Source: Candidatus Cloacimonadota bacterium (GTDB lineage: Bacteria > Cloacimonadota > Cloacimonadia > Cloacimonadales > JAMOQM01). Taken from it: a stretch of 43,661 bases of DNA. The stretch lies in contig JAMOQM010000085.1 in assembly GCA_027064005.1 (NCBI GenBank), positions 1 through 43,661 on the forward strand, given 5' to 3'. The notes beneath the pieces were generated by a model that was given only the letters and a program-made list of their open reading frames with translations, was not told where the DNA came from and did not search any database. Positions within the stretch are counted from its first letter, which is position 1. The number at the start of each line of letters is the position of its first letter. The position numbers and the translations under genes were made by a program. Positions 1 to 43,661 of the stretch are shown here, in pieces.

Positions 1-112
1 TTTCTTCTAAATATTTTATCACTCCGATGTGTGATAGTCCTTTTGCACCACCACTACCAAGAGCTAAACCTACTTTTTTCTTTTTGAAATGCTTTATTAA
101 TTCATTTTTCAT
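1..112 (-). CDS. patatin-like phospholipase, N-terminal fragment (runs off left edge)
   Basis: Reading leftwards from an ATG at 112 gives about 37 codons before the edge. Residues ~13-36 read as the classic start of a bacterial patatin-like (RssA/YlbK-type) serine hydrolase: VGLALGSGGAKGLSHIGV, with the glycine-rich GSGGAKG oxyanion-hole loop. The GxSxG nucleophile and the Asp of the dyad lie outside the window, so activity cannot be checked. The start overlaps the stop of the upstream lipoprotein gene by 11 bases, which suggests translational coupling and a shared transcript. The family hydrolyses acyl esters of membrane lipids. The family call is confident despite the short fragment; the substrate is unknown. 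Confidence 0.8.
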   Translation of the reverse strand, partial: MKNELIKHFKKKKVGLALGSGGAKGLSHIGVIKYLEE

Positions 113-626
113 ATTTTTTCTCTCCTATAATATTTCCCTCAATATTTTTTACAGTGTATTCAAAATTATCAAAATTGTTTTTTATCCCTGTAAAACTATG
201 ATAATAGACAGGTCTTTCATCATATATATTCGGTAAGTCTCCCGTTTTGAAAATAGAGTGATTACTCTTATCCGAAGCAAAACGAGCAGGCCATCCGATA
301 ACTTTTGCTGAATATGTTTTATAAACAACATAGTTTGTTACTTCATACCACGCGATAATATCTGCAAAAACAACATATTCTTCTCCGAATTTTCCTTGAC
401 CTTTTTCAATGGCATTGTCTATTGCAACTTGAAAATCTATGTTTGGATTAAATTTCAGAAATGAACCGCAGGAATGTTCACCTTCAACTCTCTCCTCAGC
501 ATAAATTAATTCCTTGCCCTGGTCATTGTAACTGTCAGGTACAGAAACAAAATTTTTCTCTGTGCAACCAACAAGAAAAAGAAACGCCAAAATCATAGCG
601 TAAATAATAACTTTGTATATTTTCAT
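102..626 (-). CDS. small lipoprotein of unknown function (174 aa)
   Basis: I place the start at the ATG at 626, because an AAGGAG Shine-Dalgarno lies 5 bases upstream (631-636). A longer reading to 656 would overlap this ribosome site. The protein begins MKIYKVIIYAMILAFLFLVGC: a short basic n-region, a hydrophobic core and an LVGC lipobox, so it should be lipidated on Cys and anchored in the envelope. The mature part (~155 residues) contains a VIGWPARF-like stretch that resembles domains seen in small secreted proteins, but I do not recognise a family. It sits between another lipoprotein and the patatin gene in a tightly packed leftward operon, so a role in envelope lipid or outer-membrane biology is only a contextual guess. 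Confidence 0.75.
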   Translation of the reverse strand: MKIYKVIIYAMILAFLFLVGCTEKNFVSVPDSYNDQGKELIYAEERVEGEHSCGSFLKFNPNIDFQVAIDNAIEKGQGKFGEEYVVFADIIAWYEVTNYVVYKTYSAKVIGWPARFASDKSNHSIFKTGDLPNIYDERPVYYHSFTGIKNNFDNFEYTVKNIEGNIIGEKKYEK

Positions 627-656
627 AATTCTCCTTTTGATTAATATCTTCATCAA

Positions 657-1082
657 TTACGGTAATTGATACAGGTTAGTAATATTGATATTTTCTAAAT
701 CATCCCCTTTGTTGACATGGATCGTTCTTGGAATTGTAAATCCAAGTGTATCCGGATCTCCATAGTAACCAACCCTATCTGTATCCAGATCGAAAATAAT
801 ATTATTGTTGGCATCATCAATTGCTACCACATAGTAATCTCCTGCACTTACTGCAACCATTGTATAATTTCCATTAGAATTCGTTATCATTCCATTTGAA
901 AGCGAAAGACCCTGCGTTATTTCATTCCCAGCTTCTAACAATAGTACATAGGCACCTGAAACAACGTCTCCATCATGGCTTACATTCCCCGAAACAGTTG
1001 TAGTAACTGCTGTCACAACATCATCACAACCGGATATTGTTATAACTATTAAAACAGCAAGTAAAAGCAAATTTCTTTTCAT
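657..1082 (-). CDS. small lipoprotein with carboxypeptidase-regulatory-like beta-sandwich domain (141 aa)
   Basis: An N-terminal lipoprotein signal (MKRNLLLLAVLIVITISGC) ends in an ISGC lipobox at Cys19. The rest is a single CarboxypepD_reg/CNA-B type fold: VSGNVSHDGDVVSGAYVLLLEAG followed by a SNGNYTMVAVSAGDYYVVAIDD segment, the usual strand pattern of these peptidase-like Ig domains. Such modules are structural or binding domains with no catalysis of their own. The start overlaps the stop of the SRPBCC gene by 4 bases (ATGA), so it is translated from the same mRNA. The following lipoprotein begins 30 bases after its stop. A cell-surface or periplasmic accessory role is inferred. Confidence 0.75.
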   Translation of the reverse strand: MKRNLLLLAVLIVITISGCDDVVTAVTTTVSGNVSHDGDVVSGAYVLLLEAGNEITQGLSLSNGMITNSNGNYTMVAVSAGDYYVVAIDDANNNIIFDLDTDRVGYYGDPDTLGFTIPRTIHVNKGDDLENINITNLYQLP

Positions 1083-1720
1083 CTTAATTTCCTTTTTTTG
1101 TATGAACGCTCTGCTCGTTTTTTTATTGCCTTCATATTAATTCTGAGAGGAGATAAGTATAATGAAGATTCCATTTCCGGTTTCTTGTTGATTAAAATTT
1201 TGACAACACCTTTAAAGTTATCTCTATCAATATCCTTTGATCGAAAAAGCACAACATGCTTCCCGCCATCAATTTGAATTAGTTTATACCTCCCTGTCAC
1301 TTTGTTTTTTTTAGTATCAAAAGTCATTAATTCAGGTTTATTTATGATATATTTGGTCGTATATTTAACTGTAGAACCAACACCCATAAATTTGAATTCT
1401 ACGGCAGATTTAACCATCTCGGCATTACCTTGTCTATCAATAATTTTTGAAACCTTTTGCCCCGGAATAAACTCAGGATAACTTTCAAAGTCAGTTATTA
1501 CCTGCCATACATTATCCAATGGTGCATTTATTAGAATTGCATAATCTATATGTTTTATCCTTCCATTTTCTTCCTCAAGAAGAACTAATTCACCTTTGTT
1601 CAGTAATGCCTTTAAAGTTGATTCATCCAATTTTTGTTCTAAAAGATTAGCATAAGCATTATTTGAAATCAGCATAAATAAAAATATGGATAGTATGATT
1701 GTCGATGTTTTTTTTATCAT
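1079..1720 (-). CDS. secreted SRPBCC/START-like lipid-binding protein (213 aa)
   Basis: An N-terminal signal peptide (about residues 1-24, ending NAYA) precedes an SRPBCC (polyketide cyclase/START) domain. The signature is the helix-strand opening AILINAPLDNVWQVITDFESYPEFIP at residues ~61-86, the standard start of coenzyme Q-binding/aromatase-type folds that hold a hydrophobic ligand in a deep cavity. A very basic tail (AERSYKKRKLR) ends the protein. It overlaps the GtrA gene by 4 bases upstream and the carboxypeptidase-regulatory lipoprotein by 4 bases downstream. With a GtrA-type membrane protein and a patatin lipase in the same operon, a lipid-handling role in the periplasm is plausible but unproved. 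Confidence 0.75.
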   Translation of the reverse strand: MIKKTSTIILSIFLFMLISNNAYANLLEQKLDESTLKALLNKGELVLLEEENGRIKHIDYAILINAPLDNVWQVITDFESYPEFIPGQKVSKIIDRQGNAEMVKSAVEFKFMGVGSTVKYTTKYIINKPELMTFDTKKNKVTGRYKLIQIDGGKHVVLFRSKDIDRDNFKGVVKILINKKPEMESSLYLSPLRINMKAIKKRAERSYKKRKLR

Positions 1721-2130
1721 TGTTTTTTACTCCTCTTTACGAATACAAACTTTTCACTTGCAAAAAAACTAAATATTCCCGAAAAACATAATGCCAATAT
1801 GTTACATATAACGACATAAAAATGAAAAAAATGATTGATTGTAATTAGAAATCCTATTTTCAAAATAAGGGAAATTAATAATGTAAGATTATAATGTAGA
1901 AAGCGTTTTAAAAAATCAGATTTTTCATTATGAACTCTATGGTTCCATATCCAGAAATAGCAGATAACATACGTTACAGCAATTCCTAATTCATAGGAGA
2001 TTGCCGGAGATAAAATATATTTTGTAAAATAGGAACGAAAGAAATATGTAGTAAGTACCCATAACACAGAAGTATCAACAACTGCTCCGGCAACTCCTCT
2101 TATTGAAAACTTAATAAAGTTTCGCATCAT
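1717..2130 (-). CDS. GtrA-like four-helix membrane protein (137 aa)
   Basis: The length and four hydrophobic segments (about residues 8-30, 36-58, 77-97 and 103-125) fit the GtrA family (PF04138). Typical landmarks are the opening FIKFSIRGVAGAVVDTSVLW, a central YVICYFWIWNHRVH and the terminal FFASEKFVF. GtrA-like proteins are thought to act with flippases or glycosyltransferases on polyprenyl-linked sugars at the inner membrane. No partner glycosyltransferase is present here. The gene follows the radical SAM gene after 51 bases and overlaps the next gene by 4 bases. The family call is good, the substrate unknown. Confidence 0.85.
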   Translation of the reverse strand: MMRNFIKFSIRGVAGAVVDTSVLWVLTTYFFRSYFTKYILSPAISYELGIAVTYVICYFWIWNHRVHNEKSDFLKRFLHYNLTLLISLILKIGFLITINHFFHFYVVICNILALCFSGIFSFFASEKFVFVKRSKKQ

Positions 2131-2181
2131 ACTAATTCTCTAATACGAACAATAGTTTTTCTTCATTAAACATTATGGTAT

Positions 2182-3645
2182 TCACTTTTTATCCTCTTTT
2201 TTATTGGATTCAAGATATTTTTCTTTCCAGATCGGGTCAAGGAGTTCAGCAAGTTTGTCATCGTATTGGATCATTTTGTTGTAGTAATCCTGGTCATGTA
2301 AACATACTTCTGCTGAAGGATATCCTGGCTTTGCTCCTGTTTTTATGAATAAATCATGTGCCTCTTTGTGATGATCTCGGATGAAGCAGGGTCTTATCTC
2401 GTTTCCCCGTACATCGGGTTTACGCCTGAGGTTATATGACAATTGCCAATCTCGAACTCCTTTGAACAAATCAGAATATAAAGCATCCGTTAGTGTTTTC
2501 CCTTGTTTCTTAAGATCATGGACATTATCCTTCCAGAAGGGAACAAAAACACAAGGATAAATGTTACCTAACCAGTCTATATAGAGATAACCTCCATTGC
2601 GACCACCGGCAATACAGCCGGAAGAGTAAGTTCCGCCATTCCAGAAATCAACCATAAATAAACGATCTTTTCTAACTATTTCTTGTTCTCGAGACCATAT
2701 TTTTGTTCGTAGTTCAGGGGAAACCTGACGATCAACTTCCACACCTCTTCCAATAGGCATATATTGGAAAAGCCATTCATAAATTGCTCCCTGTTCATCG
2801 AAGTAGAATTTTATCATTTCTTTCGAGATAAGAAGTTCTACATTATCAGGTGTGGCGGTTACGGAGATGCCAAACGGGACACCTGCATTCCGAAGATTTT
2901 CAAAGGCAGTAAGAATTTTTTTATAAGTTCCCTTTCCACGACGTGCATCAGTTTCTTTTTCAAAACCTTCAACGGAAATAGCTGTTGTTATATTCCCGAC
3001 TTCTGCTAATTTTTGTGCTTTTTCTTTATCAATGAGTGTACCATTTGTATAGATAAGGAAATATTGCTCGGGATGACGCCTTGCCACCTCAATTATATCT
3101 ATATCTCCGTCTCGCCAGAGAAATGGCTCACCACCGGAAATAACCGTGAACCAGCTTCCCCACTTATCATATTTTTCATTGAGAATTCGTTCTACATCTT
3201 CAAAAGAAAGAGAGGGAAGTCCTTTGGAAACACTTGCAGCATAACAATCTTTACAACGAAGATTACAATTACCACCTGGTGAAAGAGTTATGAATGATGG
3301 TGGTATTGTACCATATTTTTTTTCAAATTTTAACATCTTTTCTTTTCTTTTGTCGCTCTTGGCCAGAAACTCTCTGAGAAACAATTTGGTCATACAATCG
3401 CGTACCGCTGGAGAGCCGTTATCATACGCTTTAAAAGCAGCACGTACAACACTTACTCCTATGTAGAATTTGTCCTCTCGTTGTCGCCGAGGACCAACTT
3501 CTATAGGATCTCCTTTATCCACAAAATGTTTGTATGCTACTTTTTCAAGAGTAGGTAACATTACTTTCCACGCTTTTGTGATTGAACTTAGATTTGCAAT
3601 TTGTTTTGCAATAAATTCACTTGATTTCATTGTGCTTGTTTTCAT
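2182..3645 (-). CDS. radical SAM protein with C-terminal cysteine-rich (SPASM-like) region (487 aa)
   Basis: The radical SAM cluster motif is CNLRCKDC (Cys127, Cys131, Cys134), followed by the SAM-binding SGGEPFLW segment near residue 170. The C-terminal third has further cysteines in SGCIAGG, GNIYPCVFVPF, RPCFIRD and EVCLHDQ contexts, suggesting auxiliary Fe-S binding as in SPASM/Twitch proteins. A ~110-residue helical N-terminal extension precedes the barrel. The ATG at 3645 has an AAGGAGTT Shine-Dalgarno. Substrate and product are not predictable. It lies between a GNAT acyltransferase and the GtrA-SRPBCC-lipoprotein genes, all leftward, so modification of a lipid or envelope component is possible. 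Confidence 0.85.
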   Translation of the reverse strand: MKTSTMKSSEFIAKQIANLSSITKAWKVMLPTLEKVAYKHFVDKGDPIEVGPRRQREDKFYIGVSVVRAAFKAYDNGSPAVRDCMTKLFLREFLAKSDKRKEKMLKFEKKYGTIPPSFITLSPGGNCNLRCKDCYAASVSKGLPSLSFEDVERILNEKYDKWGSWFTVISGGEPFLWRDGDIDIIEVARRHPEQYFLIYTNGTLIDKEKAQKLAEVGNITTAISVEGFEKETDARRGKGTYKKILTAFENLRNAGVPFGISVTATPDNVELLISKEMIKFYFDEQGAIYEWLFQYMPIGRGVEVDRQVSPELRTKIWSREQEIVRKDRLFMVDFWNGGTYSSGCIAGGRNGGYLYIDWLGNIYPCVFVPFWKDNVHDLKKQGKTLTDALYSDLFKGVRDWQLSYNLRRKPDVRGNEIRPCFIRDHHKEAHDLFIKTGAKPGYPSAEVCLHDQDYYNKMIQYDDKLAELLDPIWKEKYLESNKKEDKK

Positions 3646-3680
3646 AATTAACTCCTTATTATTTTAATTTTCCTTATGAA

Positions 3681-4802
3681 TCACAAATGTTTTATAAAAC
3701 ATCTTCTCCTTTTATGCTGTTTTCTATCAAAAAATTTCCATTGTGCTTGCACTTTGCTGTTGGTCTCAAGTTCAGGATTACTTTCCGCCTTCTCGAAATT
3801 ATGATTGACATAGATTTTAATAAGTTCGCGAAAAAGAAGTGAATTTACACCTTTTCCTTGCAAATCAGGACGAACAGCCACGAGATAGAGATCGACCAAA
3901 TTGTTCTTTTTCAAAGCCTTCAATATATGTATAAATCCGAAAGGAAAAAGTTTACCTCTCGCCTTTTGAAAAGATTTTGATAAGGATGGAAATGTTATCC
4001 CAAAAGCAGCTACTTTGTCATTTTCATCGAGGATAATACTGATAAATTCGGGATTGGCAAAACTTATGTATTGTTCGATATAAGATCGAATCTGATTTTC
4101 ACTTAGAGGAACAAATCCATATAAATCTTCATAGGATGTGTTCAATACATGGAACATATCTTCTAAATATGGCTTTATTTCTTTTACCTTAGATGCCCGA
4201 AGTACTCTCAAGTTATTTCTTTTCTGAGCAATTTTTGCTATTCTTTCAATTTTTTCAGGTACTCTCTTAGGTAATATTATTTCATATTCAACCCAATCAA
4301 TATCTTTTGAATATCCACATTTTTCAAGATGTTTGGAGTAATATGGATAATTATAGATTGTAGCAATTGTCCCCAATTCCTCGAATCCTTCTATCAACAT
4401 TCCTTCAGGATCAAGATCGGTAAAACCGAGAGGCCCATGAACTGCTTCCATCCCGTTTTCTTTTGCCCAATTTTCCACTGTATTAATCAAAGCTTTTGAA
4501 ACATCTTCGTCATCAATAAAATCTATCCAGCCAAAACGAACAAATTTATCCTGCCATTTTTCTATGAATCGATGATTGATAATACCGGCAATTCTACCGA
4601 CAATCTTTTTATTTTTATAGGCAAGCCATAATTTAACATCACAAAATTCAAAAGCAGGATTCTTTTCTTTTTGAAATAGACTCATCTCGTCTTTCTTTAA
4701 TTGCGGAATCCAGTAAGTATTTCCTTTATATAGTTTATAAGGGAAATCCACAAATTTTTTTATGTCTTTTTTACTTTTGGCTTCTTTAATTAAAATATTC
4801 AT
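3681..4802 (-). CDS. GNAT-superfamily N-acyltransferase (373 aa)
   Basis: This long GNAT protein is of a type common in Bacteroidota and relatives. The N-terminal half (FVDFPYKLYKGNTYWIPQL, then a GRIAGIINH strand and HGPLGFTDLDPEGMLIEGF) is the family-specific part. The acetyl-CoA-binding strand-loop-helix comes late, LYLVAVRPDLQGKGVNSLLF near residues 297-317, with the QGKGVN pyrophosphate loop. The acyl acceptor is unknown. The start is the ATG at 4802. The 83-base gap to the upstream TetR gene contains a TTCGA-rich stretch that may be its operator. TetR control of this gene and the downstream radical SAM gene is inferred from order only. Confidence 0.8.
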   Translation of the reverse strand: MNILIKEAKSKKDIKKFVDFPYKLYKGNTYWIPQLKKDEMSLFQKEKNPAFEFCDVKLWLAYKNKKIVGRIAGIINHRFIEKWQDKFVRFGWIDFIDDEDVSKALINTVENWAKENGMEAVHGPLGFTDLDPEGMLIEGFEELGTIATIYNYPYYSKHLEKCGYSKDIDWVEYEIILPKRVPEKIERIAKIAQKRNNLRVLRASKVKEIKPYLEDMFHVLNTSYEDLYGFVPLSENQIRSYIEQYISFANPEFISIILDENDKVAAFGITFPSLSKSFQKARGKLFPFGFIHILKALKKNNLVDLYLVAVRPDLQGKGVNSLLFRELIKIYVNHNFEKAESNPELETNSKVQAQWKFFDRKQHKRRRCFIKHL

Positions 4803-4841
4803 TTATTACCACCTTAATATTATTTCTATTCCTTATCATAT

Positions 4842-4872
4842 TTTCGACCACTTTGGTTTTTTATTCGAAATA
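4842..4872. promoter_or_regulatory. possible TetR operator (imperfect inverted TTCGA repeat)
   Basis: Between the TetR gene and the GNAT gene, ATATTTTCGA and TTCGAAATAT form an imperfect inverted repeat spaced by about 15 bases. A related TTCGAACAATTTAGTTC stretch occurs just upstream of the TetR gene itself. TetR proteins usually bind palindromes close to the genes they control, so these are reasonable operator candidates, but the arms are imperfect and AT-rich sequence yields such matches by chance. Confidence 0.25.
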
Positions 4873-4885
4873 TACAAATAAAAAA

Positions 4886-5464
4886 TCACTTTTTTTCTAT
4901 CCCTTTGAAAAGTATTTCTAAGAGCTTATTAATGTTTGATTCAATTTCAGGAACAGAATTATTTATCGACCACGGATATTCCAAACCTTTAAGAGCGGAA
5001 GCAATTGCAAATGAAGTCAATTCAATATCATTTATTTCAAAGATTCCTTTATCTTCTCCATCTTGTAAAATTTCCCGAATAGTAAATAATTCTTCACGGC
5101 TGTTCTTCTCTCTAATTTTTTCAATGAACCCGTAATGCTCCAGATAATCATCTTTAAGTGCACTGTGAATATTAGTAAGATCTTTGAGATATTCCATTTT
5201 CTTAAGAATGTAAATCTTCATTTTCTTTTGAGGAACATCCTCATTAAGAATTGCTTCTCTAATTTTTTCTTTCAAAAATTTGTTTTCATTATCAACTACT
5301 TCTTTAAAAATATCCTCTTTGCTTTTAAAATAATGATACAACGACGCTTTCCCCATTCTAGCGGCTTTCGCAATTTCATCGACGGTTGTTTTTATTAAAC
5401 CGTATTTGGAAAATATTTTTTGAGCAACTTTGACAATAATTTTCTTTTTTTCATCAGCTTTCAA
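4886..5464 (-). CDS. TetR/AcrR family transcriptional regulator (192 aa)
   Basis: The N-terminal DNA-binding domain is clear: KIIVKVAQKIFSKYGLIKTT, VDEIAKAARMGKASLYHYFKSKEDIF (residues ~8-53), then an all-helical ligand-binding domain of ~135 residues. The only codon with a well-spaced ribosome site is a TTG at 5464 (GGAGG at 5470-5474, 5 bases away); an in-frame TTG at 5476 would overlap the Shine-Dalgarno. Non-AUG starts keep repressor levels low, which fits. The HTH sequence KASLYHYFKSKEDIF is close to regulators of fatty-acid or efflux genes, but the ligand is unknown. It probably controls the downstream GNAT/radical SAM genes and itself. Confidence 0.88.
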   Translation of the reverse strand: MKADEKKKIIVKVAQKIFSKYGLIKTTVDEIAKAARMGKASLYHYFKSKEDIFKEVVDNENKFLKEKIREAILNEDVPQKKMKIYILKKMEYLKDLTNIHSALKDDYLEHYGFIEKIREKNSREELFTIREILQDGEDKGIFEINDIELTSFAIASALKGLEYPWSINNSVPEIESNINKLLEILFKGIEKK

Positions 5465-5474
5465 CTCTACCTCC

Positions 5475-5505
5475 AATTTTCGAACAATTTAGTTCTATAG
5501 TCGAT
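5475..5505. promoter_or_regulatory. candidate autoregulatory operator upstream of the TetR gene
   Basis: The sequence CGAACAATTTAGTTC contains GAAC and GTTC arms around a 6-base AT-rich centre, and the stretch is bounded by TCGA on both sides. It lies 15-40 bases before the TTG start, where a repressor would block transcription. The arms are only 4 bp, so this is a suggestion. Confidence 0.2.
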
Positions 5506-5553
5506 AAATATCAGATACTAAATCTCGTCAATTCTTTTTTTCCCGTTTTGCGA

Positions 5554-5603
5554 ATAATGGCCGAGACAGTTCAAAATCCAACTACGTTCTTATCGCCATT
5601 ATT
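5554..5603. repeat. inverted repeat AATAATGGC / GCCATTATT
   Basis: Perfect 9-bp arms at 5554-5562 and 5595-5603 enclose 32 bases. The element sits between the TetR gene and the decayed IS256-type transposase. It may belong to the left boundary of the mobile-element scar or be an independent palindrome. No U-tract follows, so it is not a terminator. Confidence 0.45.
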
Positions 5604-5637
5604 GCCGGTATTAGTTTCAACAAAGTAAAGTGAAAAC

Positions 5638-5690
5638 ATCGCGATAACGTCCCAAAATTTGGTGTAAAAAAATTGGCAAAAAAGCCATTT
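5638..5690 (+). mobile_element. probable left end of the decayed IS256-like element
   Basis: About 75-90 bases ahead of the transposase start is GGTGTAAAAAAATTGGC, followed by AAAAAAGCC and a run of A. GTGTAAA-type ends are usual for IS256-group elements. The matching right end is not present, in keeping with the loss of the 3' half of the element. Confidence 0.3.
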
Positions 5691-5731
5691 GTTAACTCAA
5701 TGTAAAAAAAATAAAAATAACGGAGTTACAA

Positions 5732-6260
5732 ATGGCTAATAAGAAAGAAAACTTAGAAATTAAGGGAAATTTTGTCAAATATAAAATTAGAAGATTTTAT
5801 GAAGACAGTATTGGAAAAAGCTTTAAACGAAATTATTTCGCGAGAATTATCTTTAGAAATCAAAGCAGATAATTACGAACGTAGTGTAGAAAGGACAAAT
5901 TATCGTAACGTTATAGGGTCCCTCAACTAATTACATCTTTGAGTAAATTAGCGATAGAAATCCCGAAAGTTCGCAAAGGTAATTATTATCCAAGTATTTT
6001 GGAAAAGTATCAGCATATTGATAGAGCTTTACTTTAGTTGTCCAGAATCTTATATAAATAGAGTTGCAACAAGAAAAATTAAAAAGTTATTTTCTGATTT
6101 AGAGATATCGGGATAAACCAAAAGTGCGGTAAGTAGAATAATTAAACCGGTAATGAAAACGGCATCACAGCGGTATAATCAAGAACTTAATTCGGAATAT
6201 GTTTATGTTTGGTTAGATGGAATACGAATTATGGATAAGAGCATTCGGGACAGTTTTTGA
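5732..6260 (+). pseudogene. decayed IS256/Mutator-type transposase, N-terminal part only
   Basis: Starting at ATG 5732 (CGGAG at 5721-5725), translation in shifting frames reads as an IS256-family transposase. Recognisable blocks are RELSLEIKADNYERSVERTN, LITSLSKLAIEIPKVRKGNY, SILEKYQHIDRALL, then ESYINRVATRKIKKLFSDLE, KSAVSRIIKPV and EYVYVWLDGIRI, which contains the first catalytic Asp region. At least two frameshifts and in-frame stops (after DRALL and after EISG) separate the blocks, and everything past the first Asp, more than half of the usual ~400 residues, is missing. It cannot be functional. It lies directly against a broken TetR gene, so an old insertion followed by deletion is the simplest history. 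Confidence 0.85.
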
Positions 6261-6261
6261 G

Positions 6262-6383
6262 AAAAGTATGTGGCAACCGGCTTCTTTTGCAATTTCGTTC
6301 ATAGTTGCTTTTTCAAAACCATATTTTTTAAAAATAATGTAACCGGTTTTTCTAAAAAAAATCTTTTTGTCATCTTTTTTCAT
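6262..6383 (-). pseudogene. 5' fragment of a second TetR-family regulator, truncated at the IS scar
   Basis: From an ATG at 6383 the leftward reading is MKKDDKKIFFRKTGYIIFKK followed by YGFEKATMNEIAKEAG, a textbook first helix and start of the HTH of a TetR regulator. Homology stops after about 36 codons, where the sequence runs into the end of the decayed transposase (stop at 6258-6260), so the recognition helix and ligand domain are gone. It is not a copy of the intact TetR at 4886-5464, since the helix sequences differ. Its upstream region (6390-6412) keeps a TGACT...GGTCA pair that might have been its operator. Confidence 0.75.
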
Positions 6384-6428
6384 TTTTTGACCATCTCCGT
6401 CTAAAAGTCAGTTTTATAACAAAATAAA

Positions 6429-6447
6429 AAGGAGGAAAATCCTCCTT
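6429..6447 (-). terminator. rho-independent terminator of the large lipoprotein gene
   Basis: The stem AAGGAGGA / TCCTCCTT with a 3-base loop is followed on the minus strand by TTTATTTT. It lies 15 bases beyond the stop codon at 6462. Confidence 0.85.
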
Positions 6448-6461
6448 AATATTTTATTTAA

Positions 6462-8768
6462 TTATTGAATACCTGCCATTACATTATCAATCATTTCTTT
6501 CGCTTGATCAATATTCATCAAATTGAGAGGGAAAGTAAACAAGTAATAATTATTATGGAAAGTTTTGTAATTATATTCAAAATCTTCTGAAGTACTTAAA
6601 CCAACAGGTTGATTATTATAAGTGTCAAATTGCTCTTGACTTGGATCATGAGAACCGGTACCTACGTCTTTACATTTTAATCTGTATAAAATTGTAGCGT
6701 CTGAAGTAATATTTTCTTCAGAAATGTATGAAATAACTCCAAGACCATTTACTATGTTAATTAAATTGTTATCCGAAGGCATTTCTAAATCAATTTCCGG
6801 ATTATTAGTATCAACTGGTGTTGCCCCAACAAAGAAAGGATTGGCATCTGAACCAACACCTAATTGTGGTGCCATCATTGTGATTGGAGTATCAAGTTCT
6901 GTATTAATTCCAAAATGCTGAAGGAATTCTACACCACCACCGGCTTTAAGACCTTTGTAAGCACTATAAAGATTTGCAGTTGAAATAAAGATAATATTTC
7001 CACCGGTTAATCTATATAAATTAAGCACATCATACTCATTCTGGAAACTAATATCATCTTTTTTCAAATCTGAAGCACAATAAACGATTGTTTTGAAACC
7101 AATAATATCGGTTGGAGATAATACATCTCTATCAAAGTGAAGAGTATTGTAATAGATATTCGGGTCTGTTTTTAAAGCATTTCTATCAACAGAAACAGGA
7201 TTATAATCAGAGAAAATGTAGTTATAAATTGAATCAATTACTGTATCCTCTTGATGTCCTGGAAAACCTTCCTTACCATCATCAATGATACAAACACCAC
7301 TTTTATCACTAAAAGGCGTTGGTTCAATCAAATTAAAAGTAAATGTCTCCGGAGTCTCATCAACAACATTTTGAGTATCAACGGCTCTGATTTCAAAAGT
7401 ATGGCGACCTAAACTTAATTGAGAAAGTACAGTTGATTGGAAGATATCATCATTAGAACGAACTCTTAACCATTTAGTACCATCGTCATCAGTAATAATA
7501 TTTTGAGGAACTAAAGGAGGATAATTATAATAGTCCCCATCAAATCTTAAATCAAAATATCTAATGTCGCAGAAATAATTAACACCGGTGCTATCATAAA
7601 CTGTTCCGTTCTTTTTCATTGCAGGATTATCTCCTACATATTCTCCGTGCCATCCCCATCTTATATAGGTTTTAAAGCTAGGATCCCAAAGTGCTGTATA
7701 TTCGGCATCTTGGTTACGGAAAAATGGTGTCGAATAATGTAATCTTCCATCAGGACCATTTGTTGTCGGGATAACTTGACCTAAGGCTGAAGGTTGATAA
7801 TTTGTATAGTGATAGTTACCTAAACAAAAACTGTAGTTTGGATAAAACATTGATACAGGAGCAAAACCGTCTTTAACATAAAAAGCCACCGTATCAGGTT
7901 CTGAAATAATTCCAGCTTTATCTACAACTTTAGCAATAACCAATGTTTCGGTTACCGGATCATCATTTTCATCAAATGTATCCGCTACTAAACCGGGAGT
8001 TGTATTTTCATTAATCTCTACTTTTGATACATCTTTAAAATCTTTTGTGTCATACCAATCAGATTCTGATCCTGGAATTATATCACCGGAAGCAATATCT
8101 CTCTTAGCAAGTTTAAATAGAAAATAGTAGGGATTATCTTCAACAAAAGGAATATCTCCTAATTCAGTGAAAACAAAAATAAGACCTTTACCGGTTTTAC
8201 TATCATTTACTTCACCTTTAGTTGTAGAAATACTTACTGTATGCTGTTGAGCTTTACAGTTAAAGAGTTTAGTAATAACGACACTTTCTTCGCCTCTATT
8301 ATCAATACATTTAAGTTGGAATTTGCTCACAACTTGTTGTGGAACACCATCAATGTTAGCAGGGAAATTAATCAAAGCACTAGGAACATCATTCCAGATA
8401 GTTTTGGAAGGTGATTCAGCTAAAGGGATATCGTGATTAGAACCTTTACTATAGTGATATACCCAACCATCACCATCGATTACATCATGACCAGGAGTAG
8501 CAATAGGGTTATCATTTTCATCAAGAATTCTGTATGCATAGCCTTTTACAACACCATCGGTATCATATGCATTCCAGTAAATTTTTTGTTGAAAAATTAG
8601 GGTGTCACCTTCAGCAGCAGCTAAACTATCAGCTCCTTCATAAGATGAAATACTAATTATTGGTTTTTGATTTGGATTTAAAGTTCCGTGTTTTCCACAG
8701 GCAGTAAAGAGTGAAATCACTATAACGGCTAAAGAAAGGAATAATACCTTCTTTTTGAATTTTAACAT
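6462..8768 (-). CDS. large surface/periplasmic lipoprotein with Ig-like repeats (768 aa)
   Basis: I start it at ATG 8768, which has GGAGGAAT 5 bases upstream; an ATG at 8780 overlaps that ribosome site. MLKFKKKVLFLSLAVIVISL leads to a FTACGK lipobox (Cys24 or so). The mature protein has repeated beta-rich segments such as KIYWNAYDTDGVVKGYAYRI, ISEPDTVAFYVKDGFAPVS and LSLGRHTFEIRAVDTQNVVD, typical of Ig-like 'DTDG' modules seen in Cloacimonadota and Calditrichota lipoproteins. The C-terminal ~250 residues (SGVCIIDDGKEGFPG to NIIFISTANLYSA) look like an alpha/beta glutamine-amidotransferase-like fold. No enzymatic motif is certain. It has its own terminator and probably its own promoter, so it is monocistronic. 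Confidence 0.8.
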   Translation of the reverse strand: MLKFKKKVLFLSLAVIVISLFTACGKHGTLNPNQKPIISISSYEGADSLAAAEGDTLIFQQKIYWNAYDTDGVVKGYAYRILDENDNPIATPGHDVIDGDGWVYHYSKGSNHDIPLAESPSKTIWNDVPSALINFPANIDGVPQQVVSKFQLKCIDNRGEESVVITKLFNCKAQQHTVSISTTKGEVNDSKTGKGLIFVFTELGDIPFVEDNPYYFLFKLAKRDIASGDIIPGSESDWYDTKDFKDVSKVEINENTTPGLVADTFDENDDPVTETLVIAKVVDKAGIISEPDTVAFYVKDGFAPVSMFYPNYSFCLGNYHYTNYQPSALGQVIPTTNGPDGRLHYSTPFFRNQDAEYTALWDPSFKTYIRWGWHGEYVGDNPAMKKNGTVYDSTGVNYFCDIRYFDLRFDGDYYNYPPLVPQNIITDDDGTKWLRVRSNDDIFQSTVLSQLSLGRHTFEIRAVDTQNVVDETPETFTFNLIEPTPFSDKSGVCIIDDGKEGFPGHQEDTVIDSIYNYIFSDYNPVSVDRNALKTDPNIYYNTLHFDRDVLSPTDIIGFKTIVYCASDLKKDDISFQNEYDVLNLYRLTGGNIIFISTANLYSAYKGLKAGGGVEFLQHFGINTELDTPITMMAPQLGVGSDANPFFVGATPVDTNNPEIDLEMPSDNNLINIVNGLGVISYISEENITSDATILYRLKCKDVGTGSHDPSQEQFDTYNNQPVGLSTSEDFEYNYKTFHNNYYLFTFPLNLMNIDQAKEMIDNVMAGIQ

Positions 8769-8792
8769 ACATTCCTCCATGTTATTATCATT

Positions 8793-8832
8793 TTTACGTT
8801 TTTAATATTTAAAAACAATTAGTCAATAATTT
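8793..8832 (-). promoter_or_regulatory. candidate promoter for the large lipoprotein gene
   Basis: On the minus strand TTGACT (complement of AGTCAA at 8820-8825) is followed about 16 bases later by an A/T-rich TAAAAA. This would start transcription roughly 25 bases before the Shine-Dalgarno. It also explains independent expression from folD, whose stop is at 8853. The -10 match is weak. Confidence 0.35.
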
Positions 8833-8852
8833 TTATTATAAAATTGACATTT

Positions 8853-9716
8853 TTATTTACTATTTATTTTAAAAGCTCTAACTACATTCTTTAACAATAA
8901 TGAAGTTGTTATGGTTCCAATTCCACCCGGAACCGGAGTTATCATTTTAGCAGTATCAAAACAGCCTTGATAATCAACATCTCCAACATATTTTTGAACA
9001 TTATTTTTTTCAATTAAATTAATACCGACATCTATAATTATACAATCTTTTTTAATCATATTTTCTTTAATAAAATTTGCTCTACCAATAGCAGCTATCA
9101 AGATATCAGCTTTTTTTGTATAAGCAGCTAAATCTTTCGTTTTACTGTGACAAATAGTTATAGTCCCGTTGCCGGTTGAATCTTTTCTTAGCAAAAGATT
9201 TGCCAAAGGTTTACCAACAATATTACTTCTACCAACAATGACAATATCTTTTCCGGAAGTTTCTATTTTATAGAATTTCAATACTTCCAAAACAGCAGCC
9301 GGCGTACATGGAACAAATCCATCTTTACCTAAAACCAATTTTCCTATATTTTGCGGATGAAAACCATCAACGTCTTTGTCCGGAGAAATTATAGAAGTGA
9401 TTTTATCGTCATTAATATGTTTAGGAAAAGGTTTCTGGAGCATAATCCCCGAAACTGATTTATCATCATTTAATTTAGCAATTAAATTAAGAATTTCTAC
9501 TTCTTCTACATCAGCAGGAAATTTTAATAATTCAACATCAATTTTATGTTTAGCACCTTTTTTAATAAGATTATTAATATAAAATTTTGAAGCTGAATCT
9601 TCACCGATTACTACAATAACAAGTTTTGGATTTTCACCCAATTCTTCGATTTCAACATCTATTTGTTTATAAATCGCTTTTGCTACCTGTTTCCCTTTCA
9701 ACAAAATTGCACTCAT
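8853..9716 (-). CDS. folD: bifunctional methylenetetrahydrofolate dehydrogenase/cyclohydrolase FolD (287 aa)
   Basis: FolD interconverts 5,10-methylene-, methenyl- and 10-formyl-tetrahydrofolate using NAD(P). The full-length protein is present: substrate loop GIMLQKPFPKH with the conserved Gln, PDKDVDGFHPQNIG, the nucleotide-binding VIVGRSNIVGKPLANLLL and the C-terminal TPVPGGIGTITTSLLL. One departure stands out: in the active-site helix the usual Tyr-x3-Lys reads Y46-I-N-N-L50, so the catalytic lysine position holds Leu, while Lys52/53 lie two residues later. That lysine is needed for cyclohydrolase activity in characterised enzymes. The start overlaps ymdB by 4 bases (ATGA). It works with fhs and glyA elsewhere in the window. 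Confidence 0.93.
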   Translation of the reverse strand: MSAILLKGKQVAKAIYKQIDVEIEELGENPKLVIVVIGEDSASKFYINNLIKKGAKHKIDVELLKFPADVEEVEILNLIAKLNDDKSVSGIMLQKPFPKHINDDKITSIISPDKDVDGFHPQNIGKLVLGKDGFVPCTPAAVLEVLKFYKIETSGKDIVIVGRSNIVGKPLANLLLRKDSTGNGTITICHSKTKDLAAYTKKADILIAAIGRANFIKENMIKKDCIIIDVGINLIEKNNVQKYVGDVDYQGCFDTAKMITPVPGGIGTITTSLLLKNVVRAFKINSK

Positions 9717-10489
9717 ACTTTTTCCCTTATTCTAAAAATCTTTTTAGCTTTTTTAGTTTTATCATCAAATTCAATCACAACGGCATTTATCATCAAACCA
9801 CCTTTAGAAGGTTCATAACGATTTGGCATACCGGTCATCATTTTTTCAATAATAATTTCTTTTTTGATTCCGATAACCGAATCATGAGAACCGGTCATTC
9901 CAACATCAGTAATATAAGCTGTTCCTTTGGGAAGAATTTCTTCATCAGCTGTTTGGATATGTGTATGAGTTCCAACAATTGCGGAAACCTGTCCATCAAA
10001 ATAGAATCCAAAACTTCTTTTTTCCGCTGTTGCTTCAGCGTGAAAATCAACGAATATATAATCTGATTTATCTTTAACTTCTTTGATTAATTTTTCTAAA
10101 GTAACAAAAGGTGAGTTTGCAACATTCATAAAAGATTGACCGCAAAGATTTATAATAGCAACTTTACCTTTTGGGGTAGTTGAAATAAAATAGTCAAAAC
10201 CAATTGCTTTTTCCGGATAATTTGCAGGTTTAACAATTCTTCTCTCAATTTTTAAATAAGAAAACGATTCTTTTCTATCCCAAAGATGATTGCCACCGGT
10301 TAGAACATCAATCTCATCATTAAATAAATCACCGGCGATTTTTTCGGTGATCCCGCGTCCTGAAGCAGCATTTTCACAATTTGCAATACAAAGGTCGATA
10401 TTATATTTTTCTCTAAGTTCTTTTACTTTGACCTTAGTTACATGCCTTCCGGCCGAAGCAAAAATATCTCCAATAAACAGAATATTCAT
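9713..10489 (-). CDS. ymdB: YmdB-family metallophosphoesterase (258 aa)
   Basis: This is a member of the TIGR00282 calcineurin-like family whose Bacillus member YmdB hydrolyses 2',3'-cyclic nucleotides and influences biofilm and RNA turnover. The di-metal ligands are visible: Asp8 (FIGDI), Glu39-Asn40 (CENAASG), Asn67-His68 (GGNHLWD), His150 (VDFHAEAT), and His175/His177 (GTHTHIQT). The length matches the family. It overlaps the rny stop by one base (TAATG) and folD by four. The rny-ymdB pair is widely conserved, which supports a link with RNA decay. Confidence 0.92.
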   Translation of the reverse strand: MNILFIGDIFASAGRHVTKVKVKELREKYNIDLCIANCENAASGRGITEKIAGDLFNDEIDVLTGGNHLWDRKESFSYLKIERRIVKPANYPEKAIGFDYFISTTPKGKVAIINLCGQSFMNVANSPFVTLEKLIKEVKDKSDYIFVDFHAEATAEKRSFGFYFDGQVSAIVGTHTHIQTADEEILPKGTAYITDVGMTGSHDSVIGIKKEIIIEKMMTGMPNRYEPSKGGLMINAVVIEFDDKTKKAKKIFRIREKV

Positions 10490-12051
10490 TATTTAGCTAC
10501 CGAAGTATTTCTAGTTTCGCGAATAACAGTTACTTTTATTTGACCCGGATATTGAACCTCACGCTCAATTTTTGAAGCGATATCTTGCGATAAATAGGTA
10601 GTACTTATATCATCAATTACTGATGGGTCAACAATAACTCTCACTTCGCGACCGGCTTGAATTGCATAAGATTTGTGAACACCTTCAATTGAATTTGAAA
10701 TTTTTTCAAGTTGTTCTAATCTTTTCATATAACTTTCCAACATTTCACGTCTTGCACCCGGTCTAGCTCCGGAAACAGCATCAGCAGCTTGAACAAGAAC
10801 AGCATAAGGACTTTCCGGTGGAACCTCTTCATGATGAGCAGCAATTGCATTAACAATGATTTTACTTTCTCCATTTTTACGTGCCAAATTAGCACCGATT
10901 GAAGCATGAGAGCCTTCCGATTCATGGTCGAGAGCTTTTCCCAAATCATGAAGGAATCCTGCTCGTTTAGCAATTTGTTGATCCAACCCAAGTTCAGCAG
11001 CCATAATTCCGGCAATCCAGGCAGCTTCTTTACTGTGTTGTAAAATATTTTGACCATAGCTTGTTCTGTATTTTAATCTACCGATAATTTTGATTAAGTT
11101 TGGTGATATATTATGAATGTTTGTTTCCAAACAAGCTTCTTCACCAATTTTAACTAATTGATCATCCATTTCTTTACGAGTTTTTTCAATTACTTCTTCA
11201 ATCCTTCCCGGATGAATTCTACCATCCAGCACTAATTTTTCGAGAGCCAATCTGGCAATTTCGCGGCGAACCGGATCGAAACCGGAAAGAACTACAGCTT
11301 CCGGAGTGTCATCAATAATTAAATCAATACCGGATGCTTTTTCAAATGCTCTAATATTTCTTCCTTCTCGGCCGATAATTCTACCTTTCATGTCTTCACT
11401 TGGAAGTGATACAACCGAAACAGTTGAATCCGATACATAATCTACCGCTAATCTTTGGATTGCGGAAACAATAATTTCAGAAGCTTTTTTATTAGCAAAA
11501 AGTTTGGCTTCTTCAACAATATTTTTTACTTCTTTAGCAGAATTGTGGCGGGCTTTTTCTTTTAAAGATTCATTTAATCTTTCCAGAGCTTCATCTCGAG
11601 ATAATCCGGCAATTTTTTGAAGTTTGATTTCTTGTTCATCAATCAGTTTTTCTATTTTTTTCTTTTGTTCTTCTAATTCGTTGGCTCTATTTCTCAAATT
11701 TCTATCTTGATCTTGCAAAGATTGTTCTTTTCTATCAAGCATATCGAGTCGTTTGTCCATATTGGAAACTCGATCATTATATTTTTTTTCCAAAATGTTT
11801 AATTCTTTTTGACGGTTGTTGATTTTTTCTTCATATTTGTTTTGAATCTTAAACCATTCTTCTTTGCCTTCAACAATTTGAATTTTCTTTAATTTTTCCG
11901 CTTCTTTTTTTGCATCTTCAATAATTTGATACGCTACTTCTTTACTATGAAATATTTCTCGTTTAGCACTCTTTTCTTTGGTTTTTAGCCAATAAAAGAT
12001 ACTGATTGCACTAATCAAAATAAGTCCCAATAAAATATATACTATAATCAT
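10489..12051 (-). CDS. rny: ribonuclease Y (520 aa)
   Basis: Membrane-anchored endoribonuclease that starts bulk mRNA decay. Domain order is standard: one N-terminal transmembrane helix (residues 2-21), a long charged coiled coil (~28-200), a KH domain with GRIIGREG at 223-230, and an HD domain with His368-Asp369 in FLHDLGKALDHE. The start ATG is preceded by GAGGTG. The coiled-coil region is rich in Lys/Glu as usual. It follows zapA and a 6S RNA candidate, and is coupled to ymdB by a one-base overlap. Confidence 0.96.
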   Translation of the reverse strand: MIIVYILLGLILISAISIFYWLKTKEKSAKREIFHSKEVAYQIIEDAKKEAEKLKKIQIVEGKEEWFKIQNKYEEKINNRQKELNILEKKYNDRVSNMDKRLDMLDRKEQSLQDQDRNLRNRANELEEQKKKIEKLIDEQEIKLQKIAGLSRDEALERLNESLKEKARHNSAKEVKNIVEEAKLFANKKASEIIVSAIQRLAVDYVSDSTVSVVSLPSEDMKGRIIGREGRNIRAFEKASGIDLIIDDTPEAVVLSGFDPVRREIARLALEKLVLDGRIHPGRIEEVIEKTRKEMDDQLVKIGEEACLETNIHNISPNLIKIIGRLKYRTSYGQNILQHSKEAAWIAGIMAAELGLDQQIAKRAGFLHDLGKALDHESEGSHASIGANLARKNGESKIIVNAIAAHHEEVPPESPYAVLVQAADAVSGARPGARREMLESYMKRLEQLEKISNSIEGVHKSYAIQAGREVRVIVDPSVIDDISTTYLSQDIASKIEREVQYPGQIKVTVIRETRNTSVAK

Positions 12052-12072
12052 TTACACCTCGTTTTATTAAAT

Positions 12073-12236
12073 CCTGTAAGTACCGTTTGTATTAATATTC
12101 ATGAACCTTGTTTAAGGTGGGTTCTTACCTATCCGATACGATAAGTCCGTTTTCACGGCATTTACAATATCAGCAGGATCAGATCCCTATGAATATGTAG
12201 GTTCAAATACAAATAACACATAACAAATACTACAGG
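12073..12236 (-). ncRNA. ssrS: 6S RNA candidate between zapA and rny
   Basis: The 191-base gap folds into a long rod on the minus strand. Outer pairs are CCTGTAGTA with TACTTACAGG (one bulge), then TTTGTATT with AATACAAA, then TGAACC with GGTTCA. A large central bubble follows, holding on its 3' side the small hairpin ACCTT-AAAC-AAGGT. The apical arm CTGATA/TATCGG ends in CCGT-GAAA-ACGG, a GNRA loop. Length (~164 nt), closing stem, central bubble with 3'-side hairpin, and position immediately after zapA all match 6S RNA, the open-promoter mimic that binds sigma-70 RNA polymerase. The call rests on hand folding and synteny, not on a covariance model. Confidence 0.72.
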
Positions 12237-12242
12237 AAATAA

Positions 12243-12518
12243 CTAAATATTATTTTCTAAAATAAATCTATCAGTTTTTTCATTCAATTCTTTAAGTTCT
12301 TTTTTCAGTAATTCGTTCTCTTTTTTTAAATTAAAGAATTCTTCAGCAATATTCATTCCTGTTAGTGAAAATATAACGTGATTATCAATTGTTTTAACTT
12401 GTCTTTCAACAGCTGACAATCTTTTGTTTAGGAAATTTGCATAATTTTCAATATCTTCTTTATTCTCAGCTTTAATTTTATACAATCTCCCGAAAATTTC
12501 TACTTCGCAACTAATCAT
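12243..12518 (-). CDS. zapA: cell division protein ZapA (91 aa)
   Basis: Small FtsZ-ring stabiliser. The N-terminal ISCEVEIFGRLYKIKAENKE strand-rich part (EIFGxxYxI motif) and the C-terminal coiled coil (KKENELLKKELKELNEKT) are typical, as is the length. I use the ATG at 12518 rather than a TTG at 12521. It overlaps the preceding coiled-coil gene by 8 bases and has no clear Shine-Dalgarno of its own, so translation is probably coupled. The 6S RNA candidate begins 7 bases after its stop, the same order as in many bacteria. Confidence 0.9.
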   Translation of the reverse strand: MISCEVEIFGRLYKIKAENKEDIENYANFLNKRLSAVERQVKTIDNHVIFSLTGMNIAEEFFNLKKENELLKKELKELNEKTDRFILENNI

Positions 12519-12837
12519 CAATATCTAAACTGGCAAACAGCCCATCTAATTTTAAAGCCGCTTCTTTTGCCTTAGATTCGTAATCTGAGATTTTATTAAT
12601 AGCGTTATCTTTTTCCGTTCTTAAAGCAGTTAATTCGGTTTTAAGAATGTCATTAGATGATTTAAGGTTTTGAATTTCCTGATCTTTTTGATCAATTGCT
12701 TCTAACGCCTCAAGTTGTTTGGTTTCAAGATCATCTTTTTCCATTTTTACTTTATTGTATGCAACTTTAAGATCTTGATAATTTTGAATTATTTTTTGTA
12801 TTTTAGACTCTAACCCGAAAAAATTATTTTCTTCCAT
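12511..12837 (-). CDS. small coiled-coil protein, possibly ZapB-like (108 aa)
   Basis: Almost entirely coiled coil: heptads run from about residue 8 to 95 (KIQKIIQNYQDLKVAYNKVK, ENLKSSNDILKTELTALRTE-like), with an acidic tail ending SLDIDD. No enzymatic motif or membrane segment. It lies between pheT and zapA and overlaps zapA, a place where many FCB genomes carry a short coiled-coil gene. A role with ZapA at the division ring, like ZapB, is inferred from the position and coiled-coil nature only. GAGGT for its ATG is inside the last codons of pheT. Confidence 0.75.
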   Translation of the reverse strand: MEENNFFGLESKIQKIIQNYQDLKVAYNKVKMEKDDLETKQLEALEAIDQKDQEIQNLKSSNDILKTELTALRTEKDNAINKISDYESKAKEAALKLDGLFASLDIDD

Positions 12838-12839
12838 GT

Positions 12840-15221
12840 TTACCTCATTTCTATTTGGAATTTTTTCTTCAATTCCTTTATTATTTTGTCAAAAAGATTA
12901 TTTAGGTTTTCATCCGTCAAGTTTTTTGTACCTGTACCAATCGTAAGATTGAATGATAAGCTTCTAAAGCCATCCGAAATACCCTTTCCTTTATACTCAT
13001 CAAAAAGAATTACATCTCTGATAAGATTCCTATTAATCCCTAACATACAAGAAGTTAATTCACCAACCGAGTAACTATTTGGTACGATAAAAGACAAATC
13101 TCGATTAACAAATGGTGCCTTAGGAATTTCTTTAAATTTTATTTTTTTTATTCTGCCAAATTCCATCATTTTGTTAATATTGATTTCAAAAATAAACGCT
13201 GATTCTTTAATGGAATATTGTTCTGCAATCTTTGGATCAATTTCTCCAAAAGAACCGATTTTTTGCTTATTTAAAATAATATTAGCATTAACTCCCGGAA
13301 TATAAATTTCATCTTTAGAAGTTTCTAAAGTCAATTTACCATATTTAGCAATCTCTAAAAGTCCAATTACCAAACCTTTCACATCATAAAAGTTAACTTT
13401 TCCGGTTTTATCTTTCCAATAAATATCAGCTTGATCTCCTATTAATAATCCGGTACAAAAATAATCTTCCTCAATACCTTTATCTGATAAATTAAAGCAT
13501 TTTGCCAATTCAAAAATTTTTACATTTTTTTGATTATGATTAATGTTGTGCTCAGCATTTTTCATCAAATCAGGAATAAGACTCGGTCTCATTATGGAGA
13601 ATGTTGACCACATCGGATTTTTTATTTTTACAAAATCTTTATCAGCAAAATTTAATTTCAATTTTTCGACATCTTCAGGATTTCCAAAACTCCAATTTAT
13701 AACTTCATTAAAGCCGTTATTTACCAAATAATCCTTAATATTTCGTTTAAGATAGAACTTCTTTCTATCCATAATTGGCTTATGTTCTTTTTTGGAAGGA
13801 ATGTTATTATACCCGTAAAGTCTGATAATTTCTTCTATCAAGTCAATTTCACGAGTCAAATCCTTCCTATTATAAGGAGCTAAGAAAGTAAGATCTTTAT
13901 CAGTTTTTTCAATCAATTCCAAACCTAAAGCTGTCATATATTCTGCAATTTTTTCAGCGGGAATTTTTACCGAGAGAATTTTTTCAACTCTTTCCGTGCG
14001 AATTTTAATTTTTGCCTTTTCTTCTTTTACAGGATAATTATCTAAAATATTTTTAAGAAGAGAACCGCCAACATTTTCAAGAAGTAATTGAGCAGCACGA
14101 TCTGAGGCAATTCTTGTTTGTTCGGAAGACATTCCTCTTTCAAAATTATATCCGGCATCGGTAAATATCTTTAATCTTCGAGAAGTTTTTCTGACAGTAG
14201 AATATAGAAAGTTTGCAGATTCAATAACAATATTTTTTGTATTTGAATCAACACATGAATTTTTCCCACCGATAATTCCGGCTAAAGCGATTGGTTTTTC
14301 TGCATCGGCAATAACAAGATCATGCTCATCTAAAATATATTCTTTATCATTAAGAGCCAATAATTTCTCACCTTTTTTAGCGTTACGAATAATTATTTCA
14401 TGTCCGCTAACTTTATCATAATCAAAAGCATGAAGCGGATGGCCTGTTTCCATCAAAACAAAATTAGTAATATCAACAACATTATTAATTGTATTAATTT
14501 CTGATGCCATTAATCGTCTTTTTAACCATTCAGGAGATTCTTTCACTTTGATATCGGTGATTATTCTAGCAGTATATCTCAAGCATTTTTCAGGATTTTG
14601 ATTATCTATTTTTAAAAAAGAATTTGTTTCCTTTTCACTTTCTTTGAAAGATATTCGGGGCAATTTTAGGTTTGTATTTAACAACGCAGACAAATCTCTG
14701 GCAACACCGGTCAAACCCAACAAATCAGGGCGATTAGGCGTTATTTCCACTTCATAAACAGTGTCTTTAAAATCATAGTAAGCAGCTAAATCCTTTCCTA
14801 TCGGAGCATCTTCAGACAATTCCATAATGCCATCGTGATTATCGGAAAGTCCTAACTCTTTTTCTGAACATAGCATTCCAAAAGAAACAACTCCGCGGAG
14901 TTTAGCTTTTTTAATAGTAAATTCAGGAAATTTTGTCCCGATGGGGGCGTAAGCAACCAATTTTCCCGCATCACAATTTGGAGCTCCGCAAACTACTTGT
15001 TTGATATCAGTACCATCGTCAACTTTACAAATAGATAATTTATCGGCATTGGGATGTTTTTCTCTTTCAATAATTTTTGCAATTTTTATTTGTTCTAATT
15101 CTTTACCTAATTTGGTAACTTGTTCAACCTCTATTCCGGCAAATGTTAACTTATCCTGAAGTTGTTCAGGAGTAAAATCAAATTCGATATAATCTTTTAA
15201 CCATTGATAACTGATATTCAT
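12840..15221 (-). CDS. pheT: phenylalanyl-tRNA synthetase beta subunit (793 aa)
   Basis: Beta chain of the (alpha-beta)2 enzyme that charges tRNA-Phe. Domains in order: N-terminal B1 with an EMAP/tRNA-binding fold (VEQVTKLGKELEQIKIAKII to LGLSDNHDGIMEL, residues ~33-145), B3/B4 editing region (~210-385, with GHPLHAFDYDKV and FERGMSSEQTR), B5 (~400-470), catalytic-like core (RKDLTREIDLIEEIIRLYGY) and a C-terminal FDX-ACB anticodon-binding domain (~700-793). Length is normal for bacteria. It follows pheS after 52 bases and precedes the coiled-coil/zapA genes. Confidence 0.97.
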   Translation of the reverse strand: MNISYQWLKDYIEFDFTPEQLQDKLTFAGIEVEQVTKLGKELEQIKIAKIIEREKHPNADKLSICKVDDGTDIKQVVCGAPNCDAGKLVAYAPIGTKFPEFTIKKAKLRGVVSFGMLCSEKELGLSDNHDGIMELSEDAPIGKDLAAYYDFKDTVYEVEITPNRPDLLGLTGVARDLSALLNTNLKLPRISFKESEKETNSFLKIDNQNPEKCLRYTARIITDIKVKESPEWLKRRLMASEINTINNVVDITNFVLMETGHPLHAFDYDKVSGHEIIIRNAKKGEKLLALNDKEYILDEHDLVIADAEKPIALAGIIGGKNSCVDSNTKNIVIESANFLYSTVRKTSRRLKIFTDAGYNFERGMSSEQTRIASDRAAQLLLENVGGSLLKNILDNYPVKEEKAKIKIRTERVEKILSVKIPAEKIAEYMTALGLELIEKTDKDLTFLAPYNRKDLTREIDLIEEIIRLYGYNNIPSKKEHKPIMDRKKFYLKRNIKDYLVNNGFNEVINWSFGNPEDVEKLKLNFADKDFVKIKNPMWSTFSIMRPSLIPDLMKNAEHNINHNQKNVKIFELAKCFNLSDKGIEEDYFCTGLLIGDQADIYWKDKTGKVNFYDVKGLVIGLLEIAKYGKLTLETSKDEIYIPGVNANIILNKQKIGSFGEIDPKIAEQYSIKESAFIFEININKMMEFGRIKKIKFKEIPKAPFVNRDLSFIVPNSYSVGELTSCMLGINRNLIRDVILFDEYKGKGISDGFRSLSFNLTIGTGTKNLTDENLNNLFDKIIKELKKKFQIEMR

Positions 15222-15273
15222 AATTCTCTCGTTCGTTTATAATAAAAAAATAGAAAACAAACTAATGTGTCTT

Positions 15274-16296
15274 CTATTTAAATTGTTTTAAAAATCTTAA
15301 ATCATTCTCGAATAATAACCTTATATCGGGAATATTATATTTTAGCATTGTAATTCTGTCGATTCCAAGTCCAAAGGCAAATCCGGTGTATTTTTCACTG
15401 TCAATTCCTAAATTATCTAAAACATTAGGGTCAACCATTCCGGCACCACCCATCTCAAGCCAGCCACTATGTTTGCAAACATTACAGCCTTTCCCGCCAC
15501 AATTTACGCAAGCAATATCAATTTCGGCCGATGGTTCGGTAAATGGAAAAAAATGTGGTCTGAATCTGGATCTAATTTTAGAACCAAACATTTTTACAAC
15601 AAAACCGTTTAGTGTGTCTCTCAAGTCTGCAAAAGTAACGCCTTCACCAACAACCAAAGCTTCTACTTGGTGAAAAGCCGGAGAATGTGAAGCATCCGGT
15701 TTATCATTTCTATAACATCTTCCGGGAGATATTATTTTAATTGGAGGTTCAAAATTTTCCATCACTCTGATTTGAACAGTGGAAGTTTGAGTTCTTAGCA
15801 ATCTATCGTTTCCAATATAAAAAGTATCGGCTAAATTTCTGGAAGGATGATCTTTGGGAGTATTTAAAGCATCAAAGTTATGAAATTCATCTTCAATATC
15901 AAAACCTTCCGCAACTTCAAATCCCATACTGATAAAAATATCTTCAATTTCTCTCCAGATTTGAGTTAAAGGATGTAAATTACCTCTTAAAGGAGGACGA
16001 CCCGGCATTGAAAAATCAACTTTATTAGACGCAATTTTTTTCTCATATTCAAGATTTTTTAATTTTTCTTCAATTTCATTAAATTTGTCTAAAATTTTAT
16101 TTTTTGCGTTATTGATTGTTTGTCCAAAAATCGGTCTTTCTTCTTTTGGAAGCGAACCAAGTTTTTTCATAAAACCCATTAATTCACTTTTTTTCCCCAC
16201 AAAACGGGATTTGAGGTTCATCAAATCATGATGATCCTCAAATGTATTTAAAGCGGTAATTGCTTCTTCAACAATTTCATCCAAACGTTTTTTCAC
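15274..16296 (-). CDS. pheS: phenylalanyl-tRNA synthetase alpha subunit (340 aa)
   Basis: Catalytic subunit of PheRS. An N-terminal coiled coil (~1-85) precedes the class II core: motif 1 near HPLTQIWREIEDIFISMGFE, motif 2 in PIKIISPGRCYRNDKPDASH, and motif 3 in GFAFGLGIDRITML. The C-terminal part also has CVNCGGKGCNVCKHSGWLEM, the short Cys-rich insertion common in bacterial PheS. The start codon is GTG at 16296, 2 bases after the rplT stop, so it is likely translated by reinitiation. Confidence 0.97.
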   Translation of the reverse strand: MKKRLDEIVEEAITALNTFEDHHDLMNLKSRFVGKKSELMGFMKKLGSLPKEERPIFGQTINNAKNKILDKFNEIEEKLKNLEYEKKIASNKVDFSMPGRPPLRGNLHPLTQIWREIEDIFISMGFEVAEGFDIEDEFHNFDALNTPKDHPSRNLADTFYIGNDRLLRTQTSTVQIRVMENFEPPIKIISPGRCYRNDKPDASHSPAFHQVEALVVGEGVTFADLRDTLNGFVVKMFGSKIRSRFRPHFFPFTEPSAEIDIACVNCGGKGCNVCKHSGWLEMGGAGMVDPNVLDNLGIDSEKYTGFAFGLGIDRITMLKYNIPDIRLLFENDLRFLKQFK

Positions 16297-16298
16297 TT

Positions 16299-16658
16299 TT
16301 AAGCATCCTGTGAATTTTTAACAACATCACATAATTTTGCAAAATCTTCAGGTTCATTCATTGCTAAAAAAGCTAAAGTTCTTCTATCCATAATAATACC
16401 GGCTTTATTTAAACCATCGATAAGTGTGCTGTATTTCAAATCATTAAGTCTTGCAGCGGCATTAATTCTAACAATCCACAATTGACGAAAAGATCTTTTT
16501 TTAGCTTTTCTATCTCTATAAGCGTATGACCAACCTTTTTCTACAGCTTGTCTCGCAGTTTTATATAATTTACTTTTGCCGCCAAAATAGCCTTTAGCTG
16601 CTTTTAACCATTTTTTCTTTCTTTTTTTAGCTGCTACATTATTGACTGAACGTGGCAT
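16299..16658 (-). CDS. rplT: 50S ribosomal protein L20 (119 aa)
   Basis: Assembly protein that binds 23S rRNA early; in many bacteria it also represses its own operon by binding the infC leader. The family sequence is full length: PRSVNNVAAKKRKKKWLKAAKGYFG with the highly basic extended N-terminus, then RQLWIVRINAAARLNDLKYS and a globular C-terminal domain. Operon order infC-rpmI-rplT is the standard one. Start ATG with GGAGAT upstream. The autogenous role is relevant to the attenuator-like hairpin in front of infC. Confidence 0.97.
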   Translation of the reverse strand: MPRSVNNVAAKKRKKKWLKAAKGYFGGKSKLYKTARQAVEKGWSYAYRDRKAKKRSFRQLWIVRINAAARLNDLKYSTLIDGLNKAGIIMDRRTLAFLAMNEPEDFAKLCDVVKNSQDA

Positions 16659-16686
16659 AATATATCTCCTTATTTATTAACTTTTT

Positions 16687-16881
16687 TTAAGATAAAATCA
16701 TTCTTTTAATTCTTGGAACATCCACTGAATGTGCTATTGTTGTGTGTCTAAGATTACGTTTACGTTTTGCTGTTTTCTTTGTGAAAATGTGACCGGCATA
16801 AGCATGGTTCATAATAATCTTACCTTTAGATGTTGTTCTAAATCGTTTAGCAGCACCTCTTCTTGTTTTCATTTTTGGCAT
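16687..16881 (-). CDS. rpmI: 50S ribosomal protein L35 (64 aa)
   Basis: Short basic ribosomal protein of standard length: [20 protein letters not shown], then [15 protein letters not shown], typical of bL35. Start ATG has AGGAGG 7 bases upstream. It lies between infC (31 bases) and rplT (28 bases) in the usual operon. Confidence 0.97.
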
Positions 16882-16911
16882 AAATACCTCCTAACTATAT
16901 TCATACAATCT

Positions 16912-17517
16912 TTATTTTTTCGAATTTTCTTCTTCCGACTGAGCTTTCTTTTTTTCAAGTATTTTATCAATATCTTTTTTAGGGGCAAGAATTGTTGTTA
17001 CAGTATTTTTTTCCGCCACAACTTTGCTATCTACATCAGTAATATCTTTTAGCTTTTCAACAACTCTTTCAAGCAACTCATAACCAAGTTCTTTATGAGC
17101 TAATTGACGGCCTCTAAATCTGACAGTGAATTTAACTTTGTCGTGTTGTTTTAAAAATTTAACAGCATTATTCACTTTAAAAGTAAAGTCATGAATATCG
17201 GTATTAGGACCGAATTTAACTTCTTTAATTTGAACGTTATGTTGTTTCTTTTTTGATTCACGGCTTCTTCTTTCTTTTTGATAATAGAATTTACCAAAAT
17301 CGAGAATTTTACAAACAGGTGGAACTGCGGACGGAGAAATTTCAACCAGATCAAGGTTTTCTCTTGAAGCAAGATACAGGGCTTCTTTAGTACTCACTAT
17401 CCCAATTTGTTCACCATCAGAACCTATTAATCTTACCTTTGGAACATTAATTTGTTCATTAATTCTTTCTTTAGGAATGACAGCCTTCGTTTTGGCCTTT
17501 CCTCTTCTTATACGTAT
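16912..17517 (-). CDS. infC: translation initiation factor IF-3, probable AUA start (201 aa)
   Basis: IF-3 binds the 30S subunit and rejects non-standard start codons. Both domains are present: the N-domain RINEQINVPKVRLIGSDGEQ with IVSTKEAL, and the C-domain with KEVKFGPNTDIHDFTFKVNN and the VKFTVRFRGRQLAHKELG region. No ATG, GTG or TTG start is correctly placed. The only GTG (17526) is inside the GGAGGTG Shine-Dalgarno (17524-17530). Two in-frame ATA codons follow, 5 and 8 bases after GGAGG (17520 and 17517); I use the second. infC is the classic gene with a non-AUG start, which lets IF-3 repress itself. A Lys/Glu-rich tail of ~20 residues follows the C-domain. Confidence 0.9.
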   Translation of the reverse strand: MRIRRGKAKTKAVIPKERINEQINVPKVRLIGSDGEQIGIVSTKEALYLASRENLDLVEISPSAVPPVCKILDFGKFYYQKERRSRESKKKQHNVQIKEVKFGPNTDIHDFTFKVNNAVKFLKQHDKVKFTVRFRGRQLAHKELGYELLERVVEKLKDITDVDSKVVAEKNTVTTILAPKKDIDKILEKKKAQSEEENSKK

Positions 17518-17537
17518 TATAAACACCTCCAGTTTAT

Positions 17538-17574
17538 AAAAAAAACGGATGCATTATTTGAAATAATACATCCG
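17538..17574 (-). terminator. attenuator-type terminator in the infC leader
   Basis: On the minus strand CGGATGTATTATTT pairs with AAATAATGCATCCG (17546-17574, one G-U pair, tight loop) and is followed at once by eight U (17538-17545). The infC ribosome site starts 8 bases later. No minus-strand gene lies upstream within 500 bases, so the hairpin most likely ends leader transcripts, as L20-responsive leaders do in Firmicutes. Confidence 0.75.
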
Positions 17575-17690
17575 CGTTTAAAACACAACGGGTCAATATA
17601 CCCATTACGTTATATCTATAATTTAGACCCGGTTATAATTTTATAACTCAAGGTAGAAGCGGATGCTTCGTTTTGTTAAATAAACTTTTT
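17575..17690 (-). promoter_or_regulatory. infC operon leader with alternative pairings
   Basis: Upstream of the attenuator are a hairpin CGGGTC/GACCCG (17588-17636 region) and a small one, GAAGC-ATCC-GCTTC (17655-17668). The segment GCATCCG at 17660-17666 repeats the 3' arm of the attenuator, so it could pair with the 5' arm CGGATG and prevent the terminator from forming. Such mutually exclusive pairing is typical of ribosomal-protein leaders; L20 is the natural ligand. Ligand and mechanism are inferred. Confidence 0.45.
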
Positions 17691-17693
17691 TTC

Positions 17694-17722
17694 AAAATCT
17701 TTTAGGCTTTTATTTCAGTCAA
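17694..17722 (-). promoter_or_regulatory. candidate promoter of the infC operon
   Basis: On the minus strand TTGACT (17717-17722) is separated by 17 bases from GATTTT (17694-17699), followed by GAAA. The same box pair with 17-base spacing and GATTTTGAAA occurs before the acyltransferase-glyA operon. Transcription from here would give a leader of about 165 bases. GATTTT is not a good sigma-70 -10 box, so this is tentative. Confidence 0.35.
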
Positions 17723-17743
17723 GCATTTTATTGAATTTTCTGG

Positions 17744-17889
17744 CATCCCTCCGAATTTTTCAAAATAGTAGAGACGCTCAATTTGGTCGTCTCTACTTTC
17801 AAAAAAGATTTTAACAGGTTGAGGAATTAAATAAACAATCCGGCAGATTGCTCTACTCTCGCAATCTGCTTTTGTCTTTTTGTAATTTA
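17744..17889 (+). repeat. 146-bp dispersed element, copy A (two stem-loops)
   Basis: This block matches 32113-32259 in reverse complement over its whole length, from CATCCCTCC to TTTGTAATTTA, with about 80-85% identity by eye. It contains GTAGAGACG...CGTCTCTAC (17768-17776/17788-17796) and GCAGATTG...CAATCTGC (17843-17850/17862-17869). In copy B the second stem is GCGGATTG/CAATCCGC, changed on both sides so that pairing is kept. No open reading frame is conserved. It looks like a MITE or REP-type mobile repeat. Confidence 0.8.
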
Positions 17890-18080
17890 TAATATAGGAT
17901 GCTCATATAAATGCACTCTTTCCCTCGACTTTTATGCATTTTTTCAGTCCGGATGTTCTCAAACGGTAATTTTTTATAGCTTTTCAAAAATATCAGCGTT
18001 ATACTTCAAATAATTCAATCGGATAAAAGAATTATATCTTTATTTCTTTACTAAAATTTGCAAAAAAGAAATTTTGAATC
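17890..18080. other. intergenic region before the HAD gene
   Basis: AT-rich sequence with no convincing gene. An inverted pair AAATGCA (17909-17915) and TGCATTT (17935-17941) followed by T residues could be a weak terminator for something reading rightwards through the repeat. No clear promoter for the HAD gene is visible. Confidence 0.4.
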
Positions 18081-18722
18081 ATGAATAAAAAAAAATTAAT
18101 AATATTTGATTTTGATGGAACGATAGCTGATACTCTATGTCTTGGTTATGAAATTTATCAAGATTTAGCAGAAAATTATCATTTTAGACAAATTGATAGA
18201 TCTGAAATAAATAATCTTCGAGATTTAAGTACTTATGAAATATTAAGAAAGATGAAAATTTCATTGATTAAAGTCCCGTTTCTAGCAGTTCAATTTCAAA
18301 GAGAACTCAATAAACGAATAGAAGAATTACATCCAATAAATGGTATGATTGAAATTCTGAAGCAAATTGATATTTCAAAAGTAAAATTGGGAATTATTAC
18401 ATCAAATTCAAAAGAAAATGTAGAAAAATTTTTGCAAAATTATGATATTAAAAATCTATTTTCGTTTATTCATTCGGAAAAAAATATTTTTGGAAAAACT
18501 CATATTTTAAAAAAAACTTTTCGAGAACAAAATTATCTACCAAGCAATGTTTTCTATGTTGGAGATGAAACTCGTGATATTGATTCTTCAAAAAAAGCTC
18601 ATATCCCGGTAATTGCGGTTGGATGGGGATTTAACTCTAAAAGTGCTTTGCTAAAACATAATCCTGATTATTTTACAGCTTCACCTGAAGAACTACTATC
18701 TCAAATAAATTCCTTGATATAA
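18081..18722 (+). CDS. HAD-family phosphatase, phosphoglycolate-phosphatase-like (213 aa)
   Basis: Haloacid dehalogenase superfamily hydrolase with motif I FDFDGTIADT (nucleophile Asp10, Asp12), a helical cap (~15-85), motif II in LGIITSNSKEN (Thr/Ser near 112), the motif III Lys in the FGKTHILKK region, and motif IV YVGDETRDIDSSKKAHI. This order fits Gph/PGPase-type small phosphatases. The natural substrate cannot be named from sequence; 2-phosphoglycolate and sugar phosphates are common. The ribosome site is weak. rnhA follows 6 bases after its stop, so the two are co-transcribed. Confidence 0.85.
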   Translation: MNKKKLIIFDFDGTIADTLCLGYEIYQDLAENYHFRQIDRSEINNLRDLSTYEILRKMKISLIKVPFLAVQFQRELNKRIEELHPINGMIEILKQIDISKVKLGIITSNSKENVEKFLQNYDIKNLFSFIHSEKNIFGKTHILKKTFREQNYLPSNVFYVGDETRDIDSSKKAHIPVIAVGWGFNSKSALLKHNPDYFTASPEELLSQINSLI

Positions 18723-18728
18723 ATAATT

Positions 18729-19250
18729 ATGAAAAAAGATGAAGTTCCGGAAGTCAATATTTATTCAGATGGTGGAGCGAATCCAAATCCAGGTAAAGGA
18801 GGTTTTGGTGTAATCCTCACTTATAAAAAATTTAGAAAAGAACTTAACGAAGGATATCAACTAACAACAAATAATCGAATGGAATTAATGGGCGTAATTT
18901 TTGGATTAAAAAGCTTAAAGAAAAAATCAATGGTTAACGTCTATACAGATTCAAGGTATGTTGTTGATGGAATAAATAAAGGTTGGGTTGCAAAATGGAA
19001 GTTAAAAAATTGGTATCGAACTAAAGATCAAAAAGCAAAGAATCGCGATCTATGGTCAAAACTACTAAATCTTATTTCAAAGCATCAAGAAGTTAAATTT
19101 CATTGGATAAAAGGACATGTCGGTCATATCGAAAACGAAAGATGTGACAAACTTGCGACTCTGGCACTAAATGGAGAAATCTTACAGAAAGATAACGGTT
19201 ATTTAAATGATGAACAATTAAGTTTAAATTTTGAGACCGAAATTAATTAA
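18729..19250 (+). CDS. rnhA: ribonuclease HI (173 aa)
   Basis: Degrades RNA in RNA-DNA hybrids (R-loops, Okazaki primers). All four catalytic carboxylates are present: Asp14 (IYSDGGANPNPG), Glu52 (NNRMELMG), Asp74 (VYTDSRYVVDGI) and Asp140 (ENERCDKLA), plus His130 in HWIKGHVG. The basic protrusion (GWVAKWKLKNWYRTKDQKAK) that grips the hybrid is kept. A ~25-residue tail ending SLNFETEIN follows the domain. It lies 6 bases after the HAD gene. Confidence 0.95.
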   Translation: MKKDEVPEVNIYSDGGANPNPGKGGFGVILTYKKFRKELNEGYQLTTNNRMELMGVIFGLKSLKKKSMVNVYTDSRYVVDGINKGWVAKWKLKNWYRTKDQKAKNRDLWSKLLNLISKHQEVKFHWIKGHVGHIENERCDKLATLALNGEILQKDNGYLNDEQLSLNFETEIN

Positions 19251-19561
19251 ACAAAAATCACAAAAAAATATAAGGTTGAAGGCAATATGTTTAAAAAATG
19301 TGGTACCTCAACAGGTTGATATTCATTGAGTTAGTTTAGTAAATATATTAACCTACAAGGTAGCAGAAATATGAAGAAAAAAGAAACAAATAATTGTTAA
19401 GTAAAAAGATATGAAATTAGCAGAATTGAATTAACTACAGAAAATATAGATAGTTTTAAGAAATAAAAATATGTAAAACTTAAGTCAATAATATTTAAAT
19501 GATTTCCAAAACGGTGAATGAAAAAATTGGGTTACAAATTGAAAATAGGTGTCATTTTATA
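19251..19561. other. intergenic region between rnhA and tRNA-Arg
   Basis: About 310 bases without an open reading frame of note on either strand. The sequence is A-rich on the plus strand with many stops in all frames and does not look like a recently decayed gene. I see no terminator for rnhA with a clear U-tract. Confidence 0.5.
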
Positions 19562-19638
19562 TGGTACCCCCGAGCCGATTCGAACGGCTGACCTTTTCCT
19601 TAGGAGGGAACTGCTCTATCCATCTGAGCTACGGGGGC
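19562..19638 (-). tRNA. tRNA-Arg (anticodon CCU)
   Basis: A full cloverleaf on the minus strand: acceptor GCCCCCG with CGGGGGT (one G-U pair), D arm GCTC/GAGC with loop AGATGGATA, anticodon loop CTCCTAA with anticodon CCT, and T arm AGCCG-TTCGAAT-CGGCT. CCA is encoded after the discriminator A (19562-19564). The anticodon stem GTTCC/GGAAA has a G-A mismatch at 27-43. It reads AGG arginine codons. Confidence 0.95.
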
Positions 19639-19647
19639 AATTGATTC

Positions 19648-19676
19648 CTAAAAAATATTCGTAATTTTTATGTCAA
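19648..19676 (-). promoter_or_regulatory. candidate promoter for tRNA-Arg
   Basis: TTGACA (complement of 19671-19676) followed after about 17 bases by TTTTAG ends roughly 10 bases before the first base of the tRNA. The -35 is perfect, the -10 weak. Confidence 0.4.
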
Positions 19677-19749
19677 GTTTTGCAAAATTTCAGAATCTTG
19701 CTTCTGCCAAAATTCCTAAATCTTAATTGAATGTCTTTTATTGTTCAAT

Positions 19750-19777
19750 TAAAAAAAAAGACGCTCGAAAGCGTCTT
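19750..19777 (-). terminator. rho-independent terminator of the glyA operon
   Basis: Stem AAGACGC / GCGTCTT around TCGAAA (19758-19777), followed on the minus strand by a run of nine U. It begins 9 bases after the glyA stop. Confidence 0.9.
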
Positions 19778-19785
19778 AAATTTAT

Positions 19786-21093
19786 TTACCGATTATTTTT
19801 CACCAAATCAGCGTATAAAGGAAATTTAGAACAAAGTTCTTTAACTTTAACTTTAATTTCGGCTAATTTTTCATCATTATTAAAATTGTCTTTCACTTCT
19901 TTGATAAATCCGGCAATAATCTTCATCTCATTTTCTTTCATTCCGCGAGTTGTAACAGCCGGTGTCCCGATTCTAATTCCGGAAGCGACAAAAGGTTTTC
20001 TCGTATCAAAAGGAACTGTGTTTTTATTTGCGGTAATACCTGCTTTATCTAAAGCACCTTCCATTTTTTTACCTGAAGGTCCGCCTTCTGATTCAGGTCC
20101 CAAATCAATTAACATCAGATGATTATCAGTACCGTCAGAAACTAATTTGAAGCCGTTTTCTTTTAAAGCATTGGCAAGAGCAGCAGCATTATTTACTACT
20201 TGTTGTTGATATTCTTTGAAACTATCATCAAGAGCTTCTTTAAAACAAATTGCTTTAGCTGCAATTATATGCATCAACGGTCCGCCTTGGATTCCCGGAA
20301 AAACTTCGCGATCAACATCTTTAGCATATTTTTCTTTACAAAGAATCATTCCACCGCGAGGTCCGCGTAAAGTTTTGTGAGTTGTAGTAGTTACAATATC
20401 AGCGTAAGGAATCGGATTCGGGTGTAATCCGGCAGCAACCAATCCGGCAATATGAGCCATATCAACCATAAAAATTGCGTCAACTTCATCAGCAATTTCT
20501 CTGAATTTTTTAAAATCGATTGTTCTTGGATAAGCGGAAGCACCGGTTAAAATTAATTTAGGTTTATGTTCTAAAGCTAACTCTCTGATTTGATCATAAT
20601 CAAACATTTCCGTTTCTTTTGAAACTTGATAATGCACGATATTAAATAATTCTCCCGAAAAGCTCAAGGGATGTCCGTGAGTCAAGTGTCCGCCGTGAGA
20701 TAATTCTAATGATAAGATTGTATCGCCGGGTTTAATTACACTGAAAAAAGCAGCCATATTTGCTTGAGAACCTGAATGCGGTTGAACGTTAACATGTTCC
20801 GCACCAAATATTTTTTTAGCTCTTTCAATAGCCAATTCTTCAACTTTATCAACATATTCGCAACCGCCGTAATATCTTCCATAAAGTTTGTAGTTGATTT
20901 TACCTGTTTTTTTACTCCAGCGATAAGGATATCCTTCCGCATATTTATTTGTTAAAACAGATCCGGCAGCTTCCATAACTGCACGTGAAACCATATTTTC
21001 CGAAGCAATCAGTTCAAGATTATTAGACTGACGCATTAATTCATTTTGCATTGAAGCATAAACTTCAGGATCAGCTTGTTTGATAAATTTCAT
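19786..21093 (-). CDS. glyA: serine hydroxymethyltransferase (435 aa)
   Basis: PLP enzyme that moves the serine side-chain carbon to tetrahydrofolate, giving glycine and methylene-THF. Visible landmarks: [44 protein letters not shown] and the PLP lysine, Lys240, in [14 protein letters not shown]. One unusual point: where most bacterial enzymes read EGYPGKRYYGGCE, this one has [27 protein letters not shown], an insertion of about 15 residues close to the active-site entrance. It is the last gene of the acyltransferase-rpiB-glyA operon and is linked in function to fhs and folD in this window. Confidence 0.96.
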
Positions 21094-21104
21094 CTTTACC
21101 TCAT

Positions 21105-21806
21105 TTAATTTTTATTTTCATAATTACTTATTTTATCGATTCTTCTTTGATGTCTTCCACCCTCAAATTTTGTATTGAAAAAAATGTCAATAATATCTTT
21201 TGCCAAATACTTTGAAACAAATCTGCCCGGCATAACTAAAACATTCGCATCATTATGCATTCTGCTTAATTTTGAAAAATCGGTGCAATGACAAAGAGCG
21301 GCACGGATATTTTTTACTTTATTTGCGACAATACTCATTCCTATTCCGCTTCCGCAAATAATAATACCTTTATCACATTCTCCGCTGGAAACCGCTTCTG
21401 CAGCTTTGAAACCCGTATCGGGATAATCCATCGAGTCTGTAGAATCAGTACCGAAATCAACAACTTCATAATCGGTTAAAAAAGGTTTTATCGCTTCTTT
21501 TAAATCATATCCGGCGTGATCTGAAGCAAGAGCAATCTTGATATTTTTTTTAGGAAGTAAAGACCCGGCAAAATCAACAACGGATTTGAGAATTTTTTCT
21601 GCATCAGGTAATTTAATATTTCCTAACATTGCAAGTCTTTCTTCAACTTTTTCAGAAGCATTTTTGCTCATATTTTTAAAAAATTTATCGCGAACGCTAT
21701 CATCTACAAAGTGCATCAAAACAACAATTTCTTCCAGAGTTTTACTTTTTAGAATCTTTTGAATCTTTTCATCACTCATTTTTTTTAGTATTTCTAAATT
21801 AAACAT
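21105..21806 (-). CDS. rpiB: ribose-5-phosphate isomerase B with N-terminal FliG_C-like domain (233 aa)
   Basis: Residues ~88-225 are a complete RpiB/LacAB domain: [20 protein letters not shown], the active-site Cys151 in [16 protein letters not shown], and His184 in [18 protein letters not shown]. It interconverts ribose-5-phosphate and ribulose-5-phosphate. RpiB is normally ~145-150 residues; here ~85 residues precede it. They read [20 protein letters not shown], then [35 protein letters not shown], which follow the C-terminal domain of the flagellar switch protein FliG (cf. its LREKxxxNMSxRA and LGPVRLxDVE motifs). Start ATG with GGAGG 5 bases upstream; the gene abuts the preceding acyltransferase stop. 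No frameshift is needed to read the fusion. Confidence 0.92.
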
Positions 21807-22718
21807 TTAATCCTCCGCCATTAAACATGATAAGGCAATACAATATAATTTTGATTTTTCACTTTCACTTCTAGACATTACGACAACCGGTTTAATTGTT
21901 CCTTGAATCAATCCTGCTAACTCTCCACCACCAAAAAGCATCAAACCTTTATAAAAAGTATTACAAGCCTCCAAAGTCGGGAAAACCAAAACATCCGCTT
22001 CACCGTTAATTGGAGTTTGTACACCTTTAATTTTGACAGCTTCTTTATCACAAGCCAGAAAAATATCTAACGGTCCATCAATAACACAATTTTTAATTTG
22101 ACCTCGTTGGTTCATTTTGCAAATAATTGCATCATTAACAGTATTTTGAATAGCCGGATTAACTTTTTCCGTACAACTTACAAGAGCTACTTTTGGATTT
22201 TCAACACCAAATTTATGAGCCATATTTACCGCATATTTTGTCATCGCAATTTTTTGTTTTAAATCAGGAAAAGGAATAACGGCAGTATCTGTAATGAAAA
22301 GTAATTTGTCATATTTAGGAATATCCAAAGCACAAACATAACTCATTACCGCTTTCGGAGGCAAAAGTCCTTTTTCTTTATTTAGAACGGCTTTGAGGAA
22401 TTTATCTGTCCCGATTAATCCTTTCATCAAAACATCGGCATCTCCGTTCCTTACCATTTCAACAGACAATGCAGCAGCTTTAACGTCATTTTTTTCATCG
22501 ATTATTTCGAATTTTTGGTAATCTACTCCCAATTTTTTACATTCTTTGATAATAATTTCTTTATCGCCAATCATTATCGCTTGAGCAAATCCCAGATCCA
22601 CAGCTTTTGAAATTGCTCCTATCGTGTTTGGATCTTGAGCAAAAGTCACCGCTATTTTTTTAGGACTTTTCCCTTCTAATGATTTGATTAATTGATCCAA
22701 TTTTTTAATCGGTTGCAT
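21807..22718 (-). CDS. phosphate acetyl/butyryltransferase family protein, copy 2 (303 aa)
   Basis: PTA_PTB family enzyme (phosphotransacylase): exchanges CoA of an acyl-CoA for phosphate, yielding an acyl-phosphate for ATP synthesis. Landmarks are the family opening SPKKIAVTFAQDPNTIGAIS, DADVLMKGLIGTDKFLKAVL, FITDTAVIPFPDLKQKI and the C-terminal MSRSESEKSKLYCIALSCLM. At ~300 residues it matches Ptb (phosphate butyryltransferase) more than the longer Pta. It is a paralogue of the gene just upstream (8-base gap), with perhaps 40-50% identity by eye. No acyl kinase gene is in the window. The substrate chain length is not determined. Confidence 0.87.
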   Translation of the reverse strand: MQPIKKLDQLIKSLEGKSPKKIAVTFAQDPNTIGAISKAVDLGFAQAIMIGDKEIIIKECKKLGVDYQKFEIIDEKNDVKAAALSVEMVRNGDADVLMKGLIGTDKFLKAVLNKEKGLLPPKAVMSYVCALDIPKYDKLLFITDTAVIPFPDLKQKIAMTKYAVNMAHKFGVENPKVALVSCTEKVNPAIQNTVNDAIICKMNQRGQIKNCVIDGPLDIFLACDKEAVKIKGVQTPINGEADVLVFPTLEACNTFYKGLMLFGGGELAGLIQGTIKPVVVMSRSESEKSKLYCIALSCLMAED

Positions 22719-22726
22719 AAAATCTC

Positions 22727-23629
22727 CTAACCTAACAAAGTTGCTAAAGCTATTGAATATAATTTTGTTTCTTCACTATCACCTCGAGAAGAAAGTATTG
22801 CCGGCACTTTTGCACCTGCAACGATAGCAGCCAAAGGTGAATTTGCTAATTTTGTCATAGATTTATAAAAAACGTTTCCGGCCTCAATATTTGGAAAAAG
22901 CAAACAATCGGCATTTCCGGGAACTTCCCCTTTCAATCCTTTAATTTCAGCTGATTCTTTATCAATCGCAACATCTAAAGCTAAAGGTCCGTCAATAATA
23001 GCATTTTTAATTTGTCCGCGATCTCCCATTTTAGAAAGAATTGAAGCATCAACGCAAGCCGGCATTTTGGGATTAGCTTTTTCAGTGGCAGCAATAACAG
23101 CTAATTTCGGTTTTTCAACTCCGAGCTTAATTGTGGCATTAATCAAATAATTTGCAATTGCAATTTTTTGTTTTAAATCGGGATAAGGAATAATTGCCAC
23201 ATCTCCAACTACCAGAAGTCGATCCATATTAGGATTTTCCACAACGGTAATGTGAGATAAAATTGAACCTTTAGGTACAAGCCCCACTTCTTTATTTAAT
23301 AAAACTCTCATATAATTATCAGTGGAAATAATGCCTTTCATAATGGCATTTCCTTTCCCTTCATTAATTAATTGAACAGCTTTCAAACCGCTTTTTATTT
23401 CTTCCGGTTCATTAACAATAGTGAATTTGTTAGGATCAATATTCATTTCGTTACAAACTTTTTTAATCTTTTTTTCATCTCCGACCAAAGTAACATCTAC
23501 GATACCGAGATCAATAGCTTTTGATGTAGAACCTATAGAATGAGAATCTTGTCCATAAACGACAACAAGACGTTTTTTAGGTTTATTTTTAAGCATTTCA
23601 ACTATTTGTTCCAGTTTAGTAATTAGCAT
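22727..23629 (-). CDS. phosphate acetyl/butyryltransferase family protein, copy 1 (300 aa)
   Basis: First gene of the leftward operon. It has the same fold and landmarks as the next gene: KKRLVVVYGQDSHSIGSTSK, NAIMKGIISTDNYMRVLLNK, VVGDVAIIPYPDLKQKIAIA and SSRGDSEETKLYSIALATLL. Two adjacent, diverged phosphotransacylases suggest two acyl-CoA substrates or a hetero-oligomer. Start ATG is preceded by GGAGG at 5 bases. In amino-acid fermenters such enzymes act with butyrate or branched-chain acid kinases; here the neighbours are rpiB and glyA instead. Confidence 0.87.
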   Translation of the reverse strand: MLITKLEQIVEMLKNKPKKRLVVVYGQDSHSIGSTSKAIDLGIVDVTLVGDEKKIKKVCNEMNIDPNKFTIVNEPEEIKSGLKAVQLINEGKGNAIMKGIISTDNYMRVLLNKEVGLVPKGSILSHITVVENPNMDRLLVVGDVAIIPYPDLKQKIAIANYLINATIKLGVEKPKLAVIAATEKANPKMPACVDASILSKMGDRGQIKNAIIDGPLALDVAIDKESAEIKGLKGEVPGNADCLLFPNIEAGNVFYKSMTKLANSPLAAIVAGAKVPAILSSRGDSEETKLYSIALATLLG

Positions 23630-23652
23630 TTTTCCTCCAAATTTTTTATTTC

Positions 23653-23681
23653 AAAATCTTTCTCATCATTTTCAGTGTCAA
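23653..23681 (-). promoter_or_regulatory. candidate promoter of the acyltransferase-rpiB-glyA operon
   Basis: TTGACA (complement of 23676-23681), 17-base spacer, then GATTTT followed by GAAA. The arrangement is the same as before infC. It would start transcription only ~15 bases before the ATG, enough to include the GGAGG ribosome site. Confidence 0.35.
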
Positions 23682-23833
23682 GGATTTCATTCTCGATAAA
23701 TAAAACGTCAAAAAAACATTGACTCAAAAAATAAAGAACACAGAATTAGTTCGTTTATAATTTATAAATTTATATTAACTTAAATTTATGTTTATTATTT
23801 TTTAACCCTTAACAAAGTATGAAGGAGAAATTC

Positions 23834-24604
23834 ATGGCTTCCGGAAAACAAATTATGTTTATTTTGATCTTAATCATTACTCTAAGTTTTTCAGTTTCTA
23901 TTTTCGCTCAATCTGTGAAAAACATCAAATTTATGACAGAAAACTATCCACCTTTTAACTTTAAAGAAAATGGTAATCTGCAAGGTATTTCCGTGGATTT
24001 ACTTACAGCAGCGATGAAAAAAATCGATCCAACTTTCAATCATAGTAAAATAGAATTACTTCCCTGGGCAAGAGGATACAAAATCGTTCAAAATGAAAAA
24101 AACACCTGCTTATTTGCTATGACAAGAACCGAAGCTCGAGAAAATTTATTTAAATGGGCAGGACCTTTGGCACCGGCATTAATTGTTCTCACAGCTAAAA
24201 AAAGCAATCACATCAAAATAAATTCAATTGATGATTTAAAAAAATATAACATCGGAACCGTCATTGAAGATGTTGGTGAACAATTATTAAATGAAAAAGG
24301 AATTTCTAACGATAAATTAGATAGAATTGGTGGAACAAACGCAATCAATATTTCAATCAAAAAATTAGACAAAGGAAGAATTGATTTATTCTCTTATGAT
24401 TCAAATGTTTTAAAATGGAAAATTAAACAAAACGGTCTGAATCCAAATGATTATGAAACGGTTTATGTTCTCAAAAAAGGAAAATTATCTTTCGCTTTCA
24501 ATAAAAACACTCCTGACAAAGTTGTTAATCAAATACAAAAGGCAATAGATGAAGTAAAAAAAGACGGAACTTATCAAAAGATATTGGATAAATATTTAAA
24601 ATAG
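23834..24604 (+). CDS. periplasmic solute-binding protein, family 3 (256 aa)
   Basis: I start at ATG 23834, which has AAGGAG 6 bases upstream; an in-frame ATG at 23819 lies before that ribosome site. A signal peptide (~22 residues, ending SIFA) is followed by an SBP_bac_3 domain: IKFMTENYPPFNFKENGNLQ, GISVDLLTAAMKKI, LLPWARGYKIVQNEKNTCLF and a C-terminal KAIDEVKKDGTYQKILDKYL. The NTCLFAMTRTEAREN segment with ENLFKWAGPL is typical of the subgroup found alone in Gram-negative bacteria (TTNSxR-type). No permease or ATPase is next to it, so it may serve a distant transporter or act as a sensor. It has its own terminator. Confidence 0.85.
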   Translation: MASGKQIMFILILIITLSFSVSIFAQSVKNIKFMTENYPPFNFKENGNLQGISVDLLTAAMKKIDPTFNHSKIELLPWARGYKIVQNEKNTCLFAMTRTEARENLFKWAGPLAPALIVLTAKKSNHIKINSIDDLKKYNIGTVIEDVGEQLLNEKGISNDKLDRIGGTNAINISIKKLDKGRIDLFSYDSNVLKWKIKQNGLNPNDYETVYVLKKGKLSFAFNKNTPDKVVNQIQKAIDEVKKDGTYQKILDKYLK

Positions 24605-24613
24605 TTATTTTCA

Positions 24614-24645
24614 AGAGACGCTGAAATATGCGTCTCTTTTTTTTT
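24614..24645 (+). terminator. rho-independent terminator after the solute-binding protein
   Basis: Stem AGAGACGC / GCGTCTCT with an 8-base loop, followed by nine T. The same stem sequence is used after the M16 peptidase gene at 40017-40040. Confidence 0.92.
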
Positions 24646-24745
24646 CAAGATTTTTCAAACTTACCAATTTTTATCGAAATCAATCATTCCAAAAAACATT
24701 AAGAATTCTATTCTTCATCTTTTTAAATTTATTCGTCATAAAGTT

Positions 24746-24780
24746 ATTGACAACAAATCTGTCGTAAATATCTTAACAAC
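24746..24780 (+). promoter_or_regulatory. candidate promoter/operator before the TrmB-type regulator
   Basis: TTGACA (about 24748) is followed ~17 bases later by ATCTTA. Within the spacer, GACAACAAATCTGTC has GACA/TGTC inverted arms overlapping the -35, a position that would suit autoregulation by the regulator encoded next. Both readings are tentative. Confidence 0.35.
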
Positions 24781-24804
24781 ATAATTTAAAAATAAAGAGG
24801 AATT

Positions 24805-25605
24805 ATGGAATTTGAACAAAAATTGGTTAATCTTGGAATGAATGTAAATGAAGCAAAAATCTATATTTATCTAATAAACAATAAGAATGCAACCGCAACA
24901 GAAATTGCCAAAAATGCTAAAATTTCGCGTACATTAGCTTATCAAATCCTAGATATCTTAATCCAAAAAAATTTCGTTACGGAAATCAGGGGAAATGTCC
25001 GAAAATATTCACCGGTCCCACCGGAAGAAGTAATGAATAGACTGGAAGAAGATCTCATTAATCAAAAAAAAATATTAGATGAAATCCGTCCGGAGTTGGT
25101 TAATTTATTCAATCAAAATGATTCTAATAAATCACCGTCAGACTTTATCCAAGTGCTTTATACCAAATCAAGTATTATATCTAAAATTGAATCGTTAGAG
25201 GCAAATTCCAAAAAAGAAGTTCTCGCCTTTAACAAACCACCTTATGTAATGAACATAAACAAATCCGACACCTATAAAATTTCAAACGATTTTCGCTCTT
25301 CACAAAAAAAAGCGGTTGAACGAGGAATTAAATTCAGATCCATTTATGAAATTGAAGAAGGTGATTTTACAACTTTTCAAAATAAAATAAGAATCTTCGA
25401 ATCACAGGGAGAAGAAGTAAGAATTATCGAAAATTTACCTATGAAAATGTTTGTATTCGATTCAAAAACAGTTGCTCTGGCTCTGCGTAATAAAGCGGAA
25501 ATTGGCGTCAACTTTGTAACCTTAATTATCGATCACGCAGATTTTGCAAAAGCAATGGAAGACATCTTTAATATTTTCTGGAAATTATCAAAAAAGAACA
25601 AATAA
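24805..25605 (+). CDS. TrmB-family transcriptional regulator (266 aa)
   Basis: The N-terminal winged helix (residues ~5-75) is typical of TrmB: LVNLGMNVNEAKIYIYLINN, TATEIAKNAKISRTLAYQIL and RGNVRKYSPVPPEEVMNRLE. A coiled-coil linker (~78-105) follows, then a C-terminal sensor domain of the PLD-like/TrmB type ending FNIFWKLSKKN. TrmB regulators usually sense sugars or other small metabolites. The gene is 9 bases before the secreted protein gene and surely co-transcribed with it. AGAGGAA precedes the ATG. Confidence 0.87.
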   Translation: MEFEQKLVNLGMNVNEAKIYIYLINNKNATATEIAKNAKISRTLAYQILDILIQKNFVTEIRGNVRKYSPVPPEEVMNRLEEDLINQKKILDEIRPELVNLFNQNDSNKSPSDFIQVLYTKSSIISKIESLEANSKKEVLAFNKPPYVMNINKSDTYKISNDFRSSQKKAVERGIKFRSIYEIEEGDFTTFQNKIRIFESQGEEVRIIENLPMKMFVFDSKTVALALRNKAEIGVNFVTLIIDHADFAKAMEDIFNIFWKLSKKNK

Positions 25606-25614
25606 GGAGTTATT

Positions 25615-27579
25615 ATGAAACGATTACTACTAACAACATTAGCAACTTTTATCCTAATATTCAGCCTCTTCGGACAATGGACAAATGATCCTTCAACAAA
25701 TACCGCAATATCTACTTTACCGGGTGAAGATGCAATTCCAAAAGTTGCCTCTCTGCCAAATGGCGATACCTACGTCAGTTTTTATGCAAATGAAAACGGC
25801 AATTACAATATTCGCCTTCAAAAACTTAACAAAGATGGAGTTCCTTTTTGGGATAATAATGGAATTCTAATCAGTGATAATCCTTCTATGAGTTGGTTAA
25901 CAGATTGGGATATGACTGTTTCTCAAGACAGTTGTGCCATCCTTGTGTTCCAAGATATTCGAACCGGAAACAATGATATTTTCGCTTATAAAATTTCACC
26001 AAACGGCGATTTTGTATGGGGAAATGATGGATTGCAATTAACCGATGATGTAGCTTTTGACGCTTCTCCAAAAGTTGAAGTAACAAATTCTAATAATACA
26101 ATTATAGCTTGGTCTTCCGAGAATGTAACAAAGATAGCAAAAGTTTCTCCTGAGGGTGATTTACTATTTGGCGGGAATGAAATAATTTTATCTGAAAATG
26201 ATATTTCCATTTCTTGGCCTCAAATTTTGCCTGTTGGTGATGATGATTTTATCTTAAAATATTATAGAGATTCGGGGCAATCTTGGTCTCCAATTCGTAA
26301 ACTTTATGCCCAAAGATATGATTCGGATGGAAATACTGTTTGGGAAAACCCGACTCAAATTAATGAAGCTGCCGGAATATCAGCCTGGACGCAAATTTTA
26401 GGAATGTGCTCCGACGGAAATCAAGGATTTTTTATTACTTGGCATGATGACCGAGATATGAATAATATTTCTCAGGTATATCTTCAACATGTTCTTAATG
26501 ACGGATCTCTCGGATATGCTCAAGATGGAATAGAAGTTTCAACTCGACCGGGTCGCCAAAGATACATTTCTGCAATTTCTTTTAATCAAGAAAACCGGAA
26601 AGTTAGCGTTTTTTGGAGAGAAACAAATATTGACCAAAATATCGACGGAATTTATGCTCAACAATTCGACTTGGAAGGTAATCCGCAATGGGACGCAAAT
26701 GATGTTCAAATATGTCCTTTCGGTGGTAATATGTTTTATCTCATTGGCGTTCAACAAAGTCAAAATAATATATTTGTTTTTTATGAAGAAAATTTCCCTT
26801 CCTCAGCAATCAACAATATGCTAAAAGCTAAAGCAATAAATCAAGACGGAGAATTTGTTTGGTCACCTGAAGAAAGCACAATATGCTCAGTTGAAAGCGA
26901 GAAAATCCATCCGAGTATTGGTAATTTAACTCAAAATCAATGGGTTCTTGCTTGGGAAGACAGACGAAATGAATCAACTGATATTTATGCTCAAAATATA
27001 AATATTTCCGGAGAACTTGGAAATACCGTTTCACCGTCCGGAATATCAGGTCAAATTACTTTGAATGAAGGAACTGCAAATATTCAGGAAGCAAACCTCG
27101 TTATCGCCGGAACAACTTATCATCCCGATGAAACGGGAAACTATTCTGTTGAACTTGATCCGGGAACTTACACGGTAACTTGTTCTTTAGAAGGATATGA
27201 AGATTTTACTCAAGAAAATGTTGTTGTTACTGCCGAAGAATTTACCACTTTGAATATTGAGATGCAAATAATTGTTCCAAATAACGATCCTTCGGTAAAT
27301 ACAATTACTTCTTTGATTGGAAATTATCCAAATCCTTTCAATCCTAAAACACAGATTAGCTTCAACTTACGAACATCAGGATTAGTCAGTATTAAGATTT
27401 ATGATATTAAAGGACAGAGAGTAAATACTTTGATTAATGATGTCCTTTCAGCCGGAAATCACGCAATTGTTTGGACCGGTTTAGACAGCAATAATCGAAA
27501 AGTTTCAAGCGGAATTTATTTTTATAGAATGAAATCCGGCAATTATACTTCCACAAAAAAGATGATTCTTCTTAAATAA
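25615..27579 (+). CDS. type IX-secreted beta-propeller protein with C-terminal sorting domain (654 aa)
   Basis: A Sec signal peptide (residues 1-20, ILIFSLFGQ) leads into ~450 residues of repeated units such as IRLQKLNKDGVPFWDNNGIL, DIFAYKISPNGDFVWGNDG, LYAQRYDSDGNTVWEN and WVLAWEDRRNESTDIYAQN, a propeller-like series. A carboxypeptidase-regulatory-like domain follows (~474-555, ISGQITLNEGTANIQEANLV). The last 85 residues (570-654) are a type A T9SS/FlgD-like sorting domain beginning NYPNPFNPKTQISF and ending STKKMILLK. It should be exported across the outer membrane by type IX machinery, which is not encoded here. The strong AAGGAG site lies in the gap after the TrmB gene. Confidence 0.88.
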   Translation: MKRLLLTTLATFILIFSLFGQWTNDPSTNTAISTLPGEDAIPKVASLPNGDTYVSFYANENGNYNIRLQKLNKDGVPFWDNNGILISDNPSMSWLTDWDMTVSQDSCAILVFQDIRTGNNDIFAYKISPNGDFVWGNDGLQLTDDVAFDASPKVEVTNSNNTIIAWSSENVTKIAKVSPEGDLLFGGNEIILSENDISISWPQILPVGDDDFILKYYRDSGQSWSPIRKLYAQRYDSDGNTVWENPTQINEAAGISAWTQILGMCSDGNQGFFITWHDDRDMNNISQVYLQHVLNDGSLGYAQDGIEVSTRPGRQRYISAISFNQENRKVSVFWRETNIDQNIDGIYAQQFDLEGNPQWDANDVQICPFGGNMFYLIGVQQSQNNIFVFYEENFPSSAINNMLKAKAINQDGEFVWSPEESTICSVESEKIHPSIGNLTQNQWVLAWEDRRNESTDIYAQNINISGELGNTVSPSGISGQITLNEGTANIQEANLVIAGTTYHPDETGNYSVELDPGTYTVTCSLEGYEDFTQENVVVTAEEFTTLNIEMQIIVPNNDPSVNTITSLIGNYPNPFNPKTQISFNLRTSGLVSIKIYDIKGQRVNTLINDVLSAGNHAIVWTGLDSNNRKVSSGIYFYRMKSGNYTSTKKMILLK

Positions 27580-27605
27580 AAATAGATCGACAATTTCAAT
27601 ATTAA

Positions 27606-27635
27606 TGTAGAGACAAGGTACAACTTGTCTCTACA
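27606..27635. repeat. perfect palindrome related to the GTAGAGAC repeats
   Basis: TGTAGAGACAAG and CTTGTCTCTACA form a perfect 12-bp stem around GTACAA. The outer GTAGAGAC/GTCTCTAC is shared with the first stem of the 146-bp element, but the flanks are not. It has no T-tract of length, so termination after the secreted protein gene is possible but not obvious. Confidence 0.6.
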
Positions 27636-27723
27636 ACACAAAACAGATATTCAATTATTAAAAATAAAATTTTATCCGAGCGAAAATATTCTTTTCAAAT
27701 TGATTAAATTCAAAAAGAGACAG

Positions 27724-27751
27724 AAAAAAACATCCCCTTTCGGAGATGTTT
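27724..27751 (-). terminator. rho-independent terminator of fhs
   Basis: On the minus strand AAACATCTCC pairs with GGGGATGTTT (GAAA loop, one G-U) and is followed by U residues. It starts 21 bases after the fhs stop. Confidence 0.88.
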
Positions 27752-27771
27752 GAAATAGTATAAATTGTTTT

Positions 27772-29442
27772 TTAGAATAATCCTTCCAGATTCCCTTTTT
27801 CATCAATATCAATTGTTTCGGCGGAAGGATGTTTTGGTAATCCCGGCATTCTCAAAATATCACCGGTGATAGGAATTAAGAAACCTGCTCCGGAAGAAAT
27901 TAAGATTCTGCGAACTGTTACCAAAAAGTTTTCCGGACGACCCAAAAGTTTAGGATTATCTGAAAGTGATTTCTGGGTTTTGGCAATACAGATTGGTAGT
28001 TTTGTATAACCGTGTTTTTTAATTAATCTCAAATCTTTTTTAGCGTCAGAAGTAAAATCAATTTTTTCTGCACCGTAAATCTCTTTTGCAATAGTCGCAA
28101 TTTTATCTTCAACAGGAGAATCCCATTTGTATAATTGTTTCATACTGCAAACACCGTCTTCGATAAGTTTGGTTACTTTTTCAGCTAATTCTGTTCCGCC
28201 GATACCACCTTTTTCCCAAAATTCTACGATTGAAGCATCAAATCCGTTTTTTATCGCAAAATCTTTTACGATCTGCAATTCTTCATCAGTATCTGTATAG
28301 AATTTATTGATTGCCACCACTGATCTCATTCCGAATTTTCTGATATTTTCCAGATGTTTTCCCAAATTTACCAAACCTTTTTTCAAAGCTTCAACATTTG
28401 GTTTTGTTAAGTCTTTTTTCTTAACTCCGCCGTGATGTTTAAGAGCTCTAACCGTTGCAACCAAAATTACAGCTGATGGACAAAATTCTCCGTAAGGACA
28501 TACGATATCAAAGAATTTCTCAGCTCCTAAATCAAAACCGAACCCGGCTTCAGTAACAACATAATCAGCCAATTTTAAAGCTGTTTTGGTAGCAATAATA
28601 CTATTTGTTCCTTGAGCGATATTCGCAAAAGGTCCCCCATGAACAAAGGCAGCAGTATTCTCGGTAGTTTGAACTAAATTTGGTTTCAACGCATCTTTAA
28701 GAAGAGCGGTGATTGCTCCTTCAAAACCCATATCTTTGACTTTAACCGGTTCATTTTTATATGTATATCCAATTGTAATGTTTCCAATTTTTTCTTTCAA
28801 TTCTTTAATATTATTGGATAAACACAAGATTGCCATTATTTCTGAAGCGGGAGTTATATCAAAGCCGTCTTCTCGTGGAACACCTTGAGTTTTACCACCC
28901 AAACCGATAACTATATCTCTTAAAGCTCTGTCGTTTACATCCATAACTCGTTTCCAAGTAATAGTTGTCGGATTTATATTTAAGGGATTTCCGTTGTAGA
29001 TAGAGTTGTCGATTAAAGCTGCAAGATTGTTGTTTGCTGATGTTACGGCATGCATATCTCCGGTAAAGTGCAAGTTAATATCTTCCATCGGTAATACTTG
29101 AGAATAACCTCCGCCGGCAGCACCGCCTTTAATTCCGAATATCGGACCTAATGAAGGTTCTCGAATTGCCGCAATTGCTTTTTTCCCGATTTTATTCATA
29201 GCTTGAGTTAAACCAATCGTTACGGTTGTTTTTCCTTCGCCTGCCGGTGTAGGTGTAATTGCCGAAACCAAGATAAGTTTTCCGGTTTTGTTTGATTTTA
29301 ATTTTTCGATTGTTTCAAATTTGATTTTAGCTTTGTAATTACCGTATAATTCCAAATCATTTTCATTTAAACCAAGGTCTTTTGCAATCTCAGTGATTTC
29401 CTTTAATTCCGTACTTTGAGCAATTTCAATATCACTTTTCAT
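27772..29442 (-). CDS. fhs: formate-tetrahydrofolate ligase (556 aa)
   Basis: Joins formate to tetrahydrofolate with ATP, or runs in reverse to make ATP from 10-formyl-THF. Full length with the P-loop PTPAGEGKTT (residues 64-73), AIREPSLGPIFGIKGGAAGGGYSQVLPMEDINLH, and the C-terminal LGRPENFLVTVRRILISSG and GDILRMPGLPKHPSAE. Start ATG has AAGGAG. It is monocistronic with its own terminator. Together with FolD and GlyA it connects formate, serine and glycine in this organism. Confidence 0.97.
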   Translation of the reverse strand: MKSDIEIAQSTELKEITEIAKDLGLNENDLELYGNYKAKIKFETIEKLKSNKTGKLILVSAITPTPAGEGKTTVTIGLTQAMNKIGKKAIAAIREPSLGPIFGIKGGAAGGGYSQVLPMEDINLHFTGDMHAVTSANNNLAALIDNSIYNGNPLNINPTTITWKRVMDVNDRALRDIVIGLGGKTQGVPREDGFDITPASEIMAILCLSNNIKELKEKIGNITIGYTYKNEPVKVKDMGFEGAITALLKDALKPNLVQTTENTAAFVHGGPFANIAQGTNSIIATKTALKLADYVVTEAGFGFDLGAEKFFDIVCPYGEFCPSAVILVATVRALKHHGGVKKKDLTKPNVEALKKGLVNLGKHLENIRKFGMRSVVAINKFYTDTDEELQIVKDFAIKNGFDASIVEFWEKGGIGGTELAEKVTKLIEDGVCSMKQLYKWDSPVEDKIATIAKEIYGAEKIDFTSDAKKDLRLIKKHGYTKLPICIAKTQKSLSDNPKLLGRPENFLVTVRRILISSGAGFLIPITGDILRMPGLPKHPSAETIDIDEKGNLEGLF

Positions 29443-29842
29443 AAATTCTCCTTATTTACCGTCTTTTTTCAGTTAGTTTTCATTATTAAACATTGTTTCG
29501 ACATTAATTTTATTTCACGAGAAATATCTTTTTCTACCTTATTTTTATCATACAAATTTCTTTTTTTTACGAAATCAATACATAATAAGATAAAAACAAT
29601 ATCTGAATAAAAAAGAAAAATCTTTGTTTTTGGCAAGAATAATTTAGTTATATAAAGCATTTTCTGTAAATTCAAGCTGACTTCCATTTTTTGGAAAGAC
29701 AAATATTCAAAAAAAAGACAGCGAAAAGAAGATCAACTAAGTTTTGAAAAATAAAGCTTATAAATGTTAAACATATTCAGCAAAATATTTGACCAAATAG
29801 TAAATGTAATAATTTTTAGATTAACTTGAGAAGGAGTGTTTT
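29443..29842. other. intergenic region upstream of fhs
   Basis: 400 bases of very AT-rich DNA. A 77-codon leftward frame (29469-29702) has no ribosome site and a composition that looks accidental. Nothing like a riboswitch is apparent. The last 20 bases carry the AAGGAG site of the broken gene that follows. Confidence 0.5.
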
Positions 29843-30154
29843 ATGAAAAAGAAAATGAGAAAAAATCGCAATTTATGTTTCCTCCAAATATGGGACATTA
29901 TGGGATTCAAATTTTTTCAAAAGGGAAATTTCTTAAATTTAGTTTTGATTCTCAGGATTCTTTGATTTGGCTATTTTATTACGGAATATCATAAAAAAGA
30001 AAATTGTTGGGAATGATTTTTTCACACTAAATACTATTCCAAATAATGAAAAAACATACAGAAAAGATAATCCTAAAAACAAATTCTGCGTCGGTTATTT
30101 TTACTTTTCAAAAAATAACGAAGGATTTATTCCAAATCAAGGTATATTAAAGTA
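29843..30154 (+). pseudogene. frameshifted small gene of unknown function
   Basis: A strong AAGGAG (29831-29836) sits 6 bases before ATG 29843, but the direct frame stops after ~40 codons. Dropping one base in the A-run after the second codon gives ENEKKSQFMFPPNMGHYGIQ, IFSKGKFLKFSFDSQDSLIW, LFYYGI; a second shift in the A-run near 29990 continues IKKKIVGNDFFTLNTIPNNE to FIPNQGILK and a stop at 30154-30156. The assembled product is ~105 residues. Both breaks are in homopolymers, so either gene decay or sequencing error would explain them. I do not recognise the protein. It overlaps the sigma-factor start (TAATG). Confidence 0.5.
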
Positions 30155-30646
30155 ATGAAAAATAATAATGAAGTTTTTTTTGAAAGTATCGTTATCAAAA
30201 CACAGAAGAAAATGTTTAATTACATTCTCCGTCAAACCTCTAATCGCGAGGATACGGAAGATATTCTTCAAAGCGTTTATACTTCCGTTTATAAAAGAAT
30301 AGATAAACTTGATAAGGAAAGAATAGAATCATATTTATATCGTTCAGCTCACAATGCAATTGTAAATTATTACAAAAAAAAGAAAAACAACCACGTTAGT
30401 TTTGATGACAAATATGAAATAAATTTCGCTCAACCAATTCCTATTAAAGAAAATAATAATAAAGTTTTGGAATATTTAGACGAATTGTCTCTTGATTATA
30501 AACACGTAATCGAGCTTAAATATTTTCAAAAAAAATCTTACAAAGAAATTTCTTCTATAATTGGAAAAAGTACAAAAGCCGTAGAATCATTATTAATTAG
30601 AGCTAAAAATAAATTAAGAAAAAAAATCGAAGGAAATAAGAAATGA
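30155..30646 (+). CDS. ECF-type RNA polymerase sigma factor (163 aa)
   Basis: Region 2 is seen in FNYILRQTSNREDTEDILQSVYTSVYKRI and ESYLYRSAHNAIVNYYKKKK (residues ~20-85), region 4 in LDELSLDYKHVIELKYFQKKSYKEISSIIGKSTKAVESLLIRAKNKL (~108-155). Regions 1.1 and 3 are absent, as in extracytoplasmic-function sigma factors. The next gene encodes a zf-HC2 anti-sigma factor with one membrane segment, and two Spy/CpxP-like proteins follow, so envelope stress or metal response is the likely signal. Confidence 0.92.
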   Translation: MKNNNEVFFESIVIKTQKKMFNYILRQTSNREDTEDILQSVYTSVYKRIDKLDKERIESYLYRSAHNAIVNYYKKKKNNHVSFDDKYEINFAQPIPIKENNNKVLEYLDELSLDYKHVIELKYFQKKSYKEISSIIGKSTKAVESLLIRAKNKLRKKIEGNKK

Positions 30647-30680
30647 GATTGTATAAAATAATAAAAAAAGGATGTTTAAA

Positions 30681-31073
30681 ATGAAATGCGAAAAAGTAAA
30701 AGACAGACTACAAGCTTTTATAGACAAAGAAACTTCTCCGGAAGTTACTGAAGAAATTCGTACTCATTTATTAGACTGTATCTCTTGTCAAAACGAATTG
30801 AGAAATCTTCAGAAAGTTGATGAATTTATTCTTTCTTATCAAGAAGAAGATGTGCCAAAAGCATTAACTGAAAAACTCCTCAATATTCCTTATTCTGACA
30901 AAAAGATAAGTCACTTTTCTCCTTTTAAGAAATTATCTGTCGCTGCTTCTATATTAATCGCTTTTATTTTAGGTGCTTGGGTAAGTTCTCAAACTCTTCA
31001 AAATAGAAATAGTACAGATTCCCTCTTATCTTCAGATAATAATCTTTACTCTTATTTTGAAGGAGGTTATTAA
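30681..31073 (+). CDS. zf-HC2 anti-sigma factor, single-pass membrane protein (130 aa)
   Basis: I start at ATG 30681, which has AAAGGA 8 bases upstream; an in-frame ATG at 30672 overlaps it. The N-terminal zinc-binding anti-sigma domain has CEKVKDRLQAFIDKE and HLLDCISC (His-x3-Cys-x2-Cys plus an N-terminal Cys), as in ChrR/RsrA-type proteins. A transmembrane helix (SVAASILIAFILGAWVSS, about 90-107) places ~20 residues outside. It should hold the preceding ECF sigma factor at the membrane until a signal releases it. Confidence 0.87.
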   Translation: MKCEKVKDRLQAFIDKETSPEVTEEIRTHLLDCISCQNELRNLQKVDEFILSYQEEDVPKALTEKLLNIPYSDKKISHFSPFKKLSVAASILIAFILGAWVSSQTLQNRNSTDSLLSSDNNLYSYFEGGY

Positions 31074-31074
31074 A

Positions 31075-31500
31075 ATGAAACGTGAAAATAAAAATATAAT
31101 CTTAATTATCTCAATGGCTTTCAATATCGCCTTTATCGGAATGTTTATTTATCACGCATTTTTCATGCCTGAATTTCCGGAACATCCACCGAAACATAAT
31201 CTCAAAGCAATGAGAAATTTAGTAAGAAGAATGCCGAAAGATAAGAAATTCCACGATAGAATGAAACAACTTTTGAAAGAAAGAAGAGATAAAAGAGAAG
31301 AATTTATGGAAATGATCTCTAAAAAAAATATAGATGATAAAGTCCTAAACGACAAACTAAACCAAGTCATATATCTTGAGAATAAAATCAGCAAACTTAC
31401 CGGTAAATATATGATTAAGTATAGATGTCAAATGGGACCCGAAGAATTTAGAGATAGAAAAAGAAATCACAAACCAAGGAGACGAAATGAAAAAGATTAG
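31075..31500 (+). CDS. membrane-anchored Spy/CpxP-like (metal-resistance type) protein (141 aa)
   Basis: The ATG at 31075 has GAAGGAGG 9 bases before it; a TTG at 31057 overlaps the ribosome site. One N-terminal transmembrane helix (IILIISMAFNIAFIGMFIYHAFF) is followed by a highly charged helical periplasmic domain with two M/K/R-rich helices (KKFHDRMKQLLKERRDKREEF, LENKISKLTGKYMIKY). This is the layout of heavy-metal-resistance/CnrX-like proteins. It lies 1 base after the anti-sigma stop and overlaps the next gene by 14 bases, so it may be the periplasmic sensor of the sigma/anti-sigma pair. Confidence 0.75.
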   Translation: MKRENKNIILIISMAFNIAFIGMFIYHAFFMPEFPEHPPKHNLKAMRNLVRRMPKDKKFHDRMKQLLKERRDKREEFMEMISKKNIDDKVLNDKLNQVIYLENKISKLTGKYMIKYRCQMGPEEFRDRKRNHKPRRRNEKD

Positions 31501-31963
31501 TTTAATGCTCATCGTAGCATTCTCAGTAACAGCCATATTTGCACAAGGAATGTTCCAAAAAGGAAATCAAAGAAAATTCGGTAGAGAAAATTCTAAAAGA
31601 ATGTACCAAAATCAAATGATGGGAAAAGAAATGTTCGATCAATTGAATTTGACCGAAACTCAACAAAAAAATATCGAAAATATCAGAGATGAATATCAAA
31701 AGAAACTTATTGATATCGAAGCCAAATTAGGTAAATTACAGATTGATAAAGAAAATGCTCTGAGAGATGCCGATTTTAACCAAGCTGAAAAAATTACGGA
31801 CAAAATATCTGATCAAAGAGCTATAATTGCAAAAGATAGAATTAAAATTAAAGAACAAATTTTCAATATTTTGAATAAAGATCAACAAACAAAATTTCTA
31901 AATTTTAGAAAAGAACACCGTCCAATGATGAGAGAACACCGTGGTAGAAGAGAAGGAATATAA
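31487..31963 (+). CDS. periplasmic Spy/CpxP-family protein with LTxxQ motif (158 aa)
   Basis: A signal peptide (~19 residues, ending AIFAQ) precedes an all-helical domain with the LTxxQ hallmark in QLNLTETQQKNIENIRDEYQ (near residue 53) and a second copy-like LNKDQQTKFLNFRKEH (near 128). It is Met-, Arg- and Lys-rich at both ends (MMREHRGRR). Spy-like proteins act as ATP-independent chaperones in the periplasm and CpxP as a stress-pathway brake. The last gene of the sigma operon, followed by a terminator. Confidence 0.82.
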   Translation: MKKISLMLIVAFSVTAIFAQGMFQKGNQRKFGRENSKRMYQNQMMGKEMFDQLNLTETQQKNIENIRDEYQKKLIDIEAKLGKLQIDKENALRDADFNQAEKITDKISDQRAIIAKDRIKIKEQIFNILNKDQQTKFLNFRKEHRPMMREHRGRREGI

Positions 31964-32025
31964 AGTAATCATATGAGAATATACCAACCGAATATGGACG
32001 ATTAAAAAAATCTACGCAAAAAACT

Positions 32026-32051
32026 AGGGAAGTGAAAGCTTCCCTTTTTTA
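32026..32051 (+). terminator. rho-independent terminator of the sigma-factor operon
   Basis: Stem AGGGAAG / CTTCCCT around TGAAAG, followed by TTTTTT. It is 63 bases after the Spy-like stop. Confidence 0.92.
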
Positions 32052-32112
32052 TTTTCAAACTATTTTTTTAGAGAATAAATAAACCTCTCCCCCACCCTCC
32101 GAAATTATCCCC

Positions 32113-32259
32113 TAAATTACAAAAAGCCAAAAGCGGATTGCAAAAGTAGAACAATCCGCCGGATTGTTTATTTAATTTCTCAACCGGTTAAATTCTTTTT
32201 TGATAGTAGAGACGCCCAAATTGGGCGTCTCTACTATCAAAAAAATTTAGGAGGGATAG
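32113..32259 (-). repeat. 147-bp dispersed element, copy B (two stem-loops)
   Basis: Reverse-complement partner of 17744-17889. It holds a near-perfect 19-bp palindrome (TGATAGTAGAGACGCCCAA and its complement, one base between, 32201-32239) and the stem GCGGATTG/CAATCCGC (32133-32140/32152-32159). The ends are TAAATTAC and GAGGGATAGC. There is no gene inside. It lies between the sigma operon terminator and the DUF2089 gene. Confidence 0.8.
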
Positions 32260-32532
32260 CAAGACTTATCTAGAAAATGACATTAAATTCATCTTAACAG
32301 TAATTGCTTATATTCGGAAATCTTGAAAGTTTGGAGAGAGAAAAAAATGACGAAAGGTTATAATACTTAAAAATGTGTGATTTTTCAATACTCCCCAAAA
32401 TATTTATTTTACTTAATATTATTAATCTACTTCTTGATTTTTTTAATGTTTGTTTGCGTATTACTAAATATTATTAATTTTTATATTGACTTTTAAGAGG
32501 CTCTAACTTTTTGTCGATTTTAAGGAGTTATT
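32260..32532. other. intergenic region upstream of the DUF2089 gene
   Basis: AT-rich, with no open reading frame of interest. A TTGACT at about 32488 followed by TTTTTG 16-17 bases on is a possible promoter; the ribosome site AAGGAG lies at 32521-32526. Confidence 0.35.
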
Positions 32533-32898
32533 ATGAAAAAGAAATTGAAACTTTGCCCGGTATGTGGAATGGAATTGGTTATTACTAAATATAACTGTCC
32601 AAATTGTAACACATCAATTGAAGGTCATTTCCAAATTGATGATTTTGCAAATCTAACGGAAGAACAATTAAATTTCATTAAAGTATTTATTTGTTGCCAA
32701 GGAAACATCAAAGAAGTTGAAAAAGAATTAAATATTTCTTATCCAACCGTAAAAAACAAATTACAAACAATCAAAACAAAAATATGTCCAAATTCAATGA
32801 CCGAATATGAGATAATTTTAAACGATTTAGAAGATTTGGAAAAGGGAAATATTGATGCAGAAGATTTATTAGTAAAACTACAAAACAGGAGGAAGTAA
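32533..32898 (+). CDS. DUF2089-family regulator with zinc ribbon and HTH (121 aa)
   Basis: An N-terminal zinc ribbon (LCPVCGMELVITKYNCPNCN, Cys8/Cys11 and Cys22/Cys25 or so) is followed by a helix-turn-helix with LTEEQLNFIKVFICCQGNIKEVEKELNISYPTVKNKL. This is the DUF2089 layout, often encoded with DUF4097 or LiaX/YvlB-like genes. The downstream gene overlaps it by one base and is of that type, so it probably regulates that gene. The C-terminal ~25 residues (IDAEDLLVKLQNRRK) resemble a short SHOCT-like helix pair. Start ATG has AAGGAG 6 bases upstream. Confidence 0.85.
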   Translation: MKKKLKLCPVCGMELVITKYNCPNCNTSIEGHFQIDDFANLTEEQLNFIKVFICCQGNIKEVEKELNISYPTVKNKLQTIKTKICPNSMTEYEIILNDLEDLEKGNIDAEDLLVKLQNRRK

Positions 32899-34292
32899 TG
32901 CAAGAACAGACAAAAGGAATCATCCTTATTGAAACCAAACCGAACCTAAAATTTAAACTCACTGCGGAATCAATCCCAATTAAAATTAAAGGAACAGATG
33001 AAAATTCGGTCCAAATGAGTTTTCAAAATCACAACAATGAAAACACATCTTTTGAGAAAATCAAGGGAAATGTGAATTATTCTTATAATGAAGAAAACAA
33101 CGCCTTAACTTTAGAAATTGAAGACCAAGATTCTATGATGGAAGGAATTTCACTTAATTTGAAAATCCCGAAACAAACCGAAATGAAAATTAAGACAGAA
33201 AATTCTCCAATTCAATTAAAATACTTAGAAGGATTTCAACAAATAAAATGTGAAAATAGTCCAATTACCGCCAAAGAAATTAACGGTCAAATCATAGTTT
33301 CAACTGAGAATGGACCAATAAATTTAAGAAAATGTACCGGTAATTTTGACATTAATTCAGAGAACGCTCCCATAAATATTGAAGAATCAACCGGAGAGAA
33401 TTTCAAAATCGAAACAGAGAATGGTCCAATAAATTTACGAAAATGCACAGGTAATTTTTTCATAAAATCAGAGAACGGTCCCATAAAACTTGAAGAATCA
33501 ATTGGGGATAATTATAAAATTGAAACAGAAAACGGAGGAGTTAAATCAAAAACAAATTCCTTCCTCAGCGGAAATATCAAATGCGAAAATGGTAAGATCT
33601 TATTTGATACATCTAAAACCAAAGAAGGAAATTTCTCATTAGAATCCAGCAATGGAAATACAGTCATAATTGTCAACAAAGATAAAAAAATCAATTTAGA
33701 CGCCCAAACTAATTATGGTGCTTTAAATATTGATTTAGATGGAAAGATTACGAAAAATTCTACCAATGATAAAAAAAATATCAAGGTAGAGCAAGAAAAT
33801 GCTAAAATCAATATCTCAGCAAAAAGCGAATATGGTGCAATCTCAACAAATGAAGATGAAAATTTCTCTTTTTCATTTGATTCAAACAATTTTAAAAGCT
33901 ATATAAATGGATATATGAAAATGGTGCATAATTTAATTGGTAATGAACATCTAAAAGATTTCGTGAACGTATTCTCCGCAAAAGAAAATAAGGCTAAAGA
34001 TAAAACAAAAGAAAAAGTCAGCAAAATAGTCATCAAAGTAAAAGATGAAATCGAAAAGAATCTCCCCAATAAAAAGATAATTATTGATGGGAAAGACATT
34101 TCTCAAGCTATTAAAGATAAATTAGAGAAAGTTACAGAAAAGTTGCAAAAAGAGGAGAAACAACCTGAAAAAGTCGAAGAACCTTCATCAGGAGAAAATT
34201 TCAGTGAGGCAAGAATGAAAATATTGCAGATGCTGGATGAAAAGAAAATTACGGTAGAACAGGCAGTCAAATTATTAGATGCTTTAAAATAA
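32898..34292 (+). CDS. DUF4097-type beta-helix protein with C-terminal SHOCT-like helices (464 aa)
   Basis: No signal peptide, so it is probably cytosolic or membrane-associated. Residues ~60-330 consist of short beta strands with repeated ENGPI/ENSPI units, as in DUF4097 (putative adhesin) proteins. An almost identical 37-residue block containing ENGPINLRKCTGNF occurs twice (33306 and 33417). The C-terminal part is Lys/Glu-rich, with a final SHOCT-like motif EARMKILQMLDEKKITVEQA followed by KLLDALK. This pairing resembles Firmicute YvlB/LiaX, which sense cell-envelope stress, but with the domains in opposite order. It overlaps the DUF2089 gene by one base. Confidence 0.8.
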   Translation: MQEQTKGIILIETKPNLKFKLTAESIPIKIKGTDENSVQMSFQNHNNENTSFEKIKGNVNYSYNEENNALTLEIEDQDSMMEGISLNLKIPKQTEMKIKTENSPIQLKYLEGFQQIKCENSPITAKEINGQIIVSTENGPINLRKCTGNFDINSENAPINIEESTGENFKIETENGPINLRKCTGNFFIKSENGPIKLEESIGDNYKIETENGGVKSKTNSFLSGNIKCENGKILFDTSKTKEGNFSLESSNGNTVIIVNKDKKINLDAQTNYGALNIDLDGKITKNSTNDKKNIKVEQENAKINISAKSEYGAISTNEDENFSFSFDSNNFKSYINGYMKMVHNLIGNEHLKDFVNVFSAKENKAKDKTKEKVSKIVIKVKDEIEKNLPNKKIIIDGKDISQAIKDKLEKVTEKLQKEEKQPEKVEEPSSGENFSEARMKILQMLDEKKITVEQAVKLLDALK

Positions 34293-34299
34293 AAATGGA

Positions 34300-34325
34300 A
34301 AGGTAGAGTTAAAAAACTCTACCTT
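34300..34325. terminator. bidirectional terminator between convergent genes
   Basis: The perfect stem AAGGTAGAGTT / AACTCTACCTT with an AAAA loop lies between the DUF4097 gene (stop 34292) and the antiporter gene (stop 34336) and has T/A-rich flanks on both sides. Confidence 0.85.
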
Positions 34326-34335
34326 AATTTAATAT

Positions 34336-35538
34336 CTAATTGTTTCGTTCGCCGGCTTTTGTAATTGCATAACGCGTTAAAAGCGGACCAACAATCTCAG
34401 TAATAATAGTTGTAAAAAGAAGGACATTTATCACAATCTCTGCCAATTCATTTCCTTGCGGACCGTATTGACCACCGCCAAACATTTTACCAACTAAAAT
34501 CGCAAGAGCCACTGCCACACCAACTTGGGGAATTAATCCCATTCCGGTATATTTTCTAACAACGGTTGGTGCTTTTCCTAAGATAGCTCCGAGAGTTGCA
34601 CCTCCCAATTTTCCGGCCGCACGTAATAAAGTATAAACCAAACCCATTACTCCGACAACAGGCAGTAATTTTATGTCTAATCTCGCTCCGGCAAGGATAA
34701 AGAAAAATGCATAAAGCAGAGGTCCGATAGAAGTGGTAATTGTTGATAAAGCCCGATTATCAAAAATAGGATTCAAATTAACCAAAGCCGAACCAAAAGC
34801 CATAATCGACAATAATTCCGAGAAATGGAATTGCTTGCTCAAACCGATAATTAATAAAATTGCAGTTGCAACTCTTATCAAAACTTGATCAGGACTTCTT
34901 AATTTTCTAAAGAAAAGATTAACCAAATAGGCAATAACAATACCGATTGTAACGGCAATAATTATTTCAACAACCGGATGTATCAAAATTTTAGCAACGG
35001 AAAGAGTTCCGCCTTTGATAAGTACTTTTGCTACTGAAACGGAAAACGAAAATATTATCAGAGATATGGCATCATCAATTCCAACCACGGCAAGAATTGT
35101 CGAGGTTAACGGACCTTTTGCTTTATATTGATTTAGAACAACAACCGTAGCTGCCGGAGCTGTAGCAGAAGCAACCGCACCCAAAACCAAAGCCTGATAT
35201 AATTTATCCGGATACATAAAATACATTCCGATACTCACTAATAAAAAGGCTCCAAATGCTTCAAAAAAAACAATGAAAAATATTGATTTACCTAGTTTTT
35301 GAAACACTGATTTTTTTAATTCCGAACCGATTGTAAATGCAATCGCACCGAGAGCCAAATCGTTCAGTATATCTACATCATTAATAAATTGTTGGCTAAA
35401 CAGACCAACCATGGATTTTCCGAAGATCACACCCAATAAAACATATCCGACAACAATTGGCAAATTCAACTTATTTGTAATTCTGTAAGCAAAAATTGCC
35501 AAAACAAGGGCAAGGCTTAGAATTAAAATATTATTCAT
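34336..35538 (-). CDS. CPA2 cation/proton antiporter, copy 2 (400 aa)
   Basis: KefB/GerN-type Na+(K+)/H+ antiporter with about 12 hydrophobic helices. Signatures are VVGYVLLGVIFGKSMVG, the discontinuous-helix region GAVASATAPAATVVVLNQYK, the ion-binding AVVGIDDAISLIIFS (adjacent Asp pair), and a C-terminal LLFTTIITEIVGPLLTRYA. There is no RCK/TrkA-N domain at the C-terminus, unlike KefB/KefC. It is ~60% identical by eye to the antiporter two genes upstream and separated from it by a PII-like gene. The start ATG has AAGGTCG. It is the last gene of the module. Confidence 0.9.
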   Translation of the reverse strand: MNNILILSLALVLAIFAYRITNKLNLPIVVGYVLLGVIFGKSMVGLFSQQFINDVDILNDLALGAIAFTIGSELKKSVFQKLGKSIFFIVFFEAFGAFLLVSIGMYFMYPDKLYQALVLGAVASATAPAATVVVLNQYKAKGPLTSTILAVVGIDDAISLIIFSFSVSVAKVLIKGGTLSVAKILIHPVVEIIIAVTIGIVIAYLVNLFFRKLRSPDQVLIRVATAILLIIGLSKQFHFSELLSIMAFGSALVNLNPIFDNRALSTITTSIGPLLYAFFFILAGARLDIKLLPVVGVMGLVYTLLRAAGKLGGATLGAILGKAPTVVRKYTGMGLIPQVGVAVALAILVGKMFGGGQYGPQGNELAEIVINVLLFTTIITEIVGPLLTRYAITKAGERNN

Positions 35539-35547
35539 AATTCGACC

Positions 35548-35898
35548 TTAATTTTCTGAATGCCAATCAGTATTCTCATCCACAACCATAACAGCCGGGA
35601 TTACAACTAAACGTCCCACTCCTTCTTCTCTAAAATCAATATCGGCATCATCAAAAACTTCAGACAAGGCATCAATCCTATCCATAGAATCGATCGTAGT
35701 TGTTACAATTTTACAATATCTTGATGATGTGCTGTCATGAGGAATTAACCCCGTGAAAAGAGGGATATGTTGATTCAAAACATTATCGGAATTTATGCCG
35801 TCAACAATGGTTCCATTGTCAATTCCGACCGTCGTTAAAGCTAACATAATATCATCTAAATATTCTTCTTTAAAAACTTGTATGATTACATAATACAT
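35548..35898 (-). CDS. PII-like signalling protein (116 aa)
   Basis: A small protein of the ferredoxin-like PII/CutA fold: strand 1 MYYVIIQVFKEEYLDDIMLA, a variable loop rich in Asn/Asp (SDNVLNQHIPLFTGLIPH), the core strand YCKIVTTTIDSMDRIDALSE and a last strand VGRLVVIPAVMVVDE. The uridylylation T-loop of GlnB is not conserved, so this is a PII-like protein of another class (such as those linked to bicarbonate or cation transport). It lies between two CPA2 antiporters, 9 bases from one and 21 from the other, and very likely regulates them. The ligand is unknown. Confidence 0.72.
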   Translation of the reverse strand: MYYVIIQVFKEEYLDDIMLALTTVGIDNGTIVDGINSDNVLNQHIPLFTGLIPHDSTSSRYCKIVTTTIDSMDRIDALSEVFDDADIDFREEGVGRLVVIPAVMVVDENTDWHSEN

Positions 35899-35919
35899 TT
35901 TTATCTCCTCTATTTTTTG

Positions 35920-37119
35920 TTAATTATTCTGTTCGCCTGCTTTAATAATGGCATATCTGGTTAATAACGGACCTACTATTTCGGTAATTATTGTTGTAAA
36001 TAAAAGAATATTCAGAACAATTTTCGAAAGCATTTTCCCTGCTTCGCCATAATCTCCCATTCCGAATATTTTATTAACAACAATGGCCAATCCTACTGCA
36101 ACACCTAATTGTGGTAATAAACCTAATCCTACATATTTTCTAACTTTTAGCGGTGCTTTCCCTAAAGTTGCTCCGATGCTTCCACCTGCATATTTCCCTA
36201 GACCACGGGCTAAAGTATAGAATAATCCCATTAAGCCGATCGTTTTGAATAGAGATAAATCTAAATTAGCTCCGGCTAAAATAAAAAACAGGGCGTAGAA
36301 AATAGGTTCGAAATGTTTTACTATTCCCGTTGATCGATTTGTTAAAATTGGATTTATATTAACCAATGTTGCGGCATAAGCCATAATTGAAAGCAATTCT
36401 GAAACATCAAGAAGATTACTTAAACCGAGCAAAATTGCTATAACAGCTGCTACCCGGATGCTTAATTTTTCAGGATTCCTTATTTTTTTGAAAAAGATAT
36501 TGCTCAGGAATGCAAAAGAAATACCTAATGCCAAAGCAATAGAAATTTCAATGACAGGATGAACAATTACTTTGATAATTGATAAATGTGCTCCACTCAT
36601 CAGAGATTTAGCAAAGGTGGCAGCAAAAGCGAATATTATCAGCGACATTGCATCGTCAATTCCAACCACAGCCAAGATAGTTGAAGTCAGAGGTCCTTTA
36701 GCTTTATATTGTTGAATCACTGCAATTGTTGCTGCCGGAGCTGTTGCTGAAGCCATTGCTCCGAGAATAATTGCTTGATACAATTTATCAGGATTAAGGA
36801 AATACATTGTCAATGTTACAAAAACAAAAGCTAAGCTCGCTTCAAAAAATACAATGAAAAATATTGATTTCCCCAATTTCACAAAGAGAGATTTCTTTAA
36901 CTCTGCTCCAATTGTAAATGCCATTAATCCCAAAGCGAAATCGTTTATAATTGCGGTATTATTGATAAAGTCAGCACTAAAAACTCCAATCACTGATTTT
37001 CCGAAAAGTACACCGAAAACCACATAACCTACAACAACCGGCAATTTTAATTTTTCGGCAACTAGTTCTCCAAGAATAGCAACAGCTAAAACTATTCCGA
37101 TCATTAAAACAGTGTTCAT
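35920..37119 (-). CDS. CPA2 cation/proton antiporter, copy 1 (399 aa)
   Basis: Same family and length as the other copy: VVGYVVFGVLFGKSVIG, GAMASATAPAATIAVIQQYK, the Asp pair in AVVGIDDAMSLIIFA and LLFTTIITEIVGPLLTRYA. Again no RCK domain. Compared with copy 2, the central helix after the Asp pair and the loop HPVIEISIALALGI differ most. It overlaps the EIIA gene by 4 bases (ATGA), so translation is coupled. Two antiporters in one operon could form a heterodimer, since CPA2 proteins work as dimers. Confidence 0.9.
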   Translation of the reverse strand: MNTVLMIGIVLAVAILGELVAEKLKLPVVVGYVVFGVLFGKSVIGVFSADFINNTAIINDFALGLMAFTIGAELKKSLFVKLGKSIFFIVFFEASLAFVFVTLTMYFLNPDKLYQAIILGAMASATAPAATIAVIQQYKAKGPLTSTILAVVGIDDAMSLIIFAFAATFAKSLMSGAHLSIIKVIVHPVIEISIALALGISFAFLSNIFFKKIRNPEKLSIRVAAVIAILLGLSNLLDVSELLSIMAYAATLVNINPILTNRSTGIVKHFEPIFYALFFILAGANLDLSLFKTIGLMGLFYTLARGLGKYAGGSIGATLGKAPLKVRKYVGLGLLPQLGVAVGLAIVVNKIFGMGDYGEAGKMLSKIVLNILLFTTIITEIVGPLLTRYAIIKAGEQNN

Positions 37120-37568
37120 ATCAATTTAAAAACCTCATAAACATCATCAATATTGTTAGCACTAAGTAATTTTTCTCTTTTCTTTTTACTCTTCAAAATC
37201 AATGCTACTTTTGCCAGTACTCGAAGATATTCTTTTTGTTGGCTTTCGTTTGCCGCAATCATAACAATAAAAGAAACAGGTTTTCCATCTAAAGCATCAT
37301 ATTCTATGCTATCTTTAGCAATTCCGATAGAAATTACAATATCTTTGATATATTTACTTCTTGCGTGAGGTATGGCGATTCCCAGTCCGATACCGGTACT
37401 CATAATTGACTCTCTTTCCCAGATATCTTTTATAAACTTATCTTTGTTTTCAACGTTATCTGATTTAGAAATCATTTCAGCCAATTTGTTAATAATTTCT
37501 TTTTTTTCACTACCTTTTTCAAAGATCTTAATTCGATCTTTTGAAATAAATTCAGATACTTTAATCAT
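37116..37568 (-). CDS. PTS EIIA-type (fructose/nitrogen) regulatory protein (150 aa)
   Basis: I start at ATG 37568, with GGAGGA 3-4 bases upstream; the longer frame to 37625 would cover the ribosome site. It is a PTS_EIIA_2 domain (PtsN/FruA-type): KKEIINKLAEMI, RESIMSTGIGLGIAIPHARS with the phospho-accepting His68, and the helix QKEYLRVLAKVALILKSKKK. No EI, HPr or EIIB/C is nearby, so it is unlikely to serve sugar uptake here. PtsN is known to control K+ transport and kinases in other bacteria, and here it is translationally coupled to a cation antiporter. It is the first gene of the module. Confidence 0.87.
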   Translation of the reverse strand: MIKVSEFISKDRIKIFEKGSEKKEIINKLAEMISKSDNVENKDKFIKDIWERESIMSTGIGLGIAIPHARSKYIKDIVISIGIAKDSIEYDALDGKPVSFIVMIAANESQQKEYLRVLAKVALILKSKKKREKLLSANNIDDVYEVFKLI

Positions 37569-37589
37569 AATTCCTCCATTATGTTTAAT

Positions 37590-37630
37590 TTTATACCGTA
37601 ATTTTACTTTCAATTTCCATGTCAATTTAA
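37590..37630 (-). promoter_or_regulatory. candidate promoter region of the EIIA-antiporter operon
   Basis: On the minus strand a TTGACA (complement of TGTCAA at 37620-37625) lies ahead of a TATAAAAT about 24 bases later. The spacing is too long for a standard pair, so only one of the two may be used. No other minus-strand transcript enters, because the helicase gene ends at 37725. Confidence 0.3.
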
Positions 37631-37724
37631 AAGGTTAAATTTATTTGTACAGAGTTTTTTTAGAAGTGCAAAATTATGCTTGAACAATTTTTCCTCTGAC
37701 AGACGATAGTTAAAAATTCACTTT

Positions 37725-40007
37725 TTAATATTTCCATTCATCCGGAAAAAGTTTTTTATATCTGTAAGTTGAAAATCTTTGGTCGATAAGCAAAATTTTA
37801 CCTTTATCGGTTTCGCTTCGAATAACTCTGCCCATCGCTTGAAAAACCCGACTAATTCCGGGAATTTGATAGGCATATTCAAATCCACGCTTATTTTTTT
37901 CATCATAGTAATTTCTTATTAGATTTCTTTCTTTTGAAATTTGAGGAAGCCCCACACCGACAATAATTGCACCACTAAGTTTTTCACCAATCAAATCAAT
38001 ACCTTCTCCAAAAATACCTCCCATAACTACAAAACCGGCAACATTTCTTTTCTCTTCAAATTGATTTAGAAAATCCTCTTTTTCTTTTTCGGCCATTCCT
38101 GAAGATTGGATTAATATTTCCGTTTCTAAATTCTCCGCATCAATTCTTTCATAAATTTCATTCATAAATTTATAGGAAGGAAAAAATACGAAAAAATTAC
38201 CGGGATTTTTAGACACGAAATTAGCGATCAATTTAGCAATATCGTCATAAAAGAAATCTCGTTGGCGATAAGTTGTAGAAATTTTAGAATTTAAGTGAAT
38301 TTCCAAATTTTTGCGAGGGAAAGGTGAATGCAAAACTAATGCTGAGGTTGAAAAATCGCCCGTCAAAATTTGCTGGAAATATTCCATTGGCAAAAGCGTT
38401 GCGGAAAAAAATATTTTTGATTTAGCTCTGGCAAAAGCAGTTGCAAGCATTATTGATGGGTCCAGACAGAACAATTTTGTATTAAGGTTATTTCGAGGAA
38501 GAAGTTCATTATAGGTTATATATCCGGAATTATATTCTAAAGCTATTTTAAAATAATTTTTTAAGAGAAAATATGTATCAAGTAATTCTTTTCGATAATT
38601 TGTTTGAATGTTTTTGCTCAACCATTTTTCCGACTTATTTAAGAAATTTTTTATTTCGGAAGTTAATTTTTCATCAGGAAGGTCTTCAGTATAAAACTTA
38701 TCTTGAGTTTTGGCAGTCTTTCTTTTTTCAATCAGAATCTTATTTATTTTTTCTAATGATGAAGATATTTTAGGCAAATTTTTCATAAGATTCTTTTTCA
38801 ATTTCAAAATATCTTGTTTTTCAAAACTTGCGGAAAACATTTCTCTCGCCCGATCAGGCAAATTATGAGCTTCATCAATCAAAAAAATGTAATTTTCAGA
38901 AGTATTTTCAAAGAATCTTTTAAGATGAACCCGCGGATCAAAAGCGTAGTTGTAATCACAAATAATGCAATCGCTCCACAAAGCTAAATCCAGAGAAAAT
39001 TCGAAAGGACAGATCTGATGTTTTTTCGCATATTCTTCAATCAACTCTCTGCTAAAACGTTGGTGGTGAAATATATCAGCAATCGCTGTATTTATTTTAT
39101 TATAATATTTGCGAGCATAAACACATTCTTCAGGATCACAATTTACTTCATCTTGAAAACAAATCTTCTCTTTTGCAGTCAGCATTATGCTTTTAAAAAT
39201 CAATCCGTTATTTCTCAAAATTTCCAATGTGTTGTCAGCAACCAAACGACCAACGGTTTTTGCGGTAAGATAAAATATTCGTTGCCCGAAATCCTTTTCT
39301 AAAGCTTTTAAAGCAGGAAAAAGGACGCCAATAGTTTTTCCGATCCCGGTTGGAGCTTGAACAAATAAATCCGATTCTTCCCGAATTGCACGAAAAACAT
39401 ACTTTGATAAATCACGCTGACCTTTTCTAAATCCGCCGAAGGGAAATTTCAAATTACGAATTGTCTCATCTCGAACAAGAAGATAATTATTGATTTTTTC
39501 AGCCCAGACACCATAATTTTTAACCAAGCCATTAATAAAACCTTCCAACTCAATTAATGAAAAAGTGTTATGTATTTCCAATATTTTTTGGGAATCAATT
39601 TGATAATAAGTCAATTGGGTTGAAATTTCAGTTAAATTTCTTTCTTTTGCAACAATATAAGCATAACATTTTAATTGCGAAAGATGCAAAATATCCGGAG
39701 ATTCCTCTAAAATATCCAAATCTTTTGCAGTTGTTTTTATTTCTTCAATCACAGGTTTAGATTCATCATCATCAAAAATTCCGTCAATTCTCCCTTGAAC
39801 CAAAATTTGAAAATTATTAAAAAGAAACGGGTGTTTTACTGTAACTTCCGGTTTGTAAAATCCATTGCGTGATTTTTGAATTTTTTGATGAATCTTAGTC
39901 CCAATAATTGCTCTTGAAGATGAGGAAAAGATTCCGCCCCTTAAATCACCTTTTTTCAGACTATATTCAACAAGATTTTTTACCGAAATGGAGATTATTT
40001 TTTTCAT
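37725..40007 (-). CDS. XPD/DinG-type DNA helicase with N-terminal Cas4/RecB-like nuclease domain (760 aa)
   Basis: Residues ~1-185 look like a PD-(D/E)XK nuclease of the RecB/Cas4 kind: His40, Asp75 (GRIDGIFDD), Glu89-x-Lys91 (IEEIKTT) and the QLKCYAY motif at 111-117. Residues ~190-760 are a superfamily 2 helicase of the Rad3/XPD/DinG class: Walker A APTGIGKT (218-225), FeS cysteines Cys283, Cys290, Cys295 and Cys333, DEAH at 378-381, and C-terminal motifs ending GISRVFQAMGRVIRSETDKG. A 5'-3' helicase joined to a nuclease suggests DNA repair or recombination. There is no Shine-Dalgarno: the ATG comes 9 bases after a terminator stem. Confidence 0.88.
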   Translation of the reverse strand: MKKIISISVKNLVEYSLKKGDLRGGIFSSSSRAIIGTKIHQKIQKSRNGFYKPEVTVKHPFLFNNFQILVQGRIDGIFDDDESKPVIEEIKTTAKDLDILEESPDILHLSQLKCYAYIVAKERNLTEISTQLTYYQIDSQKILEIHNTFSLIELEGFINGLVKNYGVWAEKINNYLLVRDETIRNLKFPFGGFRKGQRDLSKYVFRAIREESDLFVQAPTGIGKTIGVLFPALKALEKDFGQRIFYLTAKTVGRLVADNTLEILRNNGLIFKSIMLTAKEKICFQDEVNCDPEECVYARKYYNKINTAIADIFHHQRFSRELIEEYAKKHQICPFEFSLDLALWSDCIICDYNYAFDPRVHLKRFFENTSENYIFLIDEAHNLPDRAREMFSASFEKQDILKLKKNLMKNLPKISSSLEKINKILIEKRKTAKTQDKFYTEDLPDEKLTSEIKNFLNKSEKWLSKNIQTNYRKELLDTYFLLKNYFKIALEYNSGYITYNELLPRNNLNTKLFCLDPSIMLATAFARAKSKIFFSATLLPMEYFQQILTGDFSTSALVLHSPFPRKNLEIHLNSKISTTYRQRDFFYDDIAKLIANFVSKNPGNFFVFFPSYKFMNEIYERIDAENLETEILIQSSGMAEKEKEDFLNQFEEKRNVAGFVVMGGIFGEGIDLIGEKLSGAIIVGVGLPQISKERNLIRNYYDEKNKRGFEYAYQIPGISRVFQAMGRVIRSETDKGKILLIDQRFSTYRYKKLFPDEWKY

Positions 40008-40040
40008 AAAAAAGAAAGAGACGCTGTTAAAAGCGTCTCT
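40008..40040 (-). terminator. terminator of the M16 peptidase gene, abutting the helicase start
   Basis: Stem AGAGACGC / GCGTCTCT (40017-40024 and 40033-40040), then TTCTTTTTT on the minus strand, immediately followed by the helicase ATG (40005-40007). It should end peptidase transcripts; read-through would place the helicase start just past the stem. Confidence 0.88.
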
Positions 40041-40057
40041 AAATTAATTGGTGATTT

Positions 40058-42964
40058 TTAATTGAAAACATCAATGATATTATCAAAGATATTTTTATTT
40101 TCTTCTATTTTTTCATTAGAACCAACTACTGCGATTTCTGCATTTTCTGAGATTTTTTTAATCATTTCAGAATGTTTTTTAAGTTGTTCAAATGTTGTAT
40201 TTAAGACCTCGCTTTTTTCTTTTTTACGAAATTCTTCAGTAAGTTTTCTCATAAAATTATTAGCAGCGATATTTGCTTTTTGAGAAGGAGAAAGAGGTTG
40301 TTCAAGCGAACTGATCGTTCCAATAATATATTTTCTTAATTCTCTTTCATCCAAATCAATGCTTTCCACAAATTCCGGAATTTTATCATAAACATTAAGT
40401 GTTTCCATCAAATTTGGATCTCTATACGAAAGGTAGCCGATATTTCCATTTCTGGCAATTGAAGAAAATCCACCGTAAGCTCCACCTCTAACCCGAACAT
40501 TTCCAAAAAGATAATCTCGACTTAGAATAGAATTTAAGACTAACAAGCTTCCATCAAAATCATATCCGAGTTTTTTGTAATTATAGCCTTTTGCTACATA
40601 TTGTACTTTTGTAGGGACAATCAAAGCTTCCGATTTATGATTTATGAGAAACGATTTTTTCACAATTTCATATTTTTTATTTGGAAGAGCTTCGACTAAA
40701 TTTTCAATAGCTTTTTCTTGTTTTTCCAATTCTTTTTCATCTGCGGAAAAGCTAACATAAAGATGATTTTTATTAATTAATTTTGCAGAAATGCGGTTAA
40801 GATTTTCCAAAATAAGAGAATATTTTTCCGAGAAATTTTTTAACAAATCCGATACAAAATTGTAATAAGGGATTCCATCAAGATATTCATCAAAAGCTGA
40901 TATTTCAGAAAAATGTGATTTCAAACGTGTGAAAGCAACACTGTGTCCACTTGAAATGTAATGACCTTCCATATTAGTTTTAGCTCTATTTAAAATCTCG
41001 AAAATTCGTTGTTGGTCATCAAAATTAGTTTCAAGAAGGATTTCTTTTATTAAATCTAACATTAGCGGTAATTTTTCATAAACAGCTTTACTGCTTACTT
41101 TTAATTTTGGATAGTATTCTTCAGTTTGTCCGAAAATATCCATGGAGGGAGTTGAAAAATAAATTCCGCCGGTATTGATGTTAATTTTGCGAGAGAGTTT
41201 TTCAAAAGAAGTTTTATTTGTCCCAATGTTGGAATAAATGTCAGCCAAAAGATTATAGTAATGAATTTCTTCTTTATCAAGATGAGAAACATCAAAAAAC
41301 ATTTTGAAATAACCGATATTATTTGTAAATTGCGGATGAGTCAAATAAGTGTAATTATCTTTCTCGTTCACAGACAAAGGCAATTTTTCAACATCCATAT
41401 CGATATCTTCAAGTTGAAGTAAGGGAATAGTTTCCAATTCTTCTTTAGTGTTTGGAGTTGTTTGGAATTCTTTCATATGTTTATAATCTTCAACTAATTC
41501 TTCAATTTCTTTATCGGAAAGAGATGCTTTATAATCTTGAAGTTTTTTATGAAGTTCTGAATTTATTTTTTCAGAAAGACCTTCTTCAGGAATCAGATTT
41601 ACATTCGAGCAATGAGTATTATTGATGAAATATTTTTTGATTAGATTTTCAAAATAACCTTTTTTATAGTTATTCTTGATCGCATTAAGGGGTTTTTCAT
41701 AAGCAAAATAATTTTTTGGGTCAGCATCATAAATCCAAGCATTTTGAGCTTTATAAACATAATACAAACCTTTTGGAAAAGAACCGTAATCTGCTTCTCG
41801 AAGTTCAAATTCTTTTTGATTTAAAGCGGCTTCGATGAGATCTTCATCTATATTTTCAGATAATTTTTCCAAAACATCATTTGTAATTTTTTCAAATTCT
41901 TTATATTTATCAAGATTGGTATTTTTCACAACGATACTTAAATATGGTTGAAACAAACTTCCGTAATACATACTGTAAACGTCTTGTCCCAAATTAGCTT
42001 CCAAAAGAGCTTTTTTAAGGGGAGCTGCCGGATTTCCCATCAAAATATCATCTAAAATTTCCATAGCCAAATTTGTCTCTGCATCGGTTGCAAAACCGGT
42101 AACATAATTTAAAGAAAGATAAGATTTATTGTTTACATCAGAATTTTTAGGAAGAGCGTATTTTTTTTCTAAGTGAAGCATTTCTTCAAAAGGTTTTTGC
42201 TCTTTAATCTGACTGTTTATCTCTATTTGGTCGAAATCAGAAAGATAATTTTCATCAACAAATTTTAAGTGCTTTTCAATATCTCCGTTGCCATAAATAA
42301 AGATTCTGGAATTCATCGGATGGTAATACATTTTGTGGAAGTTCAAGAATTTTTCATTGGTAATTGTCGGGATAAAAGCAGGATCTCCACCTGATTCATT
42401 TGAATAAGCATTTTCCGGATACAAAGATTTTTTGATTGCTGACATCAAAACTTGGTCAGGATTAGAGAAAGCTCCTTTCATTTCATTGTAAACAATACCG
42501 GTAATATTCAAATCATCATCTTTTGTCGGGAGGTCATAACGCCAACCTTCTTGCTTGAGAATTTCCGGATTATCATAAATTTTAGGATATAAAACTGCAT
42601 CCAAATAGACATTCATCAAGTTAATAAAATCTTTATCATTTTGACTTGCAACCGGATACATTGTTCGATCTGCACTCGTAAAAGCATTTAAAAAAGTATT
42701 CATCGATCCTTTCAACAATTCATTAAACGGATCTTTCAAGGGAAAATTTTTTGAACCGCAAAGTACGGAATGCTCCAAAACGTGAGGAAGACCACTGTCA
42801 TCGATTGGAGGGGTTCTAAAAGTAATGGAAAAAACTTTATTCTTATCATTATTGGAAAGATAAATAAGCTCCGCACCACTTTTATTATGTTTAAATCGAT
42901 AATATTCACTATCAATTTCATTGATTTTTGATTTTTCAATCAGAGTATAATTTTTAAAATCCAT
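40058..42964 (-). CDS. M16C-family zinc metallopeptidase, presequence-protease-like (968 aa)
   Basis: Two-lobed insulinase/PreP-type peptidase. The inverted zinc motif HVLEH is at residues 61-65, in DSGLPHVLEHSVLCGSKNFP, and the distal Glu ligand is Glu161 in GIVYNEMKGAFSNPD, 96 residues after His65 as in PreP. The M16C_associated linker (~460-690) and C-terminal inactive lobe (~690-968, with RVRGGAYGGFSSIARNG, a typical RxxxGAYG motif) are present. It has no signal peptide, so it should degrade peptides in the cytosol. GGAGT precedes the ATG. It has its own terminator. Confidence 0.94.
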   Translation of the reverse strand: MDFKNYTLIEKSKINEIDSEYYRFKHNKSGAELIYLSNNDKNKVFSITFRTPPIDDSGLPHVLEHSVLCGSKNFPLKDPFNELLKGSMNTFLNAFTSADRTMYPVASQNDKDFINLMNVYLDAVLYPKIYDNPEILKQEGWRYDLPTKDDDLNITGIVYNEMKGAFSNPDQVLMSAIKKSLYPENAYSNESGGDPAFIPTITNEKFLNFHKMYYHPMNSRIFIYGNGDIEKHLKFVDENYLSDFDQIEINSQIKEQKPFEEMLHLEKKYALPKNSDVNNKSYLSLNYVTGFATDAETNLAMEILDDILMGNPAAPLKKALLEANLGQDVYSMYYGSLFQPYLSIVVKNTNLDKYKEFEKITNDVLEKLSENIDEDLIEAALNQKEFELREADYGSFPKGLYYVYKAQNAWIYDADPKNYFAYEKPLNAIKNNYKKGYFENLIKKYFINNTHCSNVNLIPEEGLSEKINSELHKKLQDYKASLSDKEIEELVEDYKHMKEFQTTPNTKEELETIPLLQLEDIDMDVEKLPLSVNEKDNYTYLTHPQFTNNIGYFKMFFDVSHLDKEEIHYYNLLADIYSNIGTNKTSFEKLSRKININTGGIYFSTPSMDIFGQTEEYYPKLKVSSKAVYEKLPLMLDLIKEILLETNFDDQQRIFEILNRAKTNMEGHYISSGHSVAFTRLKSHFSEISAFDEYLDGIPYYNFVSDLLKNFSEKYSLILENLNRISAKLINKNHLYVSFSADEKELEKQEKAIENLVEALPNKKYEIVKKSFLINHKSEALIVPTKVQYVAKGYNYKKLGYDFDGSLLVLNSILSRDYLFGNVRVRGGAYGGFSSIARNGNIGYLSYRDPNLMETLNVYDKIPEFVESIDLDERELRKYIIGTISSLEQPLSPSQKANIAANNFMRKLTEEFRKKEKSEVLNTTFEQLKKHSEMIKKISENAEIAVVGSNEKIEENKNIFDNIIDVFN

Positions 42965-43345
42965 TTTGACTCCTATTTTTTTTCTAAATATTAATTATTA
43001 AATTTCTCGTAAAGTAAAATTATTTCTGTCTAATATTTGAACAACTTATTTCTAAATTCGTTACTTAAAATATAGCGAAATCAAGATATTTTTTGGATTA
43101 TCACATAAAAAAACGCATAGTTGCGTACTTTATTTTTTCGCTAATAATGGAGTGGTAATTGTCGCACTTGGTTTTTTTGGAAGCGGATCTGTGCGTTACG
43201 GGTATTCTTTCAGAAATCAGTTTTTGTCAACGGTATTCTATTTTTTTGCTACTATCCCCCCGAAATTTCCCAAATAACATAAGCTAACTTACTTATACTA
43301 AAGAAAATATATTGTAAAAAAGCCAAGAAAAAGTTTGTTAAAGAT
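42965..43345. other. intergenic region upstream of the M16 gene and IS4-type transposase
   Basis: AT-rich with no gene. It contains an inverted repeat ACGCA/TGCGT (43113-43126) with a T-run on the minus strand (43106-43112), which looks like a terminator for a leftward transcript that should arrive from the right. The stretch GCTACTATCCCCCCGAAAT (43241-43259) resembles the end of the 146-bp elements. Confidence 0.45.
43113..43126 (-). terminator. weak terminator with no obvious upstream gene
   Basis: A 5-bp stem ACGCA/TGCGT with a TAGT loop is followed on the minus strand by seven U. No leftward gene is visible between it and the right edge, where a rightward transposase begins. Confidence 0.4.
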
Positions 43346-43661
43346 ATGGTTTCAGGAATATTGAAATCCCAAAGCAGTATAGTTAGAAGAATTGCGCAAA
43401 GTCATTCAGAATCAATTTCTTTGGAAAAAGTGTGTGAGCGATTTCGCCGACATTTATCAAAGCCAAATATATCCAAACAACTTTCGGAAAATTTGTTAAT
43501 CGACAACTGTCGCAAGATAAAAAAAGATGACTTGATAATTTTCGACACAAGTGATATTCGTAAAAATTATGCCGAGAAAATGGAAAATCTATCAAGGATA
43601 TATGATGCAGACAAAAAAGAAACAGGTTTAGGTTACAATATTTTAGATGCTGTTTCCGTTG
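43346..43661 (+). CDS. IS4-type transposase, N-terminal part (runs off right edge)
   Basis: An open frame runs from 43283 to the edge with ATG at 43346. Landmarks are KDMVSGILKSQSSIVRRIAQ, ERFRRHLSKPNISKQLSENL and the first catalytic Asp block KKDDLIIFDTSDIRKNYAEK followed by MENLSRIYDADKKETGLGYN. This order, with FDTSDIRKxYAxKMExL, is characteristic of an IS4-family DDE transposase. About 105 codons are inside the window, roughly a quarter of a normal protein, and no frameshift is seen, so the copy may be intact. I could not define its left inverted repeat. Confidence 0.8.
   Translation, partial: MVSGILKSQSSIVRRIAQSHSESISLEKVCERFRRHLSKPNISKQLSENLLIDNCRKIKKDDLIIFDTSDIRKNYAEKMENLSRIYDADKKETGLGYNILDAVSV

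Follow-up and report, generated by a model that had tools for sequence, protein, structure and literature searches.

The two protein families closest to the locus described here are the flagellar rotor protein FliG and ribose-5-phosphate isomerase B (RpiB). The C-terminal domain of FliG includes the MFXF hinge followed by a six-helix domain (Calpha1-6) with the torque helix (PMC7355467, PMC11087270), and E. coli FliG touches MotA through R281 and D288-D289 (PMC12505986). Metabolic enzymes have been linked to the FliG-bearing switch before: quinol:fumarate reductase and SpeE have been described as regulating it in place (PMC11087270; fumarate reductase also in PMC6978683). Those enzymes resemble the present case in concept, but they act by binding and carry no FliG domain.

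The window analysed is a stretch of 43,661 nucleotides from a Candidatus Cloacimonadota bacterium (contig JAMOQM010000085.1), in which a single ORF joins a FliG C-terminal domain to RpiB. Both parts belong to known families, and the fusion architecture is new as far as our searches reach: no published report of a FliG_C-RpiB fusion was found in a literature search that covered few subscription journals. To find the fold of a rotor torque domain reused on a core metabolic enzyme is unexpected, and the case offers a natural experiment for telling the parts of Calpha1-6 that serve the fold from those that serve torque.

A FliG C-terminal domain fused in frame to RpiB

The fusion is a 233-aa ORF on the minus strand (21105..21806) with an ATG start and both domains in a single frame. 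Direct reading of the sequence places a Shine-Dalgarno GGAGG at 21812..21816 (-), five bases upstream of the ATG, which is abutted directly by the stop codon of the preceding gene. That gene (21807..22718, -; PF01515, 9e-46) and the one before it (22727..23629, -; PF01515, 1.5e-44) encode paralogues 2 and 1, respectively, of a phosphate acetyl/butyryl transferase (ptb), and both are conserved neighbours. Downstream lies glyA, encoding serine hydroxymethyltransferase (SHMT; 19786..21093, -; PF00464, 1.6e-163). The fusion protein comprises a FliG_C-like domain (residues 1-83; 21558..21806, -), a short linker without an in-frame start codon (residues 84-88; 21543..21557, -), and an RpiB domain (residues 89-233; 21108..21542, -).

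Residues 1-89 of the full protein match the Pfam FliG_C profile (PF01706) with an E-value of 4.3e-16 and a score of 59.6 bits (cut-off 23.3), and the excised 88 residues alone give 4.3e-17. A partial NCBIfam fliG match (2.3e-10) was also obtained. Searching the PDB with residues 1-88 returned only FliG chains, among them the Thermotoga maritima FliG C-terminal domain 1qc7 (E 3e-8). This match begins at residue 1 of both sequences, that is, at the start of the 1qc7 crystal fragment, which places the N-terminus of the fused piece at the MFXF hinge position and shows that it spans Calpha1-6 (the torque domain, D5). An AlphaFold model of the domain has a mean pLDDT of 92 and six helices (residues 4-9, 12-21, 24-33, 36-44, 48-60 and 66-83), with the caveat that its input alignment held three fusions and 15 FliG C-termini and that these true FliGs help to pull the model towards FliG. 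The best Foldseek matches in the PDB were all FliG (TM 0.76-0.84 for the first sixteen; 0.78-0.84 for 1lkv, 1qc7 and 8ucs). The T. maritima structures 1qc7 and 1lkv share the fold (TM 0.82-0.84) at about 28% identity, and the NMS and D-x2-IQ-x2-L motifs are held in common. Residues 1-83 are therefore a FliG C-terminal domain, MFXF hinge plus Calpha1-6. The preliminary description had compared the first ~85 residues with this domain and quoted three FliG-like helices; the comparison holds and the helices are present as described. Neither outcome that would have spoken against it, a missing FliG_C match or an unlike fold, was obtained.

The protein is nevertheless not a FliG. Where FliG has N, M and C parts in one protein of ~340 aa, the fusion holds only the last ~83 FliG residues, lacks FliG_N, FliG_M and ARM-C, has a degenerate MFXF hinge, and is joined to an enzyme instead. 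The N domain of MgtE (PF03448), a distant FliG relative, was considered as an alternative identity and rejected: its similarity to the fusion is weak (E 9e-4, below the curated cut-off; 20 bits vs 60 for FliG_C), and the fusion has no transporter domain. Chance similarity was likewise rejected by the profile and PDB matches, the fold, and recurrence of the fusion.

The other half is RpiB. Residues 91-226 match Pfam RpiB (PF02502, LacAB_rpiB) with an E-value of 1.4e-57, NCBIfam PRK05571 gives 1.2e-55, and NCBIfam subfamily and equivalog scores exceed their curated cut-offs (159.1 vs 138.65 bits for TIGR01120; 187.3 vs 135 for NF004051). Matching structures are 3he8 (E 1.4e-47 by sequence) and, in a Foldseek search with this half of the full-length model, 3he8, 1o1x and 2vvr (TM of target 0.87-0.89); when aligned by structure, 3he8 and 1o1x show 52-54% identity to it. 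The active-site motifs (DH, CGSG/CGTG and HND/HNN) are present in stretches of 14 and 10 residues aligned with 3he8. Judged from these matches, the RpiB part is an ordinary, full-length RpiB, set apart from its unfused relatives, which start directly at the first strand, by an extra 88-residue N-terminal domain. Both domains are confident in the full-length AlphaFold model (pLDDT 91.6, lower around residues 81-90), with a pTM of 0.63 and an inter-domain orientation that is not fixed.

The fusion recurs within a conserved metabolic neighbourhood

Full-length fusions were found in four of 125 genomes of Cloacimonadota, an uncultured bacterial phylum: the window's genome (G000), G002 (L033/L134), G004 (L034/L133) and G010 (L132). 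The four genomes represent four different family-level groups, and the other three proteins are 51-56% identical to that of the window. Each has its own start codon and a Shine-Dalgarno-like purine run before the domain, and their FliG_C scores (41.3, 57.8 and 64.4 bits) lie above the curated cut-off. A mis-assembly, a chance similarity or a wrongly chosen start codon could in principle mimic a fusion, and those records of the relatives that bear a title describe metagenome assemblies. Such an artefact is refuted because the fusion recurs in the separately assembled L033, L034 and L132, and the FliG_C match, the fold and the Shine-Dalgarno sequence make it more improbable still; we give this explanation almost no weight. 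The single frame and dedicated ribosome-binding site claimed in the preliminary description are thus borne out, with the same fusion in three independent related genomes.

In about 100 other Cloacimonadota genomes RpiB is unfused, and matches mostly begin near query residue 88. A contig scan of the genome collection, which finds close relatives only, returned full-length fusions in Cloacimonadota only. A survey of 387 genomes was used to look in other phyla; among its FliG_C hits, 15 loci were opened, most with an ORF of unusual size, and none of these carried RpiB. Across the phylum the gene order ptb, (ptb), rpiB, glyA is common to fused and unfused loci, and glyA adjoins rpiB in nearly all loci examined, which indicates that this metabolic neighbourhood is old and that the FliG piece came into it later.

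Two of the rpiB loci have features of their own. In G002 the second ptb and the fusion are separated by an additional gene (L134:975-1580), judged by eye to be methyltransferase-like and with a DFGCGPRG motif. In G016 an in-frame array of 'KSEISATE' repeats splits the RpiB domain (L136:4752-5627, -); the unit also occurs in a nearby short ORF (L136:7175-7417), which suggests a mobile or spreading short repeat.

The fusion as the only ribose-5-phosphate isomerase

RpiA gave no match in any of the 125 Cloacimonadota genomes, whereas eight control genomes did give one. The window's genome has a single RpiB-family gene; a second RpiB was looked for there, as was a separate RpiA, and neither was found. 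The fusion is therefore taken to be the cell's only Rpi.

Unfused relatives typically begin with MKIA(I/L)ASDHAG, and this methionine is absent in all four fusions. Scanning for in-frame ATG, GTG and TTG codons detected none between residues 61 and 94 of the window's copy and none near the point where RpiB begins in G004, so that an internal start yielding free RpiB was rejected for these two genomes. In G002 the nearest in-frame start is a TTG 26 codons before SDHA, and G010 has an in-frame ATG 19 codons before it, both inside the FliG part. Since RpiB's own start codon has been replaced, we infer that the only ribose-5-phosphate isomerase of these cells is made together with the domain, as far as start codons tell, with a shorter product possible in G002 and G010.

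Origin of the fused domain

In a FliG_C tree the fused domains formed one clade (support 94/84), and in a tree of RpiB plus SHMT the four fusion sequences fell on one side of a branch (47/83). These trees are compatible with a single fusion event, which is probably what occurred. In an FlhA plus FliG tree the four fusion genomes did not form a clade, and holding them together was weakly disfavoured (p-AU 0.035); loss of the fusion in unfused flagellated relatives, or transfer, is therefore possible. An origin from the fliG of the same genome was not supported, as the fused domains fall outside the FliGs of Cloacimonadota. They lean weakly, on long branches (83/82), to a family of membrane-anchored FliG-like proteins in the FliG_C tree.

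A group of proteins of ~430-525 aa has a FliG_C tail, sometimes with a weak FliG_M match, a signal-peptide-like start and an apparent transmembrane segment (L146:2135-4949, -; L148:3090-5988, +). At the two loci inspected, the next two genes downstream are MotA-like and MotB-like, in that order and directly adjoining, and the genomes lack FlhA; the arrangement looks like a non-flagellar rotor-stator operon. Similar ORFs occur at L111-L129 and, in other phyla, at L173-L178. Separately, a genome of another phylum (G243) has two FliG-like C-termini in adjacent ORFs (L168:543-1500, -).

Loss of the stator-contact surface

To place the E. coli residue numbers we used our own mapping onto alignment columns, based on the RAA-x4-DD-x5-P spacing. 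All 22 true FliGs compared have R, D/E and D/E at columns 281, 288 and 289. In the four fusions R281 is lost throughout (N, K, N and S), as is D/E289 (R, A, N and S), where the charge is reversed in the window's copy; column 288 reads E, A, T and K, so that the acidic residue is kept in the window's copy only. P295, invariant in the same 22 FliGs, is N, E, Y or S. Hydrophobic residues are kept at 22-24 of 26 core positions, while only 12-15 of the 62-63 other positions are hydrophobic. The FliG fold has thus been retained in the fused domain, and the motor surface has been lost.

Small FliG_C proteins also occur on their own in the flagellated relatives G008 and G020, where a 91-aa stand-alone FliG_C protein lies directly after cheB (L130:2834-3109, +; L131:7988-8263, -; FliG_C E 4e-11 for L130) in an operon of chemotaxis genes (HDOD, CheY-like, CheX-like and CheB by eye). 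The stator-contact R and the second acidic residue are also lost in these proteins.

Because its stator-contact charges are lost, the domain was probably recruited for a structural or docking role. The most likely reading, which we hold with moderate confidence, is that RpiB has co-opted the FliG_C fold as an N-terminal module for assembly or interaction. The 3'-terminal piece of a fliG-like gene lies in frame before rpiB, within the old ptb-ptb-rpiB-glyA neighbourhood, and stands in place of RpiB's own start codon. Since RpiB enzymes assemble as dimers or tetramers, each assembly would display a small helical bundle in several copies, with a compact module projecting from every subunit. The module may mediate self-assembly or bind a partner other than the stator, and may tune the stability or placement of the enzyme, while catalysis would be that of an ordinary RpiB. 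The preliminary description had proposed an oligomerisation or docking module; this remains plausible, except that docking in the manner of FliG does not fit the loss of stator residues in all four copies.

The divergence of the domain could also mean that it does nothing for the enzyme. A 3' fragment of fliG fused by chance before rpiB would be locked in once the RpiB start codon was lost, and would then drift under selection only for folding and for not disturbing the enzyme. The fused domains have diverged fast: they share only 24-37% identity among themselves, against 76-81% for the FliG_C domains of the true FliGs in these genomes and 67-72% between the RpiB domain of the window and those of the other three fusions; no conserved surface patch beyond the fold was seen among the four, and the original start codon of RpiB is indeed absent. 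Yet the six-helix core has been kept in four family-level lineages, none of which has removed the domain by a deletion and a new ATG, as would be possible if it were useless, and a kept fold with a changed surface also fits a new binding role. We regard a passive passenger as the main rival, though rather unlikely, and prefer co-option as an assembly or interaction module.

Flagella in the fusion genomes

The preliminary description had remarked that the window contains no flagellar gene. The window genes examined indeed included none, yet the organism has flagella: its genome encodes a separate, true FliG and FlhA elsewhere. FlhA, a marker of flagellar export, was detected in only 12 of the 125 genomes and full-length FliG in 11, in each case including all four fusion genomes, so that the three further family-level lineages with the fusion are flagellated as well. 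The chance of this coincidence (4/4 among 12/125) would be ~5e-5 if the genomes were independent; they are related.

This distribution, together with the precedent of fumarate reductase and SpeE, raises the alternative that RpiB is anchored by the domain at the flagellar switch or stator, with pentose-phosphate flux feeding motor behaviour or the enzyme being placed at the motor. The association counts for little, however, because the four genomes are relatives and a single origin of the fusion is probable, in which case it amounts to little more than one data point. The fusion is absent from eight flagellated relatives, the genes around it are metabolic, and the substitutions at columns 281 and 289, with column 288 acidic in the window's copy only, speak against docking. 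We therefore consider such tethering unlikely, although contact with the switch via another face of the fused domain is possible. A slightly less probable form still is that the torque domain anchors the only Rpi of the cell at the C-ring of the flagellum or at a related assembly; if true, pentose-phosphate metabolism would be hard-wired to motility. Co-option as a module with a partner other than the stator remains our preferred reading.

Other genes in the window

The protein encoded at 25615-27579 (+) has CarboxypepD_reg, a C-terminal sorting domain of the Por_Secre_tail type and a FlgD_ig-like match, and is possibly a cargo of type IX secretion style. At 34336-37119 (-), two genes of the Na+/H+ exchanger family (400 and 399 aa) flank a 116-aa ORF.

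Follow-up and report, generated by a model that had tools for sequence, protein, structure and literature searches.

In this study, we asked what a phosphotransferase system (PTS) EIIA protein and a PII-like protein are doing in one operon with a pair of membrane antiporters in a member of the Candidatus Cloacimonadota. The window, that is the whole stretch of DNA analysed (43,661 nucleotides), carries all four genes in a single minus-strand operon at 34336-37568, where a preliminary description of the same sequence had placed them, and the 4-base overlap that it reported for the first two genes was confirmed (the stop of the EIIA gene and the start of antiporter a share ATGA at 37116-37119). 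The features referred to below are:

37116..37568, minus strand: EIIA protein (PTS EIIA type 2, fructose/PtsN class), 150 aa, ATG start with GGAGG upstream
37365-37367, minus strand: predicted phospho-acceptor His68 of the EIIA
35920..37119, minus strand: antiporter a, NapA-like, PF00999, 399 aa
36652-36657, minus strand: Asp155-Asp156 of antiporter a, ion-site aspartate pair
36193-36195, minus strand: Lys309 of antiporter a, ion-site lysine
35548..35898, minus strand: PII-like protein, 116 aa, assigned from the AF2 (AlphaFold2) fold, Foldseek and VIA, with no Pfam or NCBIfam match
35755-35763, minus strand: Pro46-x-Phe48 of the PII-like protein, in the long loop that joins strands 2 and 3
34336..35538, minus strand: antiporter c, NapA-like, PF00999, paralogue of antiporter a, 400 aa
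34300..34325, minus strand: hairpin with 11 base pairs and a T-rich stretch after it, from a pattern scan and a consensus match only

Judged from its sequence, the hairpin is likely to be a terminator that closes the operon, perhaps in both directions.

The EIIA protein matches Pfam family PF00359 (EIIA_2) with 2.6e-37 and 128.4 bits, against a gathering score of 27. It had been described as an EIIA of the PtsN kind, which holds in so far as the solved structures nearest to it are PtsN proteins; however, it fails the PtsN equivalog model TIGR01419 (76.4 bits, cut-off 138.7) and passes the NCBIfam fructose-type IIA model TIGR00848 (110.2 bits versus a cut-off of 103.5). The phospho-acceptor histidine is present in 127/127 of the module EIIA domains having that column (three of 130 rows were truncated and left out), which argues that phosphorylation matters for this protein. 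No HPr or EI gene lies nearby, as had been stated, and the phosphate relay is found elsewhere in the genome, on a different contig, where the genes for HPr, EI and HPr kinase (hprK) share one cluster with rpoN and hpf. The EIIA therefore need not work unphosphorylated, as had been considered, and the idea of an EIIA lacking a phosphate donor was rejected. Of the 124 genomes of the phylum, 114 have HPr and 119 an EI-type C domain, and each of the EIIC families PF02378, PF13303, PF03609 and PF03611 is above cut-off in 0/124, PF13303 being a weak permease test since it is above cut-off in 0/14 controls. What is found is a PTS-Ntr-like relay, with EI and HPr and with no sugar permease above cut-off.

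Both antiporters belong to PF00999 (2.3e-35 for antiporter c, 8.5e-34 for antiporter a). They are paralogues, and with 61% identity across 399 aa the term "near-duplicate" used for them earlier was generous. A profile of 30 module antiporters returned Thermus NapA as its first PDB match, at full length (1.6e-45), and the likeness to NapA includes the aspartate pair and the lysine at the ion site as well as the missing cytosolic domain; D155 and D156 are kept in 41/41 and K309 in 41/41 of the rows having the column in the stand-alone group. The CPA2 subfamily model TIGR00932, with 49.7 and 61.8 bits against a cut-off of 238.3, fails but is still the best NCBIfam model. The tail past the transmembrane part is at most 17 residues long in 106 of 107 full-length module antiporters and 43 in the remaining one, in agreement with the earlier statement that a C-terminal RCK domain is missing. 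The cation would be Na+ rather than K+. All four PF00999 antiporters of the organism's own genome are EIIA-linked, and we know of no EIIA or PII-like partner of NapA itself.

For the PII-like protein of the window, neither Pfam nor NCBIfam gives a match, canonical PII (PF00543) included; PF00543 is matched in 3/41 relatives, at best with 0.076, and reaches about 5e-4, still under the cut-off, in the fused domains of two genomes (G116 and G119) and in a comparable frame of a third (G123). Searching PDB sequences with the single sequence or with a profile yielded chance matches only, and the PII relationship can be recovered solely through fold and profile-profile comparison. The AlphaFold2 model (pLDDT 72, from an alignment of two sequences) has the order β-α-β-loop-β-α-β, a predicted ferredoxin-like PII fold with the long loop past strand 2. 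With this model, the 50 Foldseek matches listed all belong to the PII family, among them 2ns1, the GlnK chain from the complex with AmtB, and in VIA the best match is CPII (Z 10.4) with SbtB close behind. In addition, hhalign gave a profile score of 30.3, compared with a null maximum of 17.1 across 200 shuffles, using 121 of 123 domain rows (domains under 85 residues were left out). The earlier PII-like assignment is upheld by the model with its structure searches and by the profile comparison.

The loop proline is kept in 43/43 stand-alone and 78/78 fused domains and the phenylalanine in 43/43 and 99% of 78, respectively. The ligand site is another matter. Gln39, the B-loop Gly-x-Gly-Lys and Arg101/Arg103 are what we take to be the ATP/2-oxoglutarate residues of canonical PII. 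Here the B-loop is shortened, with an uncertain loop alignment; its lysine position holds K or R in about 65% of stand-alone proteins, but fused ones mostly have F, S, Y or G there. The C-terminal arginines are missing, stand-alone chains ending shortly past strand 4. Because the canonical ligand residues are not kept, nucleotide binding may have been lost. Our best guess for the ligand is an adenine nucleotide or c-di-AMP; diadenylate cyclase is present in 110/124 genomes, the organism's own among them, but c-di-AMP stays a guess since a genome with the four-gene module (G051) showed no such enzyme.

Is the association of these genes conserved? The PII-like gene was found in 73 of 124 phylum genomes, in up to three copies, nearly all with their own module; it was not found by this search in the other 51, many of which have PF00999 antiporters. 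Among the 123 genes recovered (119 loci), 115 have a NapA-like antiporter within three genes or in the same chain, and 113 have both this antiporter and an EIIA adjacent or fused. These counts rule out a chance neighbourhood, and the EIIA-antiporter-PII-like core of the proposed gene order is therefore conserved. Three further matches (L052, L058 and L063) were not recovered as ORFs owing to a stop codon or a competing ORF and are outside the 123. Of the ten exceptions, seven are cut by contig ends, one is unexplained, and in two (G056 and G060) the EIIA-PII-like pair lies within a gene cluster for the Mrp Na+/H+ antiporter, which is unrelated to the NapA-like one. The pair can also exist without a NapA-like partner, as seen at L075, where no antiporter adjoins it and the genome (G106) is without any PF00999 match. 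In 80/123 cases, spread over 59 genomes, 31 genera and 8 families, the EIIA and the PII-like domain form one chain. One chain, at L136, runs antiporter-EIIA-PII-like, with an antiporter short of about 110 C-terminal residues; it is possibly a deletion or an assembly error and was not taken as evidence of a triple fusion, yet is counted among the 80 and the 113. Outside this set, no relative was found in viral contigs searched with A1. A plasmid search with the fused EIIA-PII-like protein gave 57 records, not one of which reached 80% coverage of the query, and among the ten matches listed the match stops at or soon past the EIIA half, with no fusion seen. One scan of genome contigs gave one relative (L043).

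The pairing of antiporters around a stand-alone PII-like gene did not hold up as a conserved unit, for the full four-gene order occurs at 2/119 loci only, the window and L090. In the antiporter tree, antiporter a falls outside a group formed by antiporter c, L043 and L044 (97/90), so that the duplication in the window is old, and the L090 pair is placed elsewhere, though weakly joined (91/52) and on long branches. Going by the tree, the two pairs probably arose by separate duplications, and the notion that duplicate antiporters are the point of the locus was rejected on these grounds.

Taken together, we consider it quite likely that the EIIA and the PII-like protein serve as dedicated regulatory subunits for NapA-like antiporters without a cytosolic domain, and that two inputs set antiport. 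The earlier proposal of a transporter with two separate regulatory subunits is thus the best explanation of the 113/123 association and the 80/123 fusions. According to this model, the antiporter, here as two paralogues, would be served by two soluble regulators. The EI-HPr relay of the cell would phosphorylate the EIIA on its conserved histidine and, as the relay has no sugar permease to serve, the phosphorylation state of the EIIA would report PEP/pyruvate and HPr-kinase status; by analogy with PtsN-YcgO, the unphosphorylated form may be the inhibitory one. The PII-like protein is expected to be a trimer that binds a small molecule and, by analogy with GlnK-AmtB and SbtB-SbtA, the long loop that carries the invariant Pro-x-Phe may bind the antiporter from the cytosolic side, so that both inputs would jointly set the antiport rate. 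Contact, ligand, stoichiometry and sign of control are what we infer here.

The strongest competitor, possible but in our view doubtful, is that contact with the antiporter is made by the EIIA alone and that the target of the PII-like protein is the EIIA itself, whose phosphorylation by HPr it could gate, for example; the fusions would then be ligand-gated phospho-switches. It fits the mutual fusions, with no credible chain that also includes the antiporter, and two antiporter-EIIA fusions lacking a PII-like domain (L099 and L154). However, the antiporter gene separates the PII-like gene from the EIIA gene at 29 loci as well as in the window and L090, and the invariant Pro-x-Phe suits a docking loop, albeit one whose partner it does not indicate. 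We regard as improbable that the PII-like protein is a nitrogen/carbon regulator with many targets that has replaced GlnB and adjoins the antiporter through incidental co-regulation. A canonical P-II above cut-off in only 3/124 genomes does leave the phylum without the usual protein, but the association with antiporter and EIIA, with most exceptions explained, the adjacency to two unrelated antiporter types and the multiple copies with their own modules all speak against it. Equally unlikely is an EIIA that serves as a stoichiometric sensor without regard to phosphorylation, together with an antiporter heterodimer with differing ion affinities, the duplication being the novelty, since the two genes in the window and L090 favour it but the invariant phospho-histidine, the rarity of paired antiporters and the tree do not.

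Related arrangements, PtsN-YcgO and SbtB-SbtA among them, are already known. GlnK, a PII trimer, uses its long T-loop to bind AmtB from the cytosolic side; the module PII-like protein, in contrast, lacks both a P-II family score and the canonical ligand residues, comes with no Amt, and differs in target and ligand. As reported (PMC11808508), unphosphorylated PtsN binds and inhibits YcgO, a K+/H+ antiporter of Escherichia coli, and the likeness lies in an EIIA of the same class controlling a cation/proton antiporter, in a permease-free relay of the EI-HPr type and in phosphorylation deciding binding. YcgO is, however, a CPA1 protein whose 195-residue cytosolic region with CorC/RCK parts binds PtsN (PMC11808508), whereas the module antiporters stop at the membrane domain, have their EIIA encoded in their own operon and have a PII-like partner added or fused. 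SbtB is reported to bind SbtA (PMC13249358) and regulates a bicarbonate transporter; what it and CPII have in common with the module protein is that a small protein of PII fold is linked to a transporter. Unlike SbtB-SbtA, the module has a cation/proton antiporter as partner and an EIIA alongside, the residues of the canonical nucleotide pocket are not conserved, and we see no sign of a C-terminal redox loop like that of SbtB. According to a further report (PMC7726332), PII-NG, placed in PF00543, is encoded in Geobacter and Proteobacteria in an operon with the proton/cation antiporter CzcABC, which again joins a PII-family gene to a proton-driven cation exporter, but with another transporter and no EIIA described. 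LacS is a secondary transporter under a fused, PTS-phosphorylated EIIA-Glc-like domain but differs in being a sugar transporter with a glucose-class EIIA and no PII-like part described (PMC10710835). The combination of EIIA, PII-like protein and antiporter is not described in the literature searched.

A broader reading, on which we are evenly divided, is that the EIIA and the PII-like protein form a portable two-input control unit for two unrelated antiporters, NapA-like and Mrp, and that the PII-like proteins are a new, unnamed clade of the PII superfamily that has lost the canonical ligand site and is often fused to a PTS phospho-switch; a PEP relay and a PII fold would then have been given over to ion homeostasis, with carbon and energy state directly setting the sodium or proton gradient. 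Such a clade would have an assayable ligand, and a single purified protein, the EIIA-PII-like fusion, is enough for testing both contact and the integration of the signals. For control of an antiporter by the PTS there is one known biochemical case, PtsN-YcgO, and for control of a transporter by PII there are a few. Our findings suggest that one ion pump stands under two metabolic signals at once in a little-known bacterial phylum, which would give EI-HPr relays a purpose in bacteria without PTS permeases. If true, both controls on one transporter would be a direct molecular link from carbon and energy state to the ion gradient driving anaerobic life.

In the source genome (2.40 Mb, 100% complete and assembled in 153 contigs, of which the window is number 85), four genes are predicted from their layout to form one operon.

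37116-37568, minus strand: EIIA, first gene
35920-37119, minus strand: antiporter a, second gene
35548-35898, minus strand: PII-like protein, third gene
34336-35538, minus strand: antiporter c, fourth gene
34300-34325: hairpin with a T-rich tail, at the 3' end of the operon

The EIIA and antiporter a genes overlap by 4 bases, and the gaps that follow are 21 and 9 bases. Convergent with the operon (32533-34292, plus strand), the gene for a DUF2089 regulator overlaps that for a DUF4097/SHOCT protein with internal repeats. Judged from sequence, EIIA and the PII-like protein are most likely regulatory subunits of antiporters lacking a regulatory domain of their own, since the two are fused in many genomes and are used jointly with two unrelated antiporter types, and EIIA has kept its phospho-site intact.

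Relatives of the window PII-like protein are present in 73 of 124 genomes of the phylum (43 of 70 good-quality genomes; 37 of 50 genera). The stretches around the matches (L numbers; G and C denote genomes and contigs, G000 being the source genome) were fetched and every ORF was classified by means of EIIA, antiporter and PII-like profiles, which recovered 123 PII-like genes from 119 loci. For 113 of these, an antiporter and an EIIA are both present, each either fused or encoded on the same strand no more than three genes away; the remaining ten have only an antiporter (2), only an EIIA (7) or neither (1). Locus coordinates show that seven of the ten meet a contig end on the side of the missing gene (L045, L046, L049, L123, L149, L163 and L164). 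In two others the EIIA and PII-like genes sit inside a cluster for an Mrp Na+/H+ antiporter, with MnhE-F-G-MbhD on one side and MnhB-C-D on the other (L081:3507-8123, G056:C10; L089:2615-7184, G060:C60). The main layouts are as follows.

Antiporter followed by fused EIIA-PII-like: 62 loci, 23 genera
EIIA-antiporter-PII-like: 29 loci, 14 genera
EIIA-PII-like-antiporter: 5 loci
Four-gene order of the window: 2 loci, the window and L090

The fused form was found in 59 genomes, the stand-alone form in 43 (a count that takes in the record of L043) and both in 28. The source genome is among the last, with the stand-alone form in the window operon; its contig 14 carries a second module of PF00999 antiporter, CBS-domain protein and fused EIIA-PII-like protein (L098:2099-4539, G000:C14). 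An antiporter-EIIA fusion of 577 aa that has no PII-like domain is encoded at L099:6165-7898 (G000:C132) and L154:263 (G121:C82). A single 568-aa frame at L136:647 (G062:C105) joins antiporter, EIIA and PII-like protein, its antiporter portion being about 110 residues short, which may reflect a deletion or an assembly error.

Both window antiporters belong to PF00999. A single-sequence PDB search with a window antiporter gave no match; for a profile of 30 module antiporters the top PDB match was Thermus NapA (1.6e-45, nearly full length). In the stand-alone group, both positions of the Asp-Asp pair are D in all 41 readable rows and Lys309 is kept in 41/41, while the fused group has D155 in 65/67, D156 in 67/67 and the lysine in 68/72. 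This pattern is the mark of NapA-type Na+/H+ antiport, and Na+ is the predicted cation here. No regulatory tail was found in 107 full-length module antiporters, the longest tail being 43 residues and the others at most 17. All four PF00999 antiporters of the source genome are EIIA-linked.

The window EIIA matches PF00359 (2.6e-37), and its closest solved structures are PtsN proteins. It passes the NCBIfam cut-off for the fructose-type IIA model and, falling below that for the PtsN equivalog, is not a PtsN equivalog by this measure. The phospho-histidine is kept in all 127 module EIIA domains that have the column (130 rows, of which three are truncated and unreadable). HPr is present in 114/124 genomes and an EI-type C domain in 119/124, the latter an upper bound for EI because that family also holds other PEP-utilising enzymes. 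The source genome has a regulatory PTS cluster of rpoN and hpf, then hprK, HPr and EI (L176:992-8254, G000:C25), in which the His and Ser sites of HPr are both visible. It is like the rpoN-linked ptsK/EI(R) clusters reported from lineages mostly lacking PTS transporters (PMC2405797). None of the 124 genomes has an EIIC of four families, including PF13303 and PF03611, over cut-off; for PF13303 this says little because it passes in 0/14 control genomes. Sub-threshold fragments occur in one genome (PF13303) and three genomes (PF03611). Elsewhere in the source genome, a close paralogue of the window EIIA is encoded immediately ahead of a CBS-domain ClC chloride channel (L101:1304-3565, G000:C9), and a 610-aa amino-acid permease bears a C-terminal EIIA domain (L103:2398-4230, G000:C31).

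The window PII-like protein has no match in Pfam or NCBIfam. The input for its AlphaFold2 model was two sequences, those of the window and of L043; the model has pLDDT 72, pTM 0.64 and the order b1-a1-b2-loop-b3-a2-b4. All 50 PDB chains that Foldseek listed for it at E <=0.001 are PII structures. The best VIA-align match was Thiomonas CPII (Z 10.4, 86 residues, rmsd 4.2), followed by PotN, SbtB and PII proteins. A profile of 121 PII-like domains scored 30.3 over 92 columns against the PII profile, compared with at most 17.1 for 200 column-shuffled profiles and at most 11.3 for EIIA and antiporter profile blocks; this comparison of sequences supports the PII assignment independently of the fold model. 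Sub-threshold matches to the Pfam P-II model, at about 5e-4, fall on the fused domain of G116 and of G119 and on a comparable frame of G123. Pro46 is invariant (stand-alone 43/43, fused 78/78) and Phe48 almost so. Both belong to the long loop that follows strand 2; in PII proteins this loop is the T-loop, through which the target is bound (PMC10117731). The canonical PII ligand residues are not conserved. Canonical P-II exceeds the cut-off in only 3/124 genomes; in one of these, two such genes lie directly before a nitrogenase-like component gene (G023:C81, L104:351-1069), and canonical PII is otherwise almost absent from the phylum.

Many antiporters of the phylum do without the PII-like protein, since a search with the window protein left it unmatched in 51/124 genomes, and PF00999 is present in 107/124. 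In G106, which has no PF00999 match, an EIIA-PII-like pair stands without an adjoining antiporter (L075:4372-5150, G106:C136). Both observations count against a role as regulatory subunits. It is possible, if less likely, that the PII-like protein acts on EIIA instead of on the antiporter.

If the two proteins are regulatory subunits of the antiporter, unphosphorylated EIIA would be the inhibitory form, a direction taken by analogy with PtsN-YcgO (PMC11808508), and the PII-like protein may dock via its long loop, as GlnK-AmtB and SbtB-SbtA would suggest (for the latter, PMC13249358). Adenine nucleotides and c-di-AMP are candidate ligands; diadenylate cyclase is present in 110/124 genomes, and the candidacy of both is weakened by the altered pocket. 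PtsN-antiporter and PII-like-transporter links have each been described, separately, in the PMC literature searched (including PMC6516651, PMC7726332, PMC7349511, PMC10710835, PMC13249358, PMC10117731 and PMC13104625). No description of EIIA and PII-like protein together or fused was found in the PMC literature, which lacks most subscription journals.
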